DNA of 64,000 nucleotides from positions 351,001-415,000 of the forward strand of contig NZ_OY776414.1 of NCBI RefSeq assembly GCF_963675585.1, read 5' to 3'. The notes beneath the pieces are model-generated. The model had not been told where the DNA came from, searched no databases, and saw only the letters and a program-made list of their open reading frames with translations. Below are positions 1 to 64,000 of this stretch, piece after piece. Source of the stretch: an uncultured Draconibacterium sp. GTDB taxonomy: Bacteria; Bacteroidota; Bacteroidia; Bacteroidales; Prolixibacteraceae. A program made the position numbers and the translations under genes. The number at the start of each line of letters is the position of its first letter. Positions within the stretch are counted from its first letter, which is position 1.

Positions 1-1722
1 CGATTGTTTGATAACGATGAAGGGATGAACAATGTGTACCTCGACAAAGGATATCTGTTTTTTAATCTCGATCCTGTTGAAGTAAATATCAATAAAGACA
101 CCATTGATTACGAAATGCGTATTTTCGAAGGAAAACAGGCTACTATTAATGAAGTGCGAATTGTGGGTAACACCAAAACGCATGAGCATGTTGCCCGCCG
201 CGAATTGCGTACCTATCCGGGAGATTTATTTAGTAAAACCTTGCTGATGCGTTCGTACCGCGAATTGGCGCAATTGGGGCATTTCGACCCCGAAGCGATT
301 AATCCTGATGTACAACCTCACCCTGAAGAAGGTACTGTGGATATTGAGTATCAACTGCAGGAAAAGGCAAACGACCAGATCGAACTTTCGGGAGGTTGGG
401 GTGCCGGAATGTTTGTGGGATCTGTTGGTTTAAAATTTGCCAACTTTTCGGTGCGTAACATTTTTAATAAAGAAGCCTGGAGGCCATTGCCAACAGGAGA
501 CGGTCAAACACTTAGTTTGCGCTATCAAACCAGTGGAAAATATTACCGTACGGTAAGTTTATCGTTTATTGAACCCTGGTTAGGTGGTAAAAAACCTAAT
601 TCGTTCTCTGTTTCATTGTCGCATTCCAGAATTAACTACAGTGCCAATAAATATTACCAGTCGGGTTACGGAAGTGGTTACGGTGGTTATGGTGGTTACG
701 GTGGATACGGTGGTTATGGTAGTAGCTATGGCTACTCGCCATACGGTTACGGATCATCTTATGGTTATGGAGGTTATGGCAGTGGTTATGGTTATCCAAG
801 CTACCAGTACAACTACGATTCGGAAAATGATGACGAAACCGATGACCAGATTTGGGAAACAACAGCACTGGCTTTGGGATATGGATATCGTTTATCGTGG
901 CCTGATGATTATTTCACGGTTTACCACGAATTGTCTTTTGAACATTACAACCTGAGAAATATGGGAAGTTATTTCTACTTCCTGGCTGATGAAAACGGAC
1001 AAGTAAACGGAACCTTTGATAACTTTAGTTTTAAAACTGTATTTGGACGTAGCTCAGTTGATAATCCTTTGTATTCAAGAAGAGGATCGAATCTTTCGCT
1101 GGCTTTAAAATTAACACCACCTTATTCGTGGTTTAACAATAAAGATTACTCTGATCCGAACATGCCAAACAGCGAAAAATACAAATGGATTGAATACCAC
1201 AAATGGTTATTTAAAGGCCAGTTGTATACTCCACTTACAAATCCAAACAGCGAACACACTTTGGTGCTCAAGACTGCTTTCGAACTTGGTTTCTTAGGAT
1301 ATTACGACAGTGGAAGAATGTCGCCATTCGAAGGTTTTATCGTTGGAGGTTCGGGTATGTCGGGATATAATATTTACGGTACCGATTATGTTGCATTACG
1401 TGGTTACAAAGATTATGCACTTAGTCCGAACAACGGATCGAATATGTATTCGAAATTTACCACCGAATTGCGTTTCCCAATTACATTAAAACCAAGTGCT
1501 ACTATTTATGCACTTGCATTTCTTGAAGCCGGTAACGCAGGTATGAGTTTCCAAAATTACATTCCTTTTAACCTGCACCGCTCTGCCGGAGTTGGAGTTC
1601 GAATCTTCTTACCAATGTTTGGTTTAATGGGAATCGACTGGGGATATGGATTTGATGAAGTGCCCGGTGTAGCTGATGCTGCCGGAAGCCAGTTCCACTT
1701 TGTAATTGGCCAGCAATTTTAG
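1..1722 (+). CDS. bamA: Outer-membrane assembly factor BamA (Omp85), 5' end outside window
   Basis: The reading frame is open from base 1, so the gene begins upstream and only about the last 573 codons are present. The visible protein has POTRA-type sequence (VRIVGNTKTHEHVARRELR, about residues 50-70), then an Omp85 16-stranded barrel that ends in an aromatic terminal strand (FHFVIGQQF). BamA inserts beta-barrel proteins into the outer membrane. Two Skp/OmpH periplasmic chaperones follow directly, as is usual for bamA loci. Unusual is a roughly 50-residue Gly/Tyr-rich block near residues 218-270, between two predicted strands. The TTG at base 4 is internal and not a real start. Confidence 0.95.
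   Translation, partial: RLFDNDEGMNNVYLDKGYLFFNLDPVEVNINKDTIDYEMRIFEGKQATINEVRIVGNTKTHEHVARRELRTYPGDLFSKTLLMRSYRELAQLGHFDPEAINPDVQPHPEEGTVDIEYQLQEKANDQIELSGGWGAGMFVGSVGLKFANFSVRNIFNKEAWRPLPTGDGQTLSLRYQTSGKYYRTVSLSFIEPWLGGKKPNSFSVSLSHSRINYSANKYYQSGYGSGYGGYGGYGGYGGYGSSYGYSPYGYGSSYGYGGYGSGYGYPSYQYNYDSENDDETDDQIWETTALALGYGYRLSWPDDYFTVYHELSFEHYNLRNMGSYFYFLADENGQVNGTFDNFSFKTVFGRSSVDNPLYSRRGSNLSLALKLTPPYSWFNNKDYSDPNMPNSEKYKWIEYHKWLFKGQLYTPLTNPNSEHTLVLKTAFELGFLGYYDSGRMSPFEGFIVGGSGMSGYNIYGTDYVALRGYKDYALSPNNGSNMYSKFTTELRFPITLKPSATIYALAFLEAGNAGMSFQNYIPFNLHRSAGVGVRIFLPMFGLMGIDWGYGFDEVPGVADAAGSQFHFVIGQQF
661..812 (+). repeat. Gly/Tyr-codon repeat inside bamA
   Basis: Imperfect 9-12 bp units built on GGTTAYGGT run for about 150 bp and encode GYGGYGGYG-type sequence followed by an acidic DSENDDE stretch. 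The block lies between two barrel strands, so it most likely forms a surface loop. Repeats of this kind can change length by slippage, always in whole codons here. Confidence 0.8.
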
Positions 1723-1785
1723 AAAAATAGTTTTGGCATAAAATATGATAGACAAAAACCAGTTTAACTTAAAAAAGAATTTGCC

Positions 1786-2298
1786 ATGAAGAAAATAATT
1801 TTAACCGTTGCAGTAGTTTTTTCACTTGTTGTTGTTTCAAATGCACAGAAATATGCATTTATCGACTCTGAATATATTATGGAAAACATTCCGGCTTTTA
1901 CTGCAGCCCAGGAACAATTAGACCAGTTGTCGTCGCAATACCAAAAAGAACTGGAATCGATGCACGCAGAGGTGGAACAAATGTATCAGGATTTTCAGGC
2001 CGAAAGTGTACTGCTTTCTGAAGACATGAAACGCAAACGTGAGGATGTAATTATCACCAAAGAAAAAGACTACAAACAACTGCAAAGAAAATATTTTGGA
2101 CCAAGTGGCGATTTGTACAAAAAACGCCAGGGACTGGTAAAACCAATTCAGGATGATATTTTTAATGCTGTTCAGGAAATAGCCACCGACGGAAGTTATG
2201 CTGTGATTTTTGACAAAGCAGGGGGCACAACCTTATTTTTTACAAATCCAAGATACGATCTTAGCGATCAGGTGCTGCAAAAATTAGGTTATAAATAG
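1786..2298 (+). CDS. OmpH/Skp family periplasmic chaperone (first copy)
   Basis: 170 aa. An N-terminal signal peptide ends near SNAQ (residue 21). It is followed by KYAFIDSEYIMENIP, the start of the Skp fold, and a long charged helical section (residues about 40-110) that forms the coiled-coil tentacles. Skp-family proteins hold unfolded outer-membrane proteins in the periplasm. The gene starts 63 bp after bamA on the same strand, so co-transcription is likely. The chosen ATG gives an immediate signal peptide (MKKIILTVAVV). A second family member follows at 2459. Confidence 0.93.
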   Translation: MKKIILTVAVVFSLVVVSNAQKYAFIDSEYIMENIPAFTAAQEQLDQLSSQYQKELESMHAEVEQMYQDFQAESVLLSEDMKRKREDVIITKEKDYKQLQRKYFGPSGDLYKKRQGLVKPIQDDIFNAVQEIATDGSYAVIFDKAGGTTLFFTNPRYDLSDQVLQKLGYK

Positions 2299-2422
2299 TT
2301 CATATTAAGCAACTAAATAAATAAAACAAAAGTGATAAAATGGTGTGCAAAGGCCTTTTAAAAAATAGAAGAGTAAGCGATTAAAACGGTACTTATTTTA
2401 TTTTATAATTGGTATTATATAT

Positions 2423-2431
2423 TATATTTGC
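2423..2431 (+). promoter_or_regulatory. Bacteroidota -7 box for second OmpH gene
   Basis: TATATTTGC matches the Bacteroidota -7 consensus TAnnTTTG. Transcription would begin near 2437. That is downstream of the ATG at 2432, so the real start of the next gene is more likely the ATG at 2459. Confidence 0.6.
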
Positions 2432-2458
2432 ATGCAAAAATTAAAGACCACATTGATT

Positions 2459-2983
2459 ATGAGAAATTTAATGAAATTGATGGCTGTGCTTGTGTTCACA
2501 GTAACTACCATTGCTGCTACCAACGCACAAACACTAAAATTCGGACATATTGATTTGCAAGCTCTTGTTCAGGTAATGCCGGAACGTGCTACAGCTGAAA
2601 CAGAATTTAATACATTTCAAGGTGAATTGGAAGAAATTTTAGGTGAAATGCAAAAAGACTATCAAGCTAAATTGGCCGAGTTCGAAGCATTAGGAACAGC
2701 AGCATCTGAAATAAAAAAGAATGCTAAAGTGGCTGAAATTCAAGATATACAACAACGTATTCAAAACTATCAGCAAACAGCTTCTCAGCAAATTCAACAA
2801 AAACAAGCCGAACTTTTACAACCTGTATTCGATAAAGCTGAATCAGCAATTGCTGATGTTGCCAAAGAACAAGGTTTAATTTATGTATTCGACGCGGGTG
2901 TTGGAAACAGAACTATTCTTTATAAATCGAACCAAAGTGTTGATGTACTTCCTTTAGTTAAGGCTAAACTTGGTATTCAGTAA
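2459..2983 (+). CDS. OmpH/Skp family periplasmic chaperone (second copy)
   Basis: 174 aa from the preferred ATG. The signal peptide (MRNLMKLMAVLVFTV...ATNAQ) is followed by LKFGHIDLQALVQVMPE, a Gln/Glu-rich coiled-coil region (about residues 60-120) and the closing Skp strand (LIYVFDAGVGN). It pairs with the Skp homologue just upstream, and double Skp genes after bamA are common in Bacteroidota. An in-frame ATG at 2432 would add nine residues but lies before the expected transcription start, so 2459 is chosen. It appears to have its own promoter, and a hairpin terminator follows. Confidence 0.92.
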   Translation: MRNLMKLMAVLVFTVTTIAATNAQTLKFGHIDLQALVQVMPERATAETEFNTFQGELEEILGEMQKDYQAKLAEFEALGTAASEIKKNAKVAEIQDIQQRIQNYQQTASQQIQQKQAELLQPVFDKAESAIADVAKEQGLIYVFDAGVGNRTILYKSNQSVDVLPLVKAKLGIQ

Positions 2984-3000
2984 AAATTATAAATTATAGT

Positions 3001-3040
3001 AAAAAAGCCATTTTCGTTTAATCGGGAATGGCTTTTTTAT
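3001..3040 (+). terminator. Rho-independent terminator after the OmpH pair
   Basis: The stem AAAGCCATT/AATGGCTTT with a 12-14 nt loop is followed by a T run, 17 bp after the OmpH stop codon. Confidence 0.85.
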
Positions 3041-3138
3041 TTTAAAACATATTGTAATCGTAAGCTATAAAACCTATATTTAGTGGCATAATTCACAATA
3101 TTTTTATCTCAAAAAAAATATTCTATAAAATCAAACTT

Positions 3139-4977
3139 ATGGGGACCGCAATAAAAAATACAAAAACGGCAGAGAGCGAAGTAGTTAAGAAACCAAAGTT
3201 ATTTGAAATAGCGTGGGAGGTGTGTAATCAGGTGGGTGGAATTTATACGGTTATTCGATCAAAGGTTCCGTCGGTAATTGAAAAATGGGGAAAAGATGAT
3301 TATTTTTTAATCGGTCCTTATTTTGAAGAGCAGGCTGCAGCACATTTCGATCCTGCAACCGATTATTCAACTCCAATTGGGAAAGCGGTTCTGGAAATGC
3401 AAGCCAGGGGATTTGACGTACATTACGGCCAGTGGATTGTATCAGGACGTCCGAATGTAATTTTGTTTAATCCCTATTCGGTGTACGACAAAATGGGAGA
3501 AATAAAATACCAGTTATTTCAGGATTACCATATTTCAATACCTGACGGAGATGCTTTGTTGGATAAAGTTGCAGCATTTGGATTCCAGGTGAAAGAATTT
3601 TTTCACTTTTTGTGTGCCGGCGATTTCTGTGATAATAAAATTATTGCACATTTTCACGAATGGATGGCAGGAATACCAATTCCGGGAATAAGAAAATCTA
3701 ACCTTAATATTAAAACTGTTTTTACAACTCATGCTACTTTGTTGGGGCGTTATCTGGCAATGAACGATACAGAGTTTTATCAGCATTTGCCATTTTACAA
3801 TTGGGAAGAAGAAGCAAACAAATTTAATGTAAGGCCTATTGCCGAAATTGAGCGGGCATCAGCACACGGAGCACATGTTTTTACTACGGTAAGTGAAGTT
3901 ACTGCTCAGGAATGTACCTATCTTTTAGGAAGAACACCTGATATGTTGCTGCCAAACGGACTGAATATAGAACGTTTTGAGGCTTTACACCAAATTCAGA
4001 ACCAGCATGTGCAGGTTAAAGATAAAATACATGAATTTGTAATGGGACACTTTTTTCAGAGTTATCCCTTTGATTTAGATAAAACACTGTACTTTTTTAC
4101 TTCGGGCCGTTACGAGTACCAAAACAAAGGTTACGACCTTACCTTGGAGGCGTTGGCTCGCTTAAACTGGAAAATGCAACAGGCCGGATCTGATATGACC
4201 GTGGTTTCTTTCTTTATTACAAAACGCCCGTTTTATTCCTTTAATCCGGAAGTGCTTGAAGCCAAAGCACAGATAGAAGATGTGCACCGTGTTGTTGAAG
4301 AAATAAAAGAGCAGGTTGGAAAACGACTTTATACCGAAATTACATCTGAAGTTGGAACTTACGAATTTCCAGATTTGAGAGGAATGGTAGATGATTACCT
4401 ACGCTTAAAATTACGCAGGAATGTACAAAGCTGGAAAACTAAAAAATTACCTAAAATTGTTACCCATACTTTGGTTGACGATGCCAAAGATGAAATTCTG
4501 AATTTCTTACGTTCGTCGAATTTGGTTAACAACCGACACGACAGGGTAAAAATTGTATATCATCCCGATTTTATTTCTACAACAAATCCACTGTTTAAAA
4601 TGGATTATACACAGTTTGTAAGGGGATGTCACCTGGGAATTTTCCCAAGTATGTATGAACCCTGGGGGTATACTCCGCTTGAATGTTTGGCCAGTGGTTT
4701 ACCGTCGGTAACAAGTAATTTGGCAGGTTTTGGCGATTATGTGGTAAATAATATTCCCGATCATGAAGCACGCGGAATGTACATTATCGATCGTACGGAC
4801 GGTAACTTTAACCGGGCAGCCGAAGAATTGGCAAATATTCTGTTTGATTTTGTGAAAAAGACACGTCGCGACAGAATTTCCTTACGTTACAAATGCGAAG
4901 AATCTTCGTTGCATTTCGACTGGTCGAACCTGGGGAAATTTTACGACAAGGCTTACGAGACTGCTTTGCAGCGCTAA
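3139..4977 (+). CDS. Glycogen synthase, GT3 (eukaryotic-type) family
   Basis: 612 aa. The N-terminal FEIAWEVCNQVGGIYTVIRS (from about residue 22) is the GT3 signature, with the nucleotide-sugar loop motif VGGIYTV. Later motifs include HFHEWMAGIP, TTHATLLGRYLA and, near the C-terminus, SMYEPWGYTPLECLASGLPSV, which carries the acceptor/donor-site glutamates. GT3 enzymes extend alpha-1,4-glucan from UDP-glucose and resemble animal and fungal Gys rather than bacterial GlgA (GT5). Bacteroidota often carry this type. murI follows after 10 bp and is probably co-transcribed. Substrate specificity is inferred from the family. Confidence 0.92.
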   Translation: MGTAIKNTKTAESEVVKKPKLFEIAWEVCNQVGGIYTVIRSKVPSVIEKWGKDDYFLIGPYFEEQAAAHFDPATDYSTPIGKAVLEMQARGFDVHYGQWIVSGRPNVILFNPYSVYDKMGEIKYQLFQDYHISIPDGDALLDKVAAFGFQVKEFFHFLCAGDFCDNKIIAHFHEWMAGIPIPGIRKSNLNIKTVFTTHATLLGRYLAMNDTEFYQHLPFYNWEEEANKFNVRPIAEIERASAHGAHVFTTVSEVTAQECTYLLGRTPDMLLPNGLNIERFEALHQIQNQHVQVKDKIHEFVMGHFFQSYPFDLDKTLYFFTSGRYEYQNKGYDLTLEALARLNWKMQQAGSDMTVVSFFITKRPFYSFNPEVLEAKAQIEDVHRVVEEIKEQVGKRLYTEITSEVGTYEFPDLRGMVDDYLRLKLRRNVQSWKTKKLPKIVTHTLVDDAKDEILNFLRSSNLVNNRHDRVKIVYHPDFISTTNPLFKMDYTQFVRGCHLGIFPSMYEPWGYTPLECLASGLPSVTSNLAGFGDYVVNNIPDHEARGMYIIDRTDGNFNRAAEELANILFDFVKKTRRDRISLRYKCEESSLHFDWSNLGKFYDKAYETALQR

Positions 4978-4987
4978 ATAATAGTGT

Positions 4988-5815
4988 ATGAAAATTGCCC
5001 CAATTGGAGTCTTTGATTCGGGTTATGGCGGACTTACCGTATTAAAAGAGCTGATAAGAGAATTGCCGGACAACGATTTCCTGTATCTTGGCGACAATGC
5101 GCGAACACCATACGGAACCCGTTCGTTTGATGTGGTGTATCAGTACACACTTCAGGCGGTGAAGTATTTGTTTGAACAAGGTTGCCCGCTGGTAATTATT
5201 GCCTGTAACACTGCATCGGCAAAAGCGCTTCGGAACATTCAAATGCTCGATTTGCCTCATTTGGCTCCCGAAAACCGTGTTTTGGGTGTTATACGACCGA
5301 GTGTTGAGAAAGTAGCTGAAATTACAAAAAATGGCCATGTGGGCGTGTTGGGGACAGTTGGTACAGTTGTCTCCGGTTCGTATCCCATTGAATTGGAAAA
5401 GTGGTCGGGTGGTCACGTAAAATCAACCGTACAGGAAGCTTGCCCGATGTGGGTTCCTTTGGTTGAAAACAATGAAATCGATTCGGAAGGTGCCGATTAC
5501 TTTGTACGTAAAAATATTCAGAATATTTTGGCCAGCGATAAAAACATTGACACCTTGATTCTTGGTTGTACACATTATCCCTTACTCGCAAAAGTGATTG
5601 AGAAGTACGTTCCCAAAGAAATTGAGATTTTAAAACAAGGGCACATTGTAGCCGAAAAACTGGTGGACTATTTACAAAGACATCCGGAAATGGAAGCCCG
5701 TTTGTCAAAATCGGGAACTTTGGAATTTCAGACTACCGAATCGGCTGAAACGTTTGAAAGCAAAGCAGCATTGTTTATGGAACAAGAGGTGAAGGCAAAA
5801 ACCATTCATCTTTAA
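4988..5815 (+). CDS. murI: Glutamate racemase
   Basis: 275 aa, full length. The N-terminal IGVFDSGYGGLTVLKEL, the first catalytic cysteine in IACNTASAKALR and the second in ILGCTHYPLL are all present. MurI converts L- to D-glutamate for peptidoglycan precursor synthesis in the cytoplasm. It sits 10 bp downstream of the glycogen synthase gene in the same direction and ends at a strong hairpin terminator. The start ATG gives the standard MKIAPIGVFDSG opening. Confidence 0.96.
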   Translation: MKIAPIGVFDSGYGGLTVLKELIRELPDNDFLYLGDNARTPYGTRSFDVVYQYTLQAVKYLFEQGCPLVIIACNTASAKALRNIQMLDLPHLAPENRVLGVIRPSVEKVAEITKNGHVGVLGTVGTVVSGSYPIELEKWSGGHVKSTVQEACPMWVPLVENNEIDSEGADYFVRKNIQNILASDKNIDTLILGCTHYPLLAKVIEKYVPKEIEILKQGHIVAEKLVDYLQRHPEMEARLSKSGTLEFQTTESAETFESKAALFMEQEVKAKTIHL

Positions 5816-5824
5816 GATAATGAA

Positions 5825-5863
5825 AAGAAAAAGCCATCGATTTTTATCGATGGCTTTTTCTTT
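5825..5863. terminator. Bidirectional terminator between murI and the sugar kinase (left copy)
   Basis: AAAGAAAAAGCCATCGAT and its exact reverse complement flank a four-T loop, giving an 18-bp perfect stem with T runs on both strands. It serves murI on the plus strand and the kinase 3' end on the minus strand. It lies inside the target duplication, so an almost identical copy sits near 7776-7815. Confidence 0.88.
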
Positions 5864-6138
5864 ATAGTGTTGCAAATGCATTTACAATTTTATTCATTTC
5901 TTCAAACTGCTCTTCCATACTCTGTAATAATTTATACTGAGCCCGTGTTCGAACAAGGTTGTGTTCCTTCGATTTGGTTTTGTAATAGTTATCACCATCA
6001 ATGTAATCCATAAGGAAACGAAGCACCTGCTCGTAAGTAATGTATTTTGCCGAAAATGCCAGGTATTCAAACTCTTTTGGTGTTAAAAACCAGGCCGTTT
6101 CCTCGAGGTAGCCTTTTGTAAATGCCCTGAAAATTTCA
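5827..6138. repeat. Long target-site duplication, left copy (312 bp)
   Basis: By eye, every base matches 7778-8089 (constant offset 1951). The match breaks at 5826/7777 on one side and at 6139/8090 on the other, exactly at the ends of the inserted element. The copy holds the intergenic terminator and the last 92 codons of the kinase gene. Perfect identity indicates a recent insertion. Confidence 0.93.
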
Positions 6139-6164
6139 CCTGTTTTCGACACTGGGTCACCCAA
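5862..6164 (-). pseudogene. Duplicated 3' fragment of the sugar kinase gene, fused to the IS end
   Basis: The last 92 residues are identical to the C-terminus of the intact kinase at 7813-8904 (EIFRAFTKGYLEETAWF...NAFATL). The first 8-9 codons (TTG start, MGDPVSKTG) come from the IS terminal repeat. It lacks the kinase ATP-binding and catalytic regions and cannot be an active kinase. It arose as half of the target-site duplication. Transcription reading out of the transposase gene would cross it and stop at the terminator at 5825-5863. Confidence 0.9.
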
Positions 6165-7778
6165 AATTGAAAAGCTGTGCTAATTTCTTCTGTTGATCGT
6201 TAATCAGTAAAATTTGAGCCACAGATTTGCCTTTTACAGTTGCTTTTATCTGATAAATTGTTTTGGCAATTTCGATGGCTTTTTCGGGGCTTAATTTTGA
6301 GTTCAGACTTTTCAATTGCCTTTCCAATTCTTTGTAGATTTTATAGGCTACAAACGAGATACAAATGTGTGCTTCAATCCTTCGTTGTGCCCGGTGGTAA
6401 ATTGGCCTGATTTTTAAATCAGTTTTTGATATGCGGAAAGCTTTTTCGATTTGCCACAAATGTCCATAGTTTTCAATTATTTCATCTTTTCCCAGAAAGG
6501 CATTTGAAATGTACCCTTTTAAACCATCCCAGGCTGCATCGGCATTATATTTTGTATAGTCGATTTCAATATTTATCTCACCATCCATTTTGAGGTATTT
6601 GTTATATCCACGGTTGTTGATACTTGACTTGGTCAGCTTTCCTGTCTTTATCCGCTTTTCTAACTTTTGGAGTCCCTTTTCCCGGTTTTGGCTGTCTTTC
6701 TTAGCCCTGCTGTCAGAATAAGTTACAATTAGTTTTAACCCATCTTTTTCGATAACCGCGCTTTCCCCATTTTTCAAACTTAAAGCCAGTATCTGTTCCT
6801 GGATTTGCTTCTTTTCATTTTTGATTCGGGCACCAAGGATAAATTCATAACCTTTTTCCTGTAATTCTTCAATATTGGCATTGGACAGAAGGCCAGAATC
6901 GGCAATGATAACCAGTTGGTCCAACCTGTATTTTTCTTTGAATGCGTCCAGCACAGGTAGCATGGTGTGTCCTTCAAATTTGTTCCCCTCAAAAATGTCA
7001 TAGGCAAGCGGATAGCCGTTGCGGCTCACTAAAAGCCCCAATACGATTTGCGGGTTCTGGTGTTTGCCCTCTTTGGAAAAACCTGTTTTTCTGAGAGTAT
7101 CTTCATGGTCTATTTCAAAATATAAAGTAGTTACATCATAAAATACGATGGTTACCTGCCCTCCCAGTACATGTTTTGTATGCTCATAACTAATCTGCTG
7201 CACAAGTTCCTTTTGGGTGGAATGCAGTTTGTCCATGTAACGGTAGATTTGTTGCACCGGATATTCGAGGTCATGGTATTTTTCAAGATAATCGCTTGTT
7301 TTAAGCTTGCTTACCGGGTAGGTTAAACGCGAAAGGACAAGCTGCCTGAAAATCTGGTCGTCAATAACATTAAAGCCAATATCATCGAAAATCTTACCCA
7401 ATAGCAGTTCTGTGCCAACTTCAGTGTGTGAATCGATTTGCTGAAAAACAGATTGAATCAAATTTGTTTCATCAGAAAAATCAAGTGCAGTTTGACCGCT
7501 AAAAGTTGCAATGTAATGATGGCCTTTTTCTGTTAATTCTTTAATGGTCTTTTCATCACGGGAACTACCTATTGTTTTTATCAACTTTGGTTTCCCATTT
7601 ATTTTGGCAATAACCTGCACGCTGATAACACCACTTTTATTTGGCTTTTTCCGGACAAACATGCCATAAAGGTATAAAAACAGCTCCTGAGTCACCCAAA
7701 AATCGCCTCGAAAAACACTTAACTAACAGACGGAATGAGAGTTATGAAATCGAAATATTTAGTTGTGTCGAAAACAGG
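6139..7778 (-). mobile_element. IS1634-type insertion sequence, about 1.64 kb
   Basis: The element is bounded by a 14-bp perfect terminal inverted repeat. CCTGTTTTCGACAC reads inward at 6139-6152 and its reverse complement ends at 7778. Base 7778 is a G in both the inverted repeat and the duplicated target, so the right border is 7777 or 7778. It carries one DDE transposase gene on the minus strand and is flanked by 311-312 bp direct repeats. Members of the IS1634/IS1549 group are known for long, variable target duplications. Confidence 0.92.
6157..7662 (-). CDS. IS1634-family DDE transposase
   Basis: 501 aa from the ATG at 7662 (MFVRKKPNKSGVISVQVI, the usual opening of this family). A GTG at 7695 would add 11 residues. 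DDE features are visible: the first Asp in FYDVTTLYFE, the second in VIIADSGLLS, and the catalytic Glu in LWQIEKAFRISKTDLKIRP. The C-terminal RRIEAHICISFVAYKIYKEL helix is typical. The stop lies 18 bp from the left inverted repeat, and the frame shows no damage, so the element is probably active. Upstream transcription from the kinase side must pass the terminator at 7776-7815. Confidence 0.93.
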   Translation of the reverse strand: MFVRKKPNKSGVISVQVIAKINGKPKLIKTIGSSRDEKTIKELTEKGHHYIATFSGQTALDFSDETNLIQSVFQQIDSHTEVGTELLLGKIFDDIGFNVIDDQIFRQLVLSRLTYPVSKLKTSDYLEKYHDLEYPVQQIYRYMDKLHSTQKELVQQISYEHTKHVLGGQVTIVFYDVTTLYFEIDHEDTLRKTGFSKEGKHQNPQIVLGLLVSRNGYPLAYDIFEGNKFEGHTMLPVLDAFKEKYRLDQLVIIADSGLLSNANIEELQEKGYEFILGARIKNEKKQIQEQILALSLKNGESAVIEKDGLKLIVTYSDSRAKKDSQNREKGLQKLEKRIKTGKLTKSSINNRGYNKYLKMDGEINIEIDYTKYNADAAWDGLKGYISNAFLGKDEIIENYGHLWQIEKAFRISKTDLKIRPIYHRAQRRIEAHICISFVAYKIYKELERQLKSLNSKLSPEKAIEIAKTIYQIKATVKGKSVAQILLINDQQKKLAQLFNFG

Positions 7779-7815
7779 AAAAAGCCATCGATTTTTATCG
7801 ATGGCTTTTTCTTTA
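7776..7815. terminator. Bidirectional terminator, right copy
   Basis: The same GAAAAAGCCATCGAT stem-loop as at 5825-5863, carried here by the target duplication. It restores a terminator directly after the kinase stop codon and separates kinase transcription from the IS. Confidence 0.85.
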
Positions 7816-8089
7816 TAGTGTTGCAAATGCATTTACAATTTTATTCATTTCTTCAAACTGCTCTTCCATACTCTGTAATAATTTATACTGAGCCCGTGTT
7901 CGAACAAGGTTGTGTTCCTTCGATTTGGTTTTGTAATAGTTATCACCATCAATGTAATCCATAAGGAAACGAAGCACCTGCTCGTAAGTAATGTATTTTG
8001 CCGAAAATGCCAGGTATTCAAACTCTTTTGGTGTTAAAAACCAGGCCGTTTCCTCGAGGTAGCCTTTTGTAAATGCCCTGAAAATTTCA
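7778..8089. repeat. Long target-site duplication, right copy (312 bp)
   Basis: Identical to 5827-6138. This copy is continuous with the rest of the kinase gene, so it supplies the complete, functional 3' end and terminator. Confidence 0.93.
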
Positions 8090-8904
8090 AGGTCCATCGA
8101 AACTTTACTTAAATCAACTTCATCTTCAGCTCCCGTATTTGTGTAAGTGCGCATGGCATCACCAAAATCGTTTAAAACGGTACTGCTTAGCACAGTATCC
8201 AAATCGATAACACAAAGTACATCTCCCTTTTTATCAAAAAGAATATTGTTAATTTTAGTATCGTTGTGGCTAATCCGGGTTGGAATTGTTCCGTTTTCAA
8301 CCAATTTCCAGAAATTCAACATGTCCTCTTTTCTGTTTTCTATCCACGCAATTTCGTCACTTACCATCGCTTTTCTTCCAAGCGGATCTTTAGCCAATAT
8401 TTCGTCCCATTGTTTAATGCGGTAACGAATATCGTGAAAGCCGGGTAAAATATTTACCAGCGGTTCTTTTAAATCGGACACAAGCGACTGGAATTTTCCA
8501 ATCCCTTTTCCGCCGGCAAAGGCCAAATCCGGAGTTTTTGCAGCTTCGTACGCAATCGTATCTTCAATAAATAAACACACTGCCCAGTATTCTTCCTCTT
8601 CATCTAGCCAGTATAATTTACTGTCAACAGCCGGAATAATTGTCATCGCCTCGCGCAAAGGATCGCCACCGTTTTGTTTTACCTTGTTTTTAATGTGTTG
8701 ACAAACTTTTTCAATATTGTCCATCATCGCCGGAATAGGAGAGAAGATGTTTTTGTTTTTCCGCTGAAGAATATAGGAAGGCGAATCGCCTTTTGTTTTG
8801 ATAATAAAAGTATCGTTAATAAAACCTTCGCCCAAAGGTTTAACTTCATCAATAGTTCCATCAAGCTGGAATTGGAGGGCAATTTTTATAAGGTCGGTTT
8901 TCAT
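7813..8904 (-). CDS. APH-fold sugar kinase, N-acetylhexosamine 1-kinase-like
   Basis: 363 aa. An aminoglycoside-phosphotransferase fold is shown by a nucleotide-binding loop region (LGEGFINDTFIIKT, residues about 23-36), the Brenner motif ISHNDTKINNILFD with catalytic Asp (HxDxxxxN), and the metal-binding IDLDTV. It resembles NahK-type kinases, which phosphorylate N-acetylhexosamines at C1. The upstream nucleotidyltransferase in the same operon fits a salvage route from sugar to sugar-1-phosphate to NDP-sugar. The exact substrate is inference. The gene survived an IS insertion within its 3' part because the long target duplication rebuilt its end. Confidence 0.75.
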   Translation of the reverse strand: MKTDLIKIALQFQLDGTIDEVKPLGEGFINDTFIIKTKGDSPSYILQRKNKNIFSPIPAMMDNIEKVCQHIKNKVKQNGGDPLREAMTIIPAVDSKLYWLDEEEEYWAVCLFIEDTIAYEAAKTPDLAFAGGKGIGKFQSLVSDLKEPLVNILPGFHDIRYRIKQWDEILAKDPLGRKAMVSDEIAWIENRKEDMLNFWKLVENGTIPTRISHNDTKINNILFDKKGDVLCVIDLDTVLSSTVLNDFGDAMRTYTNTGAEDEVDLSKVSMDLEIFRAFTKGYLEETAWFLTPKEFEYLAFSAKYITYEQVLRFLMDYIDGDNYYKTKSKEHNLVRTRAQYKLLQSMEEQFEEMNKIVNAFATL

Positions 8905-8979
8905 ATTGGTTTAGTTTTAAAATTAGTTATTTGAAACCGTAAGTTGTTTTTATCAAATTACGGTTTCAGAATCCGGTTT

Positions 8980-9882
8980 TCATCCCCAAAGATTTTCGGG
9001 ATATATTCCTTGGTCAATTAACTCTTTAATTTTTGCAACCACAATTGGTTTGTCCTCTTTGTAAGTAACACCAAACCATGGCGAGTTTGCTTCCAGCACT
9101 TTCACGGTAGCTTTTTGTTCTTCTATCATTTCGAACACCACCGAAGGAATATACATTTCCGATTTTGGCTTGTTGATTTCCGTTTTCAAGAAGTCGATAA
9201 ATTTATTTTCGAGGGTGGTGAAAATCGATGGTTTAAATCCCCACATATTCATCGAAGCACTTTCGTTGCCGGTCATTGGTGTTTTACTTCCATCGTCTTC
9301 GACAGAGATTGCAGCATCGCCGTCTTTAAAAATTTTTGTGGTCTCTACAATTTTTACCAGGTTTTGCTTGGTATCCACATCGCAGATGCCACGCGAAACA
9401 GAACCAAAATCAGACAAAGTATTTTTAAGCTGATACCCTACCATCGAAAATTCAGAATCGTTTTTTGATGTGGTCAGGAATTGAGCCAGCACCTGATATG
9501 CATTCTGCCCGTAAAAATCATCAGCATTTAAGGCGCAAAAGGGTTCTTTAATTGCATCTTTGGCTACAAGAATCGCATGTGCCGTTCCCCAGGGTTTTTC
9601 CCGTCCTTCGGGCAATGTAAATCCTTCGGGTAGTTTATCCAATTCCTGAAAAACATATTCTACGTCAATTTTACCGGCTAGTTTTGTTTCAAATTTTTCT
9701 TTAAACGCATCTGCAAAACTTTCGCGAATAATAAACACAACTTTTCCAAATCCGGCACGCATTGCATCATATATGGTATAATCGATAATTGCTTCGCCAT
9801 TTGGCCCAACCGGTTCAACCTGCTTTAGTCCTCCAAAACGACTTCCCATTCCGGCAGCCAGTATTAATAATGTGGGTTTCAT
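8980..9882 (-). CDS. Sugar-phosphate nucleotidyltransferase
   Basis: 300 aa. The N-terminal LILAAGMGSRFGGLKQVEPVGPNGE is the Rossmann-type NTP-binding signature of the GalU/GlmU-like superfamily. CALNADDFYG carries the metal-binding Asp. Such enzymes join a sugar-1-phosphate with an NTP to give an NDP-sugar. It is the first gene of a two-gene minus-strand operon with the APH-fold kinase 75 bp downstream, so the two probably act in sequence on the same sugar. A TACATTTG promoter box lies about 30 bp upstream of the ATG. The specific nucleotide and sugar cannot be read from the sequence. Confidence 0.85.
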   Translation of the reverse strand: MKPTLLILAAGMGSRFGGLKQVEPVGPNGEAIIDYTIYDAMRAGFGKVVFIIRESFADAFKEKFETKLAGKIDVEYVFQELDKLPEGFTLPEGREKPWGTAHAILVAKDAIKEPFCALNADDFYGQNAYQVLAQFLTTSKNDSEFSMVGYQLKNTLSDFGSVSRGICDVDTKQNLVKIVETTKIFKDGDAAISVEDDGSKTPMTGNESASMNMWGFKPSIFTTLENKFIDFLKTEINKPKSEMYIPSVVFEMIEEQKATVKVLEANSPWFGVTYKEDKPIVVAKIKELIDQGIYPENLWG

Positions 9883-9911
9883 TCTTGTTTTCTTTAAATA
9901 ATTAGTAAACG

Positions 9912-9919
9912 CAAATGTA
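9912..9919 (-). promoter_or_regulatory. -7 box for the nucleotidyltransferase-kinase operon
   Basis: On the minus strand this reads TACATTTG, an exact match to TAnnTTTG. The implied transcription start is about 20-25 nt before the ATG at 9882. Confidence 0.6.
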
Positions 9920-10098
9920 ATTTATTAGCTGCCTGTTACCAACTTCATTTACACCTTATTCAAATTTTTATTGCTGAATTTATTTATTCTGTAAAATTTT
10001 TTATTCAGCCGGTTGAAAACAAGATACGGGCAAATACAGTATTCTAAATGAATTGAAGCCGTTTCCGGTTGAAATAGTTTCATTTTAAACAATTCAAA

Positions 10099-10266
10099 TT
10101 AGCGTGCAGGAATGGGGTCAAAAGCCAAAATTGTATGTAGATTTTGTAAGTCAAGCGGTTCTTCGCGCTCCAATTCCTGAATAAATCGTCTCATTAAATT
10201 TGTTTGTAAAATATTGGCCTTAATTTTTTTAGCCCCTCTTTTTTTGTTTCTCTTTGTGGTATTCAT
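10099..10266 (-). CDS. Candidate small basic protein, 55 aa
   Basis: An open frame of 55 codons, too short for most ORF callers. It opens ATG-AAT-ACC with a Lys/Arg-rich N-terminus (MNTTKRNKKRGAKKIKAN), then has an apparent amphipathic stretch (LMRRFIQELEREEPLDLQNL) and ends FDPIPAR. It lies in the 660-bp gap between the nucleotidyltransferase and the B12 riboswitch, on the minus strand. Codon choice looks like that of neighbouring genes. I do not recognise the family and see no convincing -7 box directly upstream. The opposite-strand frame at 10214-10405 is hydrophobic and AT-rich and looks spurious. Confidence 0.4.
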   Translation of the reverse strand: MNTTKRNKKRGAKKIKANILQTNLMRRFIQELEREEPLDLQNLHTILAFDPIPAR

Positions 10267-10532
10267 ATTGATTGTTTTATACGTTTCAACTTATAAAACA
10301 ACTATCATACAAAACGTCAGTAATTTTTCATTTTTTCACATAGTTTCATTCTTTTTCACATGCTCAATTGCATGTCCTTCAAATTCACTTAAGATTAAAG
10401 TTTAAGCTTATTCCTTCTTAAAACACAGATTTAAAGAGGGATGAAGACTTTTTAGCAAAGACAGTTTTTCAGTGTTGGATTGTTTTTTTAAACATCGATT
10501 GGAAATAGAAGGAGGTTGTTAAAAATTGTATT

Positions 10533-10540
10533 TATATTTG
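10533..10540 (+). promoter_or_regulatory. -7 box upstream of the cobalamin riboswitch
   Basis: TATATTTG, an exact match to TAnnTTTG, ends just before the conserved riboswitch body. Transcription would start near 10547, which places the whole aptamer in the leader. Confidence 0.65.
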
Positions 10541-10545
10541 CCCCT

Positions 10546-10742
10546 GAATTTTGGTTCTAACATTCATTTTTCATGAATGGGATTAAAATGGGAATCCGGT
10601 GCAAAACCGGAGCTGTACCCGCAGCTGTAAGTTCCATCTGCCAATTGGCGGATTGTTTTGTTGAACTACAAAAGCCACTGTTTAGATCGTTTCTGAATGG
10701 GAAGGCATCAACAAACGGAACAAGCCAGAAGACCTGCCACAA
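10546..10742 (+). ncRNA. Cobalamin (AdoCbl-type) riboswitch
   Basis: The conserved core is clear: GGGAAUCCGGUGCAAAACCGG, then AGCUGUACCCGCAGCUGUAA (the B12 box region), and the closing GCCAGAAGACCUGCCA at 10724-10739. This RNA senses adenosylcobalamin and represses downstream expression when B12 is abundant. It sits about 90 bp before btuB and probably controls btuB, btuG and perhaps the cob genes behind them. Exact 5' and 3' ends are estimates. Confidence 0.93.
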
Positions 10743-10833
10743 ATTCGTATTTAATAATTAAGCTTCGGGATAAAAAGCTTGAGAAATATAATTCATATTT
10801 TTCACCGATTATCCAAAGCTCCTTAATAATGTT

Positions 10834-12771
10834 GTGATGAGGAGGTTTGTAGTTATAGGTTTTTTAATGGTTGCCTTTGTTTCGTGCGTATTGGCGCAGA
10901 AACCGTTTACAATACTCGATACCGTTCATGTGGAAGAAGTGGTGAGTTATGGGGTATTAAAAAAGTACCAGTCGGGTGCTAAAATCGAAAAAATTCAATC
11001 CAGTCAGTTTGTATTGGGACAGGACGGTAACCTTGAACAGTTGCTTTCCAGAACTTTGCCGATCGCATTTAAAACCAATGCTGGCGGACTGGCAACCATT
11101 CGAATTCGTGGTTCAGCGCCCGATCATACAAGTTTTAATTTTGGTGGTATAAACATCAACTCGCTGACTCTTGGCCATTCGAATGTAAGTAATGTGCCTG
11201 TTTATTTGTTCGATAATGTTGGTGTACAATTTGGAAGCGCCAGTTCTGTAAATGGTTCAGGAAGTATTGGTGGAGCTATTCATTTGGGGCTGCAAAACAA
11301 CTGGACCGATGGTTTTAAAGCCGAAGTTCGACTTGCCAACGGTTCGTTTGAAGAGCAGTTGTACGGAACAAAGCTGTTTTTGGGTAATGGTAAATTTGAA
11401 AGTGTTACACGCGCTTATTATTATGCCAAAACCAACGACTTTAAATTTATGAATCCCAATTATCGCGATTTTGAAAACGATATTTATGAGATTGAAGATA
11501 CGCAACACAACGCCAACATTGAAAACATGGGACTGTTGCAGGAGATCAATTATAAGTTCGCTGAAGATGAGTTTTTTATCTTTAATGTTTGGTTGGAAAA
11601 GAACTGGCATTTGGTGCAGCAAAATATGGGGACGAATCTGGGTAATCCCGATTTTCGCGAAGATTATAACGACGATCATATCCGCATTTGGGCAGGATAC
11701 AAAAACCGTAAAAAACCATTTAAATATGAAATAAATGGAGGTTATGTGTTTGACAATGCGGTATCAAATGGAAATACAAATGATACTATCTCCACTCAGC
11801 GATTTATTGGAGAAGCTTTTATTGAACACGCTTTTATGGCAAATGCAAGCTACAAAGCTGGGGTAAAAGCTACCCGGATTAATCCAACAGTATATGCCTA
11901 TTCGGCATCGCTCGAACATGAAGACCGCGTAGATTTTTATGCTTCCTATTATCATCGTTTGTTTAATAAACTAACAGCAACAGTGAATTTGCGTCAGGGC
12001 TTTGTTACCGATTTTAATGTGCCCTTTACACCATCGCTGGGTCTCGATTTTTTGTCACTCTCCAAAGAAAGTTTCGTACTAAATTTTACCGGTAATGTTT
12101 CGAGAAGCTACCGGGTGCCCACTTTTAACGATCGTTTTTGGGTGCCGGGAGGAAATCCTGATTTGAATCCGGAAAAAGGAATGAACTACGAGCTGGGTAC
12201 AAAATGGAGTTATTGCAATGGCACAAATTCGGGGAATGTTAAAGTAAATGCTTTTTACATGAATATCGACGACTGGATTCTCTGGAAAAACGGAGGTTCG
12301 TTTTGGTATGCCGAAAATGTACAAAGTGTTGAGAGCAAAGGGGTGGAGTTTATGACCGACTGGAGTTATTTGTTGTTTGGAAGAAGAATCAGCTCGGGGC
12401 TGAATTATACCTATACATCAGCACAACGAAAAGAATCGCTGAACGAAACAAATGCCCTGAGCCGTCAGTTGGAATATGTACCTGTACATGCCGGCAATTT
12501 CTTTACTTCGGCAACGGTTGACAAGTTTGAATTTACGATTGATGGCAGCTATACCGATAAACAATATACCGACGAGGAAGTAAAAAATATCCTTGATGCA
12601 TTTTTCTTACTCAATACCTCGGTAAGCTATCGTTTTAAAATAAATAATAAAAACCGGATTCGGATACTCGGAATGGTAAATAATATATTAAACACGGATT
12701 ACCAGTCGAGTTGGGGCTATGCCATGCCCGGAATCAATTACAGAATAAGTTTGACATATAAATTACAATAA
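10834..12771 (+). CDS. btuB: TonB-dependent outer-membrane cobalamin receptor, BtuB-like
   Basis: 645 aa. A signal peptide (residues 1-21, ending LAQ) is followed by a plug domain (about 45-150: LLSRTLPIAFKTNAGGLATIRIRGSAPDHTSFNF is its core, with the SIGGAIHLG plug end). A 22-strand barrel ends with the aromatic strand of ISLTYKLQ. There is no N-terminal carboxypeptidase-like domain as in SusC proteins. Placement directly behind a B12 riboswitch and before a BtuG-like lipoprotein and cob genes indicates uptake of cobalamin or corrinoid precursors. Energy would come from TonB-ExbBD, which is not in this window. Confidence 0.9.
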   Translation: MMRRFVVIGFLMVAFVSCVLAQKPFTILDTVHVEEVVSYGVLKKYQSGAKIEKIQSSQFVLGQDGNLEQLLSRTLPIAFKTNAGGLATIRIRGSAPDHTSFNFGGININSLTLGHSNVSNVPVYLFDNVGVQFGSASSVNGSGSIGGAIHLGLQNNWTDGFKAEVRLANGSFEEQLYGTKLFLGNGKFESVTRAYYYAKTNDFKFMNPNYRDFENDIYEIEDTQHNANIENMGLLQEINYKFAEDEFFIFNVWLEKNWHLVQQNMGTNLGNPDFREDYNDDHIRIWAGYKNRKKPFKYEINGGYVFDNAVSNGNTNDTISTQRFIGEAFIEHAFMANASYKAGVKATRINPTVYAYSASLEHEDRVDFYASYYHRLFNKLTATVNLRQGFVTDFNVPFTPSLGLDFLSLSKESFVLNFTGNVSRSYRVPTFNDRFWVPGGNPDLNPEKGMNYELGTKWSYCNGTNSGNVKVNAFYMNIDDWILWKNGGSFWYAENVQSVESKGVEFMTDWSYLLFGRRISSGLNYTYTSAQRKESLNETNALSRQLEYVPVHAGNFFTSATVDKFEFTIDGSYTDKQYTDEEVKNILDAFFLLNTSVSYRFKINNKNRIRILGMVNNILNTDYQSSWGYAMPGINYRISLTYKLQ

Positions 12772-12801
12772 TCAATTTTCAAATTATAATTCAAAATAAA
12801 A

Positions 12802-14118
12802 ATGAAAAACAAAATTAACCTGTTACTGTTTGTGTCTGCACTGGCTTTTGCTTTTAGCAGTTGTAATGATGAAGATCCTGCCGATGTAGTTGCCTGCTTT
12901 ACCTTCTCTCCAGAAGAAAATATTCAGGTGGGAGATACCGTATTTTTTTCGAATTGTTCGCAGGAAGCGCAAGAAACTGTGTGGACATTTGGTGACGATG
13001 AATCGTCGATGGAAACAAATCCTAGCCATGCATACACGGCACCTGGTATTTACGATGTAACGCTTACCGCAATAAACGGGGGAGTAATTGTAACAGCAAC
13101 GCAGTCGGTAAATGTGGCTGCCGATTTAAGTTACATAATCAACTACGGAAGTTACTCGGGCGACAAAACTACCATTTCTACATTTAACAAGTATGTTGAC
13201 GAAGACCAGGTAAGTAATGGTTATTATGCCGAGGTAAATGGTGTAGCCAAAACTTCTAACACGCAGTATGCATACAATTACAACGGCAACATCTACTTTA
13301 TGGATAATAATGTGGATGGTATTTCGTGGGTAAACAATAAAACTTTCCTGCAAACGAGTAATGCTATTACCACTGATATTCATAAACCACGTTTTTGTGT
13401 TGGCTCAGGTGATTATTTGTATGTTTCTTGTTGGGGGAGTGATGCTATCTTTTCAGGTGATTTGTCTATCTCTTATATCGCTAAAGTTGATTTAAGCTCA
13501 AATCAAGTAGTTTCGAAAATTAGTCTGCCGGGAGGTCCTGAAGGCCTCGAGATTGTTAATGATAAAATATATGCAGCTTTGACATTCAAAGATAGTGTGG
13601 CAATAGTGGATCTCAGCAATGAGAGTGTAAATTATATTGAAACACCAGCACGTACCACAAATTTCGAAAAAGATAATGAAGATAATTTATATGTTACTTT
13701 AACGCGTGACTGGGATGATTATGTAACTCAAACAGGAATTGGCTATATTAATACAACTACTAATCAGTTGGAGTCAATTTATGAATTGAATGGGGTTGGA
13801 ACTTCTTATGACAACGTAATGGAGCCTAATGCAGATTTCTCGAGGTTGTATGTGATGTCATCAGAGTCTGATGAAAATTACAATGTTAGTGGTAGTATTT
13901 ATGTCTTCGATGTTGCGGCTAAAAGTTTTGAATCTGATAAATTGACAGAAGGTATTTCTGGAATAAATGGAGTGGATTTTTATGATAATAAAGTCTTCTG
14001 TTTCGTTTCTGAATCCGTAACCGGAAATGGTAAAGTAATTACTTATTCTGAAGACGGAACAAAAGTAAGCGAATACGAAACCGGAATTGCTCCGTTTATG
14101 CTGTTAAAAGTAGAGTAA
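12802..14118 (+). CDS. BtuG-like surface lipoprotein: PKD domain plus beta-propeller
   Basis: 438 aa. The lipobox ends at Cys21 (FAFSSCNDED), and the acidic residues after the Cys fit surface export in Bacteroidota. Residues about 30-108 form a PKD domain (WTFGDDESSMETNPSHAY). The remainder reads as YncE/DUF5074-type propeller blades, for example GGPEGLEIVNDKIYAAL. Bacteroides BtuG is a seven-bladed propeller lipoprotein that caps BtuB and binds B12 very tightly. This gene follows btuB after 30 bp, so the same role is likely. The extra PKD domain is a difference I infer against the BtuG I know. Confidence 0.8.
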   Translation: MKNKINLLLFVSALAFAFSSCNDEDPADVVACFTFSPEENIQVGDTVFFSNCSQEAQETVWTFGDDESSMETNPSHAYTAPGIYDVTLTAINGGVIVTATQSVNVAADLSYIINYGSYSGDKTTISTFNKYVDEDQVSNGYYAEVNGVAKTSNTQYAYNYNGNIYFMDNNVDGISWVNNKTFLQTSNAITTDIHKPRFCVGSGDYLYVSCWGSDAIFSGDLSISYIAKVDLSSNQVVSKISLPGGPEGLEIVNDKIYAALTFKDSVAIVDLSNESVNYIETPARTTNFEKDNEDNLYVTLTRDWDDYVTQTGIGYINTTTNQLESIYELNGVGTSYDNVMEPNADFSRLYVMSSESDENYNVSGSIYVFDVAAKSFESDKLTEGISGINGVDFYDNKVFCFVSESVTGNGKVITYSEDGTKVSEYETGIAPFMLLKVE

Positions 14119-14157
14119 AAAGATTATGCTTTTTTTGAAAATCGAAACAAATCGGGA

Positions 14158-14183
14158 GAGGACTTTCATTTAAGAAAGTCCTC
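14158..14183. terminator. Perfect 10-bp hairpin after btuG
   Basis: GAGGACTTTC and GAAAGTCCTC flank a six-base ATTTAA loop, and pairing continues imperfectly outward for about 7 bp. There is no long T run, so it may be an RNA-stabilising or attenuating hairpin between btuG and cobU rather than a full terminator. Confidence 0.55.
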
Positions 14184-14294
14184 CGGTTTGTGGCGGTTCA
14201 AACGAATATACACTCCTGAGTAAAATTGCGCACAAGCGCCTGTTTCTGATATAATTTTCCAACAGTTTAGTTGGAAGTAAAAGTTCCGATTTTT

Positions 14295-14843
14295 ATGGCT
14301 GAAATTACTTTTATTACAGGCGGACAACGTTCGGGGAAAAGCAGTTTTGCCCAGCGTTTGGCCGAAGAAAAATCAGGTGAACCTGTTTACCTGGCAACTG
14401 CCCGCATTTGGGATACCGATTTTGAGGCAAGGGTAAAACGGCATCAATCCGACCGTGGCGAACAGTGGCAAACCATCGAAGAGCAGATCAATATTAGCAA
14501 ACACAATATGGAAGGGAAAACTGTTTTACTGGACTGTATAACACTTTGGCTCACCAATATCTTTTATGAAAATAAGAATGATATTGAGAGAAGTCTCGAG
14601 ATTGCAAAAACAGAATGGGATAAATTTACAGCTCAGAATTTTACATTGATTGTAGTAAGTAATGAATTGGGAATGGGAGTTCATCCCGAAAATGAAATAG
14701 CCCGAAAATTCGCCGATCTGCAAGGTTGGATGAACCAGTATATTGCAAAAACTGCCAACGAGGTCTTTCTGATGGTTTCCGGAATCCCGTTACTAGTTAA
14801 AGGAATCTCGAATAATGATAAACCAATGACCAATGACCAATGA
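14295..14843 (+). CDS. cobU: Adenosylcobinamide kinase / guanylyltransferase
   Basis: 182 aa from the ATG at 14295 (MAEITFITGGQRSGKSSFAQ); the TTG at 14271 would add eight unlikely residues. GGQRSGKSS is the P-loop, and LATARIWDTDFEARVKRH carries the guanylylated histidine region. VVSNELGMGVHPEN is also conserved. CobU phosphorylates adenosylcobinamide and attaches GMP. The C-terminal tail (NNDKPMTNDQ) is encoded by a short CCAATGA tandem repeat and looks like a recent extension beyond the conserved end LLVKG. It begins the cob gene group. Confidence 0.93.
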   Translation: MAEITFITGGQRSGKSSFAQRLAEEKSGEPVYLATARIWDTDFEARVKRHQSDRGEQWQTIEEQINISKHNMEGKTVLLDCITLWLTNIFYENKNDIERSLEIAKTEWDKFTAQNFTLIVVSNELGMGVHPENEIARKFADLQGWMNQYIAKTANEVFLMVSGIPLLVKGISNNDKPMTNDQ

Positions 14844-14958
14844 CGATGCAGTAAGTAAAAAACAAAATTTAATGTGTTCTATTGTGTCTGTTGTGGTTCA
14901 AAATTAATCTACGCATAACCACACAATCTTCAAGAAATAAAAATAAAAATCAAAAACT

Positions 14959-15963
14959 ATGACCTTAATAGAACAACTTAAACATAAAATCGACAATAAA
15001 ACCAAACCACTGGGGTCACTGGGTTTGTTGGAAGAAATAGCACTTCAAATCGGACAAGTGCAAAACACTTTATCGCCCAAAATTGAAAGGCCGGCTTTGT
15101 TGGTATTTGCTGCCGATCATGGTTTGGCCGACGAAGGAATTAGTCCGTATCCGAAAGACGTTACCTGGCAAATGGTAATGAATTTTTGTGCAGGAGGTGC
15201 ATCAATAAATGTGTTTTGCCGCCAAAACGAACTGAATCTTAACGTTTTTGATGTTGGGGTAGATTACGAATTTCCGACAGAGTTGCCTGTGATAAATGCA
15301 AAAGTGGCACACGGTAGCCGCAATATGCGAAAAGAGCCTGCAATGACCATTGAGGAATGCCGGGCAGCAATGCAGGTGGGAGCTGATGCGGTTCGAAACG
15401 AAGCAGAAGCCGGCTGTAACACCATCGCATGTGGTGAAATGGGAATTGGAAATACTTCTCCTTCTTCCTTGTTGATGCACAAATTTACAGGCTATTCGGT
15501 AGAAGAATGTACAGGCCGGGGTTCCGGTTTGGATGACGGGCAGGTGGACAGAAAGACGCGGATTTTAAAAGAAATTGCCGGAAAATACAATCCTGAAACT
15601 CCGGAAGAAACACTGGCAACGTTGGGAGGACTGGAAATTGCAGCAATGGTTGGCGCTTATCTTGAAGCGAAGAAACAAAATATGCTTATTTTAATCGACG
15701 GATTTATAGCAACGGCTGCGGCAATTACTGCGATCCAAATGGATGAAACAGTGAAAGAAAACTGCATTTTTTGCCACAGTTCCGATGAAAAGGGACATAA
15801 ACTAATGTTGGATTATTTGGGAGCGAAACCATTGCTACAACTTGGTATGCGTTTGGGTGAAGGAACCGGAGCCGCAGTGGCAATGCCTTTGGTGCGTTCT
15901 GCAGTAAATTTCTTAAACGAAATGAGCAGTATGGAAGATGCCGGAGTTTCGAACAAAGACTAA
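14959..15963 (+). CDS. cobT: Nicotinate-nucleotide:dimethylbenzimidazole phosphoribosyltransferase
   Basis: 334 aa, normal length. Recognisable features are LVFAADHGLADEGISPYP near the N-terminus, GEMGIGNTSPSS in the middle, and the catalytic-glutamate region EGTGAAVAMPL near the C-terminus. CobT makes alpha-ribazole phosphate, the lower-ligand nucleotide of cobalamin. The gene lies 115 bp after cobU and 171 bp before cobS. That gap holds an imperfect inverted repeat but no gene. Confidence 0.95.
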   Translation: MTLIEQLKHKIDNKTKPLGSLGLLEEIALQIGQVQNTLSPKIERPALLVFAADHGLADEGISPYPKDVTWQMVMNFCAGGASINVFCRQNELNLNVFDVGVDYEFPTELPVINAKVAHGSRNMRKEPAMTIEECRAAMQVGADAVRNEAEAGCNTIACGEMGIGNTSPSSLLMHKFTGYSVEECTGRGSGLDDGQVDRKTRILKEIAGKYNPETPEETLATLGGLEIAAMVGAYLEAKKQNMLILIDGFIATAAAITAIQMDETVKENCIFCHSSDEKGHKLMLDYLGAKPLLQLGMRLGEGTGAAVAMPLVRSAVNFLNEMSSMEDAGVSNKD

Positions 15964-15987
15964 GACTTGTAAATTTGAATATTGAAT

Positions 15988-16114
15988 GTGTACCCCCTGT
16001 TTCGTTCTTGCTTCGGTTTCCGGAGTCTATGGCCTCAACTTCCGCCTTCAATTGAGGGGGACAGCTGAAGCCGGAAGCATCGAAGAAGCAACGGAGAAGG
16101 CAGGGGGTGATTAA
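15988..16114. repeat. Imperfect inverted-repeat element between cobT and cobS
   Basis: The ends TACCCCCTG and CAGGGGGTGA are inverted complements, and pairing continues patchily inward (CGTTCTTGCTTC against GAAGAAGCAACG). It is a non-coding GC-richer insert in an AT-richer operon. A related remnant is at 17446-17502. It looks like a degenerate dispersed repeat of the genome. Confidence 0.5.
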
Positions 16115-16134
16115 CCACATAATCGATCTTAATT

Positions 16135-16896
16135 TTGAAAAACGAACTAAAAATATTTCTTACAGCACTTAGCTTTTATACCCGGCTTCCGGTCGGGACT
16201 ATAGAAGGCTGGACCGAAAAAATGCTAAATAAGTCAACCCGGTATTTCACAACTATTGGAGTGTTGGTTGGCGGAATTAGCGCACTTGCTTTTCTTGTGC
16301 TGAATAATTACTTACCGGTTTCAATTGCCGTTATTGGCAGTATGCTTGCTACTATCCTTTTAACCGGAGCTTTTCACGAAGATGGTTTTGCCGACTTTTG
16401 TGATGGATTTGGCGGTGGTTATACGCCGGAAAGAATTCTGGAAATAATGAAAGACAGCCGGATCGGGACCTATGGCTTGATCGGTTTAATGGCAATGCTG
16501 GGAACAAAATTTGTCACTTTAATACACATCGATCCGATTACAATTCCATGGGTGCTAGTCGCCGGTCATGCCTTAAGTCGCGTGTTTCCTGTTTTGCTTA
16601 TTTATACTTCGAAATACGCCCGTATTGATGCATTAAGTAAAACAAAACCGGTGGGTAAGGCCGATTCATTGTATTCGTTGGCATTTGCTGTTGTTGTCGG
16701 GATTGTTCCGTTGGTTTATTTCAATTGGCACGAGATAGTGATCTGTGTAGGATTATTAGTGGCAATTTCTTTCTTTTTCAGGAATTACATAAACCGAAAG
16801 TTGGGAGGATACACTGGCGATGTTTTAGGCGCTTTGCAGCAATTGTGCGAAGTGGGATTTTATCTGGCAATTCTGGCTTATCAAAATTACCAATGA
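16135..16896 (+). CDS. cobS: Adenosylcobinamide-GDP ribazoletransferase (cobalamin synthase)
   Basis: 253 aa with a TTG start, the only reasonable start that keeps the conserved opening KNELKIFLTALSFYTRLPV. FHEDGFADFCDGFGGGYTPERILEIMKDSRIGTYG is the conserved acidic, metal-binding motif region (from about residue 80), with about six membrane segments. CobS joins adenosylcobinamide-GDP with alpha-ribazole (phosphate) at the inner membrane. It overlaps the next gene by ATGA, implying translational coupling. Confidence 0.93.
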   Translation: MKNELKIFLTALSFYTRLPVGTIEGWTEKMLNKSTRYFTTIGVLVGGISALAFLVLNNYLPVSIAVIGSMLATILLTGAFHEDGFADFCDGFGGGYTPERILEIMKDSRIGTYGLIGLMAMLGTKFVTLIHIDPITIPWVLVAGHALSRVFPVLLIYTSKYARIDALSKTKPVGKADSLYSLAFAVVVGIVPLVYFNWHEIVICVGLLVAISFFFRNYINRKLGGYTGDVLGALQQLCEVGFYLAILAYQNYQ

Positions 16897-17429
16897 AACT
16901 AGTTGCAATAAGACATACTAGTGTTGATGTGGAACCGGGTATCTGTTACGGGCAAAGTAATGTGGCGCTTGCTCGTACTTTTCAAAAGGAAAGGGAAGAG
17001 GTTGCACTGCGTTTAAACGGAATTCGTTTTGATAAAATATACTCCAGTCCTTTGTTGCGTTGTATGTTGTTGGCTGAATTTTTATTTGATACAGCTCCTG
17101 TATTTTATGATGATCGTTTGAGAGAACTTGATTTTGGTGAATGGGAATTAAAAAGCTGGAATGCCATTTATAACGATCCCTTGGGAAAGGTGTGGATGGA
17201 CAACTACCAAAACCTGCCCACTTTAAACGGTGAAAGTTATCCGCAAATGGTAGAGCGGGTTTCTGCATTTCTTAACGAAGTAAAACTGGAAGAAAATAAC
17301 ACAGTTGCAATTGTTGCCCATGCAGGGGTAATCCGTATTCTGAAAAGTATAATTGAAAATTGTAGTATTGAGGACCTTTTTAATACGTTTAAACCGGAGT
17401 ATGGAAGTGTCACTGAATTTGAAATTTAA
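16893..17429 (+). CDS. cobC: Alpha-ribazole phosphatase, histidine phosphatase family
   Basis: 178 aa from the ATG at 16893, which overlaps the cobS stop (ATGA). The catalytic motif is LVAIRHTSVD, so the RHG motif is RHT here, as in CobC proteins. SSPLLRC, RLRELDFGEWE and the second catalytic His in VAHAGVIRIL follow. CobC dephosphorylates alpha-ribazole-5-phosphate or adenosylcobalamin-5-phosphate. A longer open frame from 16725 would run inside cobS and is not credible. Confidence 0.9.
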   Translation: MKLVAIRHTSVDVEPGICYGQSNVALARTFQKEREEVALRLNGIRFDKIYSSPLLRCMLLAEFLFDTAPVFYDDRLRELDFGEWELKSWNAIYNDPLGKVWMDNYQNLPTLNGESYPQMVERVSAFLNEVKLEENNTVAIVAHAGVIRILKSIIENCSIEDLFNTFKPEYGSVTEFEI

Positions 17430-17445
17430 CTGGATTCAGAAGTTC

Positions 17446-17502
17446 CCTCCTATCCGAAGGAAAGGAGGGGGGCCGGAGCAAAGCAACGGTGGGGTGGTTA
17501 TA
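17446..17502. repeat. Degenerate dispersed repeat between cobC and cobQ
   Basis: CCCTCC, a short arm containing ATCCGAAGGAAA, and GGAGGG form a hairpin. The following AAGCAACGGTGGGGTGGTTA resembles the right end of the element at 15988-16114. It is a non-coding GC-rich island in an otherwise tightly packed operon. Confidence 0.45.
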
Positions 17503-17552
17503 ATGGCTCAACTTACTATTCTTAATATATTTCCTAATCGTAATAAAAAATA

Positions 17553-19031
17553 ATGAACACGAATAAAAAATACCACCCGATTATGTTCGTTGGAACTGGT
17601 TCCGACGTTGGTAAAAGTGTAATAAATGCCGGATTTGGGCGCATTTTTAAACAAGATGGACTAAATCCGGCTCCATTTAAAGCACAAAATATGTCGTTGA
17701 ATAGTTATCCTACGGCAAATGGTTTGGAAATTGGCCGTGCCCAGGCAGTTCAGGCTGAAGCGTGCGGGATTGAATGCCGGGTGGAAATGAATCCGGTGCT
17801 TTTAAAACCAACGGGTTACATGAATTCGCAAATTGTACTAAACGGCAAACCATGGGCAAATAAATCGGCAAAGGAATATTTTAACGGCACCGATCGCGAT
17901 TTCCTGTTTGCCGAATGTATGAATGCCTTTTCCCGTCTGGAAGAGGAATTTAATCCGATTGTTGTTGAAGGAGCCGGAAGTATTTCGGAAGTTAATCTGT
18001 GGGAAAAGGACATTACCAACATGAGGGTAGCAGTAGAAAAAAAGGCTGCTACTTATCTGATTGCCGACATTGATAAAGGGGGTGTTTTTGGTAGTGTTTA
18101 CGGCACCATGCTTTTATTGCCAGAAATTGAACGGAAACAGATTAAAGGGATAATTATCAACAAATTCAGAGGGGACATCTCACTTTTCGAGGATGGTGCT
18201 AAAAAGCTGGAAGAACTGTGCGGCGTGCCGGTTGTTGGTATAATTCCACATTTCCGTGACATTTATATTGATGATGAAGACTCTGTTGTGGTGGATAAAA
18301 AACAGTTTAAATCCATTGAAGGTAAAACCAATATTGCCGTAGTTTTGCTTCGTCATATGTCGAATTTTACCGACTTTAATGTATTGGAACGTATTCCGGA
18401 AGTGAACTTGTTTTATGCCGCAACTCCCGACGATATCGACCAGGCGGATATCGTTGTTCTCCCCGGTTCGAAAAATACAATTTCGGATACGCTTTTTCTG
18501 CAACGACAGGGAATGGCCGCTGCCATAAATAAGGCGCACGAGCAAGGTAAAGCAGTTTATGGAATATGTGGTGGTTTTCAGATGATGGGGAAGTGGATTA
18601 GTGATCCGGGACATGTTGAAGGGAATATTGAACGTGTTCCGGGACTTGGAATATTGCCTGTTGAGACCACCATAACTGAAGAAAAAGTTACTGAACAATG
18701 TACCTTTACATTTAAAGATAATCAATCAATTGGAAAAGGATACGAAATTCATATGGGCGAAACTCTTGCAGAAACTTCAAGTCCATTGTGTATAATCAAC
18801 GACAAAAAAGAAGATGGCTATTTCTTAAATTCAAAAACCTGGGGCACTTATATTCATGGAATTTTTGATAACAAGGAGATAATCAATTTAATATTGAAGG
18901 AATCGGGGCAGAACGTTATTACTGAAATGGACTTTCAGCAGTTTAAAGAGCAGCAGTATGATAAGCTGGCCGATTTGATTCGCGAAAATGTAGATATGGA
19001 TTATATCTATAAAACCATGGAAATTGATTAA
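17553..19031 (+). CDS. cobQ: Cobyric acid synthase
   Basis: 492 aa. The N-terminal amidoligase domain has FVGTGSDVGKSVINAGFGRIF (P-loop region) and FKAQNMSLNSYPTANGLEIGRAQ. The C-terminal class I glutaminase-like domain has the nucleophile in VYGICGGFQMMG and the His in TYIHGIFDN. CobQ amidates adenosylcobyrinic acid a,c-diamide at four positions. The stop codon overlaps the start of cbiB by 8 bp. Presence of CobQ means the cell does more than salvage cobinamide, although corrin-ring genes are not in this window. Confidence 0.95.
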   Translation: MNTNKKYHPIMFVGTGSDVGKSVINAGFGRIFKQDGLNPAPFKAQNMSLNSYPTANGLEIGRAQAVQAEACGIECRVEMNPVLLKPTGYMNSQIVLNGKPWANKSAKEYFNGTDRDFLFAECMNAFSRLEEEFNPIVVEGAGSISEVNLWEKDITNMRVAVEKKAATYLIADIDKGGVFGSVYGTMLLLPEIERKQIKGIIINKFRGDISLFEDGAKKLEELCGVPVVGIIPHFRDIYIDDEDSVVVDKKQFKSIEGKTNIAVVLLRHMSNFTDFNVLERIPEVNLFYAATPDDIDQADIVVLPGSKNTISDTLFLQRQGMAAAINKAHEQGKAVYGICGGFQMMGKWISDPGHVEGNIERVPGLGILPVETTITEEKVTEQCTFTFKDNQSIGKGYEIHMGETLAETSSPLCIINDKKEDGYFLNSKTWGTYIHGIFDNKEIINLILKESGQNVITEMDFQQFKEQQYDKLADLIRENVDMDYIYKTMEID

Positions 19032-19959
19032 TATCTCAGATATAATTCTTCCTTTACTTGCCGGTTTTGCGCTGGATTGTATTTTGGGCGATCCGCAATG
19101 GTTGCCACATCCCATTCGTCTATTTGGTTCTGCAATTTCCAGAGGAGAAAAACAACTTAACACAGGAGAAAATAGAAAGATAAAAGGTGCTTTACTTGCT
19201 TCGTCGTTAATTCTATTCACATTTTTTGTTTTACGTTTATTCTTGGTTCTCCTTGCACAATTTGAAATTCTAAGTCTCATTTTGTCGGCGGTTTTTGTTT
19301 TTTACGGTTTGGCAAACCATTCTTTAATTCGCGAATCACTACATGTTATAAGGCAATTAAACCAGAATGGGGTAGTGGCCGGACGCAAGCAGTTGAGTCG
19401 AATTGTTGGCCGCGATACTTCATCACTTTTCGAAAATCAAATTCGAACAGCTGTGTTGGAAACTTTAGCAGAGAACCTTAGCGATGGAGTTGTGGCACCG
19501 CTTTTTTATTATGCAATTGGTGGTGTACCTGCAATGATGGCTTACAAAATGGCAAATACGCTCGACTCGATGATTGGATACAAAAACAAGCGCTACACAC
19601 AGTTTGGATGGTTTGCAGCTAAACTTGATGATGTATTAAATTTTATCCCTGCACGTTTAACTGCATTTCTTATGGTGTTGATTACCCTAAATTATAGGGG
19701 GCTGAAATATATTTTCAAATACGGAAACAAACATGCAAGTCCGAATGCCGGTTATCCGGAAGCTGCTTTAGCCGGAATTCTGAATTGTAAATTCGGAGGT
19801 CCTAACATGTATCACGGAGTTTTAGTGGATAAACCTTTTATCGGAAAAAACAATAAAACGATTACCGACAAAGATGTAATTAAAGCCTGCATCATTAACA
19901 GTCTGGTCTGCTTGTGTTCTTTACTGATAATAGTTTCAATCTATTTATTTCTATTGTAA
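19024..19959 (+). CDS. cbiB: Adenosylcobinamide-phosphate synthase
   Basis: 311 aa with a TTG start overlapping cobQ. DCILGDPQWLPHPIRLFG is the family's N-terminal signature. RDTSSLFENQIRTAVLETLAENLSDGVVAPLFYY and MIGYKNKRYTQFGWFAAKLDD follow, with several membrane helices. CbiB attaches the aminopropanol (phosphate) arm to adenosylcobyric acid. It is the last gene of the cob group. No L-threonine-phosphate decarboxylase (CobD) lies next to it. After its stop comes 1.35 kb without protein genes. Confidence 0.94.
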   Translation: MINISDIILPLLAGFALDCILGDPQWLPHPIRLFGSAISRGEKQLNTGENRKIKGALLASSLILFTFFVLRLFLVLLAQFEILSLILSAVFVFYGLANHSLIRESLHVIRQLNQNGVVAGRKQLSRIVGRDTSSLFENQIRTAVLETLAENLSDGVVAPLFYYAIGGVPAMMAYKMANTLDSMIGYKNKRYTQFGWFAAKLDDVLNFIPARLTAFLMVLITLNYRGLKYIFKYGNKHASPNAGYPEAALAGILNCKFGGPNMYHGVLVDKPFIGKNNKTITDKDVIKACIINSLVCLCSLLIIVSIYLFLL

Positions 19960-20063
19960 TTTTCTGATACAGATTGTACATTCAAATCCTACATATTTTA
20001 AAGAAAACTGACTTAATCTCAGTGGTGTTGTTAGATCTGTTTTTACTAAAATGGATATAAACA

Positions 20064-20145
20064 AAAAAAGGACGGGTCAACACCCATCCTTTTCACTAAC
20101 TAAACCAATAAAACTAATCAAACCTAAACTTATGAACTAAAACTT
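20064..20145 (-). ncRNA. Candidate small RNA, array copy A
   Basis: The minus-strand -7 box TATATTTG (20152-20159) is preceded by CTTAAC (20181-20186) at 21 nt. Transcription would start near 20145 and end at a hairpin, AAAGGATGGGT/ACCCGTCCTTT with GTTG loop, followed by Ts at about 20064. The spacer between the two boxes differs in sequence from the other copies but has the same length, which supports selection on the promoter. Confidence 0.55.
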
Positions 20146-20325
20146 ATGCAACAAATATAAGGGTAAATGTCGAATATTAAGTTAAGTCAATGTTAAAATT
20201 GAAATTTCAAAAAGATTTTAAAATAAATGTTAAGAAAGAAAAAAGACAGCAAGTGTGAAGAGTTGTGTGAAAATGTATCAGAAAGTTCTATTGGTGTGGA
20301 AATGTGACTTTTGTCATGTTTAAAC

Positions 20326-20408
20326 AAAAAAAGGATGAGTCAACACCCATCCTTTTCACTAACTAAACCAATAAAACTAATCAAACCTAAACTTATGAAC
20401 TAAAACTT
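20326..20408 (-). ncRNA. Candidate small RNA, array copy B
   Basis: The -7 box TACATTTG (20415-20422) lies 21 nt downstream of a GTTAAC hexamer (20444-20449) on the minus strand. The terminator stem is AAAGGATGGGT/ACTCATCCTTT. One G-C pair of copy A is G-U here and one U-G pair is U-A, so the stem still closes on the minus-strand RNA. Confidence 0.55.
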
Positions 20409-20571
20409 ATGGTACAAATGTAGGGTGAAAAACTGAGTTTTTGGTTAACTGAATGTTAAAAAATGTGTTTTATAACATATTTTAAATCTATCTTAAATCG
20501 AGGAAATCTATCGTTGAAAATTGAAAGGAGAAGAGGTGTTTTTGGAAACTAAGTGTGTTTTAGAAAAGCAT

Positions 20572-20654
20572 AAAAAAAGGACGGGTCAACACCCATCCTT
20601 TTCACTAACTAAACCAATAAAACTAATCAAACCTAAACTTATGAACTAAAACTT
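20572..20654 (-). ncRNA. Candidate small RNA, array copy C
   Basis: The -7 box TACATTTG (20661-20668), with CTTAAC (20690-20695) 21 nt upstream. The transcribed part is nearly identical to copy B and the terminator stem is the same as in copy A. Confidence 0.55.
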
Positions 20655-20817
20655 ATGGTACAAATGTAGAGTGAAAAGCTGAGATTGTGGTTAAGTGAAT
20701 GTTAAAAAATGTGTTTTATAACATATTTTAAATCTATCTTAAATCGAGGAAATCTATCGTTGAAAATTGAGAGGGGAAAAGGTGTTTTTTGAAAATACGT
20801 GTCTTTTGGAGAGGCAT

Positions 20818-20899
20818 AAAAAAAGGATGAGTCAACACTCATCCTTTTCACTAACTAAACCAATAAAACTAATCAAACCTAAACTTATGAACTAAAACT
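20818..20899 (-). ncRNA. Candidate small RNA, array copy D
   Basis: The -7 box TACATTTG (20906-20913), with CTTAAC (20935-20940) 21 nt upstream. The terminator stem is AAAGGATGAGT/ACTCATCCTTT: the pair that is G-C in A, C and E and G-U in B is A-U here, giving a full compensatory series. Confidence 0.55.
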
Positions 20900-21062
20900 A
20901 TGCTACAAATGTAGGGCGAATAACTGAGATTGTGGTTAAGTGAATGTTAAAAAATGTGTTTTATAACATATTTTAAATCTATCTTAAATCGAGGAAATCT
21001 ATCGTTGAAAATTGAAAGGGGAAAGCGTGGTTTTGAAAAATACGTGTCTTTTGGAAAGGCAT

Positions 21063-21146
21063 AAAAAAAAGGACGGGTCAACACCCATCCTTTTCACTAA
21101 CTAAACCAATAAAACTAATCAAACCTAAACTTATGAACTAAAACTT
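21063..21146 (-). ncRNA. Candidate small RNA, array copy E (weak promoter)
   Basis: Cassette and terminator match copies A and C. The promoter box is TATCTTCG (21153-21160), one mismatch from TAnnTTTG, and no CTTAAC is seen at 21 nt. This edge copy may be poorly expressed or dead. Confidence 0.4.
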
Positions 21147-21255
21147 ATGCTGCGAAGATATGCTGAAAAACATAAACTGGCACCACTTTTTTCAAAAAAT
21201 GTATGTTTTTTCGGCATATTTTAACTCAATGTTAACTTCGTAAAATATTTTAAAA

Positions 21256-21288
21256 AGAAAAGCCCTCCGCAATAGCGAAAGGCTTTAA
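21256..21288 (-). terminator. Terminator for the floA operon
   Basis: On the minus strand AAAGCCTTTCGC, an AATA-type loop and GCGGAGGGCTTTTCTTTTT form an imperfect stem with a T run, about 20 nt after the floA stop. Confidence 0.7.
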
Positions 21289-21308
21289 GTATAAATAACA
21301 ATATCTGA

Positions 21309-22286
21309 TTATTCTTTCGGTACATTTCCTTCGCCTGCAATTGAATCTCGCATGGAAGTATCAGCCATTATGTTTTTGTATTTCATATAATCCATAATAC
21401 CAAGATTACCACTTCTAAAGGCTTCAGCGATAGCCAGCGGAACCTGAGCTTCTGCTTCGATTACTTTCGCTCTCATCTCCTGTGCAGTTGCTTTATTTTC
21501 CTGTTCAAGTGCAATTGCCATAGCTCTACGTTCCTCTGCTTTAGCTTGTGCTATGTTTTTATCCGCTTCTGCCTGGTCCATTTGTAATACCGCTCCAATG
21601 TTCTTACCTATGTCAATGTCGGCGATATCAATCGATAGTATTTCAAAAGCCGTTCCTGCATCCAGGCCTTTTTCCAGTACTACCCTCGAAATAAAGTCAG
21701 GATTCTCGAGTACTGCCTTGTGCGAATGCGACGATCCGATGGATGAAACAATTCCTTCACCAACACGTGCAAGAACGGTTTCTTCTCCGGCACCACCAAC
21801 CAATTGTTTAATATTGGCACGTACGGTTACACGGGCTTTGGCAATTAACTGAATACCGTCTTTTGAAACTGCAGTAACAGGTGGTGTATTTATAACTTTA
21901 GGATTAACCGACATTTGAACAGCCTCGAAAACATCGCGACCAGCCAAATCGATTGCAGTTGCCATATTAAATGGTAGTTCAATGTTTGCTTTTGCTGCTG
22001 AAACCAGGGCATGAACAACTCTGGCAACGTGTCCGCCGGCAAGATAGTGTGCTTCCAAAGCGTCGCGGCTAAGATCAACATCGGCTTTTGTTCCTTCAAT
22101 CATCGCCCGAACAATTACTCCAGGAGGTACTTTTCTGAAACGCATTAAAAATAACTGTAACAACGAAATGCGAACTCCTGAGACCAGGGCTGAAAACCAC
22201 AGTCCGATTGGTATAAAATAGAGGATAATAAAAAGTAATACAATTACTGCTACTATTAGTCCCCATGCTCCTACTGCTTCTATCAT
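21309..22286 (-). CDS. floA: Flotillin-like protein FloA (SPFH family)
   Basis: 325 aa. An N-terminal hydrophobic hairpin (about residues 8-45) is followed by the SPFH domain ([33 protein letters not shown]). An Ala/Glu-rich coiled coil follows ([20 protein letters not shown], near 240-290). FloA proteins organise membrane microdomains. The NfeD gene lies 4 bp upstream, the standard pairing of flotillin and NfeD. An operon with clpS and a SPOR protein is likely, since all run on the minus strand with tiny gaps. Confidence 0.93.
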
Positions 22287-22290
22287 TTTA

Positions 22291-22761
22291 TTAAATTTTT
22301 ATAGGTTCAACAATTAGTTTATTCGATTCAACTTTTACAATCTTTATTTCGGTATTTGGATCGATTAATGCGCCGGTTGATTGTGCTTCAACCACTTCTC
22401 CATTTACTTTTACTTTACCCATTGGCGCTAGTCTTCCGATGGTTTTACCGGTATCTCCAACGGCCAGTTTGTCTTTGTTTACAAACTCAACTTTCCCCTC
22501 AATGTTTTTATTGAGAATCATTTTCTTTCCGGTTCTCGATTTAAAAAAATAGACGATCATTATTGGTGAAGCAATTAACACCACGGCGAGTGTGATAAAA
22601 CCAGGTATTATTCCTAATTCGGAAAAGGCAATGTAAACACTGCCTGCCAGTAAAAGAAAGCCTCCAATTCCGGCAATGGTTACTCCCGGAATTACTGCAA
22701 ATTCAATCAGTAATAATACGAGTCCAAGCAGAATCAATAGAATAATGGTGAAAATGGTCAT
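22291..22761 (-). CDS. NfeD-family membrane protein
   Basis: 156 aa. Membrane segments occupy roughly residues 1-75 ([18 protein letters not shown] and following), and a C-terminal OB-fold domain follows ([22 protein letters not shown]). This is the short NfeD form without the N-terminal serine-protease domain. NfeD proteins act together with SPFH proteins. The gene sits directly before floA, consistent with a partner role. Confidence 0.9.
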
Positions 22762-22766
22762 ATGGT

Positions 22767-23045
22767 TTAGTCTATAGTTGCGTTAAGCTTACGCTCTAAT
22801 AATGCGTCTTTCATTGGTTTTAATGCTGCAAATCCTCCTTTTTTTACATCACACTTACCTTTGTAATGAACGAGCATTGTACATTGAGTTGCCTGCTCGT
22901 ATTCGTGTTTGCAAATGTCAACAAGTGCATCAATTACATAATCGAAAGTATGTACATCATCGTTGTGTAAAATCAGGAAATTCTCTTTGTTTACATCTTC
23001 CTGAATATTTTTTACCGGATTTTTTTTAGTCTCTTTTTGTGTCAT
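22767..23045 (-). CDS. clpS: ATP-dependent Clp protease adaptor ClpS
   Basis: 92 aa. FLILHNDDVHTFDYVIDALVDICKHEYEQA carries the ClpS core: the NDD loop that reads N-degrons, and the hydrophobic pocket. Later comes HYKGKCDVKKGG (family usually H.G...V..G). ClpS delivers proteins with destabilising N-terminal residues to ClpAP/ClpCP. It overlaps the upstream SPOR gene by 4 bp, so the two are probably translated together. Confidence 0.94.
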   Translation of the reverse strand: MTQKETKKNPVKNIQEDVNKENFLILHNDDVHTFDYVIDALVDICKHEYEQATQCTMLVHYKGKCDVKKGGFAALKPMKDALLERKLNATID

Positions 23046-24478
23046 TTCCCTTCCTCAATTTCTTTTGCTTCTTTCAAAGTTATTCTTTTTCCGTTAAAAT
23101 ATGGTACTACAAAGGCATCTTCTACACCTTCCTGTCTTACCTGATTTTGCATTTTTAATGCATCATTATAATTTGTAAGATTTCCTGTGGTATAAACAAC
23201 AACGCCTTTGTCATCGGTATAGTTCTCAATTTTACGGATATACGATAACTTTTTAAATAGGTTTTTTACATAATTGGGTAATTCGCGACTGTAAGCACCC
23301 AACTGTATTTTATATATCAATTCATCGTTGGCCGCTTCCCTGGTCGGTGTTTGGTTTTGGTGATTTGCCAATAAAATGTTTGAACTGATGAAAGTACCCG
23401 AGTCGATTACCGGCCTTTCCGAGTCAAAACTTGCGGAAACAGATTTTGAATATGCTTTTAATTCGGTAAGAAAGTTATCCTTTTCTTCCTGCGAAACACT
23501 TTCCCAATATTCTATCTCAGTCTTTTTTGCATTTGCAAATAATTCCTGACTTTCAGTTTGGAGTGAGTAAATCTCATTTTCAGAAGTCAATATCTTTTCT
23601 CCAATTTCCTGCTTTTTATCGTACGATTTGGATGCAGCATACTTTTCCCGCAGTTCTTTAATTTCTTTTAAGCGGATTTCCAGTTCATTTTTTTTCTTGT
23701 TACCTTCAATATAATACTGTTTGCCTTCGAGGGTTCTAAAATGAGACGTGTCTACATAAGTCAATTCCCCGTTTATAACAAAATCAATTGGTTCTGATTT
23801 CGTAATTGTTGGTTCAATTGGTGCCGGAACATCAGGTATTTCCGTTATTTCTGTTGTGTCCTCGGTTTCAACCATTGCAATGTCTTCAACTTCAGAACTG
23901 TCTGGCGTTGACTGAAGGGCCATGACCGGAGTAAATTCTTCTGCAGCCGTTTCGCGAGGAAGAGGAGCCGGCATAAGATCTACCGAATCGTCTGCTATCG
24001 TTACCATTTCACTATCACTTCCAAAAGGATTTATTTCATCGTAACATTGCTGGATTTTTTCAGCCAGTTGTACATTTTCCTGTTCGCTTGCTTCTGATTT
24101 TTCCTGATAACGTTTATAATGTTTTAGTGCTTCTTCCCAACGGCTTTGGGCATGATATTGAACACCAAGGTAATAATCAGTTTTTAATGGGGCTTCTCCT
24201 GTGCTTCCTTTCAGCAGATAAACAATCTCTTTCGAACCAAAATGGCTGTTTTCCGTTCGGCACGCTCCATAATAATAGTTTACCATTAAATGATCCGGGT
24301 TTTCATCATGCAATTTTTTAAGTACAACTTCCGCTTCCTTAAAATTTTCAGCATCGTATAATTGAATCGCTTTCACCAAGGGATTATCTTGTGCGCCGGT
24401 TGTATTAAAAATCGACGCAAACAAAAGAGCCAGGAATATTGTTAAATGTGCATTGGTTTTATTCAAGTCCATGTACAA
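23042..24478 (-). CDS. Periplasmic TPR and SPOR-domain protein
   Basis: 478 aa. A signal peptide ends near TGAQ (residue about 30). Residues 30-150 contain TPR-like helices (HLMVNYYYGACRTENSHFGS, then YYLGVQYHAQSRWEEALKHY). An acidic Pro/Thr-rich linker (about 165-240) and a coiled coil (about 260-330) follow. The C-terminal SPOR domain (about 390-467) starts YKIQLGAYSRELP. SPOR domains bind denuded peptidoglycan, so a role in envelope or division is plausible. The precise function is unknown. Confidence 0.75.
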   Translation of the reverse strand: MYMDLNKTNAHLTIFLALLFASIFNTTGAQDNPLVKAIQLYDAENFKEAEVVLKKLHDENPDHLMVNYYYGACRTENSHFGSKEIVYLLKGSTGEAPLKTDYYLGVQYHAQSRWEEALKHYKRYQEKSEASEQENVQLAEKIQQCYDEINPFGSDSEMVTIADDSVDLMPAPLPRETAAEEFTPVMALQSTPDSSEVEDIAMVETEDTTEITEIPDVPAPIEPTITKSEPIDFVINGELTYVDTSHFRTLEGKQYYIEGNKKKNELEIRLKEIKELREKYAASKSYDKKQEIGEKILTSENEIYSLQTESQELFANAKKTEIEYWESVSQEEKDNFLTELKAYSKSVSASFDSERPVIDSGTFISSNILLANHQNQTPTREAANDELIYKIQLGAYSRELPNYVKNLFKKLSYIRKIENYTDDKGVVVYTTGNLTNYNDALKMQNQVRQEGVEDAFVVPYFNGKRITLKEAKEIEEGK

Positions 24479-24598
24479 AATATATTCATTTTTCGATTAT
24501 GTAAATCTACAAAAAATGTATTGTGTTTTGAACTTTATTATTGTTTGAATTGGTCGCAATTAGTGATTTGTAAACCTGAGTTATATCATTTAATAATT

Positions 24599-24606
24599 TA
24601 TATTTG
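24599..24606 (+). promoter_or_regulatory. -7 box upstream of bcp
   Basis: TATATTTG, an exact TAnnTTTG match 22 bp before the bcp ATG, giving a short leader. Confidence 0.6.
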
Positions 24607-24628
24607 TAGAACAGATTAGAAAAGCAGC

Positions 24629-25093
24629 ATGACAAATTTGAAAGTTGGAGATAAAGCACCTGATTTTGAGGGTGTAAATCAAAATGGAGAGAAAATCGGT
24701 CTGAAAGATTTCGCTGGGAAAAAGTTAATCCTTTATTTTTACCCCAAAGACAATACACCGGGCTGTACCGCCGAATCGTGTAATTTAAACGATAACTACG
24801 ATGCATGGCTGGAAAAAGGTTTTGATGTAGTAGGGGTTAGTCCTGATAGTGAAAAATCGCATCAGAAATTTATTGAAAAATTTGGATTTAAATTTAATCT
24901 GATAGCCGATACAGAAAAAGAAATCCTTGAAACGTATGGCGTTTGGGGAGAGAAAAGTATGTATGGCCGAAAATACATGGGGGTTTTTCGTACTACTTTT
25001 GTAATTGATGAAAAGGGAGTTTTTGAAGAGGTTTTTGAAAAAGTTGAAACAAAAGACCACACCAGGCAGATTATTGAAGCACTAAAATTATAA
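24629..25093 (+). CDS. bcp: Thioredoxin-dependent thiol peroxidase (peroxiredoxin Q/BCP)
   Basis: 154 aa, full length. [21 protein letters not shown] has the peroxidatic Cys after TPG and the nearby resolving Cys five residues later, the atypical 2-Cys BCP arrangement. [13 protein letters not shown] and the TTFVIDEKG strand follow. It reduces hydrogen and alkyl peroxides in the cytoplasm. recA begins 14 bp downstream on the same strand, so the two may share the promoter at 24599. Confidence 0.95.
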
Positions 25094-25106
25094 GCTTAAA
25101 AACAAC

Positions 25107-26129
25107 ATGACCAAAGAAGAAAAAAGCCAAATGAATCAGGAAAAGCTGAAAGCACTTCAGCTAACAATGGATAAAATTGAAAAGAGTTACGGAAAAGGTT
25201 CGATAATGCGATTGGGAGACCGGGCAGTGGAAGATGTGCCTGCTATCTCGTCGGGATCGATCGCTTTAGATGTAGCTTTAGGAGTTGGAGGATTTCCAAA
25301 AGGAAGGGTAATTGAAATTTACGGACCTGAATCTTCTGGTAAAACAACGCTTGCAATTCATGCCATTGCCGAAGCGCAAAAAGCCGGTGGTGTTGCTGCT
25401 ATAATCGATGCTGAACATGCATTTGATCCGTATTATGCACAGAAATTAGGCGTAAATATTGATGAATTGTTAATTTCTCAGCCCGACAGCGGTGAACAGG
25501 CACTTGAAATTACTGATAATTTGATTCGTTCGGGAGCTTTGGATATTGTTGTTATCGACTCGGTAGCAGCCTTAACGCCAAAAGCTGAACTGGAAGGCGA
25601 AATGGGAGAATCAAAAATGGGTCTTCAGGCACGTTTGATGTCGCAGGCATTACGGAAACTTACCGGTAACATTAACAAAACAAAAACCTGTTGCATTTTT
25701 ATTAACCAGTTGCGCGAAAAAATCGGGGTAATGTTTGGTAATCCTGAAACAACAACCGGAGGTAATGCACTTAAATTTTATGCATCGGTACGTTTGGACA
25801 TCCGTCGGATTGGACAAATTAAAGATGGTGAAGAAGTAAACGGTAACCATGTTCGTGTAAAAGTGGTTAAAAACAAAGTGGCTCCACCATTCCGTAAAGC
25901 AGAATTCGATATTATGTATGGCGAAGGAATTTCCAAATCGGGCGAAATTATCGATTTGGGTGTTCAATACAATATTATTAAGAAAAGTGGGTCGTGGTTT
26001 AGTTATGGCGAAACCAAATTGGGGCAAGGCCGCGAAACGGTACGTAATTTAGTAATCGATAATCCTGAATTGGCTCAAGAACTTGAGACCAAAATTATTG
26101 AAGCCATTACGGGAAAAACAACAGCATAA
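25107..26129 (+). CDS. recA: Recombinase RecA
   Basis: 340 aa. The Walker [14 protein letters not shown], the Walker B region [15 protein letters not shown] and the L2 neighbourhood [31 protein letters not shown] are intact. RecA drives strand exchange and SOS induction. A strong terminator follows at 26153. No clear SOS box is visible upstream. Confidence 0.98.
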
Positions 26130-26152
26130 GAATAAAAATATAAACAGAATAT

Positions 26153-26192
26153 ACCGGGTGAATTAGTTCTGTTGATTCATCCGGTTTTTTTA
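26153..26192 (+). terminator. Rho-independent terminator after recA
   Basis: The stem ACCGGGTGAAT/ATTCATCCGGT (one G-T pair), with an 11-nt loop, is followed by seven Ts. Confidence 0.87.
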
Positions 26193-26270
26193 TTAGTTCG
26201 TTTGTGGGTTTTTTGAAATGAGAGTGAAGTACATTCTCATTTAATTATAAATATAAAGTAGATATAAAGT

Positions 26271-28691
26271 ATGAAAGTGTTGAAGTTTGGTGGAACATCC
26301 GTAGGTTCTGCCGAAAACATTAAACGGGTAAAAGACATTGTTCTGAATCAGAACGATGATGTAATTGTTGTAGTTTCAGCCCTTGGTGGTATAACCGATA
26401 AAATTTTAACGGCAGCGCATAATGCTGCCTCTGGTACAGGAGACTTTCATACCGAACTTAAAGAAATTCGCACGAAACACGATGATACGCTTCACGAACT
26501 TTTTAATGGTTCGGGTTCGATAAAATACATTGTTGGCGAATTACTCGACGAATTGGAGCAAATTCTTACCGGAATTACGCTTGTGGGCGAGTTAACTGCA
26601 AAAACATTGGATCGGATTGCCGGAATTGGAGAGCGTATTTCGTCGCATATTGTTGCTCAATTTATTGGCGCCGAACGGAAAGATTCATCGGCTTTTATAC
26701 AAACCGATAGCAACTTTGGTAAGGCTGCCGTAAATTTTGAGGTTACAAACAAGCAAATAAAACAAACGTTTAACGATTTTAAAGGTGTAGCAGTTGCACC
26801 CGGATTTATTTCAAAAAACAGCAAAGGCGAGTTTACAACACTTGGTCGCGGTGGCTCCGATTTTACAGCAGCTATAATTGCCGCAGCTTTGGATGTTGAG
26901 ATTCTTGAGATATGGACTGATGTTAACGGATTTATGACAGCTGATCCGCGTGTCATACGAAAAGCATATACAATACCGGAATTGACCTATTCAGAGGCAA
27001 TGGAACTTTCACATTTTGGTGCAAAAGTAATTTATCCGCCAACTATTCTGCCGGTTTATCAAAAAGGTATTCCCATTCAAATAAAAAATACCTTCGAACC
27101 AGAAAATCCGGGAACCAAAATTGTAAAAGGTGTAAAAAACGGATTTGACCGTCCGATTAAAGGAATCTCTTCCATTTCCGGAATTACGTTGGTAACCATA
27201 CAAGGGATTGGAATGGTTGGTGTTACCGGAATTTCGATGCGACTATTTTCTGCTCTGGCAAAGGTAAATGTAAATGTTATTCTTATTTCGCAGGCTTCGT
27301 CGGAAAACTCAATCAGTGTTGCCATTGATGAACAGGCATTAGATTTGGCAGAAAGTGCCATTCGTGAGGAGTTTGAAAAGGAAATAGCTTCGGGGCAGGT
27401 GAATAAAATTGAAATGGAGCGAGGTGTGTCGGTTGTTGCCATTGTGGGTGAGAATATGAAACACACCACCGGTATTGCGGGTAAATTGTTTTCAACCATG
27501 GGAAAAAGTGGTGTAAATATTATCGCAATTGCACAGGGAGCTTCGGAGTTGAACATTTCGTGGGTAGTTAAAAACGAAGACTTGCGGAAAACACTAAATA
27601 CCGTTCACGAATCATTTTTCTTGTCGGAAAATGTGGAAGTAAATGTTTTTCTGATGGGAATTGGAACCGTTGGCGGCAATTTACTGCAGCAAATAGAAAA
27701 ACAGCAGGAACGTTTATTAAAAGAAAAGCATTTAAGGTTAAAGCTGACCGGTATTGCCAATTCTCGAAAAATGCTTTTTAACCGCGATGGAATAGATATT
27801 TTGTCGTACAAAGATAGCCTTGAGAATGCCGAAAAAAAGTCGAGCCTGCAGGGATTTGTCGACGAGATTAAAGCCATGAATATTTACAATGCAGTGTTTG
27901 TTGACTGTACTGCATCGGATGCGGTGGCAACCGTTTACAAAGAGGTTTTAAGCTCAAACGTTTCAATTGTTACGGCCAATAAAGTAGCGGCTTCATCGGA
28001 ATATGATAATTACGCTGAATTGAAAAAAATAGCCAAACAAAAAGGTGTTAAGTTTTTGTTTGAAACCAATGTTGGAGCGGGATTGCCAATTATTAATACC
28101 TTAAATGATCTGGTAAATTCGGGTGATAAAATTTTGAAAATTGAAGCGGTACTATCGGGTACATTGAACTATATTTTTAATACCATTTCTGCCGACATTC
28201 CGCTTAGCAAAACCATTCAAATGGCAAAAGAGGAAGGTTATTCAGAGCCTGATCCGCGAGTGGATTTAAGTGGAGTTGACGTTGCCAGGAAAATTTTGAT
28301 CCTTGCCCGCGAATCGGGTTATAAAATCGAAATGGACGATATTCAGATCAACCGATTTGTACCGGATGAGCTGTTCGAAGGAACTTTGGATGAGTTTTGG
28401 AGTGGTGTTTCGGTTCTGGATGCAGCCTTTGAAGAAAAACGCAAAACACTTGAGGCTGAAAATAAAAAATGGCGTTTTGTGGCCACTTTCGAAAACGGAA
28501 AGGCTACAACCCAGCTGCAGGAGGTTGATTCAACTCATCCGTTTTTCGACCTGGAAGGAAGTAATAATCTTGTGATGTACACTACCGAACGCTACCACGA
28601 ATTTCCGATGTTAATTAAGGGATACGGAGCCGGTGCATCGGTAACTGCAGCAGGTGTTTTTGCCGATATAATAAAAGTATCGAATATTTAA
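26271..28691 (+). CDS. thrA: Bifunctional aspartate kinase / homoserine dehydrogenase
   Basis: 806 aa. The aspartate kinase domain starts MKVLKFGGTSVGSAENI and includes TTLGRGGSDFTAAI. Two ACT segments for feedback control lie near residues 300-450. The homoserine dehydrogenase domain starts about residue 460 (VFLMGIGTVGGNLLQQIE), with TANKVAAS and SGTLNYIFN. It catalyses the first and third steps from aspartate towards threonine and methionine. A short inverted repeat (ATGAGA/TCTCAT) lies at 26218-26240, 30 bp upstream, and could be regulatory. Confidence 0.96.
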   Translation: MKVLKFGGTSVGSAENIKRVKDIVLNQNDDVIVVVSALGGITDKILTAAHNAASGTGDFHTELKEIRTKHDDTLHELFNGSGSIKYIVGELLDELEQILTGITLVGELTAKTLDRIAGIGERISSHIVAQFIGAERKDSSAFIQTDSNFGKAAVNFEVTNKQIKQTFNDFKGVAVAPGFISKNSKGEFTTLGRGGSDFTAAIIAAALDVEILEIWTDVNGFMTADPRVIRKAYTIPELTYSEAMELSHFGAKVIYPPTILPVYQKGIPIQIKNTFEPENPGTKIVKGVKNGFDRPIKGISSISGITLVTIQGIGMVGVTGISMRLFSALAKVNVNVILISQASSENSISVAIDEQALDLAESAIREEFEKEIASGQVNKIEMERGVSVVAIVGENMKHTTGIAGKLFSTMGKSGVNIIAIAQGASELNISWVVKNEDLRKTLNTVHESFFLSENVEVNVFLMGIGTVGGNLLQQIEKQQERLLKEKHLRLKLTGIANSRKMLFNRDGIDILSYKDSLENAEKKSSLQGFVDEIKAMNIYNAVFVDCTASDAVATVYKEVLSSNVSIVTANKVAASSEYDNYAELKKIAKQKGVKFLFETNVGAGLPIINTLNDLVNSGDKILKIEAVLSGTLNYIFNTISADIPLSKTIQMAKEEGYSEPDPRVDLSGVDVARKILILARESGYKIEMDDIQINRFVPDELFEGTLDEFWSGVSVLDAAFEEKRKTLEAENKKWRFVATFENGKATTQLQEVDSTHPFFDLEGSNNLVMYTTERYHEFPMLIKGYGAGASVTAAGVFADIIKVSNI

Positions 28692-28800
28692 TGTGAGTTG
28701 TGAGCTTTGAATAAAAGCTATAAAATAGAAAGATTAAACGTTTTTAACAGAACCTTTTCCTCTGAATGAACGTTTTGTCTTGCACTATAAATAAAACAAA

Positions 28801-30009
28801 ATGAAACATATTATAATTCTTGGAGATGGAATGTCGGATGAGCCATTAAAGGACTTCGGCAATAAAACTCCACTACAAATGGCCAAAAAACCACACATCG
28901 ACTGGTTGGCAAAAAACGGACAGTCGGGGCAATTTAAAACTGTGCCGGAATCCATGCATCCCGGAAGCGAAATTGCAAACATGGCTGTGCTTGGCTACGA
29001 TGTAGAAAAGGTATTCGAAGGCAGGGGAGTGATTGAAGCGGCTAGCATGGGCGTTGAAATTAAACCTGGTGATTTGGGCTTGCGTTGTAATTTAATTTGC
29101 ATTGAAGACGACAAAATCAAAAATCATTCGGCAGGTCATATTTCAAACGAAGAAGCAAATGAACTGATACAGTATCTGGAAGAAGAACTTGGAAGCGATA
29201 CGGTTAAGTTCTATTCCGGTGTTTCGTACCGTCATCTGATGGTTATCAAAGGTGGAATAAAAGACTTTTCATGCACACCACCGCATGATGTTCCGGGGCA
29301 ACCGTTTAAACCGCTTCTTCCAAAAAGTAAAACAGAACAGGCAAAAGCTACAACCCTGCTGGTAACTGATTTGATTCTTAAGTCGCAGCTTTTGCTCGAA
29401 AATCATCCGGTTAACGTAAAACGTAAGGCTGCCGGGAAAGATCCGGCGAATAGTATCTGGCCCTGGTCGCCCGGTTATAAACCGGCCATGCCAACTTTAA
29501 AAGAGATGTTTGGTATTGAACGTTCCGCAGTTATTTCAGCCGTTGATTTAATTCACGGAATTGGTGTTTATGCCGGAATGCAGGTAATTCATGTGGAAGG
29601 TGCAACCGGTTTATACGATACCAATTACGAAGGAAAAGCGAAGGCAGCAATTGATGCTTTAAAAGAGAATGATTTTGTGTATTTGCACATCGAAGCCAGC
29701 GATGAAGCCGGTCATGAAGGCGATGTTGAATTAAAAACCAAAACCATTGAATACCTTGATGAGCGTGTGGTTAAGTACATTCTTGAAGAAACTGCTAAAA
29801 TGGATGAGGAGGTTGCTATTGCCATTTTACCCGACCATCCAACTCCATGTGCCTTAAAAACGCACACGCGAGATGCTGTTCCTTTTTCAATTTACAAACC
29901 TGGTATTCAGCCCGACAGTGTTGAAGTTTATGATGAATTTGATACCAAAAATGGTGTTTTAGGTGTCGTTCAAAGAGATGAATTTATTAAACTGTTTCTG
30001 GGGAAATAG
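28801..30009 (+). CDS. Phosphoglycerate mutase-like protein, probable homoserine kinase substitute
   Basis: 402 aa of the archaeal-type cofactor-independent phosphoglycerate mutase group (alkaline phosphatase superfamily). It opens IILGDGMSDEPLKDFGNKTPLQMA and has the metal and phosphoserine region HPGSEIANMAVLGYD. Metal-binding motifs IEASDEAGHEGD and ILPDHPTPCALKTH follow. It lies between thrA and thrC, where homoserine kinase (thrB) is expected and missing. This gene order is common in Bacteroidota, and the protein has been proposed as a homoserine kinase analogue. Family membership is clear; the reaction is inferred from context. Confidence 0.85.
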   Translation: MKHIIILGDGMSDEPLKDFGNKTPLQMAKKPHIDWLAKNGQSGQFKTVPESMHPGSEIANMAVLGYDVEKVFEGRGVIEAASMGVEIKPGDLGLRCNLICIEDDKIKNHSAGHISNEEANELIQYLEEELGSDTVKFYSGVSYRHLMVIKGGIKDFSCTPPHDVPGQPFKPLLPKSKTEQAKATTLLVTDLILKSQLLLENHPVNVKRKAAGKDPANSIWPWSPGYKPAMPTLKEMFGIERSAVISAVDLIHGIGVYAGMQVIHVEGATGLYDTNYEGKAKAAIDALKENDFVYLHIEASDEAGHEGDVELKTKTIEYLDERVVKYILEETAKMDEEVAIAILPDHPTPCALKTHTRDAVPFSIYKPGIQPDSVEVYDEFDTKNGVLGVVQRDEFIKLFLGK

Positions 30010-30131
30010 AATCCATTATTTTTTTTGAATTTTAGAATAAATGCAGCCTGAATTCGCTTTTGGGGCTGTTAAATTTATGATATAAGTCAGTTTTTTGGTC
30101 TTTAAAATCATGGTTCTTGTAGCTAAACTTT

Positions 30132-30139
30132 TACATTTG
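30132..30139 (+). promoter_or_regulatory. -7 box just before thrC
   Basis: TACATTTG, an exact TAnnTTTG match ending 10 bp before the thrC ATG. Transcription would start about 4 nt before the ATG, giving a nearly leaderless thrC message. It could be a chance match. Confidence 0.4.
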
Positions 30140-30149
30140 TTGCCAACCA

Positions 30150-31463
30150 ATGAAGTATTACAGTACAAATAAAAATACACCCGACGTTTCTTTAAAAGAA
30201 GCTGTGGTGAAAGGGCTTGCAGCCGATAATGGGTTGTTCATGCCCGAGAAAATTGAAAGATTTGAACCTTCTTTTTTCGAAAACATTCAAAATCTTACGT
30301 TTCAGGAAATTGCTTTTGAAGTTGCAAAGAAATTTTTTGGAGACGATATTGAGGAGAGTAAGTTAAAGGAAATTGTATACGATACGCTTGAGTTTGATTG
30401 TCCTGTGGCAAAAGTCACCGATTCAATTTATTCGCTGGAACTGTTTCATGGGCCAACACTTGCATTTAAAGATGTGGGTGCTCGTTTTATGGCGAGGCTT
30501 TTACAACACTTCCTGGGAAAACAGGAAAAGCTTGTAAATGTATTGGTTGCTACATCGGGTGATACAGGAAGTGCTGTTGCAAATGGTTTCCTTGGTGTCG
30601 ATGGTATTCATGTTCATGTGCTTTACCCAACCGGGAAAGTTAGTTTGATACAGGAATCACAATTTACAACACTCGGACAAAACATTACAGCCCTTGAGGT
30701 TGATGGAACTTTTGACGATTGCCAGCACCTTGTAAAAACCGCTTTCCTCGACAAAGAATTGAACGATAAGTTGGTTCTAACATCAGCGAATTCGATAAAT
30801 GTGGCCCGCTTTTTACCGCAGGCATTTTACTATTTTAATGCCTATGCGCGATTAAAAGAGAGTAGTGTTTTAGATGGTAAAGATTTTGTGGTTTCGGTGC
30901 CAAGTGGAAACTTTGGCAATTTAACTGCCGGTTTAATCGCCGGAGAAATGGGCTTGCCCGTTAAACAGTTTATTGCCGCCAATAACGCAAACGACGTGGT
31001 TTTCGAGTACCTGAAGTCAGGAAATTACAAAACACGTCCATCGGTTGAAACGATTGCCAATGCAATGGATGTAGGTGCACCGAGTAACTTTGCACGGATT
31101 TTGGATTTATTTGATCATTCGCATAAAACCATTTCTGAAAAAATTAAAGGCTATCGTTATTCCGACGATGAAATCAGACAAATAATCGACAAAGTTTATC
31201 AGGAAACCGGTTATTTGTGCGATCCGCACGGAGCATGTGGATTTGAGTCGCTTGCCGATTTCTTAAATGAAAACCAGGTTGGTGTGTTTCTTGAAACCGC
31301 GCATCCGGCCAAGTTTACTGAAACGGTTGAAAAAGTAATAGGAAAAGGAAATGTTGCACTCCCTGAAAAACTTGCTGCATTTATGAAAGGTAAAAAACAA
31401 AGTAGCTTATTAACGAAAGAATATGAGGTATTTAAAGACTACCTTTTATCAACATCGGAATAA
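30150..31463 (+). CDS. thrC: Threonine synthase
   Basis: 437 aa. The opening MKYYSTNKNTPDVSLKEAV is the classic ThrC start. The PLP lysine lies in HGPTLAFKDVGARF, and VATSGDTGSAVANGFLG and SVPSGNFGNLTAGLIAG form the phosphate and PLP cup. It converts O-phosphohomoserine to threonine, the last step after thrA and the mutase-like gene upstream. The gap to that gene is 140 bp and may contain a separate promoter. Confidence 0.96.
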   Translation: MKYYSTNKNTPDVSLKEAVVKGLAADNGLFMPEKIERFEPSFFENIQNLTFQEIAFEVAKKFFGDDIEESKLKEIVYDTLEFDCPVAKVTDSIYSLELFHGPTLAFKDVGARFMARLLQHFLGKQEKLVNVLVATSGDTGSAVANGFLGVDGIHVHVLYPTGKVSLIQESQFTTLGQNITALEVDGTFDDCQHLVKTAFLDKELNDKLVLTSANSINVARFLPQAFYYFNAYARLKESSVLDGKDFVVSVPSGNFGNLTAGLIAGEMGLPVKQFIAANNANDVVFEYLKSGNYKTRPSVETIANAMDVGAPSNFARILDLFDHSHKTISEKIKGYRYSDDEIRQIIDKVYQETGYLCDPHGACGFESLADFLNENQVGVFLETAHPAKFTETVEKVIGKGNVALPEKLAAFMKGKKQSSLLTKEYEVFKDYLLSTSE

Positions 31464-31630
31464 TTGCTTCGTTTTATCATGAACTATTTGTAGCGGAAGT
31501 ATGTTTTGAGTAAAACTAAGAATTGGTTGTTGAAATTTTAGTTTTTTTGAAATAGAGTGTTACTTTTACTGTTAGATCGGAATATAATTACATATTGATT
31601 TTATTCTGTAAATGTTAACAAATACAAATT

Positions 31631-32497
31631 ATGAGACAACTAAAAATTACCAAGCAGGTAACTAACCGCGATACCCTCTCGCTGGATAAGTACCTGCATG
31701 AGATTGGGAAGGTTGAATTGTTGTCTGCTGAAAAAGAGGTTGAACTCGCCAAACGCATTAAAAAAGGAGACCGTCAGGCTTTGGAAGCACTGATTAAAGC
31801 AAATCTACGTTTTGTAGTATCAGTGTCAAAGCAATATCAGAATCAAGGTCTCAGTTTGCCCGACTTAATTAATGAAGGAAACCTTGGATTAATAAAAGCA
31901 GCTGAACGATTCGACGAAACACGAGGATTTAAATTTATATCTTATGCGGTTTGGTGGATTCGACAATCTATTTTACAGGCACTGGCAGAGCAAGCCCGAA
32001 TTGTACGCTTGCCTCTAAATAAGATTGGATCAATCAATAAAATTAACAAAGCATTTAGCAAACTCGAGCAGGAATTTCAACGGGAACCTACTATTGAAGA
32101 GGTAGCCGAGTTAATGGAAGCTAAGCCGGAGTTGGTTGAAGATTCAATGAATTTTTCCAGCATTCATGTTTCAATGGATGCACCATTACGGGATGAAGAA
32201 GGCAACAACATGTACGATGTAATGCTTAACGACGATTCGCCAAAACCGGATGAAGAGTTGATGGATGGTTCGTTAAGGCAGGAAATAGAGCGTTCGTTAT
32301 CGACTTTGGGCGATCGCGAAGCTGAAATTCTTCGTTTTTATTTTGGATTAAAAGGATATCAGGCGCATACTCTGGAAGAAATTGGTGATGAATTTGGTCT
32401 CACCCGCGAACGTGTTCGTCAGATCAAAGAGAAAGCGATTAAAAAGCTGAAAAACCAGTACAGGAACAGGTTGCTTAAATCCTATCTTGGAAAATAA
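31631..32497 (+). CDS. rpoD: Primary RNA polymerase sigma factor RpoD
   Basis: 288 aa. Region 1.2 ([19 protein letters not shown]), region 2 ([18 protein letters not shown], then the -10 reading helix [14 protein letters not shown]), region 3, and region 4.2 ([22 protein letters not shown]) are all present. There is no region 1.1, as is normal for the short Bacteroidota primary sigma, which recognises TAnnTTTG promoters like those seen throughout this window. The gene appears to stand alone. Confidence 0.95.
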
Positions 32498-32624
32498 TCG
32501 GTAAACTATTTTCCCCAATCATTCATTTCATCTGTTTTATTTGTAAAAGAATAAAATTGAATTGTTTTTTTATGCCCAAATAGCAAGGGAATTTGTATTT
32601 TCAGCCATCTAAAAAATTACGAAA

Positions 32625-33275
32625 ATGACACAGCTTGTAGCGCCTTCTATATTATCTGCCGATTTTAATAACCTGGGGAAAGACATTGAAATGATTAATG
32701 CCAGTGCGGCTGATTATATTCATTTTGATGTGATGGACGGTGTTTTTGTTCCTAATATTTCGTTTGGAATTCCTGTAATTGAACATGTTAACCGGATTGC
32801 TAAAAAGCCTCTCGATGTGCATTTGATGATTGTTAATCCCGATCATTTGCTTGAACCATTTGTAAAATCGGGTGCCTCAATTGTTACCGTTCATTACGAA
32901 GCATGTCCTCATTTACATCGGACCCTGCAATTGATAAAATCATTGGGCGCAAAGGCAAGTGTGAGTTTAAACCCACACACTCCGGTTTCTGTTCTGGAAG
33001 AGGTGATTGCCGATTTGGATATGGTTTTGCTTATGTCGGTTAATCCGGGTTTTGGTGGTCAGAAATTTATAGAAAGCACGTACGAAAAGGTAAGGAAACT
33101 GCGGAAAATGATCGACCAGGCCGGTACCGAATGTTTAATTGAAGTAGATGGCGGAGTGAATTACGAAACAGGTAAAAAATTATACGAAGCTGGCGCAAAT
33201 GTTTTGGTGGCCGGAAGTTTTGTGTTTAATTCTGAAAATCCAATGGAGACTATTTCCGGGTTGAAGACCTTATGA
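32625..33275 (+). CDS. rpe: Ribulose-phosphate 3-epimerase
   Basis: 216 aa TIM barrel. Signatures are VAPSILSADFNNLGKDIEM, the metal site HFDVMDGVFVPNISFG, LDVHLMIVNPDHLL, LMSVNPGFGGQKFI and IEVDGGVN. It interconverts ribulose-5-phosphate and xylulose-5-phosphate in the pentose phosphate pathway. Its last 6 bp overlap the convergent small Cys-rich gene. Confidence 0.97.
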   Translation: MTQLVAPSILSADFNNLGKDIEMINASAADYIHFDVMDGVFVPNISFGIPVIEHVNRIAKKPLDVHLMIVNPDHLLEPFVKSGASIVTVHYEACPHLHRTLQLIKSLGAKASVSLNPHTPVSVLEEVIADLDMVLLMSVNPGFGGQKFIESTYEKVRKLRKMIDQAGTECLIEVDGGVNYETGKKLYEAGANVLVAGSFVFNSENPMETISGLKTL

Positions 33276-33506
33276 TTTAATTTCTACTTTTTGGCAGACT
33301 TCCGAACTGGATTCAATTACTTTTTTAGGCAGATCGCGCAATACACAGTCTGCTGCACATTCAGAACAATTGTGATCTAAGCGGATATTATCTTTATTGA
33401 AATTAGCTTTTTTAGGTTTCTTTTTCCTGAACCGTTTTATGGTTTTTAAAATGGCCAGGGTAACCGCAGACCCAATAATCATATATGTAATTACTTCCTG
33501 CAGCAT
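33270..33506 (-). CDS. Small FeoB-associated Cys-rich membrane protein
   Basis: 78 aa. One N-terminal membrane helix (EVITYMIIGSAVTLAILKTI) is followed by a basic stretch (RFRKKKPKK) and a Cys motif (HNCSECAADCVLRDLP), plus one more Cys near the end. It starts 1 bp after the feoAB stop codon in the same direction, the usual position for FeoB-associated Cys-rich proteins. It may act in FeoB assembly or iron handling; the mechanism is not known. Confidence 0.8.
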   Translation of the reverse strand: MLQEVITYMIIGSAVTLAILKTIKRFRKKKPKKANFNKDNIRLDHNCSECAADCVLRDLPKKVIESSSEVCQKVEIKS

Positions 33507-33507
33507 T

Positions 33508-35973
33508 TTATACGATTAAATTAGCAATGTTATAAACAATAAAAGCCGCAATCCAGGCCAAACCTGTGGTGTAAAAAACGGCAAATGCTGCCCATTTCCA
33601 TGATCCTGATTCATTTTTAATGGTTGCAACCACGCCAATACATGGGAAATAGATCAGAATAAAAATCAGAAATGCCAAAGCTGATGCGCTTGTAAAAATA
33701 TTTTGTCCCATTCGCGGGCCACTTTCGTATTTTTCATTCTGCAGTTTTTTCTGAAGGTTTACGGTGGTGTCATCGTCCGGAGATTGGTATAGTACCCCCA
33801 TGGTACTAACTACAATTTCTTTGGCCGGCAAACCTGCTATTACTGCAATACTCATTTTCCAGTCAAAACCCAGCGGACGCATAACCGGTTCTATAAATAC
33901 TCCGATTCTGCCAATGTATGAATTCACTAAACGATCGGCTTCAAGCTTATATTGAAGTTCGTTTATCTGTTCTTTTTTCGCCAGTTCGTTTAGCGTATTG
34001 TTCTGAGTAATCGTTTCAATTTGCTTCTCAAATTTGGCCGATTTTTCAGTTTCGCGTGGAAAATATTCCAACGCCCAAACAATAACTACACCTAACAAAA
34101 TAATGGTCCCGATTTTTTTTAGATAGTGTTTTGTTTTATCCCACATGTGGTACATAACATTTCTAAACGTGGGCAAACGATAGGTAGGAAGCTCCATAAC
34201 AAATGGAGTTTCTTTGTTTTTAAATACGGTTTTATTCAGAATTTGCGCCGTCAGAAATGCAAATACAATACCTGCAGCATATAAACCTATAAGTATGAGC
34301 GCCTGATTTTTCTGAAAAAAGGCTGAAATTATAAGTATGTAAACCGGTAAACGGGCACTGCACGACATAAACGGAATTATAAGCATGGTTAAAATTCGGT
34401 CGCCGCGGTTTCGCATCGAACGGGTGGCCAAAATGGCAGGAACATTACATCCAAATCCCATAATCATAGGAATAAACGAACGGCCGTGCAAACCAAACCG
34501 GTGCATTATTGTATCCATAATAAAGGCTGCTCGCGCCATGTATCCCGAACCTTCAAGCAAGGAGATGAAAAAGAAAAGGATAAGAATATTTGGCAGAAAT
34601 ACCAGTACGCTTCCTGCTCCATTAATAATGCCATCAACCAGTAAATCGTTTAGCATACCATCTGGTAAAGTGGTGTGAACAAAATCTCCAAATGCGGTAA
34701 CACCAAGGTCAATCCAGTCCATTGGATAGGCTCCAACTGTAAAAGTGGTCCAAAACATAAAAAACAGCAAGGCTGTAAAAATCGGGAATCCTAAATAACG
34801 GTTGGTTAATAAACTATCAATTTGTTCCGATCGGGTCTTTTTTTCCTTAAGCGGATTTTTATATGTCTCTTTAAGTGCACCCGTTACAAAACTGTATTTG
34901 GCATTTGTAATTACTGTTTCACTGTCGTCGTTTTCCAGCAATTCTATCTTTTTAATCTCTTTTGCCGTGGTTCTTTTTATTTCATCAAAATTCGAATATT
35001 TCGAAAGTAATTCGAGTATCTGGTTGTCCTTTTCAATTAATTTGATGGCTAAAAAGCGGGAGGATATTTTATCGGTTATTGGTTTATCCTCGCGAACCTT
35101 GGCCCTGATTGTTTTTAATGAATTCTCAAGTTCTTTCCCGTAATTTATGTGAATGTGTCTCGAGATTTTGTCTTTACCCTCAAAAACCTCTATTACTTTC
35201 TCAACCAGCGAATCGATACCCTGTCCCTTTGAACTTACCGTCGGAATAATCGGGATACCCAATAATTTGGCAAGTTCGTCTTTGTCAAGCGTAAGTTTGT
35301 TTTTTTCCAGTTCATCAAACATGTTTAACGCAATAATGGTGCGTAAATCCATGTCGATTAGCTGGGTTGTTAAAAACAGACTTCGTTCCAGGTTTGTTGA
35401 ATCCAGCACATTAATTACAATGTCGGGCGTTTGCTCGTAAATAAACTTTCGAACAAATATTTCTTCTTTCGAATAAGCCGTTAAACTATACGTGCCGGGT
35501 AAATCGTAAAAATTGAAGGTATAACCTTTGGCTTTAAACGTAGCTTTATGGATGTCGACTGTAACGCCACTGTAGTTCCCAACCTTTTCTTTCGATCCGG
35601 AAATAAAATTGAAAAGTGTTGTTTTTCCACAGTTTGGATTTCCTACAAGTGCAATATTTATTGTCCGGGTTCTTTCCGATTGATTAACCAGATCAATGTT
35701 TCGGTCGATGGTACCTTCGTAGTTGCCATTGGTCGATTTGTCGAATTCGTTTAAAGGAACTACTTCGATTAAATCGGCCTCCGATTTCCGGAGTGTAACG
35801 TTATAGTTAAGAATTTTAAATTCGGATGGACCGTTAAAGGGCGATGATTTAATAACTCTCACTTCATTGCCCCGAATAAAGCCCATTTCCGTAATTCTTT
35901 TACGGAATGAACCATGTCCCAGAACCTTTGTAATTACTAGTGGATCGTTATGTTTTACTTCGCTTAATTTCAC
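33508..35973 (-). CDS. feoB: Ferrous iron transporter FeoAB fusion
   Basis: 821 aa. Residues 1-75 are a FeoA domain (SH3-like: ITKVLGHGSFRKRITEMGFIRGNEVRVI). After a short linker comes the FeoB G domain with G1 ALVGNPNCGKTTLFNFISG (about 110), G3 FYDLPGTYSLT and NMFDEL. The membrane part contains two Gate motifs (MIMGFGCNVPAILATR and IAGLPAKEIVVST). It imports Fe2+ through the inner membrane. FeoA and FeoB are separate genes in Proteobacteria; the fusion is common in Bacteroidota. A small Cys-rich partner follows. Confidence 0.95.
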   Translation of the reverse strand: MKLSEVKHNDPLVITKVLGHGSFRKRITEMGFIRGNEVRVIKSSPFNGPSEFKILNYNVTLRKSEADLIEVVPLNEFDKSTNGNYEGTIDRNIDLVNQSERTRTINIALVGNPNCGKTTLFNFISGSKEKVGNYSGVTVDIHKATFKAKGYTFNFYDLPGTYSLTAYSKEEIFVRKFIYEQTPDIVINVLDSTNLERSLFLTTQLIDMDLRTIIALNMFDELEKNKLTLDKDELAKLLGIPIIPTVSSKGQGIDSLVEKVIEVFEGKDKISRHIHINYGKELENSLKTIRAKVREDKPITDKISSRFLAIKLIEKDNQILELLSKYSNFDEIKRTTAKEIKKIELLENDDSETVITNAKYSFVTGALKETYKNPLKEKKTRSEQIDSLLTNRYLGFPIFTALLFFMFWTTFTVGAYPMDWIDLGVTAFGDFVHTTLPDGMLNDLLVDGIINGAGSVLVFLPNILILFFFISLLEGSGYMARAAFIMDTIMHRFGLHGRSFIPMIMGFGCNVPAILATRSMRNRGDRILTMLIIPFMSCSARLPVYILIISAFFQKNQALILIGLYAAGIVFAFLTAQILNKTVFKNKETPFVMELPTYRLPTFRNVMYHMWDKTKHYLKKIGTIILLGVVIVWALEYFPRETEKSAKFEKQIETITQNNTLNELAKKEQINELQYKLEADRLVNSYIGRIGVFIEPVMRPLGFDWKMSIAVIAGLPAKEIVVSTMGVLYQSPDDDTTVNLQKKLQNEKYESGPRMGQNIFTSASALAFLIFILIYFPCIGVVATIKNESGSWKWAAFAVFYTTGLAWIAAFIVYNIANLIV

Positions 35974-36024
35974 GCTTTCCCTTCTCCCTGTTCTCTAAAT
36001 TTAAATTAAATAAAAATAAGCGTA

Positions 36025-36032
36025 CAAAGATA
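36025..36032 (-). promoter_or_regulatory. -7 box for feoAB
   Basis: The minus strand reads TATCTTTG, an exact match to TAnnTTTG, about 50 bp upstream of the feoAB ATG. The divergent box for the next gene lies 60 bp away. Confidence 0.55.
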
Positions 36033-36093
36033 TTTAAATTCCTATCATTTAAAATAAAATAACTTTGTTCTTTACATAGTTACAACAAGTAGT

Positions 36094-36101
36094 TACTTTT
36101 G
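36094..36101 (+). promoter_or_regulatory. -7 box for the conserved unknown gene
   Basis: TACTTTTG matches TAnnTTTG 18 bp before the ATG at 36119. A second match, TAACTTTG, lies at 36060-36067. Confidence 0.5.
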
Positions 36102-36118
36102 TTCGAATTTGAGAGTGT

Positions 36119-36868
36119 ATGGAAGAAGACAAGTATTATAAAAACATTCAGAAAGCTTTGGAAGATTTGCCCGAGAACTACAGTATTCTTGAGGAACAGA
36201 TCGACGTTGAGATTCAAATGAAATATTTTGAATTTACGAAGAGCATGCGTGAAAAGAATATTTCTGAGGAATGTTTTACCGATAGGGAGGAACTTTTTGA
36301 TTCTGAAGTGGGAGAGGAGCGTAAAAAGGAAATTTTAACTGCCATTGCCGTTTACGACGACGTGAAGGCCTACCGAACAATCGAAAAATATGTTGACGAA
36401 GCGGAAGGCGAGCTAAAACAATGGGCTATTCTTGCTTTGCAGGAAAGTAGAATGTTAATGCACAGCTCGTTACTTGACGAACAACAGGTTTTTATATCAA
36501 CAGGACTTGGCGGAAAAGGAAAGAAGCTGCGTTATTATGTGGTTTTTTTGAGTGCAAACCGCGATGAGATGCTGGATGCAACTCAACAAAAATTACTAAA
36601 AACTGAATTGATCTTTGAGCTGGATAAACACGAAGGCGAATTTGAGACCATGGACTTTATGGAAGGTTTTTCGTCTACTCTGGTCATGTTGCCTTTGCAT
36701 GTTGAAATAAAACAAGTGTTTCAGAATGTGATTGAGGAATGCAATCAATACGGAGGTTTTTTGCTGGAAGATCTGATTATAACAAACGTGAAAGTACTTT
36801 CGCGAAGTGAGATCATTCAATTGATTCATCAAAAGAAAAACGCAGATACAAATGACCTGGAAGAATAA
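36119..36868 (+). CDS. Conserved hypothetical protein
   Basis: 249 aa, soluble, acidic and rich in Glu, with no signal peptide. The N-terminal half is largely helical and contains ERKKEILTAIAVYDDVKAYR and EGELKQWAILALQESRML, which resemble HEAT-type repeats. The C-terminal half looks like an alpha/beta domain (KLRYYVVFLSANRDEML, then VMLPLHVEIKQVFQNVIEEC). I do not recognise a named family. It overlaps the thiamine-binding protein gene by 17 bp, so the two are co-expressed. Confidence 0.8.
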   Translation: MEEDKYYKNIQKALEDLPENYSILEEQIDVEIQMKYFEFTKSMREKNISEECFTDREELFDSEVGEERKKEILTAIAVYDDVKAYRTIEKYVDEAEGELKQWAILALQESRMLMHSSLLDEQQVFISTGLGGKGKKLRYYVVFLSANRDEMLDATQQKLLKTELIFELDKHEGEFETMDFMEGFSSTLVMLPLHVEIKQVFQNVIEECNQYGGFLLEDLIITNVKVLSRSEIIQLIHQKKNADTNDLEE

Positions 36869-37154
36869 TAAAATTAATGTGGCCATTCAGGTTTTACCCG
36901 AAGCCAATGGTAAAATAAAGTACGAATTGGTGGATAAAGCCATCGAATTCATTCAAAATTCGGGATACAGATACCAGGTTTGCCCATTTGAAACGGTTGT
37001 TGAGTGTAAATTTAACGAACTCGCTGGTTTGATTGAAAATGTGCACGAAGCATGCGAACTTGCTGGTACTGAGAAGATGTTGATGAATGTTAAAATACAA
37101 AGCAATTTTTTAAGTGGTGTTTCAATCGAAGATAAAATGGAAAAGTATACTTAA
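36852..37154 (+). CDS. Thiamine-binding protein (MTH1187/YkoF, DUF77 family)
   Basis: 100 aa. The ferredoxin-like fold of the family is visible in NVAIQVLPEANGKIKYELVD, AIEFIQNSGYRYQVCPFETVVE and ELAGLIENVHEACELAG. Family members bind thiamine or its hydroxymethylpyrimidine part in the cytoplasm and often form tetramers. Its start overlaps the preceding unknown gene. No thiamine transport genes lie nearby, so the role stays general. Confidence 0.85.
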   Translation: MTWKNNKINVAIQVLPEANGKIKYELVDKAIEFIQNSGYRYQVCPFETVVECKFNELAGLIENVHEACELAGTEKMLMNVKIQSNFLSGVSIEDKMEKYT

Positions 37155-37190
37155 TTTTATTTTTTTGTGGGATTTTCAAAAAAAGTATTT

Positions 37191-37198
37191 TATATTTG
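37191..37198 (+). promoter_or_regulatory. -7 box for tRNA-Arg
   Basis: TATATTTG lies 25 bp before the mature tRNA, with a TTG at 37165-37167 that could be the -33 element (23-nt spacing). Confidence 0.6.
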
Positions 37199-37223
37199 CA
37201 CCGCTTTAAAAGCAAAACGTTCT

Positions 37224-37300
37224 GGACCTGTAGCATAATTGGATAGTGCACCTCGTTACGGCCGAGGAGGTTAGGGGTTCGAGTCCCTTCAGGTTCACCA
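37224..37300 (+). tRNA. tRNA-Arg (anticodon ACG)
   Basis: 77 nt including an encoded CCA. The acceptor arm GGACCTG/CAGGTTC has one G-T pair. The D arm is GCAT/GTGC. The anticodon stem is CCTCG/CGAGG with loop TTACGGC (ACG), and the T arm has GGTTCGAGTCC. A terminator follows immediately. Confidence 0.96.
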
Positions 37301-37308
37301 GAAACCGT

Positions 37309-37344
37309 AAAAGAGTTGTCATGAAAATGGCAACTCTTTTTTTT
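37309..37344 (+). terminator. Terminator after tRNA-Arg
   Basis: The stem AAAGAGTTGTCAT/ATGGCAACTCTTT (one mismatch-type pair), with a GAAA loop, is followed by a T run. Confidence 0.88.
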
Positions 37345-37820
37345 GCCTAAACTTTTCGGTATTTATTATTGTGCGAAAAGCAGCTTCGCTGGTGCGCGAT
37401 TGTATTGTATTTACTATAAACTAAAGTACACGCGATACAATCGTTCAGTAGCACGAACTATTCGCTAAGCTGCAAACAGAGATCCGATCCTTATTGGTTA
37501 AAACGTACAAGGATCGGATCTTACAACCCTCAAGCTGACTATTTTGTTGCCGGAGGCAACACATATTATAGCCAATTGATGTAATAAGGTTTGTTCGACT
37601 ACCTTCGGAGTCGCATGTTGTATTCCGATGTTTTTTATTGCTATTCGAATCCTCCGGGTTCCCAACGGGCGGTGTGTGTTACCATAGCATACTTTATTAA
37701 ACGCCACTTTAATTGCGAAATGGAATTCGCAATACCCAAAATGACGGCAGAAAAAAAGCACCCAACCCATAGGCAGGATGCTTTTGAACCATTTAAAACT
37801 ATTTCAAACATTGATGATTA
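37345..37820. other. Gene-free region with inverted repeats
   Basis: No convincing gene. A repeat at 37396-37453 pairs CGATTGTAT with ATACAATCG and ends CAATCGTTCAGTAGCA, a motif seen again at 43474-43498 and 44606-44630. A second hairpin at 37480-37521 has a 13-bp perfect stem, AGATCCGATCCTT with its reverse complement. The rest, including AGGCAACACAT and a Pro-rich stop-free stretch, looks like degenerate repeat sequence. Confidence 0.6.
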
Positions 37821-38573
37821 TTAGTCTGTCTCAGTAGGAGTTGAATCGTCCTCCTCACTGCTGTCCTTTCTGCCTTCGCGGGCAGCAAGTGTAATCTCTA
37901 AGGTTTTAATCTTTTGGTTCAGCTCTTTAACGAAGTTTTCAATTTCGGGAGTTTGCATATTTAAGCTAACCAAAGCGTTTACACGTTCCACCATTACTTC
38001 ATACAGCGGATCAATTTCAATACGAACTGCTTTTGCATTGCCACTGTTTTTGTTAGCCAATTCGGTATCGCGTTCGTTTTGTTTGGCTTTAAACGCTACA
38101 TTCAGCGCGTTTAACCTCGTTACCCAGTTGTCAAGTCCGCAGGTAGTTACAAACCCCGCATTTTTAGGTTTTTCTAAATCGCCATATAAATTGCTTAGGC
38201 CCGCTGTTTCTTCGTTAAAAGTCACACGGCGAATATCGCCATACAAATCAAATACCCGCCGCAAGCGTTTGGCGGCTTCCACTTCTTCAGCTATGGTACA
38301 CAGCAAAGTGGCATTAATTCGCATATCAATAGCGCGCCAGGTATTGTCGCGGTCCATATCGATGTTTTGTAGTTCTTCGGTTAATACACTGCCCCTGTCC
38401 ACACGCAATTCGTCATCGAGTTTGGTAAGTGCAGCGTCAAATTCAGCAAATTCGGCCTCCGAATGTATGGCAGCCGGTGTAAGTGTCAGGAGCAAACTTT
38501 TAAAGTCGCTCATAAACTGAAAATATTCTCCGTTGCGGAGTTTATACAATAAAAGGTTTAAAATTTTAAGCAT
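37821..38573 (-). CDS. DUF6261-like protein of unknown function
   Basis: 250 aa, predicted almost entirely helical, with no signal peptide. It opens MLKILNLLLYKLRNGEYFQFMSDF, contains the four-helix-like core (RDNTWRAIDMRINATLL; EEVEAAKRLRRVFDLYGDIR) and ends in an acidic Ser/Thr tail (SSEEDDSTPTETD). It resembles the DUF6261 group found in many copies in Bacteroidota; that assignment is from memory. It is isolated, with repeats on both sides, at the start of the accessory stretch. Confidence 0.7.
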   Translation of the reverse strand: MLKILNLLLYKLRNGEYFQFMSDFKSLLLTLTPAAIHSEAEFAEFDAALTKLDDELRVDRGSVLTEELQNIDMDRDNTWRAIDMRINATLLCTIAEEVEAAKRLRRVFDLYGDIRRVTFNEETAGLSNLYGDLEKPKNAGFVTTCGLDNWVTRLNALNVAFKAKQNERDTELANKNSGNAKAVRIEIDPLYEVMVERVNALVSLNMQTPEIENFVKELNQKIKTLEITLAAREGRKDSSEEDDSTPTETD

Positions 38574-38736
38574 AATAATTTGTTTTAAGGATTAATAAAT
38601 ATGTTTTAAAAGGTTATTTAATTTTAAGTGTGGAAAGCGTTTTGTTGTTCGTGAGTTTTATTTTTTGTTCAATAAAATTAAAGCAAATGTTTACTTAAGT
38701 CAATGCTGAGTATTATGTTACGCAGCATTTTCTGAC

Positions 38737-38988
38737 TTCCTGCAATTGTGCGGCAAACGATCCAAGCTCTTTTTTTGTCTCATGCAGAACTGCAACAGGT
38801 CGGCCACGAAGTTTTTTTGCTTCGTGCAGCCGTGCGACATGCCAGCCACAAAGTTTTTTTGCTTCGTGCAGCAATGTAGCAGGCTCGCCAACAAAATTTT
38901 TTGCTCCATGCAGCTTTGCAACAGCCAAACCAACAGATTTTTTTGCTTCCTGCAGTTCTGCAACAAGCCAGCCAACAAGTTTGCTGAG
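38737..38988. repeat. 42-bp minisatellite, six units
   Basis: Six head-to-tail units of exactly 42 bp (38737, 38779, 38821, 38863, 38905, 38947), each with TTCNTGCAG, TGCAACA, GCCA and a run of six or seven Ts. Because 42 is a multiple of three, frames stay open on both strands. The minus frame 38713-38991 would give a 14-residue repeat of the type LHEAKKLCGWHVAR, and the plus frame a Cys/Phe-rich repeat. I see no promoter and treat it as non-coding with a weak possibility of a peptide. Confidence 0.85.
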
Positions 38989-39080
38989 CAATTACACGGC
39001 TGCAGGAAGCCTGTAATCAGTGAGTTACAGGGGTGTGAAGAATATGTGATTATTCGCAAACACGCATGCAGTGCGGCATA

Positions 39081-39228
39081 GGGGCTAAAGCCCCGTTTCG
39101 AGGCGTTGTGCTTAACCCCGGCATTAATGCCGGGGTTAGTTATTCTCGCCATAGTTAAGAAATAATGTTTAACCCCAGGCTTTAGCCTGGGGGGAAAAAG
39201 GCTACTGTTATATCGGGGCTTTAGCCCT
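39081..39228. repeat. Cluster of four REP-like palindromes
   Basis: Four GC-rich palindromes within 150 bp: GGGGCTAAAGCCCC (39081-39094), a 26-bp perfect palindrome with half TAACCCCGGCATT (39113-39138), CCCCAGGC/GCCTGGGG around TTTA (39173-39192), and GGGCT/AGCCC (39216-39228). They share CCCC-GGC and CTWWAG motifs. A RAYT gene 3 kb away could be their mobiliser. Confidence 0.75.
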
Positions 39229-39440
39229 TAATCAGCTAATAAAACTCGTTCTATAAATTCCACTTTACATAAAACCCCCTCGCTCGTGCGCGATTCTATC
39301 GCGGTCCGAAATAAAATACGTAGATACGTCCAATTGGGCGTATCTGCAACTATTCCACTTTACATAAAACCATTATCACGAAATAATTACTAAATTGGGC
39401 ATTCGTAAAAAACTAAGCATAAGAACCAAATTAAAACCCA

Positions 39441-42215
39441 ATGGCACTAAGCTGGAACGAAATCAAAGACCGGGCATTAAAATTTACCAAAGAGTGGGAA
39501 GGCGAAACCCGCGAACGCGCCGAAAAAGATACTTTCTGGAATGAATTCTTTCATATATTCGGAATTACACGCCGCCGTTTGGCAACCTTTGAAGAACCCG
39601 TAAAGAAACTAAATAACAAACAGGGCTTTATCGACTTGTTTTGGAAAGGTACTTTATTGGTGGAGCACAAATCGAAAGGTAAAAATCTTGATGCTGCTTT
39701 TGAGCAAGCTACCGATTATTTTTACGGGATAAAAGAGCACGAATTGCCCAAATATGTTTTGGTTTCCGACTTTGCCCGTTTTAAATTGTATGATTTAGAC
39801 GAGAAAACCGAGCACGAATTTCCGATAAGCGAATTGCACAAAAACATAAAACTGTTTGGTTTTATTGCCGGTTACCAAAAGCGCACATTTAAAGACGAAG
39901 ACCCCGTAAATATTGCTGCCGCCGAATTAATGGGAAAATTGCACGACGAGCTAAAAGAAAGTGGTTACGAAGGTCATCCGCTTGAAGTGTATTTGGTGCG
40001 CTTGCTGTTTTGCCTTTTTGCCGACGATACCGGGATTTTTGAAAAAGACATTTTTAAAGACTTTATTGAATTACGCACAAGCGAAGATGGTAGCGATCTT
40101 GGGGCCTACCTTGCGCAGTTTTTCCAGGTATTGAATACGCCTGCTGAAAAGCGGCTTCGAACACTCGACGAACATTTAAACGCTTTCCCCTATGTAAACG
40201 GTAAGTTGTTTGAAGAGCCACTGCCCATTGCCGCCTTTAACAGCAACATGCGCGAAATATTGTTACAATGCAGCGGACTGGACTGGGGTAAAATATCGCC
40301 GGCTATTTTTGGAAGTATGTTTCAGAGTGTGATGAATCCGCAGGAACGCCGTAACCTTGGCGCACACTACACTTCCGAAAAGAATATACTAAAACTGATA
40401 AAACCGCTTTTCCTCGATGAACTGCACGACGAGTTTACCAAAGTAAAAAGCAATAAAAACAAGTTGCGCGAATTTCATGCAAAGCTGGGTACGCTTCGTT
40501 TTCTCGATCCCGCCTGCGGTTGTGGTAACTTTTTGGTAATAACCTACCGCGAATTGCGTCTGCTCGAACTCGATGTACTAAAAGAACTGTACGGCACGCA
40601 ACAGGTTTTTGGAATAGAGCAGATTATGCATGTTGATGTCGACCAGTTTTATGGAATTGAGTACGACGAGTTTCCGGCACGTATTGCCGAGGTGGCCTTG
40701 TGGCTGATGGACCACCAAATGAACCTGCGCATTTCCGAAGCATTTGGTATGTATTATGCCCGCCTTCCTTTGCGCAAATCGGCCAAAATAGTACATGAAG
40801 ATGCACTCAATGTTGAATGGGAGAATGTAGTTTCTCCCCAAGAGCTAAGCTATATTTTAGGAAACCCTCCATTCATTGGTTCAAAAATTATGAAGCAAAC
40901 TCAGCGTGACCAGATTGTGTGCCAGTTTGATAATGCGGATGGAAGTGGTGTTTTAGATTATGTTACGGGCTGGTATGTTAAGGCTGCTAAATACATTCAG
41001 GGAACAAAAATAAAAACTGCATTTGTTTCAACAAACTCTATTGTTCAAGGAGAGCAGACAAGTATATTGTGGAAACACATGTTACAAAGGTTCAATGTTA
41101 AAATACATTTTGCTCATCGTACTTTTAAATGGACCAACGAAGCAAAAGGTAATGCTGCGGTTTATTGTGTAATAGTTGGTTTTGCGAATTTTGATACTAC
41201 AAAGAAGTTGATATTTGAATATGATGATATTAAAGGAGAACCTCATGAACTTAAAGTTGGAAATATTAATCCTTATTTAGTTGATGCAAAAGATGTTTTT
41301 ATATTAAAAAAATCTAATCCGATTTGTGAAATTCCAAAGATGAGTTTTGGTAACATGCCTCTTGATGGTGGAAATCTTTTACTTTCAGATTCAGATAAAA
41401 GTGAATTAGTCAGAAAAGAACCTATGGCTGAGAAGTATTTAAAGCCTCTTATTTCAGCAAGAGAGTTTCTGAAAAATGAAAAGCGCTGGTGTTTGTGGCT
41501 TGTTGATGCTGACCCGTCAGGATTAAAGAAAATGCCGATTGTTCTAAAAAGAATTGAAGCTGTTAAGCAGTTCAGGCTAGACAGCGTTGCTCCATCAACA
41601 CAAAAATTTGCCCTAACACCATCCTTATTTCGAGATAAAAAAAATCCGAAGTCATTTTTAGTAATACCAGCGCATTCCTCAGAAAATAGACAATACATCC
41701 CCATGGGCTTTTTCTATAATAGTGAGATTTCACACAATAGTTGTCAAACGATAGAAAATGCCAGTTTATATCAATTTGGAGTATTACAGTCATTATTTCA
41801 TATGGCATGGGTTAGATATACTTGTGGAAGACTTAAGAGTGACTTTAGATATTCAAAAGATTTAGTCTATAACAACTACCCCTGGCCCAAAAATCCAAGC
41901 GATAAAAACAAAAAGGCAGTAGAAGAAAAAGCGCAAAAGGTGTTGGATGTACGTGCCGAGTTTCCGGGCAGCAGCCTGGCCGATTTATACGACCCCCTTA
42001 CCATGCCGCCCAAACTGGTTAAAGCCCACCAGCAGCTCGATAAAACTGTTGATTTATGTTACCGCCCACAAGCCTTCACCACCGAAACAGCGCGAATTGA
42101 ATACCTTTTTGAATTGTATAACGAGTACACCGCACCGCTGTTGAAGGAGGAGAAGACGAAAAAGAAAAATAATAGTCGCCCTAACCGAAACCGGCCGATT
42201 GATGAAAGACATTGA
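39441..42215 (+). CDS. MmeI-type (type IIL) restriction-modification enzyme
   Basis: 924 aa, close to MmeI in length. An N-terminal nuclease carries D65-X9-E75-X-K77 in GFIDLFWKGTLLVEHKSKG, the same spacing as the MmeI D-X9-EXK site. A helical spacer follows, then a gamma-type adenine methyltransferase with FLDPACGCGNFL (about 355) and the catalytic motif NPPFIG (about 474). The target-recognition and C-terminal domains complete it. One protein both cuts and methylates. Bases about 40830-41890 (methyltransferase end plus recognition domain) are much more AT-rich than either flank, suggesting domain exchange. No partner gene is needed. Confidence 0.9.
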   Translation: MALSWNEIKDRALKFTKEWEGETRERAEKDTFWNEFFHIFGITRRRLATFEEPVKKLNNKQGFIDLFWKGTLLVEHKSKGKNLDAAFEQATDYFYGIKEHELPKYVLVSDFARFKLYDLDEKTEHEFPISELHKNIKLFGFIAGYQKRTFKDEDPVNIAAAELMGKLHDELKESGYEGHPLEVYLVRLLFCLFADDTGIFEKDIFKDFIELRTSEDGSDLGAYLAQFFQVLNTPAEKRLRTLDEHLNAFPYVNGKLFEEPLPIAAFNSNMREILLQCSGLDWGKISPAIFGSMFQSVMNPQERRNLGAHYTSEKNILKLIKPLFLDELHDEFTKVKSNKNKLREFHAKLGTLRFLDPACGCGNFLVITYRELRLLELDVLKELYGTQQVFGIEQIMHVDVDQFYGIEYDEFPARIAEVALWLMDHQMNLRISEAFGMYYARLPLRKSAKIVHEDALNVEWENVVSPQELSYILGNPPFIGSKIMKQTQRDQIVCQFDNADGSGVLDYVTGWYVKAAKYIQGTKIKTAFVSTNSIVQGEQTSILWKHMLQRFNVKIHFAHRTFKWTNEAKGNAAVYCVIVGFANFDTTKKLIFEYDDIKGEPHELKVGNINPYLVDAKDVFILKKSNPICEIPKMSFGNMPLDGGNLLLSDSDKSELVRKEPMAEKYLKPLISAREFLKNEKRWCLWLVDADPSGLKKMPIVLKRIEAVKQFRLDSVAPSTQKFALTPSLFRDKKNPKSFLVIPAHSSENRQYIPMGFFYNSEISHNSCQTIENASLYQFGVLQSLFHMAWVRYTCGRLKSDFRYSKDLVYNNYPWPKNPSDKNKKAVEEKAQKVLDVRAEFPGSSLADLYDPLTMPPKLVKAHQQLDKTVDLCYRPQAFTTETARIEYLFELYNEYTAPLLKEEKTKKKNNSRPNRNRPIDERH

Positions 42216-42298
42216 TTTGGTGGGGGTGGAATAAATAAAAGAAAGCCCGAACGTTGTGCGCGGTTTAACCGCGTTCCTTTATGTTAACAATCAAAAAA

Positions 42299-42913
42299 AT
42301 GCCCGACAAATTCAGAAATAAATACCGCATTTCATCAACCCGTTTGCAAAATAGGGATTATGGCCGCAACGCAGCCTATTTTGTTACCATTTGCACACAG
42401 GGCAGGGAACATTATTTTGGCGACGTTGTGGATGGGGAAATGCAATTATCGGCAATTGGGGAAATTGCGCAAACCGAATGGTTAAAAACATTTGATATGC
42501 GCCCCGATATGAATTTAATCCTGGGGGAATACATTATTATGCCGAATCATTTTCATGCCATCATTATAATTGGCAAAAATCAATATAATACCGATGGCGG
42601 CGGTGATGGCCACGTTGTGGATGGTGGCGTGGGTGATGGCGATGTAGAGACGCAATGCATTGCGTCTCTACCACAAACGCAACAAACGCCACCGGCCAAT
42701 CAATTTGGGCCGCAACGTAAAAATCTGGCATCAATAATACGTGGATTTAAAATTGGGGTAACCATAAATGCCCGAAAAATAAACCCCGATTTTGCCTGGC
42801 AAGCGCGCTACCACGAACACATTATCCGAAACAACGAATCTTTTGAACGCATTTGTAATTATATAATTTCAAATCCCGATAACTGGGATGCAGATCGCAA
42901 CAAAACCAATTAA
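42299..42913 (+). CDS. REP-associated tyrosine transposase (RAYT, Y1/HUH)
   Basis: About 204 aa. KFRNKYRISSTRLQNRDYGRNAAYFVTICTQGREHYFG is the Bacteroidota RAYT opening. The HUH motif is in MPNHFHAIIII, and the catalytic Tyr region is YHEHIIRNNESFERICNYI. RAYTs move or maintain REP palindromes. The ATG at 42299 matches the family start (MPDKF); an ATG at 42281 would add six residues. The middle contains an odd GDG-type repeat and a 28-bp perfect palindrome translated in frame, so this domain differs from relatives. A small palindrome (GCGCGGTTTAACCGCGT) lies just upstream. Confidence 0.9.
   Translation: MPDKFRNKYRISSTRLQNRDYGRNAAYFVTICTQGREHYFGDVVDGEMQLSAIGEIAQTEWLKTFDMRPDMNLILGEYIIMPNHFHAIIIIGKNQYNTDGGGDGHVVDGGVGDGDVETQCIASLPQTQQTPPANQFGPQRKNLASIIRGFKIGVTINARKINPDFAWQARYHEHIIRNNESFERICNYIISNPDNWDADRNKTN
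42644..42671. repeat. 28-bp perfect palindrome inside the RAYT gene
   Basis: The half-site GTAGAGACGCAATG is followed by its exact reverse complement. It is translated in frame as VETQCIASLP and sits between a Gly/Asp repeat and TQQTPP, far from catalytic motifs. I recognise this palindrome type as a dispersed repeat in many bacterial genomes. Confidence 0.85.
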
Positions 42914-42926
42914 TAACATCATTATT

Positions 42927-43418
42927 ATGCCCAATAATAATTTTCACTACCGAATGATAAAAGCCCGCGTGGCAGAAACCATAATAAAAGAACTGTTTCA
43001 GTATTGCGGTTATAATGTATACGAGCACGGTATGGAGCGCAGCATGCCTGCCCTTACCGGAAAGTTAAATTATGACACCTCGGATACGGCCATGCAAATA
43101 CGCAAAATGCCCGATTTTGTGGTACAGGCGCCGCCACCGCTCAATAAATTGCACTACGTTGAGGTAAAATACCGAAAGGCTAGCGAATTCCCTGTTTCGA
43201 GCGATCAAATCGAAAATTACCCCTATACGAATGCGTGGTTTATTATTGTTTCTAAAAAAGATTTCCGGTGTATCTCCTGTCAACAAATTCTCGCAGGCGA
43301 AGATTTACGCAGTAATGATTCTTACTTGTTGGAAAATGTAAAAGAATTTGGATTAGACGAGAAATTAGTAAAACAATTTACAGAGTATGCTGTGCAATTT
43401 TTTGAGGGGGTAGAATAA
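42927..43418 (+). CDS. PD-(D/E)XK-like nuclease-fold protein
   Basis: 163 aa from the ATG at 42927 (MPNNNFHYRMIKARVAETII); an earlier ATG at 42888 would overlap the RAYT gene. A possible PD-(D/E)XK site is D63 in KMPDFVV and E79-V-K81 in HYVEVKYRK, with an N-terminal helix carrying E17. Such a core occurs in restriction enzymes, Holliday resolvases and repair nucleases. I cannot name the family. It lies 14 bp after the RAYT gene, near an MmeI-type enzyme and dinD, so a defence or mobile-element role is possible. Confidence 0.65.
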   Translation: MPNNNFHYRMIKARVAETIIKELFQYCGYNVYEHGMERSMPALTGKLNYDTSDTAMQIRKMPDFVVQAPPPLNKLHYVEVKYRKASEFPVSSDQIENYPYTNAWFIIVSKKDFRCISCQQILAGEDLRSNDSYLLENVKEFGLDEKLVKQFTEYAVQFFEGVE

Positions 43419-43448
43419 CGGTTTCTGCGAGTACGCGATATTATAGCG

Positions 43449-43498
43449 TTACCGGGCAATTAAAAATCACACGCTACAATCGTTCAGTAGCAGGGGCG
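43449..43498 (+). repeat. Imperfect direct repeat left of dinD
   Basis: About 50 bp, TTACCGGGCAATTAA through CTACAATCGTTCAGTAGCAG and GGGCG. It matches 44582-44632 at roughly three quarters of positions by eye. The two copies bracket dinD. A related motif is at 37431-37453. Confidence 0.65.
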
Positions 43499-43565
43499 AA
43501 AACGGTTACTTGTTGAAAGAAATTGATAAATTAGAGCTTGAATAACCACATAAAACACAATAGCT

Positions 43566-44405
43566 ATGAAAAGTGAAATAATAAAAAGCTTGTCGAACAA
43601 TTTTGAAGACCATTCGCGCACTACCGAAAACGGAATAGAGTTTTGGTTTGCCCGCGATTTGCAGCACCTGTTGGGTTATACTGAATGGCGAAATTTTAAT
43701 TTGGTAATAACGAAAGCCAAAACAGCTTGCGAAGTAACAGATAACCTGATTGCTGATCATTTTGTTGACGTCAACAAAACGATAGCTATGCCTAAGGGAG
43801 CTAGCAAAGAAATCCCGGATATGATGCTAACAAGATACGCTTGTTATCTTATTGCACAAAACGGCGATCCCCGAAAAGAGGCAATTGCTTTTGCACAGAA
43901 TTATTTTGCTATGCAAACCCGTAAATACGAGGTAGTGGCAAAACGAATTGATGAGTGGGAGCGTCTTCAGGCACGCCAAAAACTAACCTTGTCGGAAAAA
44001 GAACTCTCGGAGCTAATTTACGAACGTACAGGCAACGACCGCAACTTTGGAACTATCAGAAGCAAAGGAGACCGCGCGCTTTTCAATCGTACAACGCAAC
44101 AAATGAAAAATCAGTTGGGTGTACCCAAAGGCCGTGCTTTAGCTGACTTTCTTCCCACGATTACGATAAAGGCAAAAGATTTTGCAACCGAAATTACTGT
44201 GTTCAATACCAAAGAAAAAGGCCTGCATAGCGAACAACAAATCTCGCGTGAACACATTACCAACAACAAAGGGGTACGTGATATTTTATTACAAAGGGGT
44301 ATCAAGCCCGAGGAATTACCTCCTGAAGAAGATATCAAAAAGTTAGAGCGCCGGGTAAACTCCGAATCAAAAAAAATTGGTAAGAATCCTGATAAACTGA
44401 ATTAG
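43566..44405 (+). CDS. dinD: DNA-damage-inducible protein D-like
   Basis: 279 aa. The N-terminal BRO-N-like domain (NGIEFWFARDLQHLLGYTEWRNF) and MLTRYACYLIAQNGDPRK are typical of DinD. The C-terminal part carries ALADFLPTITIKAKDFATEIT and REHITNNKGVRDILLQRGI. DinD inhibits RecA filament activity in E. coli. No LexA-type box is visible upstream. The gene lies between direct repeats and is followed by a terminator, suggesting an acquired cassette. Confidence 0.9.
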   Translation: MKSEIIKSLSNNFEDHSRTTENGIEFWFARDLQHLLGYTEWRNFNLVITKAKTACEVTDNLIADHFVDVNKTIAMPKGASKEIPDMMLTRYACYLIAQNGDPRKEAIAFAQNYFAMQTRKYEVVAKRIDEWERLQARQKLTLSEKELSELIYERTGNDRNFGTIRSKGDRALFNRTTQQMKNQLGVPKGRALADFLPTITIKAKDFATEITVFNTKEKGLHSEQQISREHITNNKGVRDILLQRGIKPEELPPEEDIKKLERRVNSESKKIGKNPDKLN

Positions 44406-44510
44406 ATCTGGACCATCGATGGTATCGGACCATAAATTTTCTATTTTTGTACCGCAGTGCACTGCTATTCGATTATCGCTTTAGTTTCTGCACTTAAAAA
44501 TATTCTAATA

Positions 44511-44537
44511 AACCCGGGTTCGCCCCGGGTTTTTTGT
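44511..44537. terminator. Terminator between dinD and the rhamnose regulator
   Basis: AACCCGGG and CCCGGGTT flank a TTCGC loop, followed by a T run on the plus strand. Confidence 0.8.
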
Positions 44538-44581
44538 TTGTATCTAATTATCTTATTATTGTTGTTTTGCGTCTTTTTCTC

Positions 44582-44632
44582 GGTACCGGGAAACTAATAA
44601 TTACAGGATACAATCGTTCCGTAGCAGGGGCG
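44582..44632 (+). repeat. Imperfect direct repeat right of dinD
   Basis: GGTACCGGGAAACTAAT through GATACAATCGTTCCGTAGCA and GGGGCG, the partner of 43449-43498. Confidence 0.65.
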
Positions 44633-44659
44633 CCTATTGTATGAAGAATTTTTATGCCC

Positions 44660-45535
44660 TTAGTTCAACCTTCGTCGAAACTCCGAAGGATTTACACCCA
44701 CCTTCTTCTTAAAAATCAAACTGAAATAATGTATGGTTTGAAAGCCCAGCTCCAAACTAATTTCTTTTACACTTTTATCGGTGGATACAAGCAACTCTTT
44801 TGCACGGATGATACGAAGTTGAAGATGATACTGCCCAGGAGAAACACCGGTGTATTTTTTAAACATCTTCCGAAAATAGGAATAACCCACATTGTATTGC
44901 TGTGCCAGTTCTTCCAGGTCAATCTCTTTTTCAACATTTTTACGCATTAAAAACCGCACCTCTTCAATTACCTTTGCAATTTGTTTTCCCGAAAATCCTT
45001 TCCTTTTCTCAATGGATAGAATGTAGCCCAAAAGTTTTACAACCATGCCCGAAGCAATTTGCTGAAAGCCGGGACGTTCTTTTTCAACCAGATCGAATAT
45101 TTTTAGGTAGGTATCAATTATTTCTTCTTTTATGCCACAGTGTATAACCGGTTGCGTGGGTGAGAACGCCGGATTTTTTAGCAGATCTTCTGCAATTCTG
45201 CCTTTAAAACCAACGTAGTTTTCAACCCAGCCCGTTTTTTTTGTTGGGCGGTAGCGGTGCCACTGGTTGGGGTATATAAAAATAATACTACCCGGTTTTA
45301 CCTGAAATTTGCCGTAACTGTTTTCGAATGTACCGCTGCCTTCGGTAATGTAGTTTAATTGAAATTCGTGTAGTACACGTCCGGTTTCCCATTCAAAATA
45401 ATATTCCGACGGATGTTCTCTGGGGGGATACAAAGTGCCTGACTTAATAATTGCCGAACCGGCGACATTCAAATATAAACCCCAATTTATATCTTCCTCA
45501 GCACATGTAAGATATTTAAAATATTCCTTGTTCAT
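44660..45535 (-). CDS. AraC-family regulator of the rhamnose genes
   Basis: 291 aa. An N-terminal AraC-type cupin sensor domain (residues about 20-160: FELNYITEGSGTFENSYGKFQVKPGSIIFIYPNQWHRYRP is within its core) is followed by two C-terminal helix-turn-helix motifs (LAQQYNVGYSYFRKMFKKYTGVSPGQYH and VKEISLELGFQTIHYFSLIFKKKVG). It is divergent from rhaT with a 118-bp gap, so it most likely activates rhaT-rhaM-rhaA in response to L-rhamnose. The inducer is inferred from the neighbours. Confidence 0.85.
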   Translation of the reverse strand: MNKEYFKYLTCAEEDINWGLYLNVAGSAIIKSGTLYPPREHPSEYYFEWETGRVLHEFQLNYITEGSGTFENSYGKFQVKPGSIIFIYPNQWHRYRPTKKTGWVENYVGFKGRIAEDLLKNPAFSPTQPVIHCGIKEEIIDTYLKIFDLVEKERPGFQQIASGMVVKLLGYILSIEKRKGFSGKQIAKVIEEVRFLMRKNVEKEIDLEELAQQYNVGYSYFRKMFKKYTGVSPGQYHLQLRIIRAKELLVSTDKSVKEISLELGFQTIHYFSLIFKKKVGVNPSEFRRRLN

Positions 45536-45653
45536 TTCTGTGTCAAAAAATATAAATTATTTGCCAAATAATGTATTGTTTTCACTAAAAAATGCCAATA
45601 TTTTTGAAATCTAATTTGAATCAATAAAACTTTAAAACTTAAAAGTCAACAGT

Positions 45654-46754
45654 ATGAATGCAATTCTTGGAATTATCTTTCACTCTTTGGGGGGTGCGTC
45701 ATCGGGTAGTTGGTATATGCCCTACAATCTGGTAAGGCAGTGGCGATGGGAAATTTACTGGATCGTAGGAGGTCTTTTTTCGTGGTTGTTTATGCCATTT
45801 ATAGCAGCAGTAATAACCTCTCCCGGATGGCAGGATATTCTATCGGTGACTGATCCCTCAACCATTCGTCTAACCTATATCCTCGGTGTGTTGTGGGGCA
45901 TAGGCGGACTAACTTACGGTTTGGGAATTCGCTATTTAGGAATGTCCTTGGGTAATTCAGTATTGCTTGGAATTACTTCATTGGTAGGGTCTTTAGGTTT
46001 ACCAATTCTTCGTAATGTGGGTGGTTTAGCTGAAATTCTACCGGCCGGAGATTCCTTTACCGATATGCTGGCAACTCTTAGTGGACAAATTGTTTTGTTA
46101 GGGATACTTGTGCTAATGGTTGGGATTATTTTATGTGGCAAAGCCGGCCTGATGAAAGATAAAGAAATTGCAAAAACGAATGAGGGTGTAAACAGCGAAT
46201 TTAAATTGACAACTGGTTTAATCATTGCCGTGATTTCTGGAATTCTGAGCGCGTTTTTTAGCTTCGGAATTGATGCCGGAAAAGAGATGGGAGAAGCCGT
46301 TCGTGAGATTGCTGTTACAAATGATTTTGCCTTTGTAAGCGATGGTAAATATCTGTTTGAGAACAATATTATCTTTTTGGTTATTCTATGGGGTGGTTTA
46401 ACCACCAATTTAGTATGGTCTGTAGCTTTAATCATTAAAAATAAAACGGGTGGTGATTTAATTGATAAAAAAACGCCATTACTAAAGAATTATTTGTTTT
46501 GTGCATTGGCCGGAACTACATGGTTTTTGCAATTTTTCTTTTACGGAATGGGAGAGACAAAAATTGGGAATGGTGCCAGTTCATGGATTCTTCATATGTC
46601 CACAATTATTCTTACTGCTAACTTTTGGGGATTTTATCGTAAAGAATGGGCAGGTGTTGCCAAAAAAACCAGAACCACTATTTTGCTTGGAATTGGTTTG
46701 ATTTTACTATCGGTAATTATTATGGGTATTGCTAAAGCCGATTTCGTAAACTAA
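45654..46754 (+). CDS. rhaT: L-rhamnose/proton symporter
   Basis: 366 aa with about ten membrane segments. It opens IIFHSLGGASSGSWYMPYNLVRQWRWEIYWIVGGLFSW, the RhaT signature (family: GG...GS.Y.P...V..W.WE..W). Later comes AGTTWFLQFFFYGMGETKIG and SSWILHMSTIILTANFWGF. It imports L-rhamnose across the inner membrane. It is the first gene of the operon, followed by rhaM after 11 bp, with the divergent AraC regulator upstream. Confidence 0.95.
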   Translation: MNAILGIIFHSLGGASSGSWYMPYNLVRQWRWEIYWIVGGLFSWLFMPFIAAVITSPGWQDILSVTDPSTIRLTYILGVLWGIGGLTYGLGIRYLGMSLGNSVLLGITSLVGSLGLPILRNVGGLAEILPAGDSFTDMLATLSGQIVLLGILVLMVGIILCGKAGLMKDKEIAKTNEGVNSEFKLTTGLIIAVISGILSAFFSFGIDAGKEMGEAVREIAVTNDFAFVSDGKYLFENNIIFLVILWGGLTTNLVWSVALIIKNKTGGDLIDKKTPLLKNYLFCALAGTTWFLQFFFYGMGETKIGNGASSWILHMSTIILTANFWGFYRKEWAGVAKKTRTTILLGIGLILLSVIIMGIAKADFVN

Positions 46755-46765
46755 AAAGATTATTC

Positions 46766-47080
46766 ATGCAACGTTTAGCATTTAAAATGACCCTTAACGA
46801 AGGGCAAAAAGAGGTATATAAAAAGCGTCATAACGAGCTATGGCCGGAGTTGAAACAACTTTTAAAAGAGGCAGGTATAAGTGAGTATTCAATCTTTCTG
46901 GATGAAGAAACCAATACGCTGTTTGCATTTCAGAAGGTAAGCGGAGCCGGAGGTTCGCAAGATTTGGGTAAAACCGATATTGTGAAAAAATGGTGGGCTT
47001 TTATGAGCGATATCATGCAAACCAATGCTGATAATTCGCCGGTTTCGGTGGAGCTGGAAGAAGTATTTTATATGGAATAA
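46766..47080 (+). CDS. rhaM: L-rhamnose mutarotase
   Basis: 104 aa, full length. AFKMTLNEGQKEVYKKRHNELWPELKQLLKEAGISEYSIFLDEE contains the active-site His and conserved Trp-Pro. WWAFMSDIMQTN follows. It speeds alpha/beta interconversion of rhamnose so that the isomerase gets the right anomer. It sits between transporter and isomerase with gaps of 11 and 21 bp, so all three are one operon. Confidence 0.95.
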   Translation: MQRLAFKMTLNEGQKEVYKKRHNELWPELKQLLKEAGISEYSIFLDEETNTLFAFQKVSGAGGSQDLGKTDIVKKWWAFMSDIMQTNADNSPVSVELEEVFYME

Positions 47081-47101
47081 ATCAGAAATAAAACAATAAA
47101 A

Positions 47102-48361
47102 ATGAGTGAATTAATTAAAAAGGCATACGAAATTGCCAAGGAGCAATACGCAGCAATTGGTGTTGATACCGATGCAGCAATTGCAAAAATGAAGGATGTA
47201 AATATTTCGTTACACTGTTGGCAAACCGATGATGTATCAGGAACCGAAAATCCAGATGGACAATTGTCTGGTGGTATTCAGGCAACAGGTAACTATCCCG
47301 GGAAAGCACGTAATGCCTCTGAAATTATGGCTGACTTAGAAAAAGTAATGTCATTACTTCCGGGCAAGCAACGTTTAAACTTACATGCTTTGTACGGAGA
47401 TTTCTCTGAAGGTATGGTTGACCGCGATGCTATTGGCATTAAACAGTTTCAAGCCTGGATTGACTGGTGTAAAGCGCAAGGTATCGGCCTCGATTTTAAC
47501 GGATCTTTCTTCTCTCACCCCAAAGCAGATAGTGGATTCACCTTATCTTCAAAAGACGAAGAAATTCGCAAATTCTGGGTTGAGCACCTGAAGCGTTCAC
47601 GTGAAATTGCAAATGAAATTGGAAAGCAATTAGGAACACCTTGTGTATTGAACACCTGGATTCCTGATGGATCGAAAGATACACCAATCGATCGTAATGG
47701 TATGCGTGCACAGCTTACAAAATCACTCGACGAAGGTTTTGAGCAGGAGTTCCCTAAAGAACATATGAAAGATGCTGTGGAATCTAAAGTTTTCGGTATT
47801 GGTGCTGAGACTATGACTGTAGGTTCGCACGATTACTACTTAGGATATGCTATCAAGAACAACAAAATGATCTGTTTAGATAATGGTCACTTCCACCCAA
47901 CAGAAGTAGTAGGCGATAAAATTTCTTCTTGTCTGCAGTTTGTTGACGAAGTATTACTTCATGTAACTCGTCCTGTACGTTGGGATTCTGACCACGTAGT
48001 AACACTAAACGAAGAAGTACAAACAATTGCTTCTGAAATTGTACGTAACGATTTTCTGGATAGGGTAAATATTGGCCTCGATTTCTTTGATGCTTCTATA
48101 AATCGTATTGGTGCGTATGTTGTTGGAACCCGTGCCGCACAAAAAGCATTTTTAATTGCTGGTTTAGAGCCAACCAAAGAAATTATTAAACTGGAAGAAG
48201 CCGGTAAAAACTTCGAACGTTTGGCCATGTTGGAAGAACTGAAAACCATGCCATTTGCTGCAGTTTGGGATTATTACTGTTTGCAGGAAGGTGTACCTAC
48301 CGGTAGCAATTACATTGCAGAAGTTCAAAAATACGAGAACGAAGTTTTAGCAAAAAGATAG
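47102..48361 (+). CDS. rhaA: L-rhamnose isomerase
   Basis: 419 aa TIM barrel. KDVNISLHCWQTDDVSG near the N-terminus is typical. LNLHALYGDF, IGLDFNGSFFSHPKADSGFTLSS and CLDNGHFHPTEVV carry metal and substrate residues. VRWDSDHVV and RIGAYVVGTRAAQKA follow. It converts L-rhamnose to L-rhamnulose. Codon use is more biased than in the neighbours, fitting high expression. Rhamnulokinase and aldolase genes are not in this window. A terminator follows at 48438. Confidence 0.96.
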   Translation: MSELIKKAYEIAKEQYAAIGVDTDAAIAKMKDVNISLHCWQTDDVSGTENPDGQLSGGIQATGNYPGKARNASEIMADLEKVMSLLPGKQRLNLHALYGDFSEGMVDRDAIGIKQFQAWIDWCKAQGIGLDFNGSFFSHPKADSGFTLSSKDEEIRKFWVEHLKRSREIANEIGKQLGTPCVLNTWIPDGSKDTPIDRNGMRAQLTKSLDEGFEQEFPKEHMKDAVESKVFGIGAETMTVGSHDYYLGYAIKNNKMICLDNGHFHPTEVVGDKISSCLQFVDEVLLHVTRPVRWDSDHVVTLNEEVQTIASEIVRNDFLDRVNIGLDFFDASINRIGAYVVGTRAAQKAFLIAGLEPTKEIIKLEEAGKNFERLAMLEELKTMPFAAVWDYYCLQEGVPTGSNYIAEVQKYENEVLAKR

Positions 48362-48437
48362 TTTTGGTAATTAGATATTTTAGTGTGAAAATTCAGTTTT
48401 AGAGCTAAGGAAACTTAGCTTTAAAGGATGATTATTG

Positions 48438-48467
48438 AAGAGCTGCCACATTTGTGGTGGCTCTTTT
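48438..48467 (+). terminator. Terminator after rhaA
   Basis: AAGAGCTGCCACA and TGTGGTGGCTCTT pair around a short loop and are followed by a T-rich stretch. Confidence 0.8.
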
Positions 48468-48469
48468 GT

Positions 48470-49101
48470 TGATCACTACAATAATCTGGTGGACTTTCAG
48501 TTTTAAAGCAAAAATTTTAGCCACTCTTATGGGAGGAAAATATAAATTCATCATCGAATATATTGTTTAAGACAGTACGTTCTTTCCTGCCGGAAGCATT
48601 CATCCCGATTGAATCGGGACGAATCAGAAAGATCAAGGCTTCTTTTGTCCTTCACGCATCATCTTTACAAAACCTAACTTCGGGCGGGTGATCTTCTCAC
48701 ACATTCGAAGCTACCCGCTCTCAGTAAGGCTTTGTTTTGATTCAGCGCTCGACCAAAAGAGGCCGACTCACGATCTGATGGTATAAAATATTGCATGGTT
48801 TGTAGCCCGCAAGTCCGCCTTCAGGAAAATGCGTTAAGAAATTTTGGGAATGTAGCGTTAAAAAAGAAAAGCTGTTTGACACTGACCGGAAGAATGGAGT
48901 GTCGGTGGAGTTCTTTTCTTTTAGTGGAGTTCCTAAAATTTTAGCAATTTTCATGTAAGCGGTGGCATTTTTGCTAACTTTTTTTGCTACAGAAAAAAGT
49001 CAGTCGCAGCGAAGCGAGAAAAATGGTTTAAGTAGTGAATTGATAATTCGTCCACCTGAATTTCAATGTGATCCTCTTTTATTTAATATCGTTCAGAAGT
49101 T
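48470..49101. other. Gene-free region with degenerate repeat sequence
   Basis: About 630 bp between rhaA and the V-ATPase operon. There is a small palindrome (CATCCCGATTGAATCGGGACG, 48601-48621). A stop-free minus frame at 48742-48954 has low-complexity content and no start or promoter support. I see no domain in it and read it as dispersed repeat sequence. GAAAAAAGTCAGTCGCAGCG near 48992 has the look of another genome repeat. Confidence 0.5.
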
Positions 49102-49575
<474 letters not shown>

Positions 49576-49606
49576 TTATTTGTTCATTTTCAATGTTTTC
49601 CCTCAA

Positions 49607-51397
49607 TTATTTCTTAAATGGGATATATTCTTTTCCGCCGCCTTTAAAACCTGCATTTTTATAAAACTCGACAAAGGTTAAACGCATGGGGTGAACAAAC
49701 GATCCCAACGAAGAAATGAGTATGTTCAGTGTGTGCCCGAGAATAAGAAAAACGGCAAAGAAAACCGGGCCCAGTATTTTTGATGAACCTAAAATCTGTA
49801 ATCCAATGTCGTTAATTACAAAGCCTAAAATGGCACTTGAAAGTCCGAGTGCAAACAAGCGGATGTAGGATAATAAATCGCCAAAAATACCGGTAACTGT
49901 GGAATAGATGTCCCAAATTCCTTTTCCAATTCGAGCGAACACGTTTACGCCCGGATCGCTGAAAAAAAGCACAAAAAATCCGCCGGCACCAAGAATCATG
50001 TACAAAATGGTTGTATTTGGCTGAATAAGTTTAACACGAACAAGCAGGAAATAGGCTACACTGCCGATAAGAATGGTTAGCCACCCTAAAGTTGCCAATG
50101 CATATCGGAATCCAAATTGTTTTGCCTGGTTTGCAGCTTTTATAAATAGTCCGAACAGAATTTGCACGCCACCCAGGAACAAGGCCAGGCTGAACATTTT
50201 ATCAGGATCTAAAAAAAGGTTACGCAGATTGTTGGTAAACGGAAGTTCCGTTTCGATTAAATTTATACCAAACAAAGTACCCGAAATTGCACCAAAAAGG
50301 ATGGTCGCCAAACCTAAAAACTGGATTAAAGTAAGGTACGGTTTTACTTGTTTTGCGGCTTTAATCTTATAAATACCGGCACCAATTAAAAACAAAAGTC
50401 CGTAGCCTGCATCGCCAAGACAAAAACCAAAAAACAACATAAAAAACGGCGCAAAAAATACGGTTAAGTCCAATTCTGCATAATTGGGCAGCGAGAACAT
50501 GGAGCCAATGGGTTCAAATAGTTTGCTAAACCGGTTGTTTTTTAAGAGCACCGGAATATCGTCGTCCGGTGTGGCTCTTTGAGAAAGATATACAACACTG
50601 CTGGTATCCAAAAACCGGTTAAGAGCCAGATTTTTGGATTTTGGCACCCAGCCTTCAAGTAGCATTAATTTATTGTCGGCTTGTTTTTGGGTATTTTCAA
50701 TTACAGCTTCAAACTTAATTTCATCAATCAGTTTTGCTTTGTATTCTTTTAATTTCGGAATGGAATTGGCCGCGAATTTATCAAAATCCAATTCGATGGT
50801 TTCAATGGCCTTTTCAAGCCCGGTTATTTGTTCTTTTAGTTTTGAGCAGGGCGTTTCCGGTAATTTTATTTCTTCCGCTTCAATCTCAAAAGCAGAACTG
50901 CCGGTTTTTACAAGTACCAAAAGAACCTGGTTTCCTTGTTCCGAAAGAAGTACCAAAGGCAAATCTTCCAATACTATTTCTGTGTATTGCTTCTTGCTTA
51001 TGGCGTAGAACTGAAAATGTATGTTTTGTTGTTTTAGCCGGTCGATTAACTCCGGTGAAAAGTCTCCCCACGGAAGTGCTTTTTCGTACTGTTTACTGGT
51101 TTCTTCCAATTTTGACTCAAGCTGTTCCAGTTCTTTCTGCTTTTGAATAATGGTTTCAATGATTTCCTTTTCGTTGGCTGTATTTTCTGGCGCAGTCAGT
51201 TCTGTTTCACGTTTTGACAGGAAGAGTATTGTGTTTTCGCATGCGCTTACCTGTGCATATTTTTGCTCCAACTCAGCTGAATACTGTACTTCTTTTTGTG
51301 CCACATGAACTACTCCCAGTTCCTGTAACTCTTTCAGGAATGACAAGTATTCTGTGTGGAATACCAAAAAGGAATATTTTAGCATGGGCACAATCAT
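49607..51397 (-). CDS. atpI: V-type ATP synthase subunit I (stator)
   Basis: 596 aa. The N-terminal half is a cytosolic helical arm with coiled coils (residues about 70-120 and 205-260). The C-terminal half (from about residue 310) has seven or eight membrane helices beginning FFAPFFMLFFGFCLGDAGYGLLF. Conserved sequence follows in GIFGDLLSYIRLFALGLSSAIL, which carries the arginine that faces the ring. It overlaps subunit D by 4 bp. The neighbouring K gene supplies the ring. Confidence 0.93.
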   Translation of the reverse strand: MIVPMLKYSFLVFHTEYLSFLKELQELGVVHVAQKEVQYSAELEQKYAQVSACENTILFLSKRETELTAPENTANEKEIIETIIQKQKELEQLESKLEETSKQYEKALPWGDFSPELIDRLKQQNIHFQFYAISKKQYTEIVLEDLPLVLLSEQGNQVLLVLVKTGSSAFEIEAEEIKLPETPCSKLKEQITGLEKAIETIELDFDKFAANSIPKLKEYKAKLIDEIKFEAVIENTQKQADNKLMLLEGWVPKSKNLALNRFLDTSSVVYLSQRATPDDDIPVLLKNNRFSKLFEPIGSMFSLPNYAELDLTVFFAPFFMLFFGFCLGDAGYGLLFLIGAGIYKIKAAKQVKPYLTLIQFLGLATILFGAISGTLFGINLIETELPFTNNLRNLFLDPDKMFSLALFLGGVQILFGLFIKAANQAKQFGFRYALATLGWLTILIGSVAYFLLVRVKLIQPNTTILYMILGAGGFFVLFFSDPGVNVFARIGKGIWDIYSTVTGIFGDLLSYIRLFALGLSSAILGFVINDIGLQILGSSKILGPVFFAVFLILGHTLNILISSLGSFVHPMRLTFVEFYKNAGFKGGGKEYIPFKK

Positions 51398-51999
51398 CCG
51401 ATCGTTTCTTTTTGTTTTTGCTGGCGTTTTTTTACAATTTTTTGAGCCGATTTGGAAAGGTTTTCTTCATCTTCCAAAAAGCGTTTTATTTTTCTGATGG
51501 CGTCTTGATACCCAGGAATCTGAACCTTTTCGTACAAATTAACTTTCTGAGTTGTCTTTCTCCGGGCATGGTCGAGCAACAGCATTTTCCTGTTAAAAAT
51601 TTCTTTCTCGATAACAATCATTGCCAGTTCTTTTACATATTCAATGCCTTGCGGAAACCATTTGGGCTGCTCAAAAAGGCTGAATTTAGGTTCGTTAAAA
51701 AAGATTTCATTCAGTATTGGAATCGATACTCCGGCTATTTTTTTCGACGATGTTTTTACCTCACTAATGGTTAAAAGCTTCGGAATATATTCGTTCCATA
51801 ATCCCATCGATTTGGTATTTGAACTTATCTTTTGAGCTACTTCTCTCTCCAGTTCAAAAGTCTTGTCTTTGGCCTTTTTTACTTCCAAACGCAGCGCTGC
51901 CTCCTTGTTTTTTAGTGTAGGAAGTGCCTTCAGTCTTATCTTTAACTGCTTGTTCAGACTTTGAAGTGCTGTTTTATTGTATTGAAATTTTATCGTCAA
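51394..51999 (-). CDS. atpD: V-type ATP synthase subunit D (central stalk)
   Basis: 201 aa, mostly a long antiparallel coiled coil. It opens IKFQYNKTALQSLNKQLKIRLKALPTLKNKEAALR and ends ARRKTTQKVNLYEKVQIPG plus a basic tail. Subunit D forms the rotating shaft in the A3B3 head. The order is B, USP, D, I, K; subunit F, its usual partner, is not found. Confidence 0.92.
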   Translation of the reverse strand: MTIKFQYNKTALQSLNKQLKIRLKALPTLKNKEAALRLEVKKAKDKTFELEREVAQKISSNTKSMGLWNEYIPKLLTISEVKTSSKKIAGVSIPILNEIFFNEPKFSLFEQPKWFPQGIEYVKELAMIVIEKEIFNRKMLLLDHARRKTTQKVNLYEKVQIPGYQDAIRKIKRFLEDEENLSKSAQKIVKKRQQKQKETIG

Positions 52000-52045
52000 A
52001 TTCTTTCATTTTTACATGTTAAGTCGCTATTCATTTAAAACCTGA

Positions 52046-53164
52046 TTAAATCGGGAAAATTAACACGGGAACTTTTTCGGTGGTAACCAGTTGTGCCGAT
52101 AAATCGGAGTGGAACAATTTGTAAAATGCCGAATGTTTTACTTTTGAAATGGAGATAATATCAATGTCGTTGGCTTTTATAAAATCGTCGAAGCCTTTGA
52201 TAATGTTTTCGCTTTCAAAGAGTACGCATTTAATGTTATGCTCGCTGTAATTCTGATCAAGCATTTTGTTTAGTTCTTCCACCTTTTCCTGGTGATGCGG
52301 ATCATCTTGCAGATCGATGTGAACGCAATGAATCTTTTTATCGAATTCTTTTAAAATATCCAAAAGCTTATTTAGTGAGGAATTATCGGAATCATAAAAG
52401 TTGGTGGCGTACATCACATTTATCTTTTCTTTGCCTTTAAACGAAGCTGATTCAGGAACTGTCAATACCGGATATTGTGTATTTTCAATCACCTTCAACA
52501 AGGTTTTCCCATAAAATTCGCCATCCTCACTTTTTTGGGTGTTGGCACCCATAACAATTACGTTTGGCTCGTAGCGCTTGCAAGCATCTGTAATTACATT
52601 TACGGGAGTTCCCTTTAGCATTCGGTAATGTATTTTAACGTTGTCAAGAATTTCCTTTGGAATTTGTTTTTGCAGTTTTCTACTAAAATTTACCAATTTA
52701 AGTTGTGCTTTCTGAAATGCTTCTTCCAGCTCCATTCTTACATGTTTTTCCCACGATGCCGTATGTTTATCGGGTTCATTAAAAGTGGGATCGGTATACA
52801 CATAAAGCAGTTTAACCTCGGCCTTGGTTTTTTTAGCCAGACTAAATGCGTAGCGGCACAATTCAATACAATCTTCGCTAAGTTTTACCGGAACCAGTAT
52901 TTTTCGTAAGTCTGTAAAGCCGATATCCTCTTTTATTTTGTCGAGGTCATAATCTTTATGAATTCGCAAAAGAATTTGAATTGCTTTTTCTGTTTCCTTT
53001 GCTTTTACCTTTAACAAGACCTCATTGGGATTGTATTTATCACTTTTCGATAAATTTTCGTTGGTGAAAAATACTTCTATTCCGTTCGATTCCAGTTTGT
53101 CTTTCACAAAACTGCCAAGATTGTGTGTTTTAATTCTCAATAGTGTAATTAATTGATTTTCCAT
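52046..53164 (-). CDS. Tandem universal stress protein embedded in the V-ATPase operon
   Basis: 372 aa. Residues 1-70 resemble a small signal-transducing domain (LITLLRIKTHNLGSFVKDKLESNGIEVFF; DUF2007-like). Two USP domains follow, the first at about 85-230 (RKILVPVKLSEDCIELCRYA; VIVMGANTQKSEDGEFYGKTLLKVIENTQYPVLTVPE) and the second at about 240-372 (INVMYATNFYDSDN). It lies between subunits B and D. It may link energy status to the enzyme, but that is inference. Confidence 0.8.
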   Translation of the reverse strand: MENQLITLLRIKTHNLGSFVKDKLESNGIEVFFTNENLSKSDKYNPNEVLLKVKAKETEKAIQILLRIHKDYDLDKIKEDIGFTDLRKILVPVKLSEDCIELCRYAFSLAKKTKAEVKLLYVYTDPTFNEPDKHTASWEKHVRMELEEAFQKAQLKLVNFSRKLQKQIPKEILDNVKIHYRMLKGTPVNVITDACKRYEPNVIVMGANTQKSEDGEFYGKTLLKVIENTQYPVLTVPESASFKGKEKINVMYATNFYDSDNSSLNKLLDILKEFDKKIHCVHIDLQDDPHHQEKVEELNKMLDQNYSEHNIKCVLFESENIIKGFDDFIKANDIDIISISKVKHSAFYKLFHSDLSAQLVTTEKVPVLIFPI

Positions 53165-53188
53165 GACTTGTTCGTTTTTTGGTTAATC

Positions 53189-54511
53189 TCAATTTTGATT
53201 TCCGTATTTTTCAACCATTGCAGCTTTAATGCCCGTTTCGGCAAGCGTAAAATATTTGTTGAAAAGTTTCCATGCAGTGTCGATCATTGCGTCAATTTCA
53301 ATATTGATGTCAATTGCCAACAATTTTTCAGAGTATTCTTTTGCAAAACTTATTGTGCGTATATCGTAATCGGTGAGATCAAAGCCGTTTTCTATCTTGG
53401 TTTTGGCATTGGCAGCATCGGCATAAAGCCGGATTGCCGTATTCATTACATGCGGGTGATCTTCGCGCGTTTTTTTACCAATTACCAGCTGTTTTAAACG
53501 CGACAGACTTCTAAACGGATCAATGATAACTTTACCAATATCGGTGTCTTTTCGCAGAAATAACTGTCCTTCGGTAATGTAGCCGGTGTTGTCGGGGATG
53601 GCGTGTGTAATGTCGCCACCCGAAAGTGTTGTAACCGCAATTATGGTGATGGAACCACCGGCCGGAAACTGAACCGCCTTTTCGTAGAGTTTTGCTAAAT
53701 CGCTGTACAACGAGCCGGGCATGCTGTCTTTCGATGGAATTTGGTCCATGCGATTGGATACGATACTCAGTGCATCGGCATAAAGTGTCATGTCGGTTAA
53801 AAGAACCAGAACACTTTGATTTTTTTCGGCAGCAAAATATTCTGCAGCTGTTAAGGCCATGTCGGGAACTAAAAGTCGTTCAACAGGTGGATTTTCTGTA
53901 GTATTTACAAAACTGATGATTCGGTCGATGGCTCCTGCATTTTCAAATACATTTTTAAAATACAGGTAATCGTCGTTTGTAATTCCCATGCCGCCAAGAA
54001 TGATTTTATCGGCTTTGGCACGAAGCGCAACCATGGCCATAACCTGATTGTAAGGTTGATCGGGATCGGCAAAAAATGGAATTTTCTGCCCGGTTACCAA
54101 TGTGTTGTTTAAGTCGATTCCGGCAATACCTGTTGCAATTAGTTCCGAGGGTTGTTTGCGTCGTACCGGATTTACCGAAGGGCCTCCAATTTCTACCAGT
54201 TTTCCGTCAACTTCCGGACCACCATCAATGGGATGTCCATAGGCATTAAAAAACCGGCCGCTTAATTCGTCGCTGACCGCAAGCTGTGGAGCGTGCCCCA
54301 GAAACACAACCTCTGCATTGGTTGGAATACCTTCCGTGCCGGAAAAAATTTGTAAGGTTACCAGGTCTCCCTCAATTTTTACGACTTGAGCCAAACGATC
54401 GTTTACCAGCGCCATTTCTTCGTTACCTATTCCACTGGCATGCAACGTGCAAGTCGCCTTTGTTATTTGGTCAATTTTTATATGTATCTTTTGAAAAGCT
54501 GTGGTTTCCAT
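53189..54511 (-). CDS. atpB: V-type ATP synthase subunit B (non-catalytic)
   Basis: 440 aa from the ATG at 54511 (METTAFQKIHIKIDQITKA). An earlier start at 54544 would overlap subunit A and is less likely. The head domains contain SGRFFNAYGHPIDGGPEV, and the loop GQKIPFFADPDQPYNQ replaces a P-loop, as expected for the non-catalytic subunit. TIIAVTTLSGGDITHAIPDNTGYITEGQ follows. It forms the A3B3 hexamer with subunit A, encoded just upstream with a 10-bp gap. Confidence 0.95.
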   Translation of the reverse strand: METTAFQKIHIKIDQITKATCTLHASGIGNEEMALVNDRLAQVVKIEGDLVTLQIFSGTEGIPTNAEVVFLGHAPQLAVSDELSGRFFNAYGHPIDGGPEVDGKLVEIGGPSVNPVRRKQPSELIATGIAGIDLNNTLVTGQKIPFFADPDQPYNQVMAMVALRAKADKIILGGMGITNDDYLYFKNVFENAGAIDRIISFVNTTENPPVERLLVPDMALTAAEYFAAEKNQSVLVLLTDMTLYADALSIVSNRMDQIPSKDSMPGSLYSDLAKLYEKAVQFPAGGSITIIAVTTLSGGDITHAIPDNTGYITEGQLFLRKDTDIGKVIIDPFRSLSRLKQLVIGKKTREDHPHVMNTAIRLYADAANAKTKIENGFDLTDYDIRTISFAKEYSEKLLAIDINIEIDAMIDTAWKLFNKYFTLAETGIKAAMVEKYGNQN

Positions 54512-54521
54512 TCTTTTGATT

Positions 54522-56294
54522 TTAGTTTTGTTCAACTTCAACAACTGCTTTTTCGTTTATGATTTCCTGTAGTTCTTCCTCAAATTTTTTGAATTGCTCT
54601 GATTGAAATCCGGAATAATTCATTTGTTTAAACACATTTATAATTCGTTTGAAATAAGGATTTACCTCCTCAAAATTCTCAAAGCCGAAGTGTGTGCCGG
54701 CCAGGGTAAGCACTCGCTCCATCATGTATTTCTGTCGTTCGATTGGAGTTGATGCATCAACCTTGTCAAAAGCATCCTGTTGCAGAATTACAAAATCAAT
54801 GATTTCCGATTTCCAGAATATTTCGTGGTAGTTGATTGGGACTCCATCGTCACCCAGAATGTTAATTTGTTCGTAGGCTTCACGCCCGCGGATCAGTATA
54901 TTCTTCGCTTTTAAAATATTTTCCACCCAGTTGGGAGCAACCGTTTTAGAAACGAACTCGATAAATTCCGGATACTCGAGGTATTTTGAATAACTGTCAA
55001 CCGCATCAATGGCCGGATACCGTTTGCTGTCGGCACGGTTTTGCGAGAGAGAATAGAAACAGCGTGCCGCTTTTTTAGTGGCTTCGGTAACCGGTTCCTT
55101 TAAATTCCCTCCGGCCGGCGAAACGGTACCTATGAAAGTTACCGAACCTGTTTTGCCATTGTTTAAATATACATAGCCCGCGCGGGCATAAAAATTCGAT
55201 ATAATAGCCGGCAAATCCATTGGGAAAGCATCCGGTCCCGGAAGTTCTTCCATGCGGTTTGACATTTCGCGTAAGGCTTGTGCCCAACGTGAGGTGGAAT
55301 CGGCAAGCAAGAGTATTTTAAGTCCCATGGAACGATAGTATTCGGCAATGGTCATGGCGGTATAAACCGATGCTTCGCGTGCGGCAACGGGCATATTCGA
55401 CGTGTTGGCAATAATGGTGGTGCGCTCCATTAATTTACGTCCTGTACGCGGATCATCCAACTCGGGAAACTCTGCAAATATTTCCACTACTTCGTTAGCG
55501 CGTTCGCCGCAGGCAGCCACAACAATCATGTCGGCTTCTGCCTGTTTCATTAGTGCGTGTTGCAATACTGTTTTTCCTGTTCCAAACGGGCCGGGAATAA
55601 AACCTGTGCCGCCTTCAACAATTGGATTTAAACTGTCGATCACGCGAATTCCTGTTTCCAGAAAATCAAAAGGACGTGGTTTTTCAGAGTAGGTTCTTAT
55701 TGGAATTTTTACAGGCCATTTCTGAACCATGCTTACTTCCAATTCAGTCCCTTTTTTATTCTCCAATACGGCAATGGTGTCGTAAATTTTATACTCGCCT
55801 TCTGGTTTTAATTCTTTTATTTTATACTCGCCTTTGAATTTAAACGGAACCATTATTTTATGTGGAATCCAGTTTTCGGTAACTTCTCCCAACCACGATC
55901 CGGCTTCAACTTCATCACCAATTTTAGCAAGTGGTTTAAACGGCCAGAGTTTGTCGATTTCAAGCGGGTGCGTGTAGTCGCCTTTTTGTAGAAATATCCC
56001 ACTCATTTTGTCCAGATCGTGTTGCAGCCCATCAAAATTTTTCGAAAGTATTCCAGGCCCAAGTGTGGCTTCCAGCATGTGCCCGGTAAATTCGACCCGG
56101 GTTCCGGTTTTTAGTCCGCGTGTACTTTCAAATACTTGTATGTAAGCATTTTTTGAACCTATGCGGATTACCTCAGCCATTAGTTCCACACCTGCATGAT
56201 TGATGTAGCAGATTTCGTTTTGCGAAACCGGACCATCCACCTCAACTATCACAAGGTTGGCAATAATTCCTGCAACTTTTCCAGTAGTACTCAT
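54522..56294 (-). CDS. atpA: V-type ATP synthase subunit A (catalytic)
   Basis: 590 aa. The P-loop GPFGTGKTVLQHALMKQ is near residue 235. The non-homologous insertion typical of subunit A lies at about 110-190 (KIMVPFKFKGEYKIKELKPEGEY). The catalytic glutamate is in ACGERANEVVEIF, and DSTSRWAQALREMSNRMEELPG follows. It hydrolyses or makes ATP. The DUF2764 gene ends 1 bp upstream of the ATG, so translation is probably coupled. Confidence 0.96.
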   Translation of the reverse strand: MSTTGKVAGIIANLVIVEVDGPVSQNEICYINHAGVELMAEVIRIGSKNAYIQVFESTRGLKTGTRVEFTGHMLEATLGPGILSKNFDGLQHDLDKMSGIFLQKGDYTHPLEIDKLWPFKPLAKIGDEVEAGSWLGEVTENWIPHKIMVPFKFKGEYKIKELKPEGEYKIYDTIAVLENKKGTELEVSMVQKWPVKIPIRTYSEKPRPFDFLETGIRVIDSLNPIVEGGTGFIPGPFGTGKTVLQHALMKQAEADMIVVAACGERANEVVEIFAEFPELDDPRTGRKLMERTTIIANTSNMPVAAREASVYTAMTIAEYYRSMGLKILLLADSTSRWAQALREMSNRMEELPGPDAFPMDLPAIISNFYARAGYVYLNNGKTGSVTFIGTVSPAGGNLKEPVTEATKKAARCFYSLSQNRADSKRYPAIDAVDSYSKYLEYPEFIEFVSKTVAPNWVENILKAKNILIRGREAYEQINILGDDGVPINYHEIFWKSEIIDFVILQQDAFDKVDASTPIERQKYMMERVLTLAGTHFGFENFEEVNPYFKRIINVFKQMNYSGFQSEQFKKFEEELQEIINEKAVVEVEQN

Positions 56295-56295
56295 T

Positions 56296-57159
56296 TTATC
56301 CTGTTTTTTTTATCAAACTAAATTCCGCCGGGAAATCGTAACTTGTTTTTAGATCGTTTATCAGTCGGTCTAATAATTGTTTTCCTGTTTCTGTATCCAG
56401 TTTCATCCATCGTTCCAAAATCAGAAGTTTTAGCACAAAACTTAAAATCTTCTCGATGGTGAAATAGTGGAAAAAAGTGTGTTCATCCAGGTAATTCCAT
56501 CTGATTCCATCCAGTGTTTTTTCCTTTTCAATGGATGTCGCATCCGATTCAGCAATCCTGAAAATTTGATCGTTGTAGGGGAGTTCGTCGTCGAATAACT
56601 CATATTTTAGTTTTCGGTTAAGCAGAAGATGATACACTGAAACATTTTGCTGAACATTTAAAAGTTGTTCTTCCAAATCATACTTGTAACGAATGCAATT
56701 AAAGGCTGTTACTGTGTTTCTGATGTTTAATTCAAACAGAAACCAATTTTTCAGAAAGTGATTTTTAGTAGTTAGAACGTATTCGAAAAAGAGACCGTGA
56801 AGAATGTTCTCAGCTTCGATTGTATATTCTTTTGAACTTCTGTCTTTCATCCATTTTATAAATTCCTGCATGTATTGTGGCAGTGTACTTTCTTCCTCAA
56901 ATGGTTGGAGTTCCTCTTCGAGTGTCATTTTTGAAAGTAAACCGGTTGAATCAAAAGGTTTATTTTGTTTGAAAAGAAGGTTAAGCAGGTTTTTATTGTC
57001 AAAGGGTAAAAAAAGGTATTCCACCAGTTTATAGTCCGAAGGACTCAGCTGGTGTTGAAGCTCTTCCCTGAAGTTCCGGCTATTTACAGCCAATTTGTTT
57101 TCGTTGAATAACAAATCGGGGAGTCCGGCAACCAAACAGTAATACTCTTTTTTTAGCAT
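56296..57159 (-). CDS. DUF2764 protein of the V-ATPase operon
   Basis: 287 aa, predicted almost all helical. It begins KKEYYCLVAGLPDLLFNENKL and contains KNHFLKNWFLFELNIRNTVTAFNCIRYKYD, a pattern typical of DUF2764 proteins encoded between subunits E and A in Bacteroidota and Chlamydiae. Subunit C is absent from this operon. The all-helical make-up and the presence of the Y...GLP.L motif suggest that it takes the place of C as the link between stalk and rotor. That function is inference. Confidence 0.8.
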   Translation of the reverse strand: MLKKEYYCLVAGLPDLLFNENKLAVNSRNFREELQHQLSPSDYKLVEYLFLPFDNKNLLNLLFKQNKPFDSTGLLSKMTLEEELQPFEEESTLPQYMQEFIKWMKDRSSKEYTIEAENILHGLFFEYVLTTKNHFLKNWFLFELNIRNTVTAFNCIRYKYDLEEQLLNVQQNVSVYHLLLNRKLKYELFDDELPYNDQIFRIAESDATSIEKEKTLDGIRWNYLDEHTFFHYFTIEKILSFVLKLLILERWMKLDTETGKQLLDRLINDLKTSYDFPAEFSLIKKTG

Positions 57160-57260
57160 AACCGAATTTTAAACTGGTACTAATTAGTTAAATCCCGGTG
57201 TACTTATTGCATCAGTAAAATGGTCTTATCACAGTACTTGTATTGGTGTAACAAAATATT

Positions 57261-57887
57261 TTATTCTTGTTCAACGGATTCAAAAAGTAATCTTTTTGTT
57301 CTGTCTTTGAAGTAGCTTTTAAAATAGTTTTCAAAATCGTTATCGGTAAAGCTTAAAATGTAGCTTCCGTCCTGCGGGCCGATTTTAAAGCCTCTTTCCA
57401 ATCTTGGATCAAAACTTACATCAACTCCCTTGTTTAGTATTTCATTTATTTTCGAATCGAAAAATGATGAAAACTCTTTTTCCTCTTTCTCCGGCAATAA
57501 CACTTTTAAACTTAAATCAGCTGTGCTTTCGTTGTGCCAGTTATTCAATGTTGTAGCAATAATTTTTTTAACAAAATCTACATCGCTCATTGCGCCTTTT
57601 ACCGGGGTGGCAATTTGAGCTGTTGTAATAATTTCAGTAACTTTTTGTTTTAGCGAACTTATAAATTGCCTGGCCGCTATTTGTATTTCAGTCTCCGTTT
57701 TTCGTGCAAGCTCGTCGGCTTGTTTTTGAGCTTCGGCAATAATATCGTCGTGTGTTTTTTGTGCCAAATGAATTATCTCGTCAGCTTTTGCCCGGGCATC
57801 GGAAATAATCCGATCGGCGTCGGCTTGTGCTTTTATAACTCCTTCGTTATAAATTTTTTCTGTTATTTCCTGAATTTTATCGGTCAT
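57261..57887 (-). CDS. atpE: V-type ATP synthase subunit E (peripheral stalk)
   Basis: 208 aa from the ATG at 57887 (MTDKIQEITEKIYNEGVIKA). An upstream in-frame ATG at 57968 would run into the previous gene and is rejected. The N-terminal half is a long Ala/Lys/Glu-rich helix (residues 10-90: ADADRIISDARAKADEII), the C-terminal half a small globular cap. It opens the ATPase genes. The 101-bp gap to DUF2764 holds nothing recognised. Subunits F, G/H and C are not seen nearby. Confidence 0.9.
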   Translation of the reverse strand: MTDKIQEITEKIYNEGVIKAQADADRIISDARAKADEIIHLAQKTHDDIIAEAQKQADELARKTETEIQIAARQFISSLKQKVTEIITTAQIATPVKGAMSDVDFVKKIIATTLNNWHNESTADLSLKVLLPEKEEKEFSSFFDSKINEILNKGVDVSFDPRLERGFKIGPQDGSYILSFTDNDFENYFKSYFKDRTKRLLFESVEQE

Positions 57888-57904
57888 TTTTTTTTGTTTT
57901 CTTG

Positions 57905-58774
57905 TTATATCGAAATCGGATCGTAATCCTGGCTCACGCCTCCAACAGTAAACACGGGCATTTGGCATCCATGAATAATTTTTGAGACAAACGTTCCAAT
58001 TTTTTTACCTGTAAATTTCGATTCGTGATGGGTTCTGATAATTACCAGGTCAGGCTTTTCTTTGTCAATGTATTCCAGAATTGCAGCATGACTTTCCTTC
58101 CCATGAATTTTAAGAATTTTAATGTCGCATTTAACTCCTCTCTCTTCCAGCATTTGTCTTAAACTTTCGGCTTTTTTAAAGGCCAGACTTTTGGTTTCAT
58201 TAATATCGGCATTGAGTGCAGAAACAATTTGAATTTGTGCATCCAGTTTTTTTGCAAAAAACGTAGCCCAGTACAAACGTTTTTTTGTTTGTTGCGAAAT
58301 ATCTATCGGGATAATGATTTTTTTAACTTCCTGCGCCGGAAAATCTTTGTTAATGGTTAGAACCGGACAATACGATTTACTTATGTATCTGTCGATATCC
58401 GATCTGGAAAGATCTTCAGCATTTTGTTTTTCACTTTTATCTATCAATACAAACTCGTGGCCACCGTGTTCCGATTCAGTAATAAGTCTGTCAACAACTT
58501 TCCTCTGGTTTATTCGCAAAATTATGTTATTCGGAATTTCCGATTGCAGGTGGTTTTTAATAAATTCAGTAAACCCGGTTAAGGCTTCCTGATGGCGGAT
58601 TTTATTCTTTTTTGAGTTGGGATTAAGTGAGAATAGAGCAGATGATTTAAAGATTCCCATCAAAAAAATTCGCATACCGAGTTTTTTCTGGAAGAACAAA
58701 GCTTGTTTCAGAATCAGTTCTCCATTGCGATTTTGAGGGATGTGTGCCAGAATACTATTCGACCTGTACTTCAT
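57905..58774 (-). CDS. Tandem universal stress protein upstream of the V-ATPase
   Basis: 289 aa with two USP domains. The first is at 1-150 (opening SNSILAHIPQNRNGELILKQALF, closing SYCPVLTINKD). The second is at 155-280 (KKIIIPIDISQQTKKRLYWATFFAKKLDAQIQIVSALNAD, then DLVIIRTHHESKFTGKKIGTFVSKII). It is the first gene of the minus-strand group and ends 17 bp before the subunit E start, so it probably shares the message. A second USP gene lies within the operon at 52046. Confidence 0.85.
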   Translation of the reverse strand: MKYRSNSILAHIPQNRNGELILKQALFFQKKLGMRIFLMGIFKSSALFSLNPNSKKNKIRHQEALTGFTEFIKNHLQSEIPNNIILRINQRKVVDRLITESEHGGHEFVLIDKSEKQNAEDLSRSDIDRYISKSYCPVLTINKDFPAQEVKKIIIPIDISQQTKKRLYWATFFAKKLDAQIQIVSALNADINETKSLAFKKAESLRQMLEERGVKCDIKILKIHGKESHAAILEYIDKEKPDLVIIRTHHESKFTGKKIGTFVSKIIHGCQMPVFTVGGVSQDYDPISI

Positions 58775-58958
58775 AGCTATTAAATTCTAATTCGTTTAAC
58801 TACTTACGAAATTTCAGCACAGGCATTAGTTGCTTTTGTCTTTATACAATATACGAAAAATTGTGATTTTGTTTCACGATATATGTATAAAACATTTTAA
58901 ATAAAGATGTTAAGTAAGATGTGAAATTATTCTTTTGGAGAAGATTTCTATTCTGGTT

Positions 58959-59969
58959 TTACTCTTTTAGGAGTCTTTTACCGACTTTAAAAGCTTCAGA
59001 TGGATTTTGAACAAATAACTGATGAATATCGGGTTGGGTTAATCCCTTTTCGAGCAAAGCCGGAATAAGCAATTCCTCAATTCCGGTAAAACCATAAAAA
59101 TCTCCTCCATTTGGTTCGCCGGGTTTGTACCAGCCCCCGTCATGAGAGAAGAGTAGCTTGCCGAGCAAACCGTGTTTTTTCATAAACAAAGCGAAGTCAA
59201 CAAATTCATCCTGATTATCGGGTGTAAATTTGTCGAATGCAATCCACGCACCCAGTTTAGCTGCTTCCAGGTGTTTGTTGTTGTCTTTTTCGTTGTTGGA
59301 ATGTGTCCAGATAAAAGCAGATGGGTGAACGCCATATTCTTTTAAAATTTCGAACTGCTGAAAGGCCGGAACTGCAGGCCCTGTATGCGACATAATAGTT
59401 AAACCTGTTGCTTTGTGCGTTATACATGCAGCTTCAACCACTTTTTTATTGATTTCTTTTAACGGGGCACGTTCAACGGCAATTTTTATAAATCCCGGGT
59501 AAATTCCGGTTCCTTCAATTCCATTCTGAGCTTGTTCAATCCAAAGATCGGCCATTTGCCGGGCCGTTTGAGTAAACGCATGTTGTGGCAGAAATTTGGC
59601 ATTTACGGCACTGTAGTAGCCCACATTTGTAATAATCTGTATGCCTGATTTATCGGAAAGTAGTTTTAACAATTCCGGATCGCGGCCCAAATATTCCGGT
59701 GTACATTCCACCAGAGTTTTGTAGCCTAGTTTTTTTATTTCCAGAAGATAGGGCAACACTTTTTCAACCACCTCATTTTTATTCCAGCGATGATATCCGG
59801 TACTGTCGGCACCTATAAAATCAACCAGTAAATGTTCGTGATGCAGGGTTTTCCCGATTTCACTTGCCGGTATCGCGCCGTTAACTGTAATTACTTTTGA
59901 TTCCTGCTGACCGCATGAAAAAAGAATCAGGATTGAAAGGAGTAGAAAAGGAATGGTTTTGAATGACAT
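58959..59969 (-). CDS. Phosphotriesterase-family lipoprotein
   Basis: 336 aa. A lipoprotein signal (Cys19 in ILILFSCGQQES) is followed by a TIM barrel of the PTE/PHP metal-hydrolase type. Metal ligands are in LHHEHLLVD (HxH), the carbamylated-Lys candidate is in GFIKIAVE, histidines are in MSHTGPA and WTHSN, and the last Asp is in FSHDGGWY. Relatives are lactonases or esterases; the substrate is unknown. It stands alone between an EamA transporter and a 184-bp gap. It is probably periplasmic or outer-membrane anchored. Confidence 0.85.
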   Translation of the reverse strand: MSFKTIPFLLLSILILFSCGQQESKVITVNGAIPASEIGKTLHHEHLLVDFIGADSTGYHRWNKNEVVEKVLPYLLEIKKLGYKTLVECTPEYLGRDPELLKLLSDKSGIQIITNVGYYSAVNAKFLPQHAFTQTARQMADLWIEQAQNGIEGTGIYPGFIKIAVERAPLKEINKKVVEAACITHKATGLTIMSHTGPAVPAFQQFEILKEYGVHPSAFIWTHSNNEKDNNKHLEAAKLGAWIAFDKFTPDNQDEFVDFALFMKKHGLLGKLLFSHDGGWYKPGEPNGGDFYGFTGIEELLIPALLEKGLTQPDIHQLFVQNPSEAFKVGKRLLKE

Positions 59970-59999
59970 TTTGATGAATTTCTTCCGAAATTACAAAAT

Positions 60000-60902
60000 C
60001 TATTTCTGTTTTGTTTTTTTTGCCACCAAAATTGCTCCTAAAAAAACAAGAAGTGCTCCAAATACTGTAATCAAAGAGAAACGTTCGTGCGCTACCCAGT
60101 CAACATTTAGCCAGGTAAGAATTCCCATGGTAATAAAGGTAATCATCGGGTTTAAGATGATTATAATACTTACCTTGTTTGCTTCGGTGTATTTCAAGGC
60201 TTTGGCCAGACAGGTGTAGGCAATTACAGTATTGGCACCTAAAAATGCAAGCAGCAACCACCAGTTAAAATTTAACTGCAAAAGAGGTTTTAACTGAATA
60301 GAAGGAGACAAGAGAATTACCGGAAGGCCAAACAAAAACAAATTCAGGCTGTTTGCCGAGTGATTTACAACCAGTTTTTTTTGTAATACTGCATACACCG
60401 ACCAGGCAAGTGCTCCGGATATGGTTAGCAGAATTCCGGTTTGATAATTACCTTTTGTTTCGAAAAAGGCTCCAAGCTGATCGCTGTAAAAAAATGAAAA
60501 TCCAATAATTGCAACAGCAAATCCAATAATTTGCCTGCTTTTTACTTTTTCCTTAAAAAGAACAAAACCGGCAGTGGCCAATAAAAGCGGCCCGGTTTGA
60601 ATAAAAAGCTGTGCGTTACTTGGTGTTGTGTGATGAATACCCAGCATATAACCGGTATAATTCCACGTTAGAGCTATTGCCGCAAAAACGAGTAAAAGCG
60701 GTGGTTTAATAAGTATTCTAAATGTAGCCGGATGATTAAACGATTCCCAAATTGCCAGCAGCACAAAAGCAAATAAAAAGCGAAACCAAACCACTGTAAA
60801 CGGATCGATCTCGCGAACGGCAACTTTTAAGGCAATGGCAAGAAATCCCCAAAAGAAAGCAGTAACTGAAGCGTAGATTATTCCTTTTGTGTGATTTTGC
60901 AT
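60000..60902 (-). CDS. EamA-family transporter (DMT superfamily)
   Basis: 300 aa with ten membrane segments in two EamA repeats (GIIYASVTAFFWGFLAIALKVA and TGILLTISGALAWSVYAVLQKK). A conserved Pro lies in TPSNAQLFIQTGPLLLA. Such proteins export metabolites or amino acids; no substrate can be read here. A MazF-type toxin gene lies 5 bp upstream and reads in the same direction, so readthrough is likely. Confidence 0.9.
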   Translation of the reverse strand: MQNHTKGIIYASVTAFFWGFLAIALKVAVREIDPFTVVWFRFLFAFVLLAIWESFNHPATFRILIKPPLLLVFAAIALTWNYTGYMLGIHHTTPSNAQLFIQTGPLLLATAGFVLFKEKVKSRQIIGFAVAIIGFSFFYSDQLGAFFETKGNYQTGILLTISGALAWSVYAVLQKKLVVNHSANSLNLFLFGLPVILLSPSIQLKPLLQLNFNWWLLLAFLGANTVIAYTCLAKALKYTEANKVSIIIILNPMITFITMGILTWLNVDWVAHERFSLITVFGALLVFLGAILVAKKTKQK

Positions 60903-60907
60903 GTATT

Positions 60908-61228
60908 TTACGAAAGTTGAAGAACGGACATAAGCCCTTGGTTAAGAAGCTGAATATATGCTGGTTCTATTGTTCCTAATTTGCCAATTACCAACTCTTT
61001 ATCAATTGTTGCAAATTTGCCAATACGAACAATAGATGACTTTTTTAATCCATTTTCTTTAGAAGGAAGAACTTCGAAATCATTTTTCTCTTTCCAATGA
61101 AACTGGGTTGTGATAAAACAAACCGAGATGTCAACAGAAGAAGTACTGATAATCAGTGCCGGGCGTAATTTTTTTCCTGTTAAATCAGAAAATGGAAATG
61201 GGATAAGAACAATATCGCCTTTTTTCAT
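60908..61228 (-). CDS. MazF/PemK-type endoribonuclease toxin
   Basis: 106 aa. The opening KKGDIVLIPFPFSDLTGKKLRPALIIS is the family's signature (GD.v...fPFtd.sg.K.RPalv). SSIVRIGKFATIDKELVIGKLG is the later conserved strand. It would cleave mRNA in the cytoplasm. The gene lies 3 bp after an antitoxin gene in the same direction. Substrate bases are unknown. Confidence 0.9.
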   Translation of the reverse strand: MKKGDIVLIPFPFSDLTGKKLRPALIISTSSVDISVCFITTQFHWKEKNDFEVLPSKENGLKKSSIVRIGKFATIDKELVIGKLGTIEPAYIQLLNQGLMSVLQLS

Positions 61229-61231
61229 TTT

Positions 61232-61459
61232 TTACTTGTATTTTTCTTTCAGGTCGTTGACAGAATACAAGTCTTCTTCATCTTTCAAATACTCAAATGT
61301 CTTTGAATCGGATGTAAGTTTTTGAATACCTTCCGTTAGAATTGAATCATCGATTTTGCTTAATAGAAAATCAACAAAATCTTCGACTTCCGAAAGCTTT
61401 GCATCCGGAAGTCGATTAATTTTATCAACCGTATTTTTTATTTTTATCTGACGATTCAT
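61232..61459 (-). CDS. Antitoxin of the MazF/PemK pair
   Basis: 75 aa. The N-terminal half is DKINRLPDAKLSEVEDFVDFLLSKID, the usual helix of short antitoxins of this group. The C-terminal tail is acidic (TFEYLKDEEDLYSVNDLKEKYK) and would wrap the toxin. It precedes the toxin, as in most type II systems, so it probably autoregulates from the promoter box at 61477-61484. Confidence 0.75.
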   Translation of the reverse strand: MNRQIKIKNTVDKINRLPDAKLSEVEDFVDFLLSKIDDSILTEGIQKLTSDSKTFEYLKDEEDLYSVNDLKEKYK

Positions 61460-61476
61460 GTTTGAAAAATTTAGAA

Positions 61477-61484
61477 CAAAGATA
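61477..61484 (-). promoter_or_regulatory. Promoter of the toxin-antitoxin pair
   Basis: The minus strand reads TATCTTTG, matching TAnnTTTG. TTG at 61505-61507 is 20 nt upstream, a good -33 spacing. The box lies in the 39-bp gap behind pheT. Confidence 0.6.
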
Positions 61485-61498
61485 GTTGCTAATAGTGA

Positions 61499-63949
61499 CT
61501 ATCGCAACTCAGCATCAAACTCGCGTGCAAAGGCAGCTATAAACCGTTGCATGGTTTTGTCGATTTGTTTGTCGTTTAACGTTTTATTGTCGTCGCGAAG
61601 AATAAAGCTTACGGCATACGATTTTTTGCCTGCCGGAACTCCTTTGCCTTCGTAAACGTCAAATAAATCCACATCGCGTAATAATTTGCGCTCCATTTTA
61701 AAAGCTGATTCTTTGATCTGGCTGAACTTAACCGACTTGTCGATCAACAATGCCAAATCACGACGAACGGCCTGGAATTTAGGAAGTTCCTCGAATGTTA
61801 CTTTGTGCTTTTTCAATTCAACAAGCATTCTTCCCCAGTCAAAATCGGCATAGTAAACCGGATTTTCAATGCCAAACTTTTTTAGCCATTTGCCGGCAAC
61901 GATTCCCAGTTCAAGAATTACTTTATTGTTTAACGAGTAGGCTAAACCTTCAGAATACAATTCGTTTTCAGTTTCCGAAATTTGCATCACATCCGATTTG
62001 AAACCCAGACGTTTCATAATATTTTCGGCATAAGATTTTAACACGTAAAACGAGGTGCCCTGCTCTTGTACAGCCCAGCTTTCAGCCTCTTTGTTACCGG
62101 TTATAAATAAGGCAAGATGTTCTTCTTCCCAGTAATTATTCGCCGGTTTATCTTTTAACTCGGTACCTTTGTAAAAATAGGTATTTCCGAACTCGTAAAA
62201 CTTCAGGTTTTTATTCTGACGATTGGCATTGTAAGCAATACTTTCCAACCCTCCAAAAAGTAAAGTCTGGCGCATTCCGTTTAAATCGGCACTCAGCGGA
62301 TTGAGCATTTTAACGGTTTGTTCCTCTTTGTAATCCTTTAAACCTTCGTAATAACTAGCTTTAGTTAGCGAGTTCGACCAGATTTCATTAAATCCCTGTG
62401 CTGTCAACATTTCTGCAGCCAGGTTTCGAACTTTATCCTTGTTTGGTTTTTCGGCAGTTTGCAACGAAGAGTTTACCAGGGTAGGAATTTCAATGTTGTT
62501 GTATCCGTAAATCCGAAGAATTTCTTCAATTACATCAGCCTCGCGTTTTACGTCAACGCGGTAAGGTGGAACCAGCAGCGAAAGGCCTGTTTCTGTTTCG
62601 TTTTCAATTTTTATTTCAAGCGAAGTGAGAATGTTTTTGATCATTTCCACACCCAAATCCTTACCAATTAAACGAGTAACGTTTGCATAGGTAATTTCAA
62701 CTTTAAAATCTTCAATTGGTTCCGGATAAATATCCACAATTTCAGAAGAAATGGTTCCGCCGGCGATTTCTTTTATCAAAAGAGCAGCGCGCTTTAAGGC
62801 ATAAATTACACCATTCGGATCAACTCCACGTTCGAAACGGAACGATGCATCGGTATTTAAACCATGGCGACGAGCAGTTTTGCGAATAAAAACCGGATCG
62901 AAACAGGCACTTTCAAGGAAAATACTTTTAGTAGAATTTTTAACTCCCGATTTAATTCCTCCAAAAACACCACCAATACACATGGCTTCTTCGGTATTGC
63001 AAATCATTAAGTCGGCAGCATCCAATTCACGTTCAACTTCGTCTAAAGTTGTAAATTTAGTTTGTGCAGGCATGGTTTTTACTACCACTTTGTTGCCGGT
63101 AATCTCAGCAGCATCAAATGCATGCAAAGGCTGTGCTGTTTCAAAAAGTACGTAGTTGGTAATGTCTACCACATTATTAATTGGCGATAAACCAATCATT
63201 TTTAAACGGTTCTGCAACCATTCGGGCGATTCTTTAATTTCAACATTCGATATGGTGACTCCTGCGTATCGCGGACACGCTTCCGGATTTGCTACTTCAA
63301 CAGGAATTTCCAAATCATGATTGTCAACTTTAAAATCAGCAACCGAAGGTTTGGTGTATTCAATGTCCTGTGTTTTTTTCAAGAAAGCTGCCAAATCGCG
63401 GGCAACACCAATGTGCGAAGCTCCGTCGATGCGGTTGGGAGTAAGATCAATTTCAATCACCCAATCCGATTTAACATTGAAAAAATCTTTGGCCGGAGTA
63501 CCTACTTTTGCATGTTCATCCAACACCATAATGCCGTCGTGGTTGGTTCCCAAACCAATTTCATCTTCGGCACAAATCATTCCCATCGATACTTCGCCTC
63601 TGATTTTCGATTTTTTAATCTGAAACTCATTGTCGCCATCGTATAAAGTAGTTCCAACTGTTGCAACAACAACTTTTTGCCCGGCAGCCACATTGGGCGC
63701 ACCACAAACAATGGGCAACAATTCGTTGCCACCAACATTTACGGTGGTTTTACTTAAATGATCAGAATTTGGATGTGCTTCGCAGCTTACCACCTCGCCA
63801 ATCACCAGGCCTTGTAATCCGCCTTTTATGGTTTCAACCTCTTCCAAACCGCCAACTTCCAAACCGGTTTGTGTTAGTATGTCGCAAATCTCTTCGGGCG
63901 ACTGTTCCAGTTTAATGTAATCTTTTAACCAGGAATATGATATCTTCAT
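61499..63949 (-). CDS. pheT: Phenylalanine-tRNA ligase beta subunit
   Basis: 816 aa, full length. Domains visible are the N-terminal EMAP/tRNA-binding OB fold (VIGEVVSCEAHPNSDHLSKTTVNVG), B3/B4 editing (ETAQPLHAFDA), B5 (ERGVDPNGVIYALKRAALL) and the C-terminal ferredoxin-like anticodon-binding domain (KFQAVRRDLALLIDKSVKFSQI). It pairs with PheS, whose gene is outside the window, to charge tRNA-Phe. The first ATG (MKISYSWLKDYIK) is standard. A TA pair lies directly downstream. Bases 63950-64000 hold no gene. Confidence 0.97.
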   Translation of the reverse strand: MKISYSWLKDYIKLEQSPEEICDILTQTGLEVGGLEEVETIKGGLQGLVIGEVVSCEAHPNSDHLSKTTVNVGGNELLPIVCGAPNVAAGQKVVVATVGTTLYDGDNEFQIKKSKIRGEVSMGMICAEDEIGLGTNHDGIMVLDEHAKVGTPAKDFFNVKSDWVIEIDLTPNRIDGASHIGVARDLAAFLKKTQDIEYTKPSVADFKVDNHDLEIPVEVANPEACPRYAGVTISNVEIKESPEWLQNRLKMIGLSPINNVVDITNYVLFETAQPLHAFDAAEITGNKVVVKTMPAQTKFTTLDEVERELDAADLMICNTEEAMCIGGVFGGIKSGVKNSTKSIFLESACFDPVFIRKTARRHGLNTDASFRFERGVDPNGVIYALKRAALLIKEIAGGTISSEIVDIYPEPIEDFKVEITYANVTRLIGKDLGVEMIKNILTSLEIKIENETETGLSLLVPPYRVDVKREADVIEEILRIYGYNNIEIPTLVNSSLQTAEKPNKDKVRNLAAEMLTAQGFNEIWSNSLTKASYYEGLKDYKEEQTVKMLNPLSADLNGMRQTLLFGGLESIAYNANRQNKNLKFYEFGNTYFYKGTELKDKPANNYWEEEHLALFITGNKEAESWAVQEQGTSFYVLKSYAENIMKRLGFKSDVMQISETENELYSEGLAYSLNNKVILELGIVAGKWLKKFGIENPVYYADFDWGRMLVELKKHKVTFEELPKFQAVRRDLALLIDKSVKFSQIKESAFKMERKLLRDVDLFDVYEGKGVPAGKKSYAVSFILRDDNKTLNDKQIDKTMQRFIAAFAREFDAELR

Positions 63950-64000
63950 TTCACTAAAATTGTTTACTTAATATCGTGTTCGATGTAACTCCCGATGAAA

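Follow-up and report, generated by a model that had tools for sequence, protein, structure and literature searches.

The window, i.e. the whole stretch of DNA that was analysed (64,000 nucleotides; G000:C4:351001-415000 in a host genome of 6.03 Mb), contains a 1349-bp gap extending from the end of cbiB (19959) to the start of floA (21309), in which no ORF of at least 80 amino acids was found. The gap holds an array of five direct-repeat cassettes on the minus strand (approximately 20063-21148), which start at 20063, 20326, 20572, 20818, and 21064 with spacings of 263, 246, 246, and 246 bp. This confirmed a preliminary description of this DNA, which had reported five repeats in a protein-free gap. 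The cassettes were designated copies A (20063..20147, approximate 5' end), B (20326..20410), C (20572..20656), D (20818..20901), and E (21064..21148), and scored 87.1, 83.1, 87.1, 81.7, and 87.1 bits, respectively, with model R1. Copy E is the leader copy, closest to floA (21309..22286, minus strand; NF010186, 527 bits), the upstream neighbor, which has the same orientation as the array and is set apart from it by a 3' terminator (21259..21286, minus strand, terminator scan). The convergent neighbor, cbiB (19024..19959, plus strand; TIGR00380, 227.7 bits), lies outside the system. A sixth paralog, copy F, is located 1.96 Mb from the array (G000:C4:2328515-2328596). Elsewhere in the window, a cobalamin riboswitch (RF00174, 89.4 bits; 10535-10755) precedes an ORF that resembles, by eye, a TonB-dependent receptor.

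Each cassette comprises a minus-strand unit of about 84 nt, consisting of a U/G/A-rich body followed by a 13-pair hairpin with a GUUG loop and a T run. The predicted RNA has a length of about 80-85 nt per cassette. The 53-nt body contains a single C, as anticipated by the earlier remark that the 5' body is almost free of this base. Terminators are located at 20065-20094 (copy A), 20328-20357 (copy B), 20574-20603 (copy C), approximately 20820-20849 (copy D), and approximately 21066-21095 (copy E). The terminator scan of the window returned eight terminator-like sites, all on the minus strand, versus 0.5 expected; these cover copies A, B, C, and E (inner part only) and floA, copy D being unlisted yet folding alike. 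Minimum-energy folds of copies A to E also contained a weak 5' hairpin, part of which is retained in the centroid. Since copy A folds well on both strands (z of -4.17 for the minus strand and -3.78 for the plus strand), folding alone does not identify the transcribed strand.

The stem was examined in homologs collected by the core pattern followed by a T run. The 122 distinct bodies were clustered into 23 representatives, from which L253 (a false match) and L141 (a near-duplicate of L086) were removed and to which copy D of the window was added. The resulting alignment of 22 sequences (A4) was generated by MAFFT without structure, and the stem was drawn by hand. Conservation of the core is partly by construction, since the core served as the search key, whereas the stem played no part in choosing the sequences. 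The preliminary description had made conservation of the stem in homologs one of the touchstones of its proposal: 99.0% of the stem cells were paired over the 22 homologs, a value as high being obtained in 0 of 500 shuffles. The covariation score was 0.458, versus 0.230 in shuffled alignments. Two-sided changes were present in 48 stem cells (12.8 in shuffled alignments; none of 500 shuffles reached 48) and involved 8 of the 15 stem pairs, a number attained by 14 of the 500 shuffles. Sliding the stem lowered the paired fraction to 39-64%. Read on the minus strand, 283 of 286 cells were paired, versus 250 of 286 on the plus strand, and the earlier argument that stem variation points to the minus strand therefore holds. 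The variants in the five copies are as originally described; they provide a thin basis by themselves, and it is the 22 homologs that decide. Thus, the cassettes appear to be minus-strand small RNA (sRNA) genes with covarying terminators, as had been proposed, a conclusion supported by the covariation in homologs and by the exclusive location of terminator-like sites on this strand.

The same results bear on the idea that the repeats are not RNA genes but plus-strand coding sequences for short peptides in tandem, such as ...KKRTGQHPSFSLTKPIKLIKPKLMN. Similar plus-strand short ORFs do recur in copies A to D. However, copy E is in a different frame, the start codons differ, and frame-breaking indels are found among homologs; in addition, the stem shows the covariation of an RNA structure, and it is the minus strand that has the promoters and terminators. 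Plus-strand peptides were rejected on these grounds and are considered highly improbable.

The homolog search in related genomes called for by the preliminary description revealed that the cassette is widespread in the family of the host, the Prolixibacteraceae. With copy C as the query (E <= 0.01), matches were obtained in 73 of 120 genomes, comprising 70 of the 73 genomes of this family (the host genome included; a few matched only at E 0.004) and 3 of 47 genomes outside it, the latter weakly. The core was present in at least 120 stretches listed, from Draconibacterium, Maribellus, Mariniphaga, Sunxiuqinia, Mangrovibacterium, Tangfeifania, Prolixibacter, and other Prolixibacteraceae, among others. 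Among 245 distinct cassettes, the 41-nt body was identical (A/G at one place) in 136 and the 17-nt core was found in 231. The floA gene was detected in 59 of 187 sources (the window and loci L003-L188, fetched for having the cassette, with some loci representing the same DNA twice and short flanks able to lose floA); in 59 of these 59 sources, a cassette was located downstream from floA, on the same strand and within 2.5 kb.

A motif scan of the minus strand identified promoters of the form TTAAC-N6-TTAAC-N21 followed by a -7 box upstream from copies A (20152..20196; box TATATTTG), B (20415..20459), C (20661..20705), and D (20906..20950), the last three with the box TACATTTG. In the region upstream from copy E (21153..21173, minus strand), the TTAAC repeat is absent; only a degenerate, weak -7 box, TATCTTCG (21153-21160), was read from the sequence, overlapped by the palindrome ATGTTTTTCAGCAT (21160-21173). 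The region upstream from copy F reads TTTG-N20-TATCTTTG. TTAAC-N19-23-TAnnTTTG matched the window at four positions, all on the minus strand and all with a spacer of 21, versus 0.78 expected, although 3 of 100 shuffles also gave four matches. The preliminary description had associated a TTAAC-type hexamer with a TAnnTTTG box. This stands for the promoters of copies A to D and for the spacer of 21; the hexamer, in contrast, is not a plain promoter hexamer but one half of a direct repeat, a second TTAAC being present 11 bp upstream from the first in these four copies.

The promoters were further analyzed in 205 distinct cassettes from non-viral loci with enough flanking sequence. TAnnTTTG was found upstream from 198 of them. 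TTAAC (at most one mismatch) was present at a spacer of 19-23 in 135 cassettes (126 at exactly 21), versus 21.5 in composition-shuffled upstream regions; in 123, another TTAAC lay exactly 11 bp farther upstream, versus 0.76 in such regions. In the remaining 70 cassettes, either the -7 box was missing or no TTAAC element stood at the spacings allowed. In the genome of the host, TTAAC-N6-TTAAC-N20-23-TAnnTTTG occurred at eight sites, four of which are in the array, versus none for the reversed control; the bare repeat showed no excess genome-wide (33 versus 68 for the reversed control), the excess appearing only jointly with the -7 box.

One of these eight sites lies between a 304-amino-acid ORF and a divergent histidine kinase gene, which is followed by a gene for an OmpR-family response regulator. 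The 304-amino-acid ORF had no Pfam match and was present in 36 of the 73 genomes searched. Thirty loci were fetched, all from a single GTDB genus, that of the window. In 30 of 30, four exact TTAAC units, 11, 10, and 11 bp apart, preceded the ORF, and an RprX-like histidine kinase was encoded on the opposite strand. The distance from the repeat to the -7 box is 23 nt at the kinase locus versus 21 in the array. A second pair of histidine kinase and response regulator genes is also flanked by TTAAC repeats. The best NCBIfam match of both response regulators was RprY (NF051850), with 287.4 and 252.5 bits, at the top of 95 and 92 families, respectively. Since neither reached the RprY equivalog cut-off of 370 bits, they are designated RprY-like, not RprY. 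The available part of PMC3646045, which concerns RprY, gives no binding motif. The second TTAAC unit 11 bp upstream and the presence of the repeat beside a two-component system suggest that it is the operator of a regulator. Based on the sharing of the motif with its -7 box, the four-unit repeat by the kinase, the second kinase-regulator pair, and the RprY-like scores, control of copies A to D by an RprY-like regulator is proposed, binding to the repeat being deduced from gene adjacency and motif sharing.

The repeat could also be explained with the same sRNAs but no dedicated regulator: TTAAC would be a lineage-specific -33 element, its upstream unit would be UP-like, and the housekeeping sigma factor would transcribe the cassettes constitutively, copy number setting the dose. 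The inner TTAAC does occupy the position of the Bacteroidota -33 element, with a spacer of 21 in 126 of 135 cassettes. TTTG is found in its place in copy F and in 24 of the 198 cassettes having a -7 box, and the lack of genome-wide over-representation of the bare repeat also favors this reading. Such an element would not account for the location of the second TTAAC exactly one helical turn away in 123 of 205 cassettes, for the four units conserved, at a spacer of 23, next to a histidine kinase gene in all 30 loci, or for the restriction of the pattern to eight promoters in the genome. We therefore regard constitutive transcription as unlikely, though the most serious of the alternatives considered, and favor the RprY-like operator. 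Control by the Pho regulon was rejected since locus L189 does not contain TTAAC-N6-TTAAC, even with one mismatch, before the PstB operon; its ORFs were identified by reading as pstS/C/A, phoU, and phoBR, and the nearest partial boxes precede another response regulator ORF at 15108. As a separate observation, TTAAC-N6-TTAAC at L192:3971-3987 adjoins an ORF for a LiaF/LiaI-like membrane protein, which is consistent with an envelope-stress regulon.

The preliminary description had proposed that the body is antisense to leaders ending in CTTATGAA. Analysis of the start regions of SusC-like genes supported this proposal, the ATG in that sequence corresponding to the SusC start codon. The genome has 56 SusC-like matches, one of them partial; for the 55 others, the start was taken as the most upstream in-frame ATG. 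The controls were the starts of 129 ORFs of at least 150 amino acids (ORFs rather than annotated genes) from the window and 27 loci of the same genome. The mean energy of the duplex between body and target was -20.0 kcal/mol for the SusC starts versus -15.4 for the others (p = 1.3e-9), a p-value that is too generous, as are those below, because SusC genes are paralogs with non-independent leaders. When the body was dinucleotide-shuffled 100 times, no shuffled version was as good as the real one (best, -17.5). Shuffling the SusC leaders with the start codon kept gave -15.9, values as low as the real one being obtained in 0 of 60 shuffles. Among all 9- to 11-mers of the body (p-values uncorrected over k-mers), UUCAUAAGUUU was the most enriched, with complements at 14 of 55 SusC starts versus 1 of 129 others, G-U pairs allowed. 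The strict pattern AAA[CT]TTATGAA was found at 13 of 55 SusC starts versus 0 of 129 (p = 5e-8) and, among genes starting with ATGAA, at 13 of 40 versus 0 of 46 (p = 1.4e-5). The fit of the seed UUCAUAAGUUU to SusC start codons is thus supported by sequence. The search for complementary leaders in the whole genome, also called for at the outset, was borne out only for SusC: the 17-nt seed complement, with at most three mismatches, showed no genome-wide excess (73 places, six of which are the sRNA genes themselves, versus 112 for the reversed control). The informative test is the comparison anchored on the start codon and restricted to SusC. A SusC-like gene at G000:C4:823130-825688 contains six internal stops and is apparently a pseudogene.

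An sRNA family with comparable properties is FopS. According to the available parts of PMC11697453, FopS is a gut-bacterium family described in 2025 in Bacteroidaceae, with 14 members in B. thetaiotaomicron, which combine a seed in a single-stranded 5' part with a terminator and measure about 65-70 nt by northern blotting. These sRNAs were shown experimentally to repress SusC-like transporters near their start codons, an effect antagonized by the RRM protein RbpB (PMC11697453). The earlier remark that no named family is known to have such properties is therefore not supported, since FopS (RF04319) has the architecture and the kind of target, even though the RF04319 model does not match the array. 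This Rfam entry (BTncRNA_FopS; gathering score of 56 bits) gave no match in the window at gathering and none in 19960-21310 at E up to 5; in the whole genome at E up to 10, it matched 14 places, none of which was one of the six cassettes. RF04319 matched 81 of 295 genomes of the order, 55 of them above the cut-off. Model R1, built without FopS, matched 33 of the 295 genomes, 29 of them outside the family and weakly (E 2e-5 to 0.009), and touched FopS positions, again weakly, in 5 of 30 FopS loci (L397, L408, L410, L417, and L421; E 0.25-3).

The array resembles FopS in being multi-copy, in the order of its parts (an unstructured 5' seed, then the hairpin of a terminator), in its short length, in its TAnnTTTG-type promoters, and in a UUUUCAU-type stretch able to cover a start codon; the target mRNAs are also SusC mRNAs, those of the array being predicted. 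Two of the features that define FopS, a single-stranded 5' seed part preceding a Rho-independent terminator and complementarity to SusC start regions, are present in the array. In contrast, the body is UUUUUCAUGGUAUUAGAUUUAAGGUUAA in the FopS copies read and UUCAUAAGUUUAGGUUUGAUUAGUUUUAUUGGUUUAGUUAG in the array, and the FopS seed UUUUUCAUGGUAUUAGAUUUAAGG, derived from 15 FopS loci, is absent from the cassettes, only the UUCAU part and the UUAG/AGGUU-type continuation being common. The two types also differ upstream, 22 of 33 FopS copies having an ATGTT..CAT palindrome and most array-type copies having TTAAC repeats; the array, moreover, stands in tandem beside floA. Apparent intermediates were noted. 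Locus L375 was scored by both models (45.1 bits with R1 and 42.6 with RF04319, below gathering), as were two tandem FopS-like sRNAs of the host genome (C3:474317-474386, L427, and 474538-474611, L428; 38.1 and 31.8 bits with RF04319, 31.1 and 29.9 with R1, below gathering), and TTTTTCATAGATTTAGATTTGGTTAACAAAG (L371) appears intermediate by eye. Since RF04319 misses the cassettes, the ranges of the two models overlap at L375 and the C3 loci, and R1 barely touches FopS, the array is called FopS-like, FopS being its closest known family, and is not filed as FopS. These distributions suggest a superfamily with a broad presence in the order, of which the Rfam model covers only a part. The L427 and L428 sRNAs lie between ORFs read as ClpB-like and pyruvate-phosphate-dikinase-like.

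Other known RNAs were also considered. GibS of B. thetaiotaomicron shares with FopS the R1 seed region and pairing at translation initiation regions, and is set apart from the array, by its description in the available parts of PMC11697453, by two seeds and a non-canonical promoter. Four sub-threshold matches to L20_leader over the cassettes (best E 0.002, 29.5 bits versus 58.7 needed) and another on L375 were taken as chance matches in AU-rich sequence. Literature searches on FopS/RF04319, GibS, the Bacteroidetes Pho box, RprX/RprY, Prolixibacteraceae small RNAs, and TTTAAC repeats gave no account of the cassette family, as judged mostly from search results; PMC13370916, in its available part, deals with another RNA.

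Another possibility is that the sRNA works mainly through titration of an RbpB-type RRM protein and less through mRNA pairing, the long body being a protein-binding site and the array a sponge. The identity of the 41-nt body (A/G at one place) in 136 of 245 cassettes exceeds the needs of a seed, the genes are multi-copy, the genome has two RRM_1 matches, and the RbpB peaks located inside sRNAs are longer than 50 nt in the available parts of PMC11697453. Sponging would not predict, however, that the body stretch most enriched in complements at SusC genes spans the start codon and belongs to the portion common to all cassette types. We consider titration improbable, more so than constitutive transcription, and retain pairing with SusC mRNAs; an RbpB-like partner is possible since two RRM_1 proteins are encoded.

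Taking these data together, we assign a probability of about 0.7 to the reading that the array consists of five tandem genes for one trans-acting FopS-like sRNA, driven by a response regulator and repressing SusC-type transporters. The sequence supports the sRNA genes on the minus strand with their terminators, the repeats in their promoters, their conservation, and their complementarity to SusC. In the scheme that we infer for transcription, regulator identity, repression, and any protein partner, each copy would use its own terminator and at least copies A to D their own promoters. A phosphorylated RprY-type response regulator of the OmpR family would bind the 11-bp TTAAC direct repeats and fire copies A to D, the leader copy E being driven by another element. 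Each RNA of about 80-85 nt would present an unstructured, C-poor 5' body, the seed UUCAUAAGUUU of which would pair over the start codon (AAA-C/U-UU-AUG-AA) of SusC-type mRNAs, the remaining body pairing along the leader. Pairing would block ribosome entry and simultaneously reduce translation from many SusCD operons; the presence of several copies would increase dose and speed, and an RRM protein may modulate pairing, like RbpB in Bacteroides. In this best-supported chain, the putative block at SusC start codons has a direct experimental precedent in FopS, and the regulator step is drawn from motif sharing.

More tentatively, and with somewhat less than even odds, an RprXY-type envelope-stress circuit might fire a tandem sRNA battery silencing dozens of SusC at their start codons in environmental Bacteroidota, FopS being one branch of an order-wide superfamily in which promoters and seeds diverged and the start-codon target was kept. 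If so, the RprXY-sRNA circuit would correspond, in Bacteroidota, to the known OmpR-OmrA/B and sigmaE-MicA/RybB circuits. OmrA/OmrB, the Cia-dependent sRNAs, and the Qrr sRNAs are driven by response regulators. They are sibling-sRNA families according to the available parts of PMC11697453, but belong to other phyla and have other targets. For the control of glycan uptake by multi-copy sRNAs, FopS provides a worked example, and the array would extend a related family, with a different body, to a second family of the order. In addition, the array points to a specific candidate regulator and to a rule for targets that can be tested, i.e. pairing across AUG-AA of SusC mRNAs.

The palindrome found at copy E has similar counterparts at FopS copies. 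ATGTTn4-6[AG]CAT (e.g. ATGTTATATAACAT, similar to ATGTTTTTCAGCAT) was present upstream from 22 of 33 FopS copies, versus 0 in one shuffle, and a similar palindrome was present upstream from 42 of 246 array-type cassettes, versus 3 in one shuffle. Among 40 floA-proximal copies, identified by pattern, 16 had the palindrome and 21 the TTAAC repeat, never both, whereas among 75 other copies 13 had the palindrome, all of them with the repeat too, and 71 had the repeat. This sequence, found upstream from FopS copies (L397-L426) and in copy E, is a candidate for the site bound by the activator of FopS, a protein that PMC11697453 does not name in its available parts.

In the phage collection, the search at E <= 10 returned 66 records and no credible match, the best E among the matches listed being 0.2. 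Apparently whole cassettes (core, hairpin, and T run) were present in two of the 31 core-bearing viral contigs, L346 (IMGVR_UViG_3300029449_000005) and L342, echoing the phage-borne FopS mentioned in the available parts of PMC11697453.
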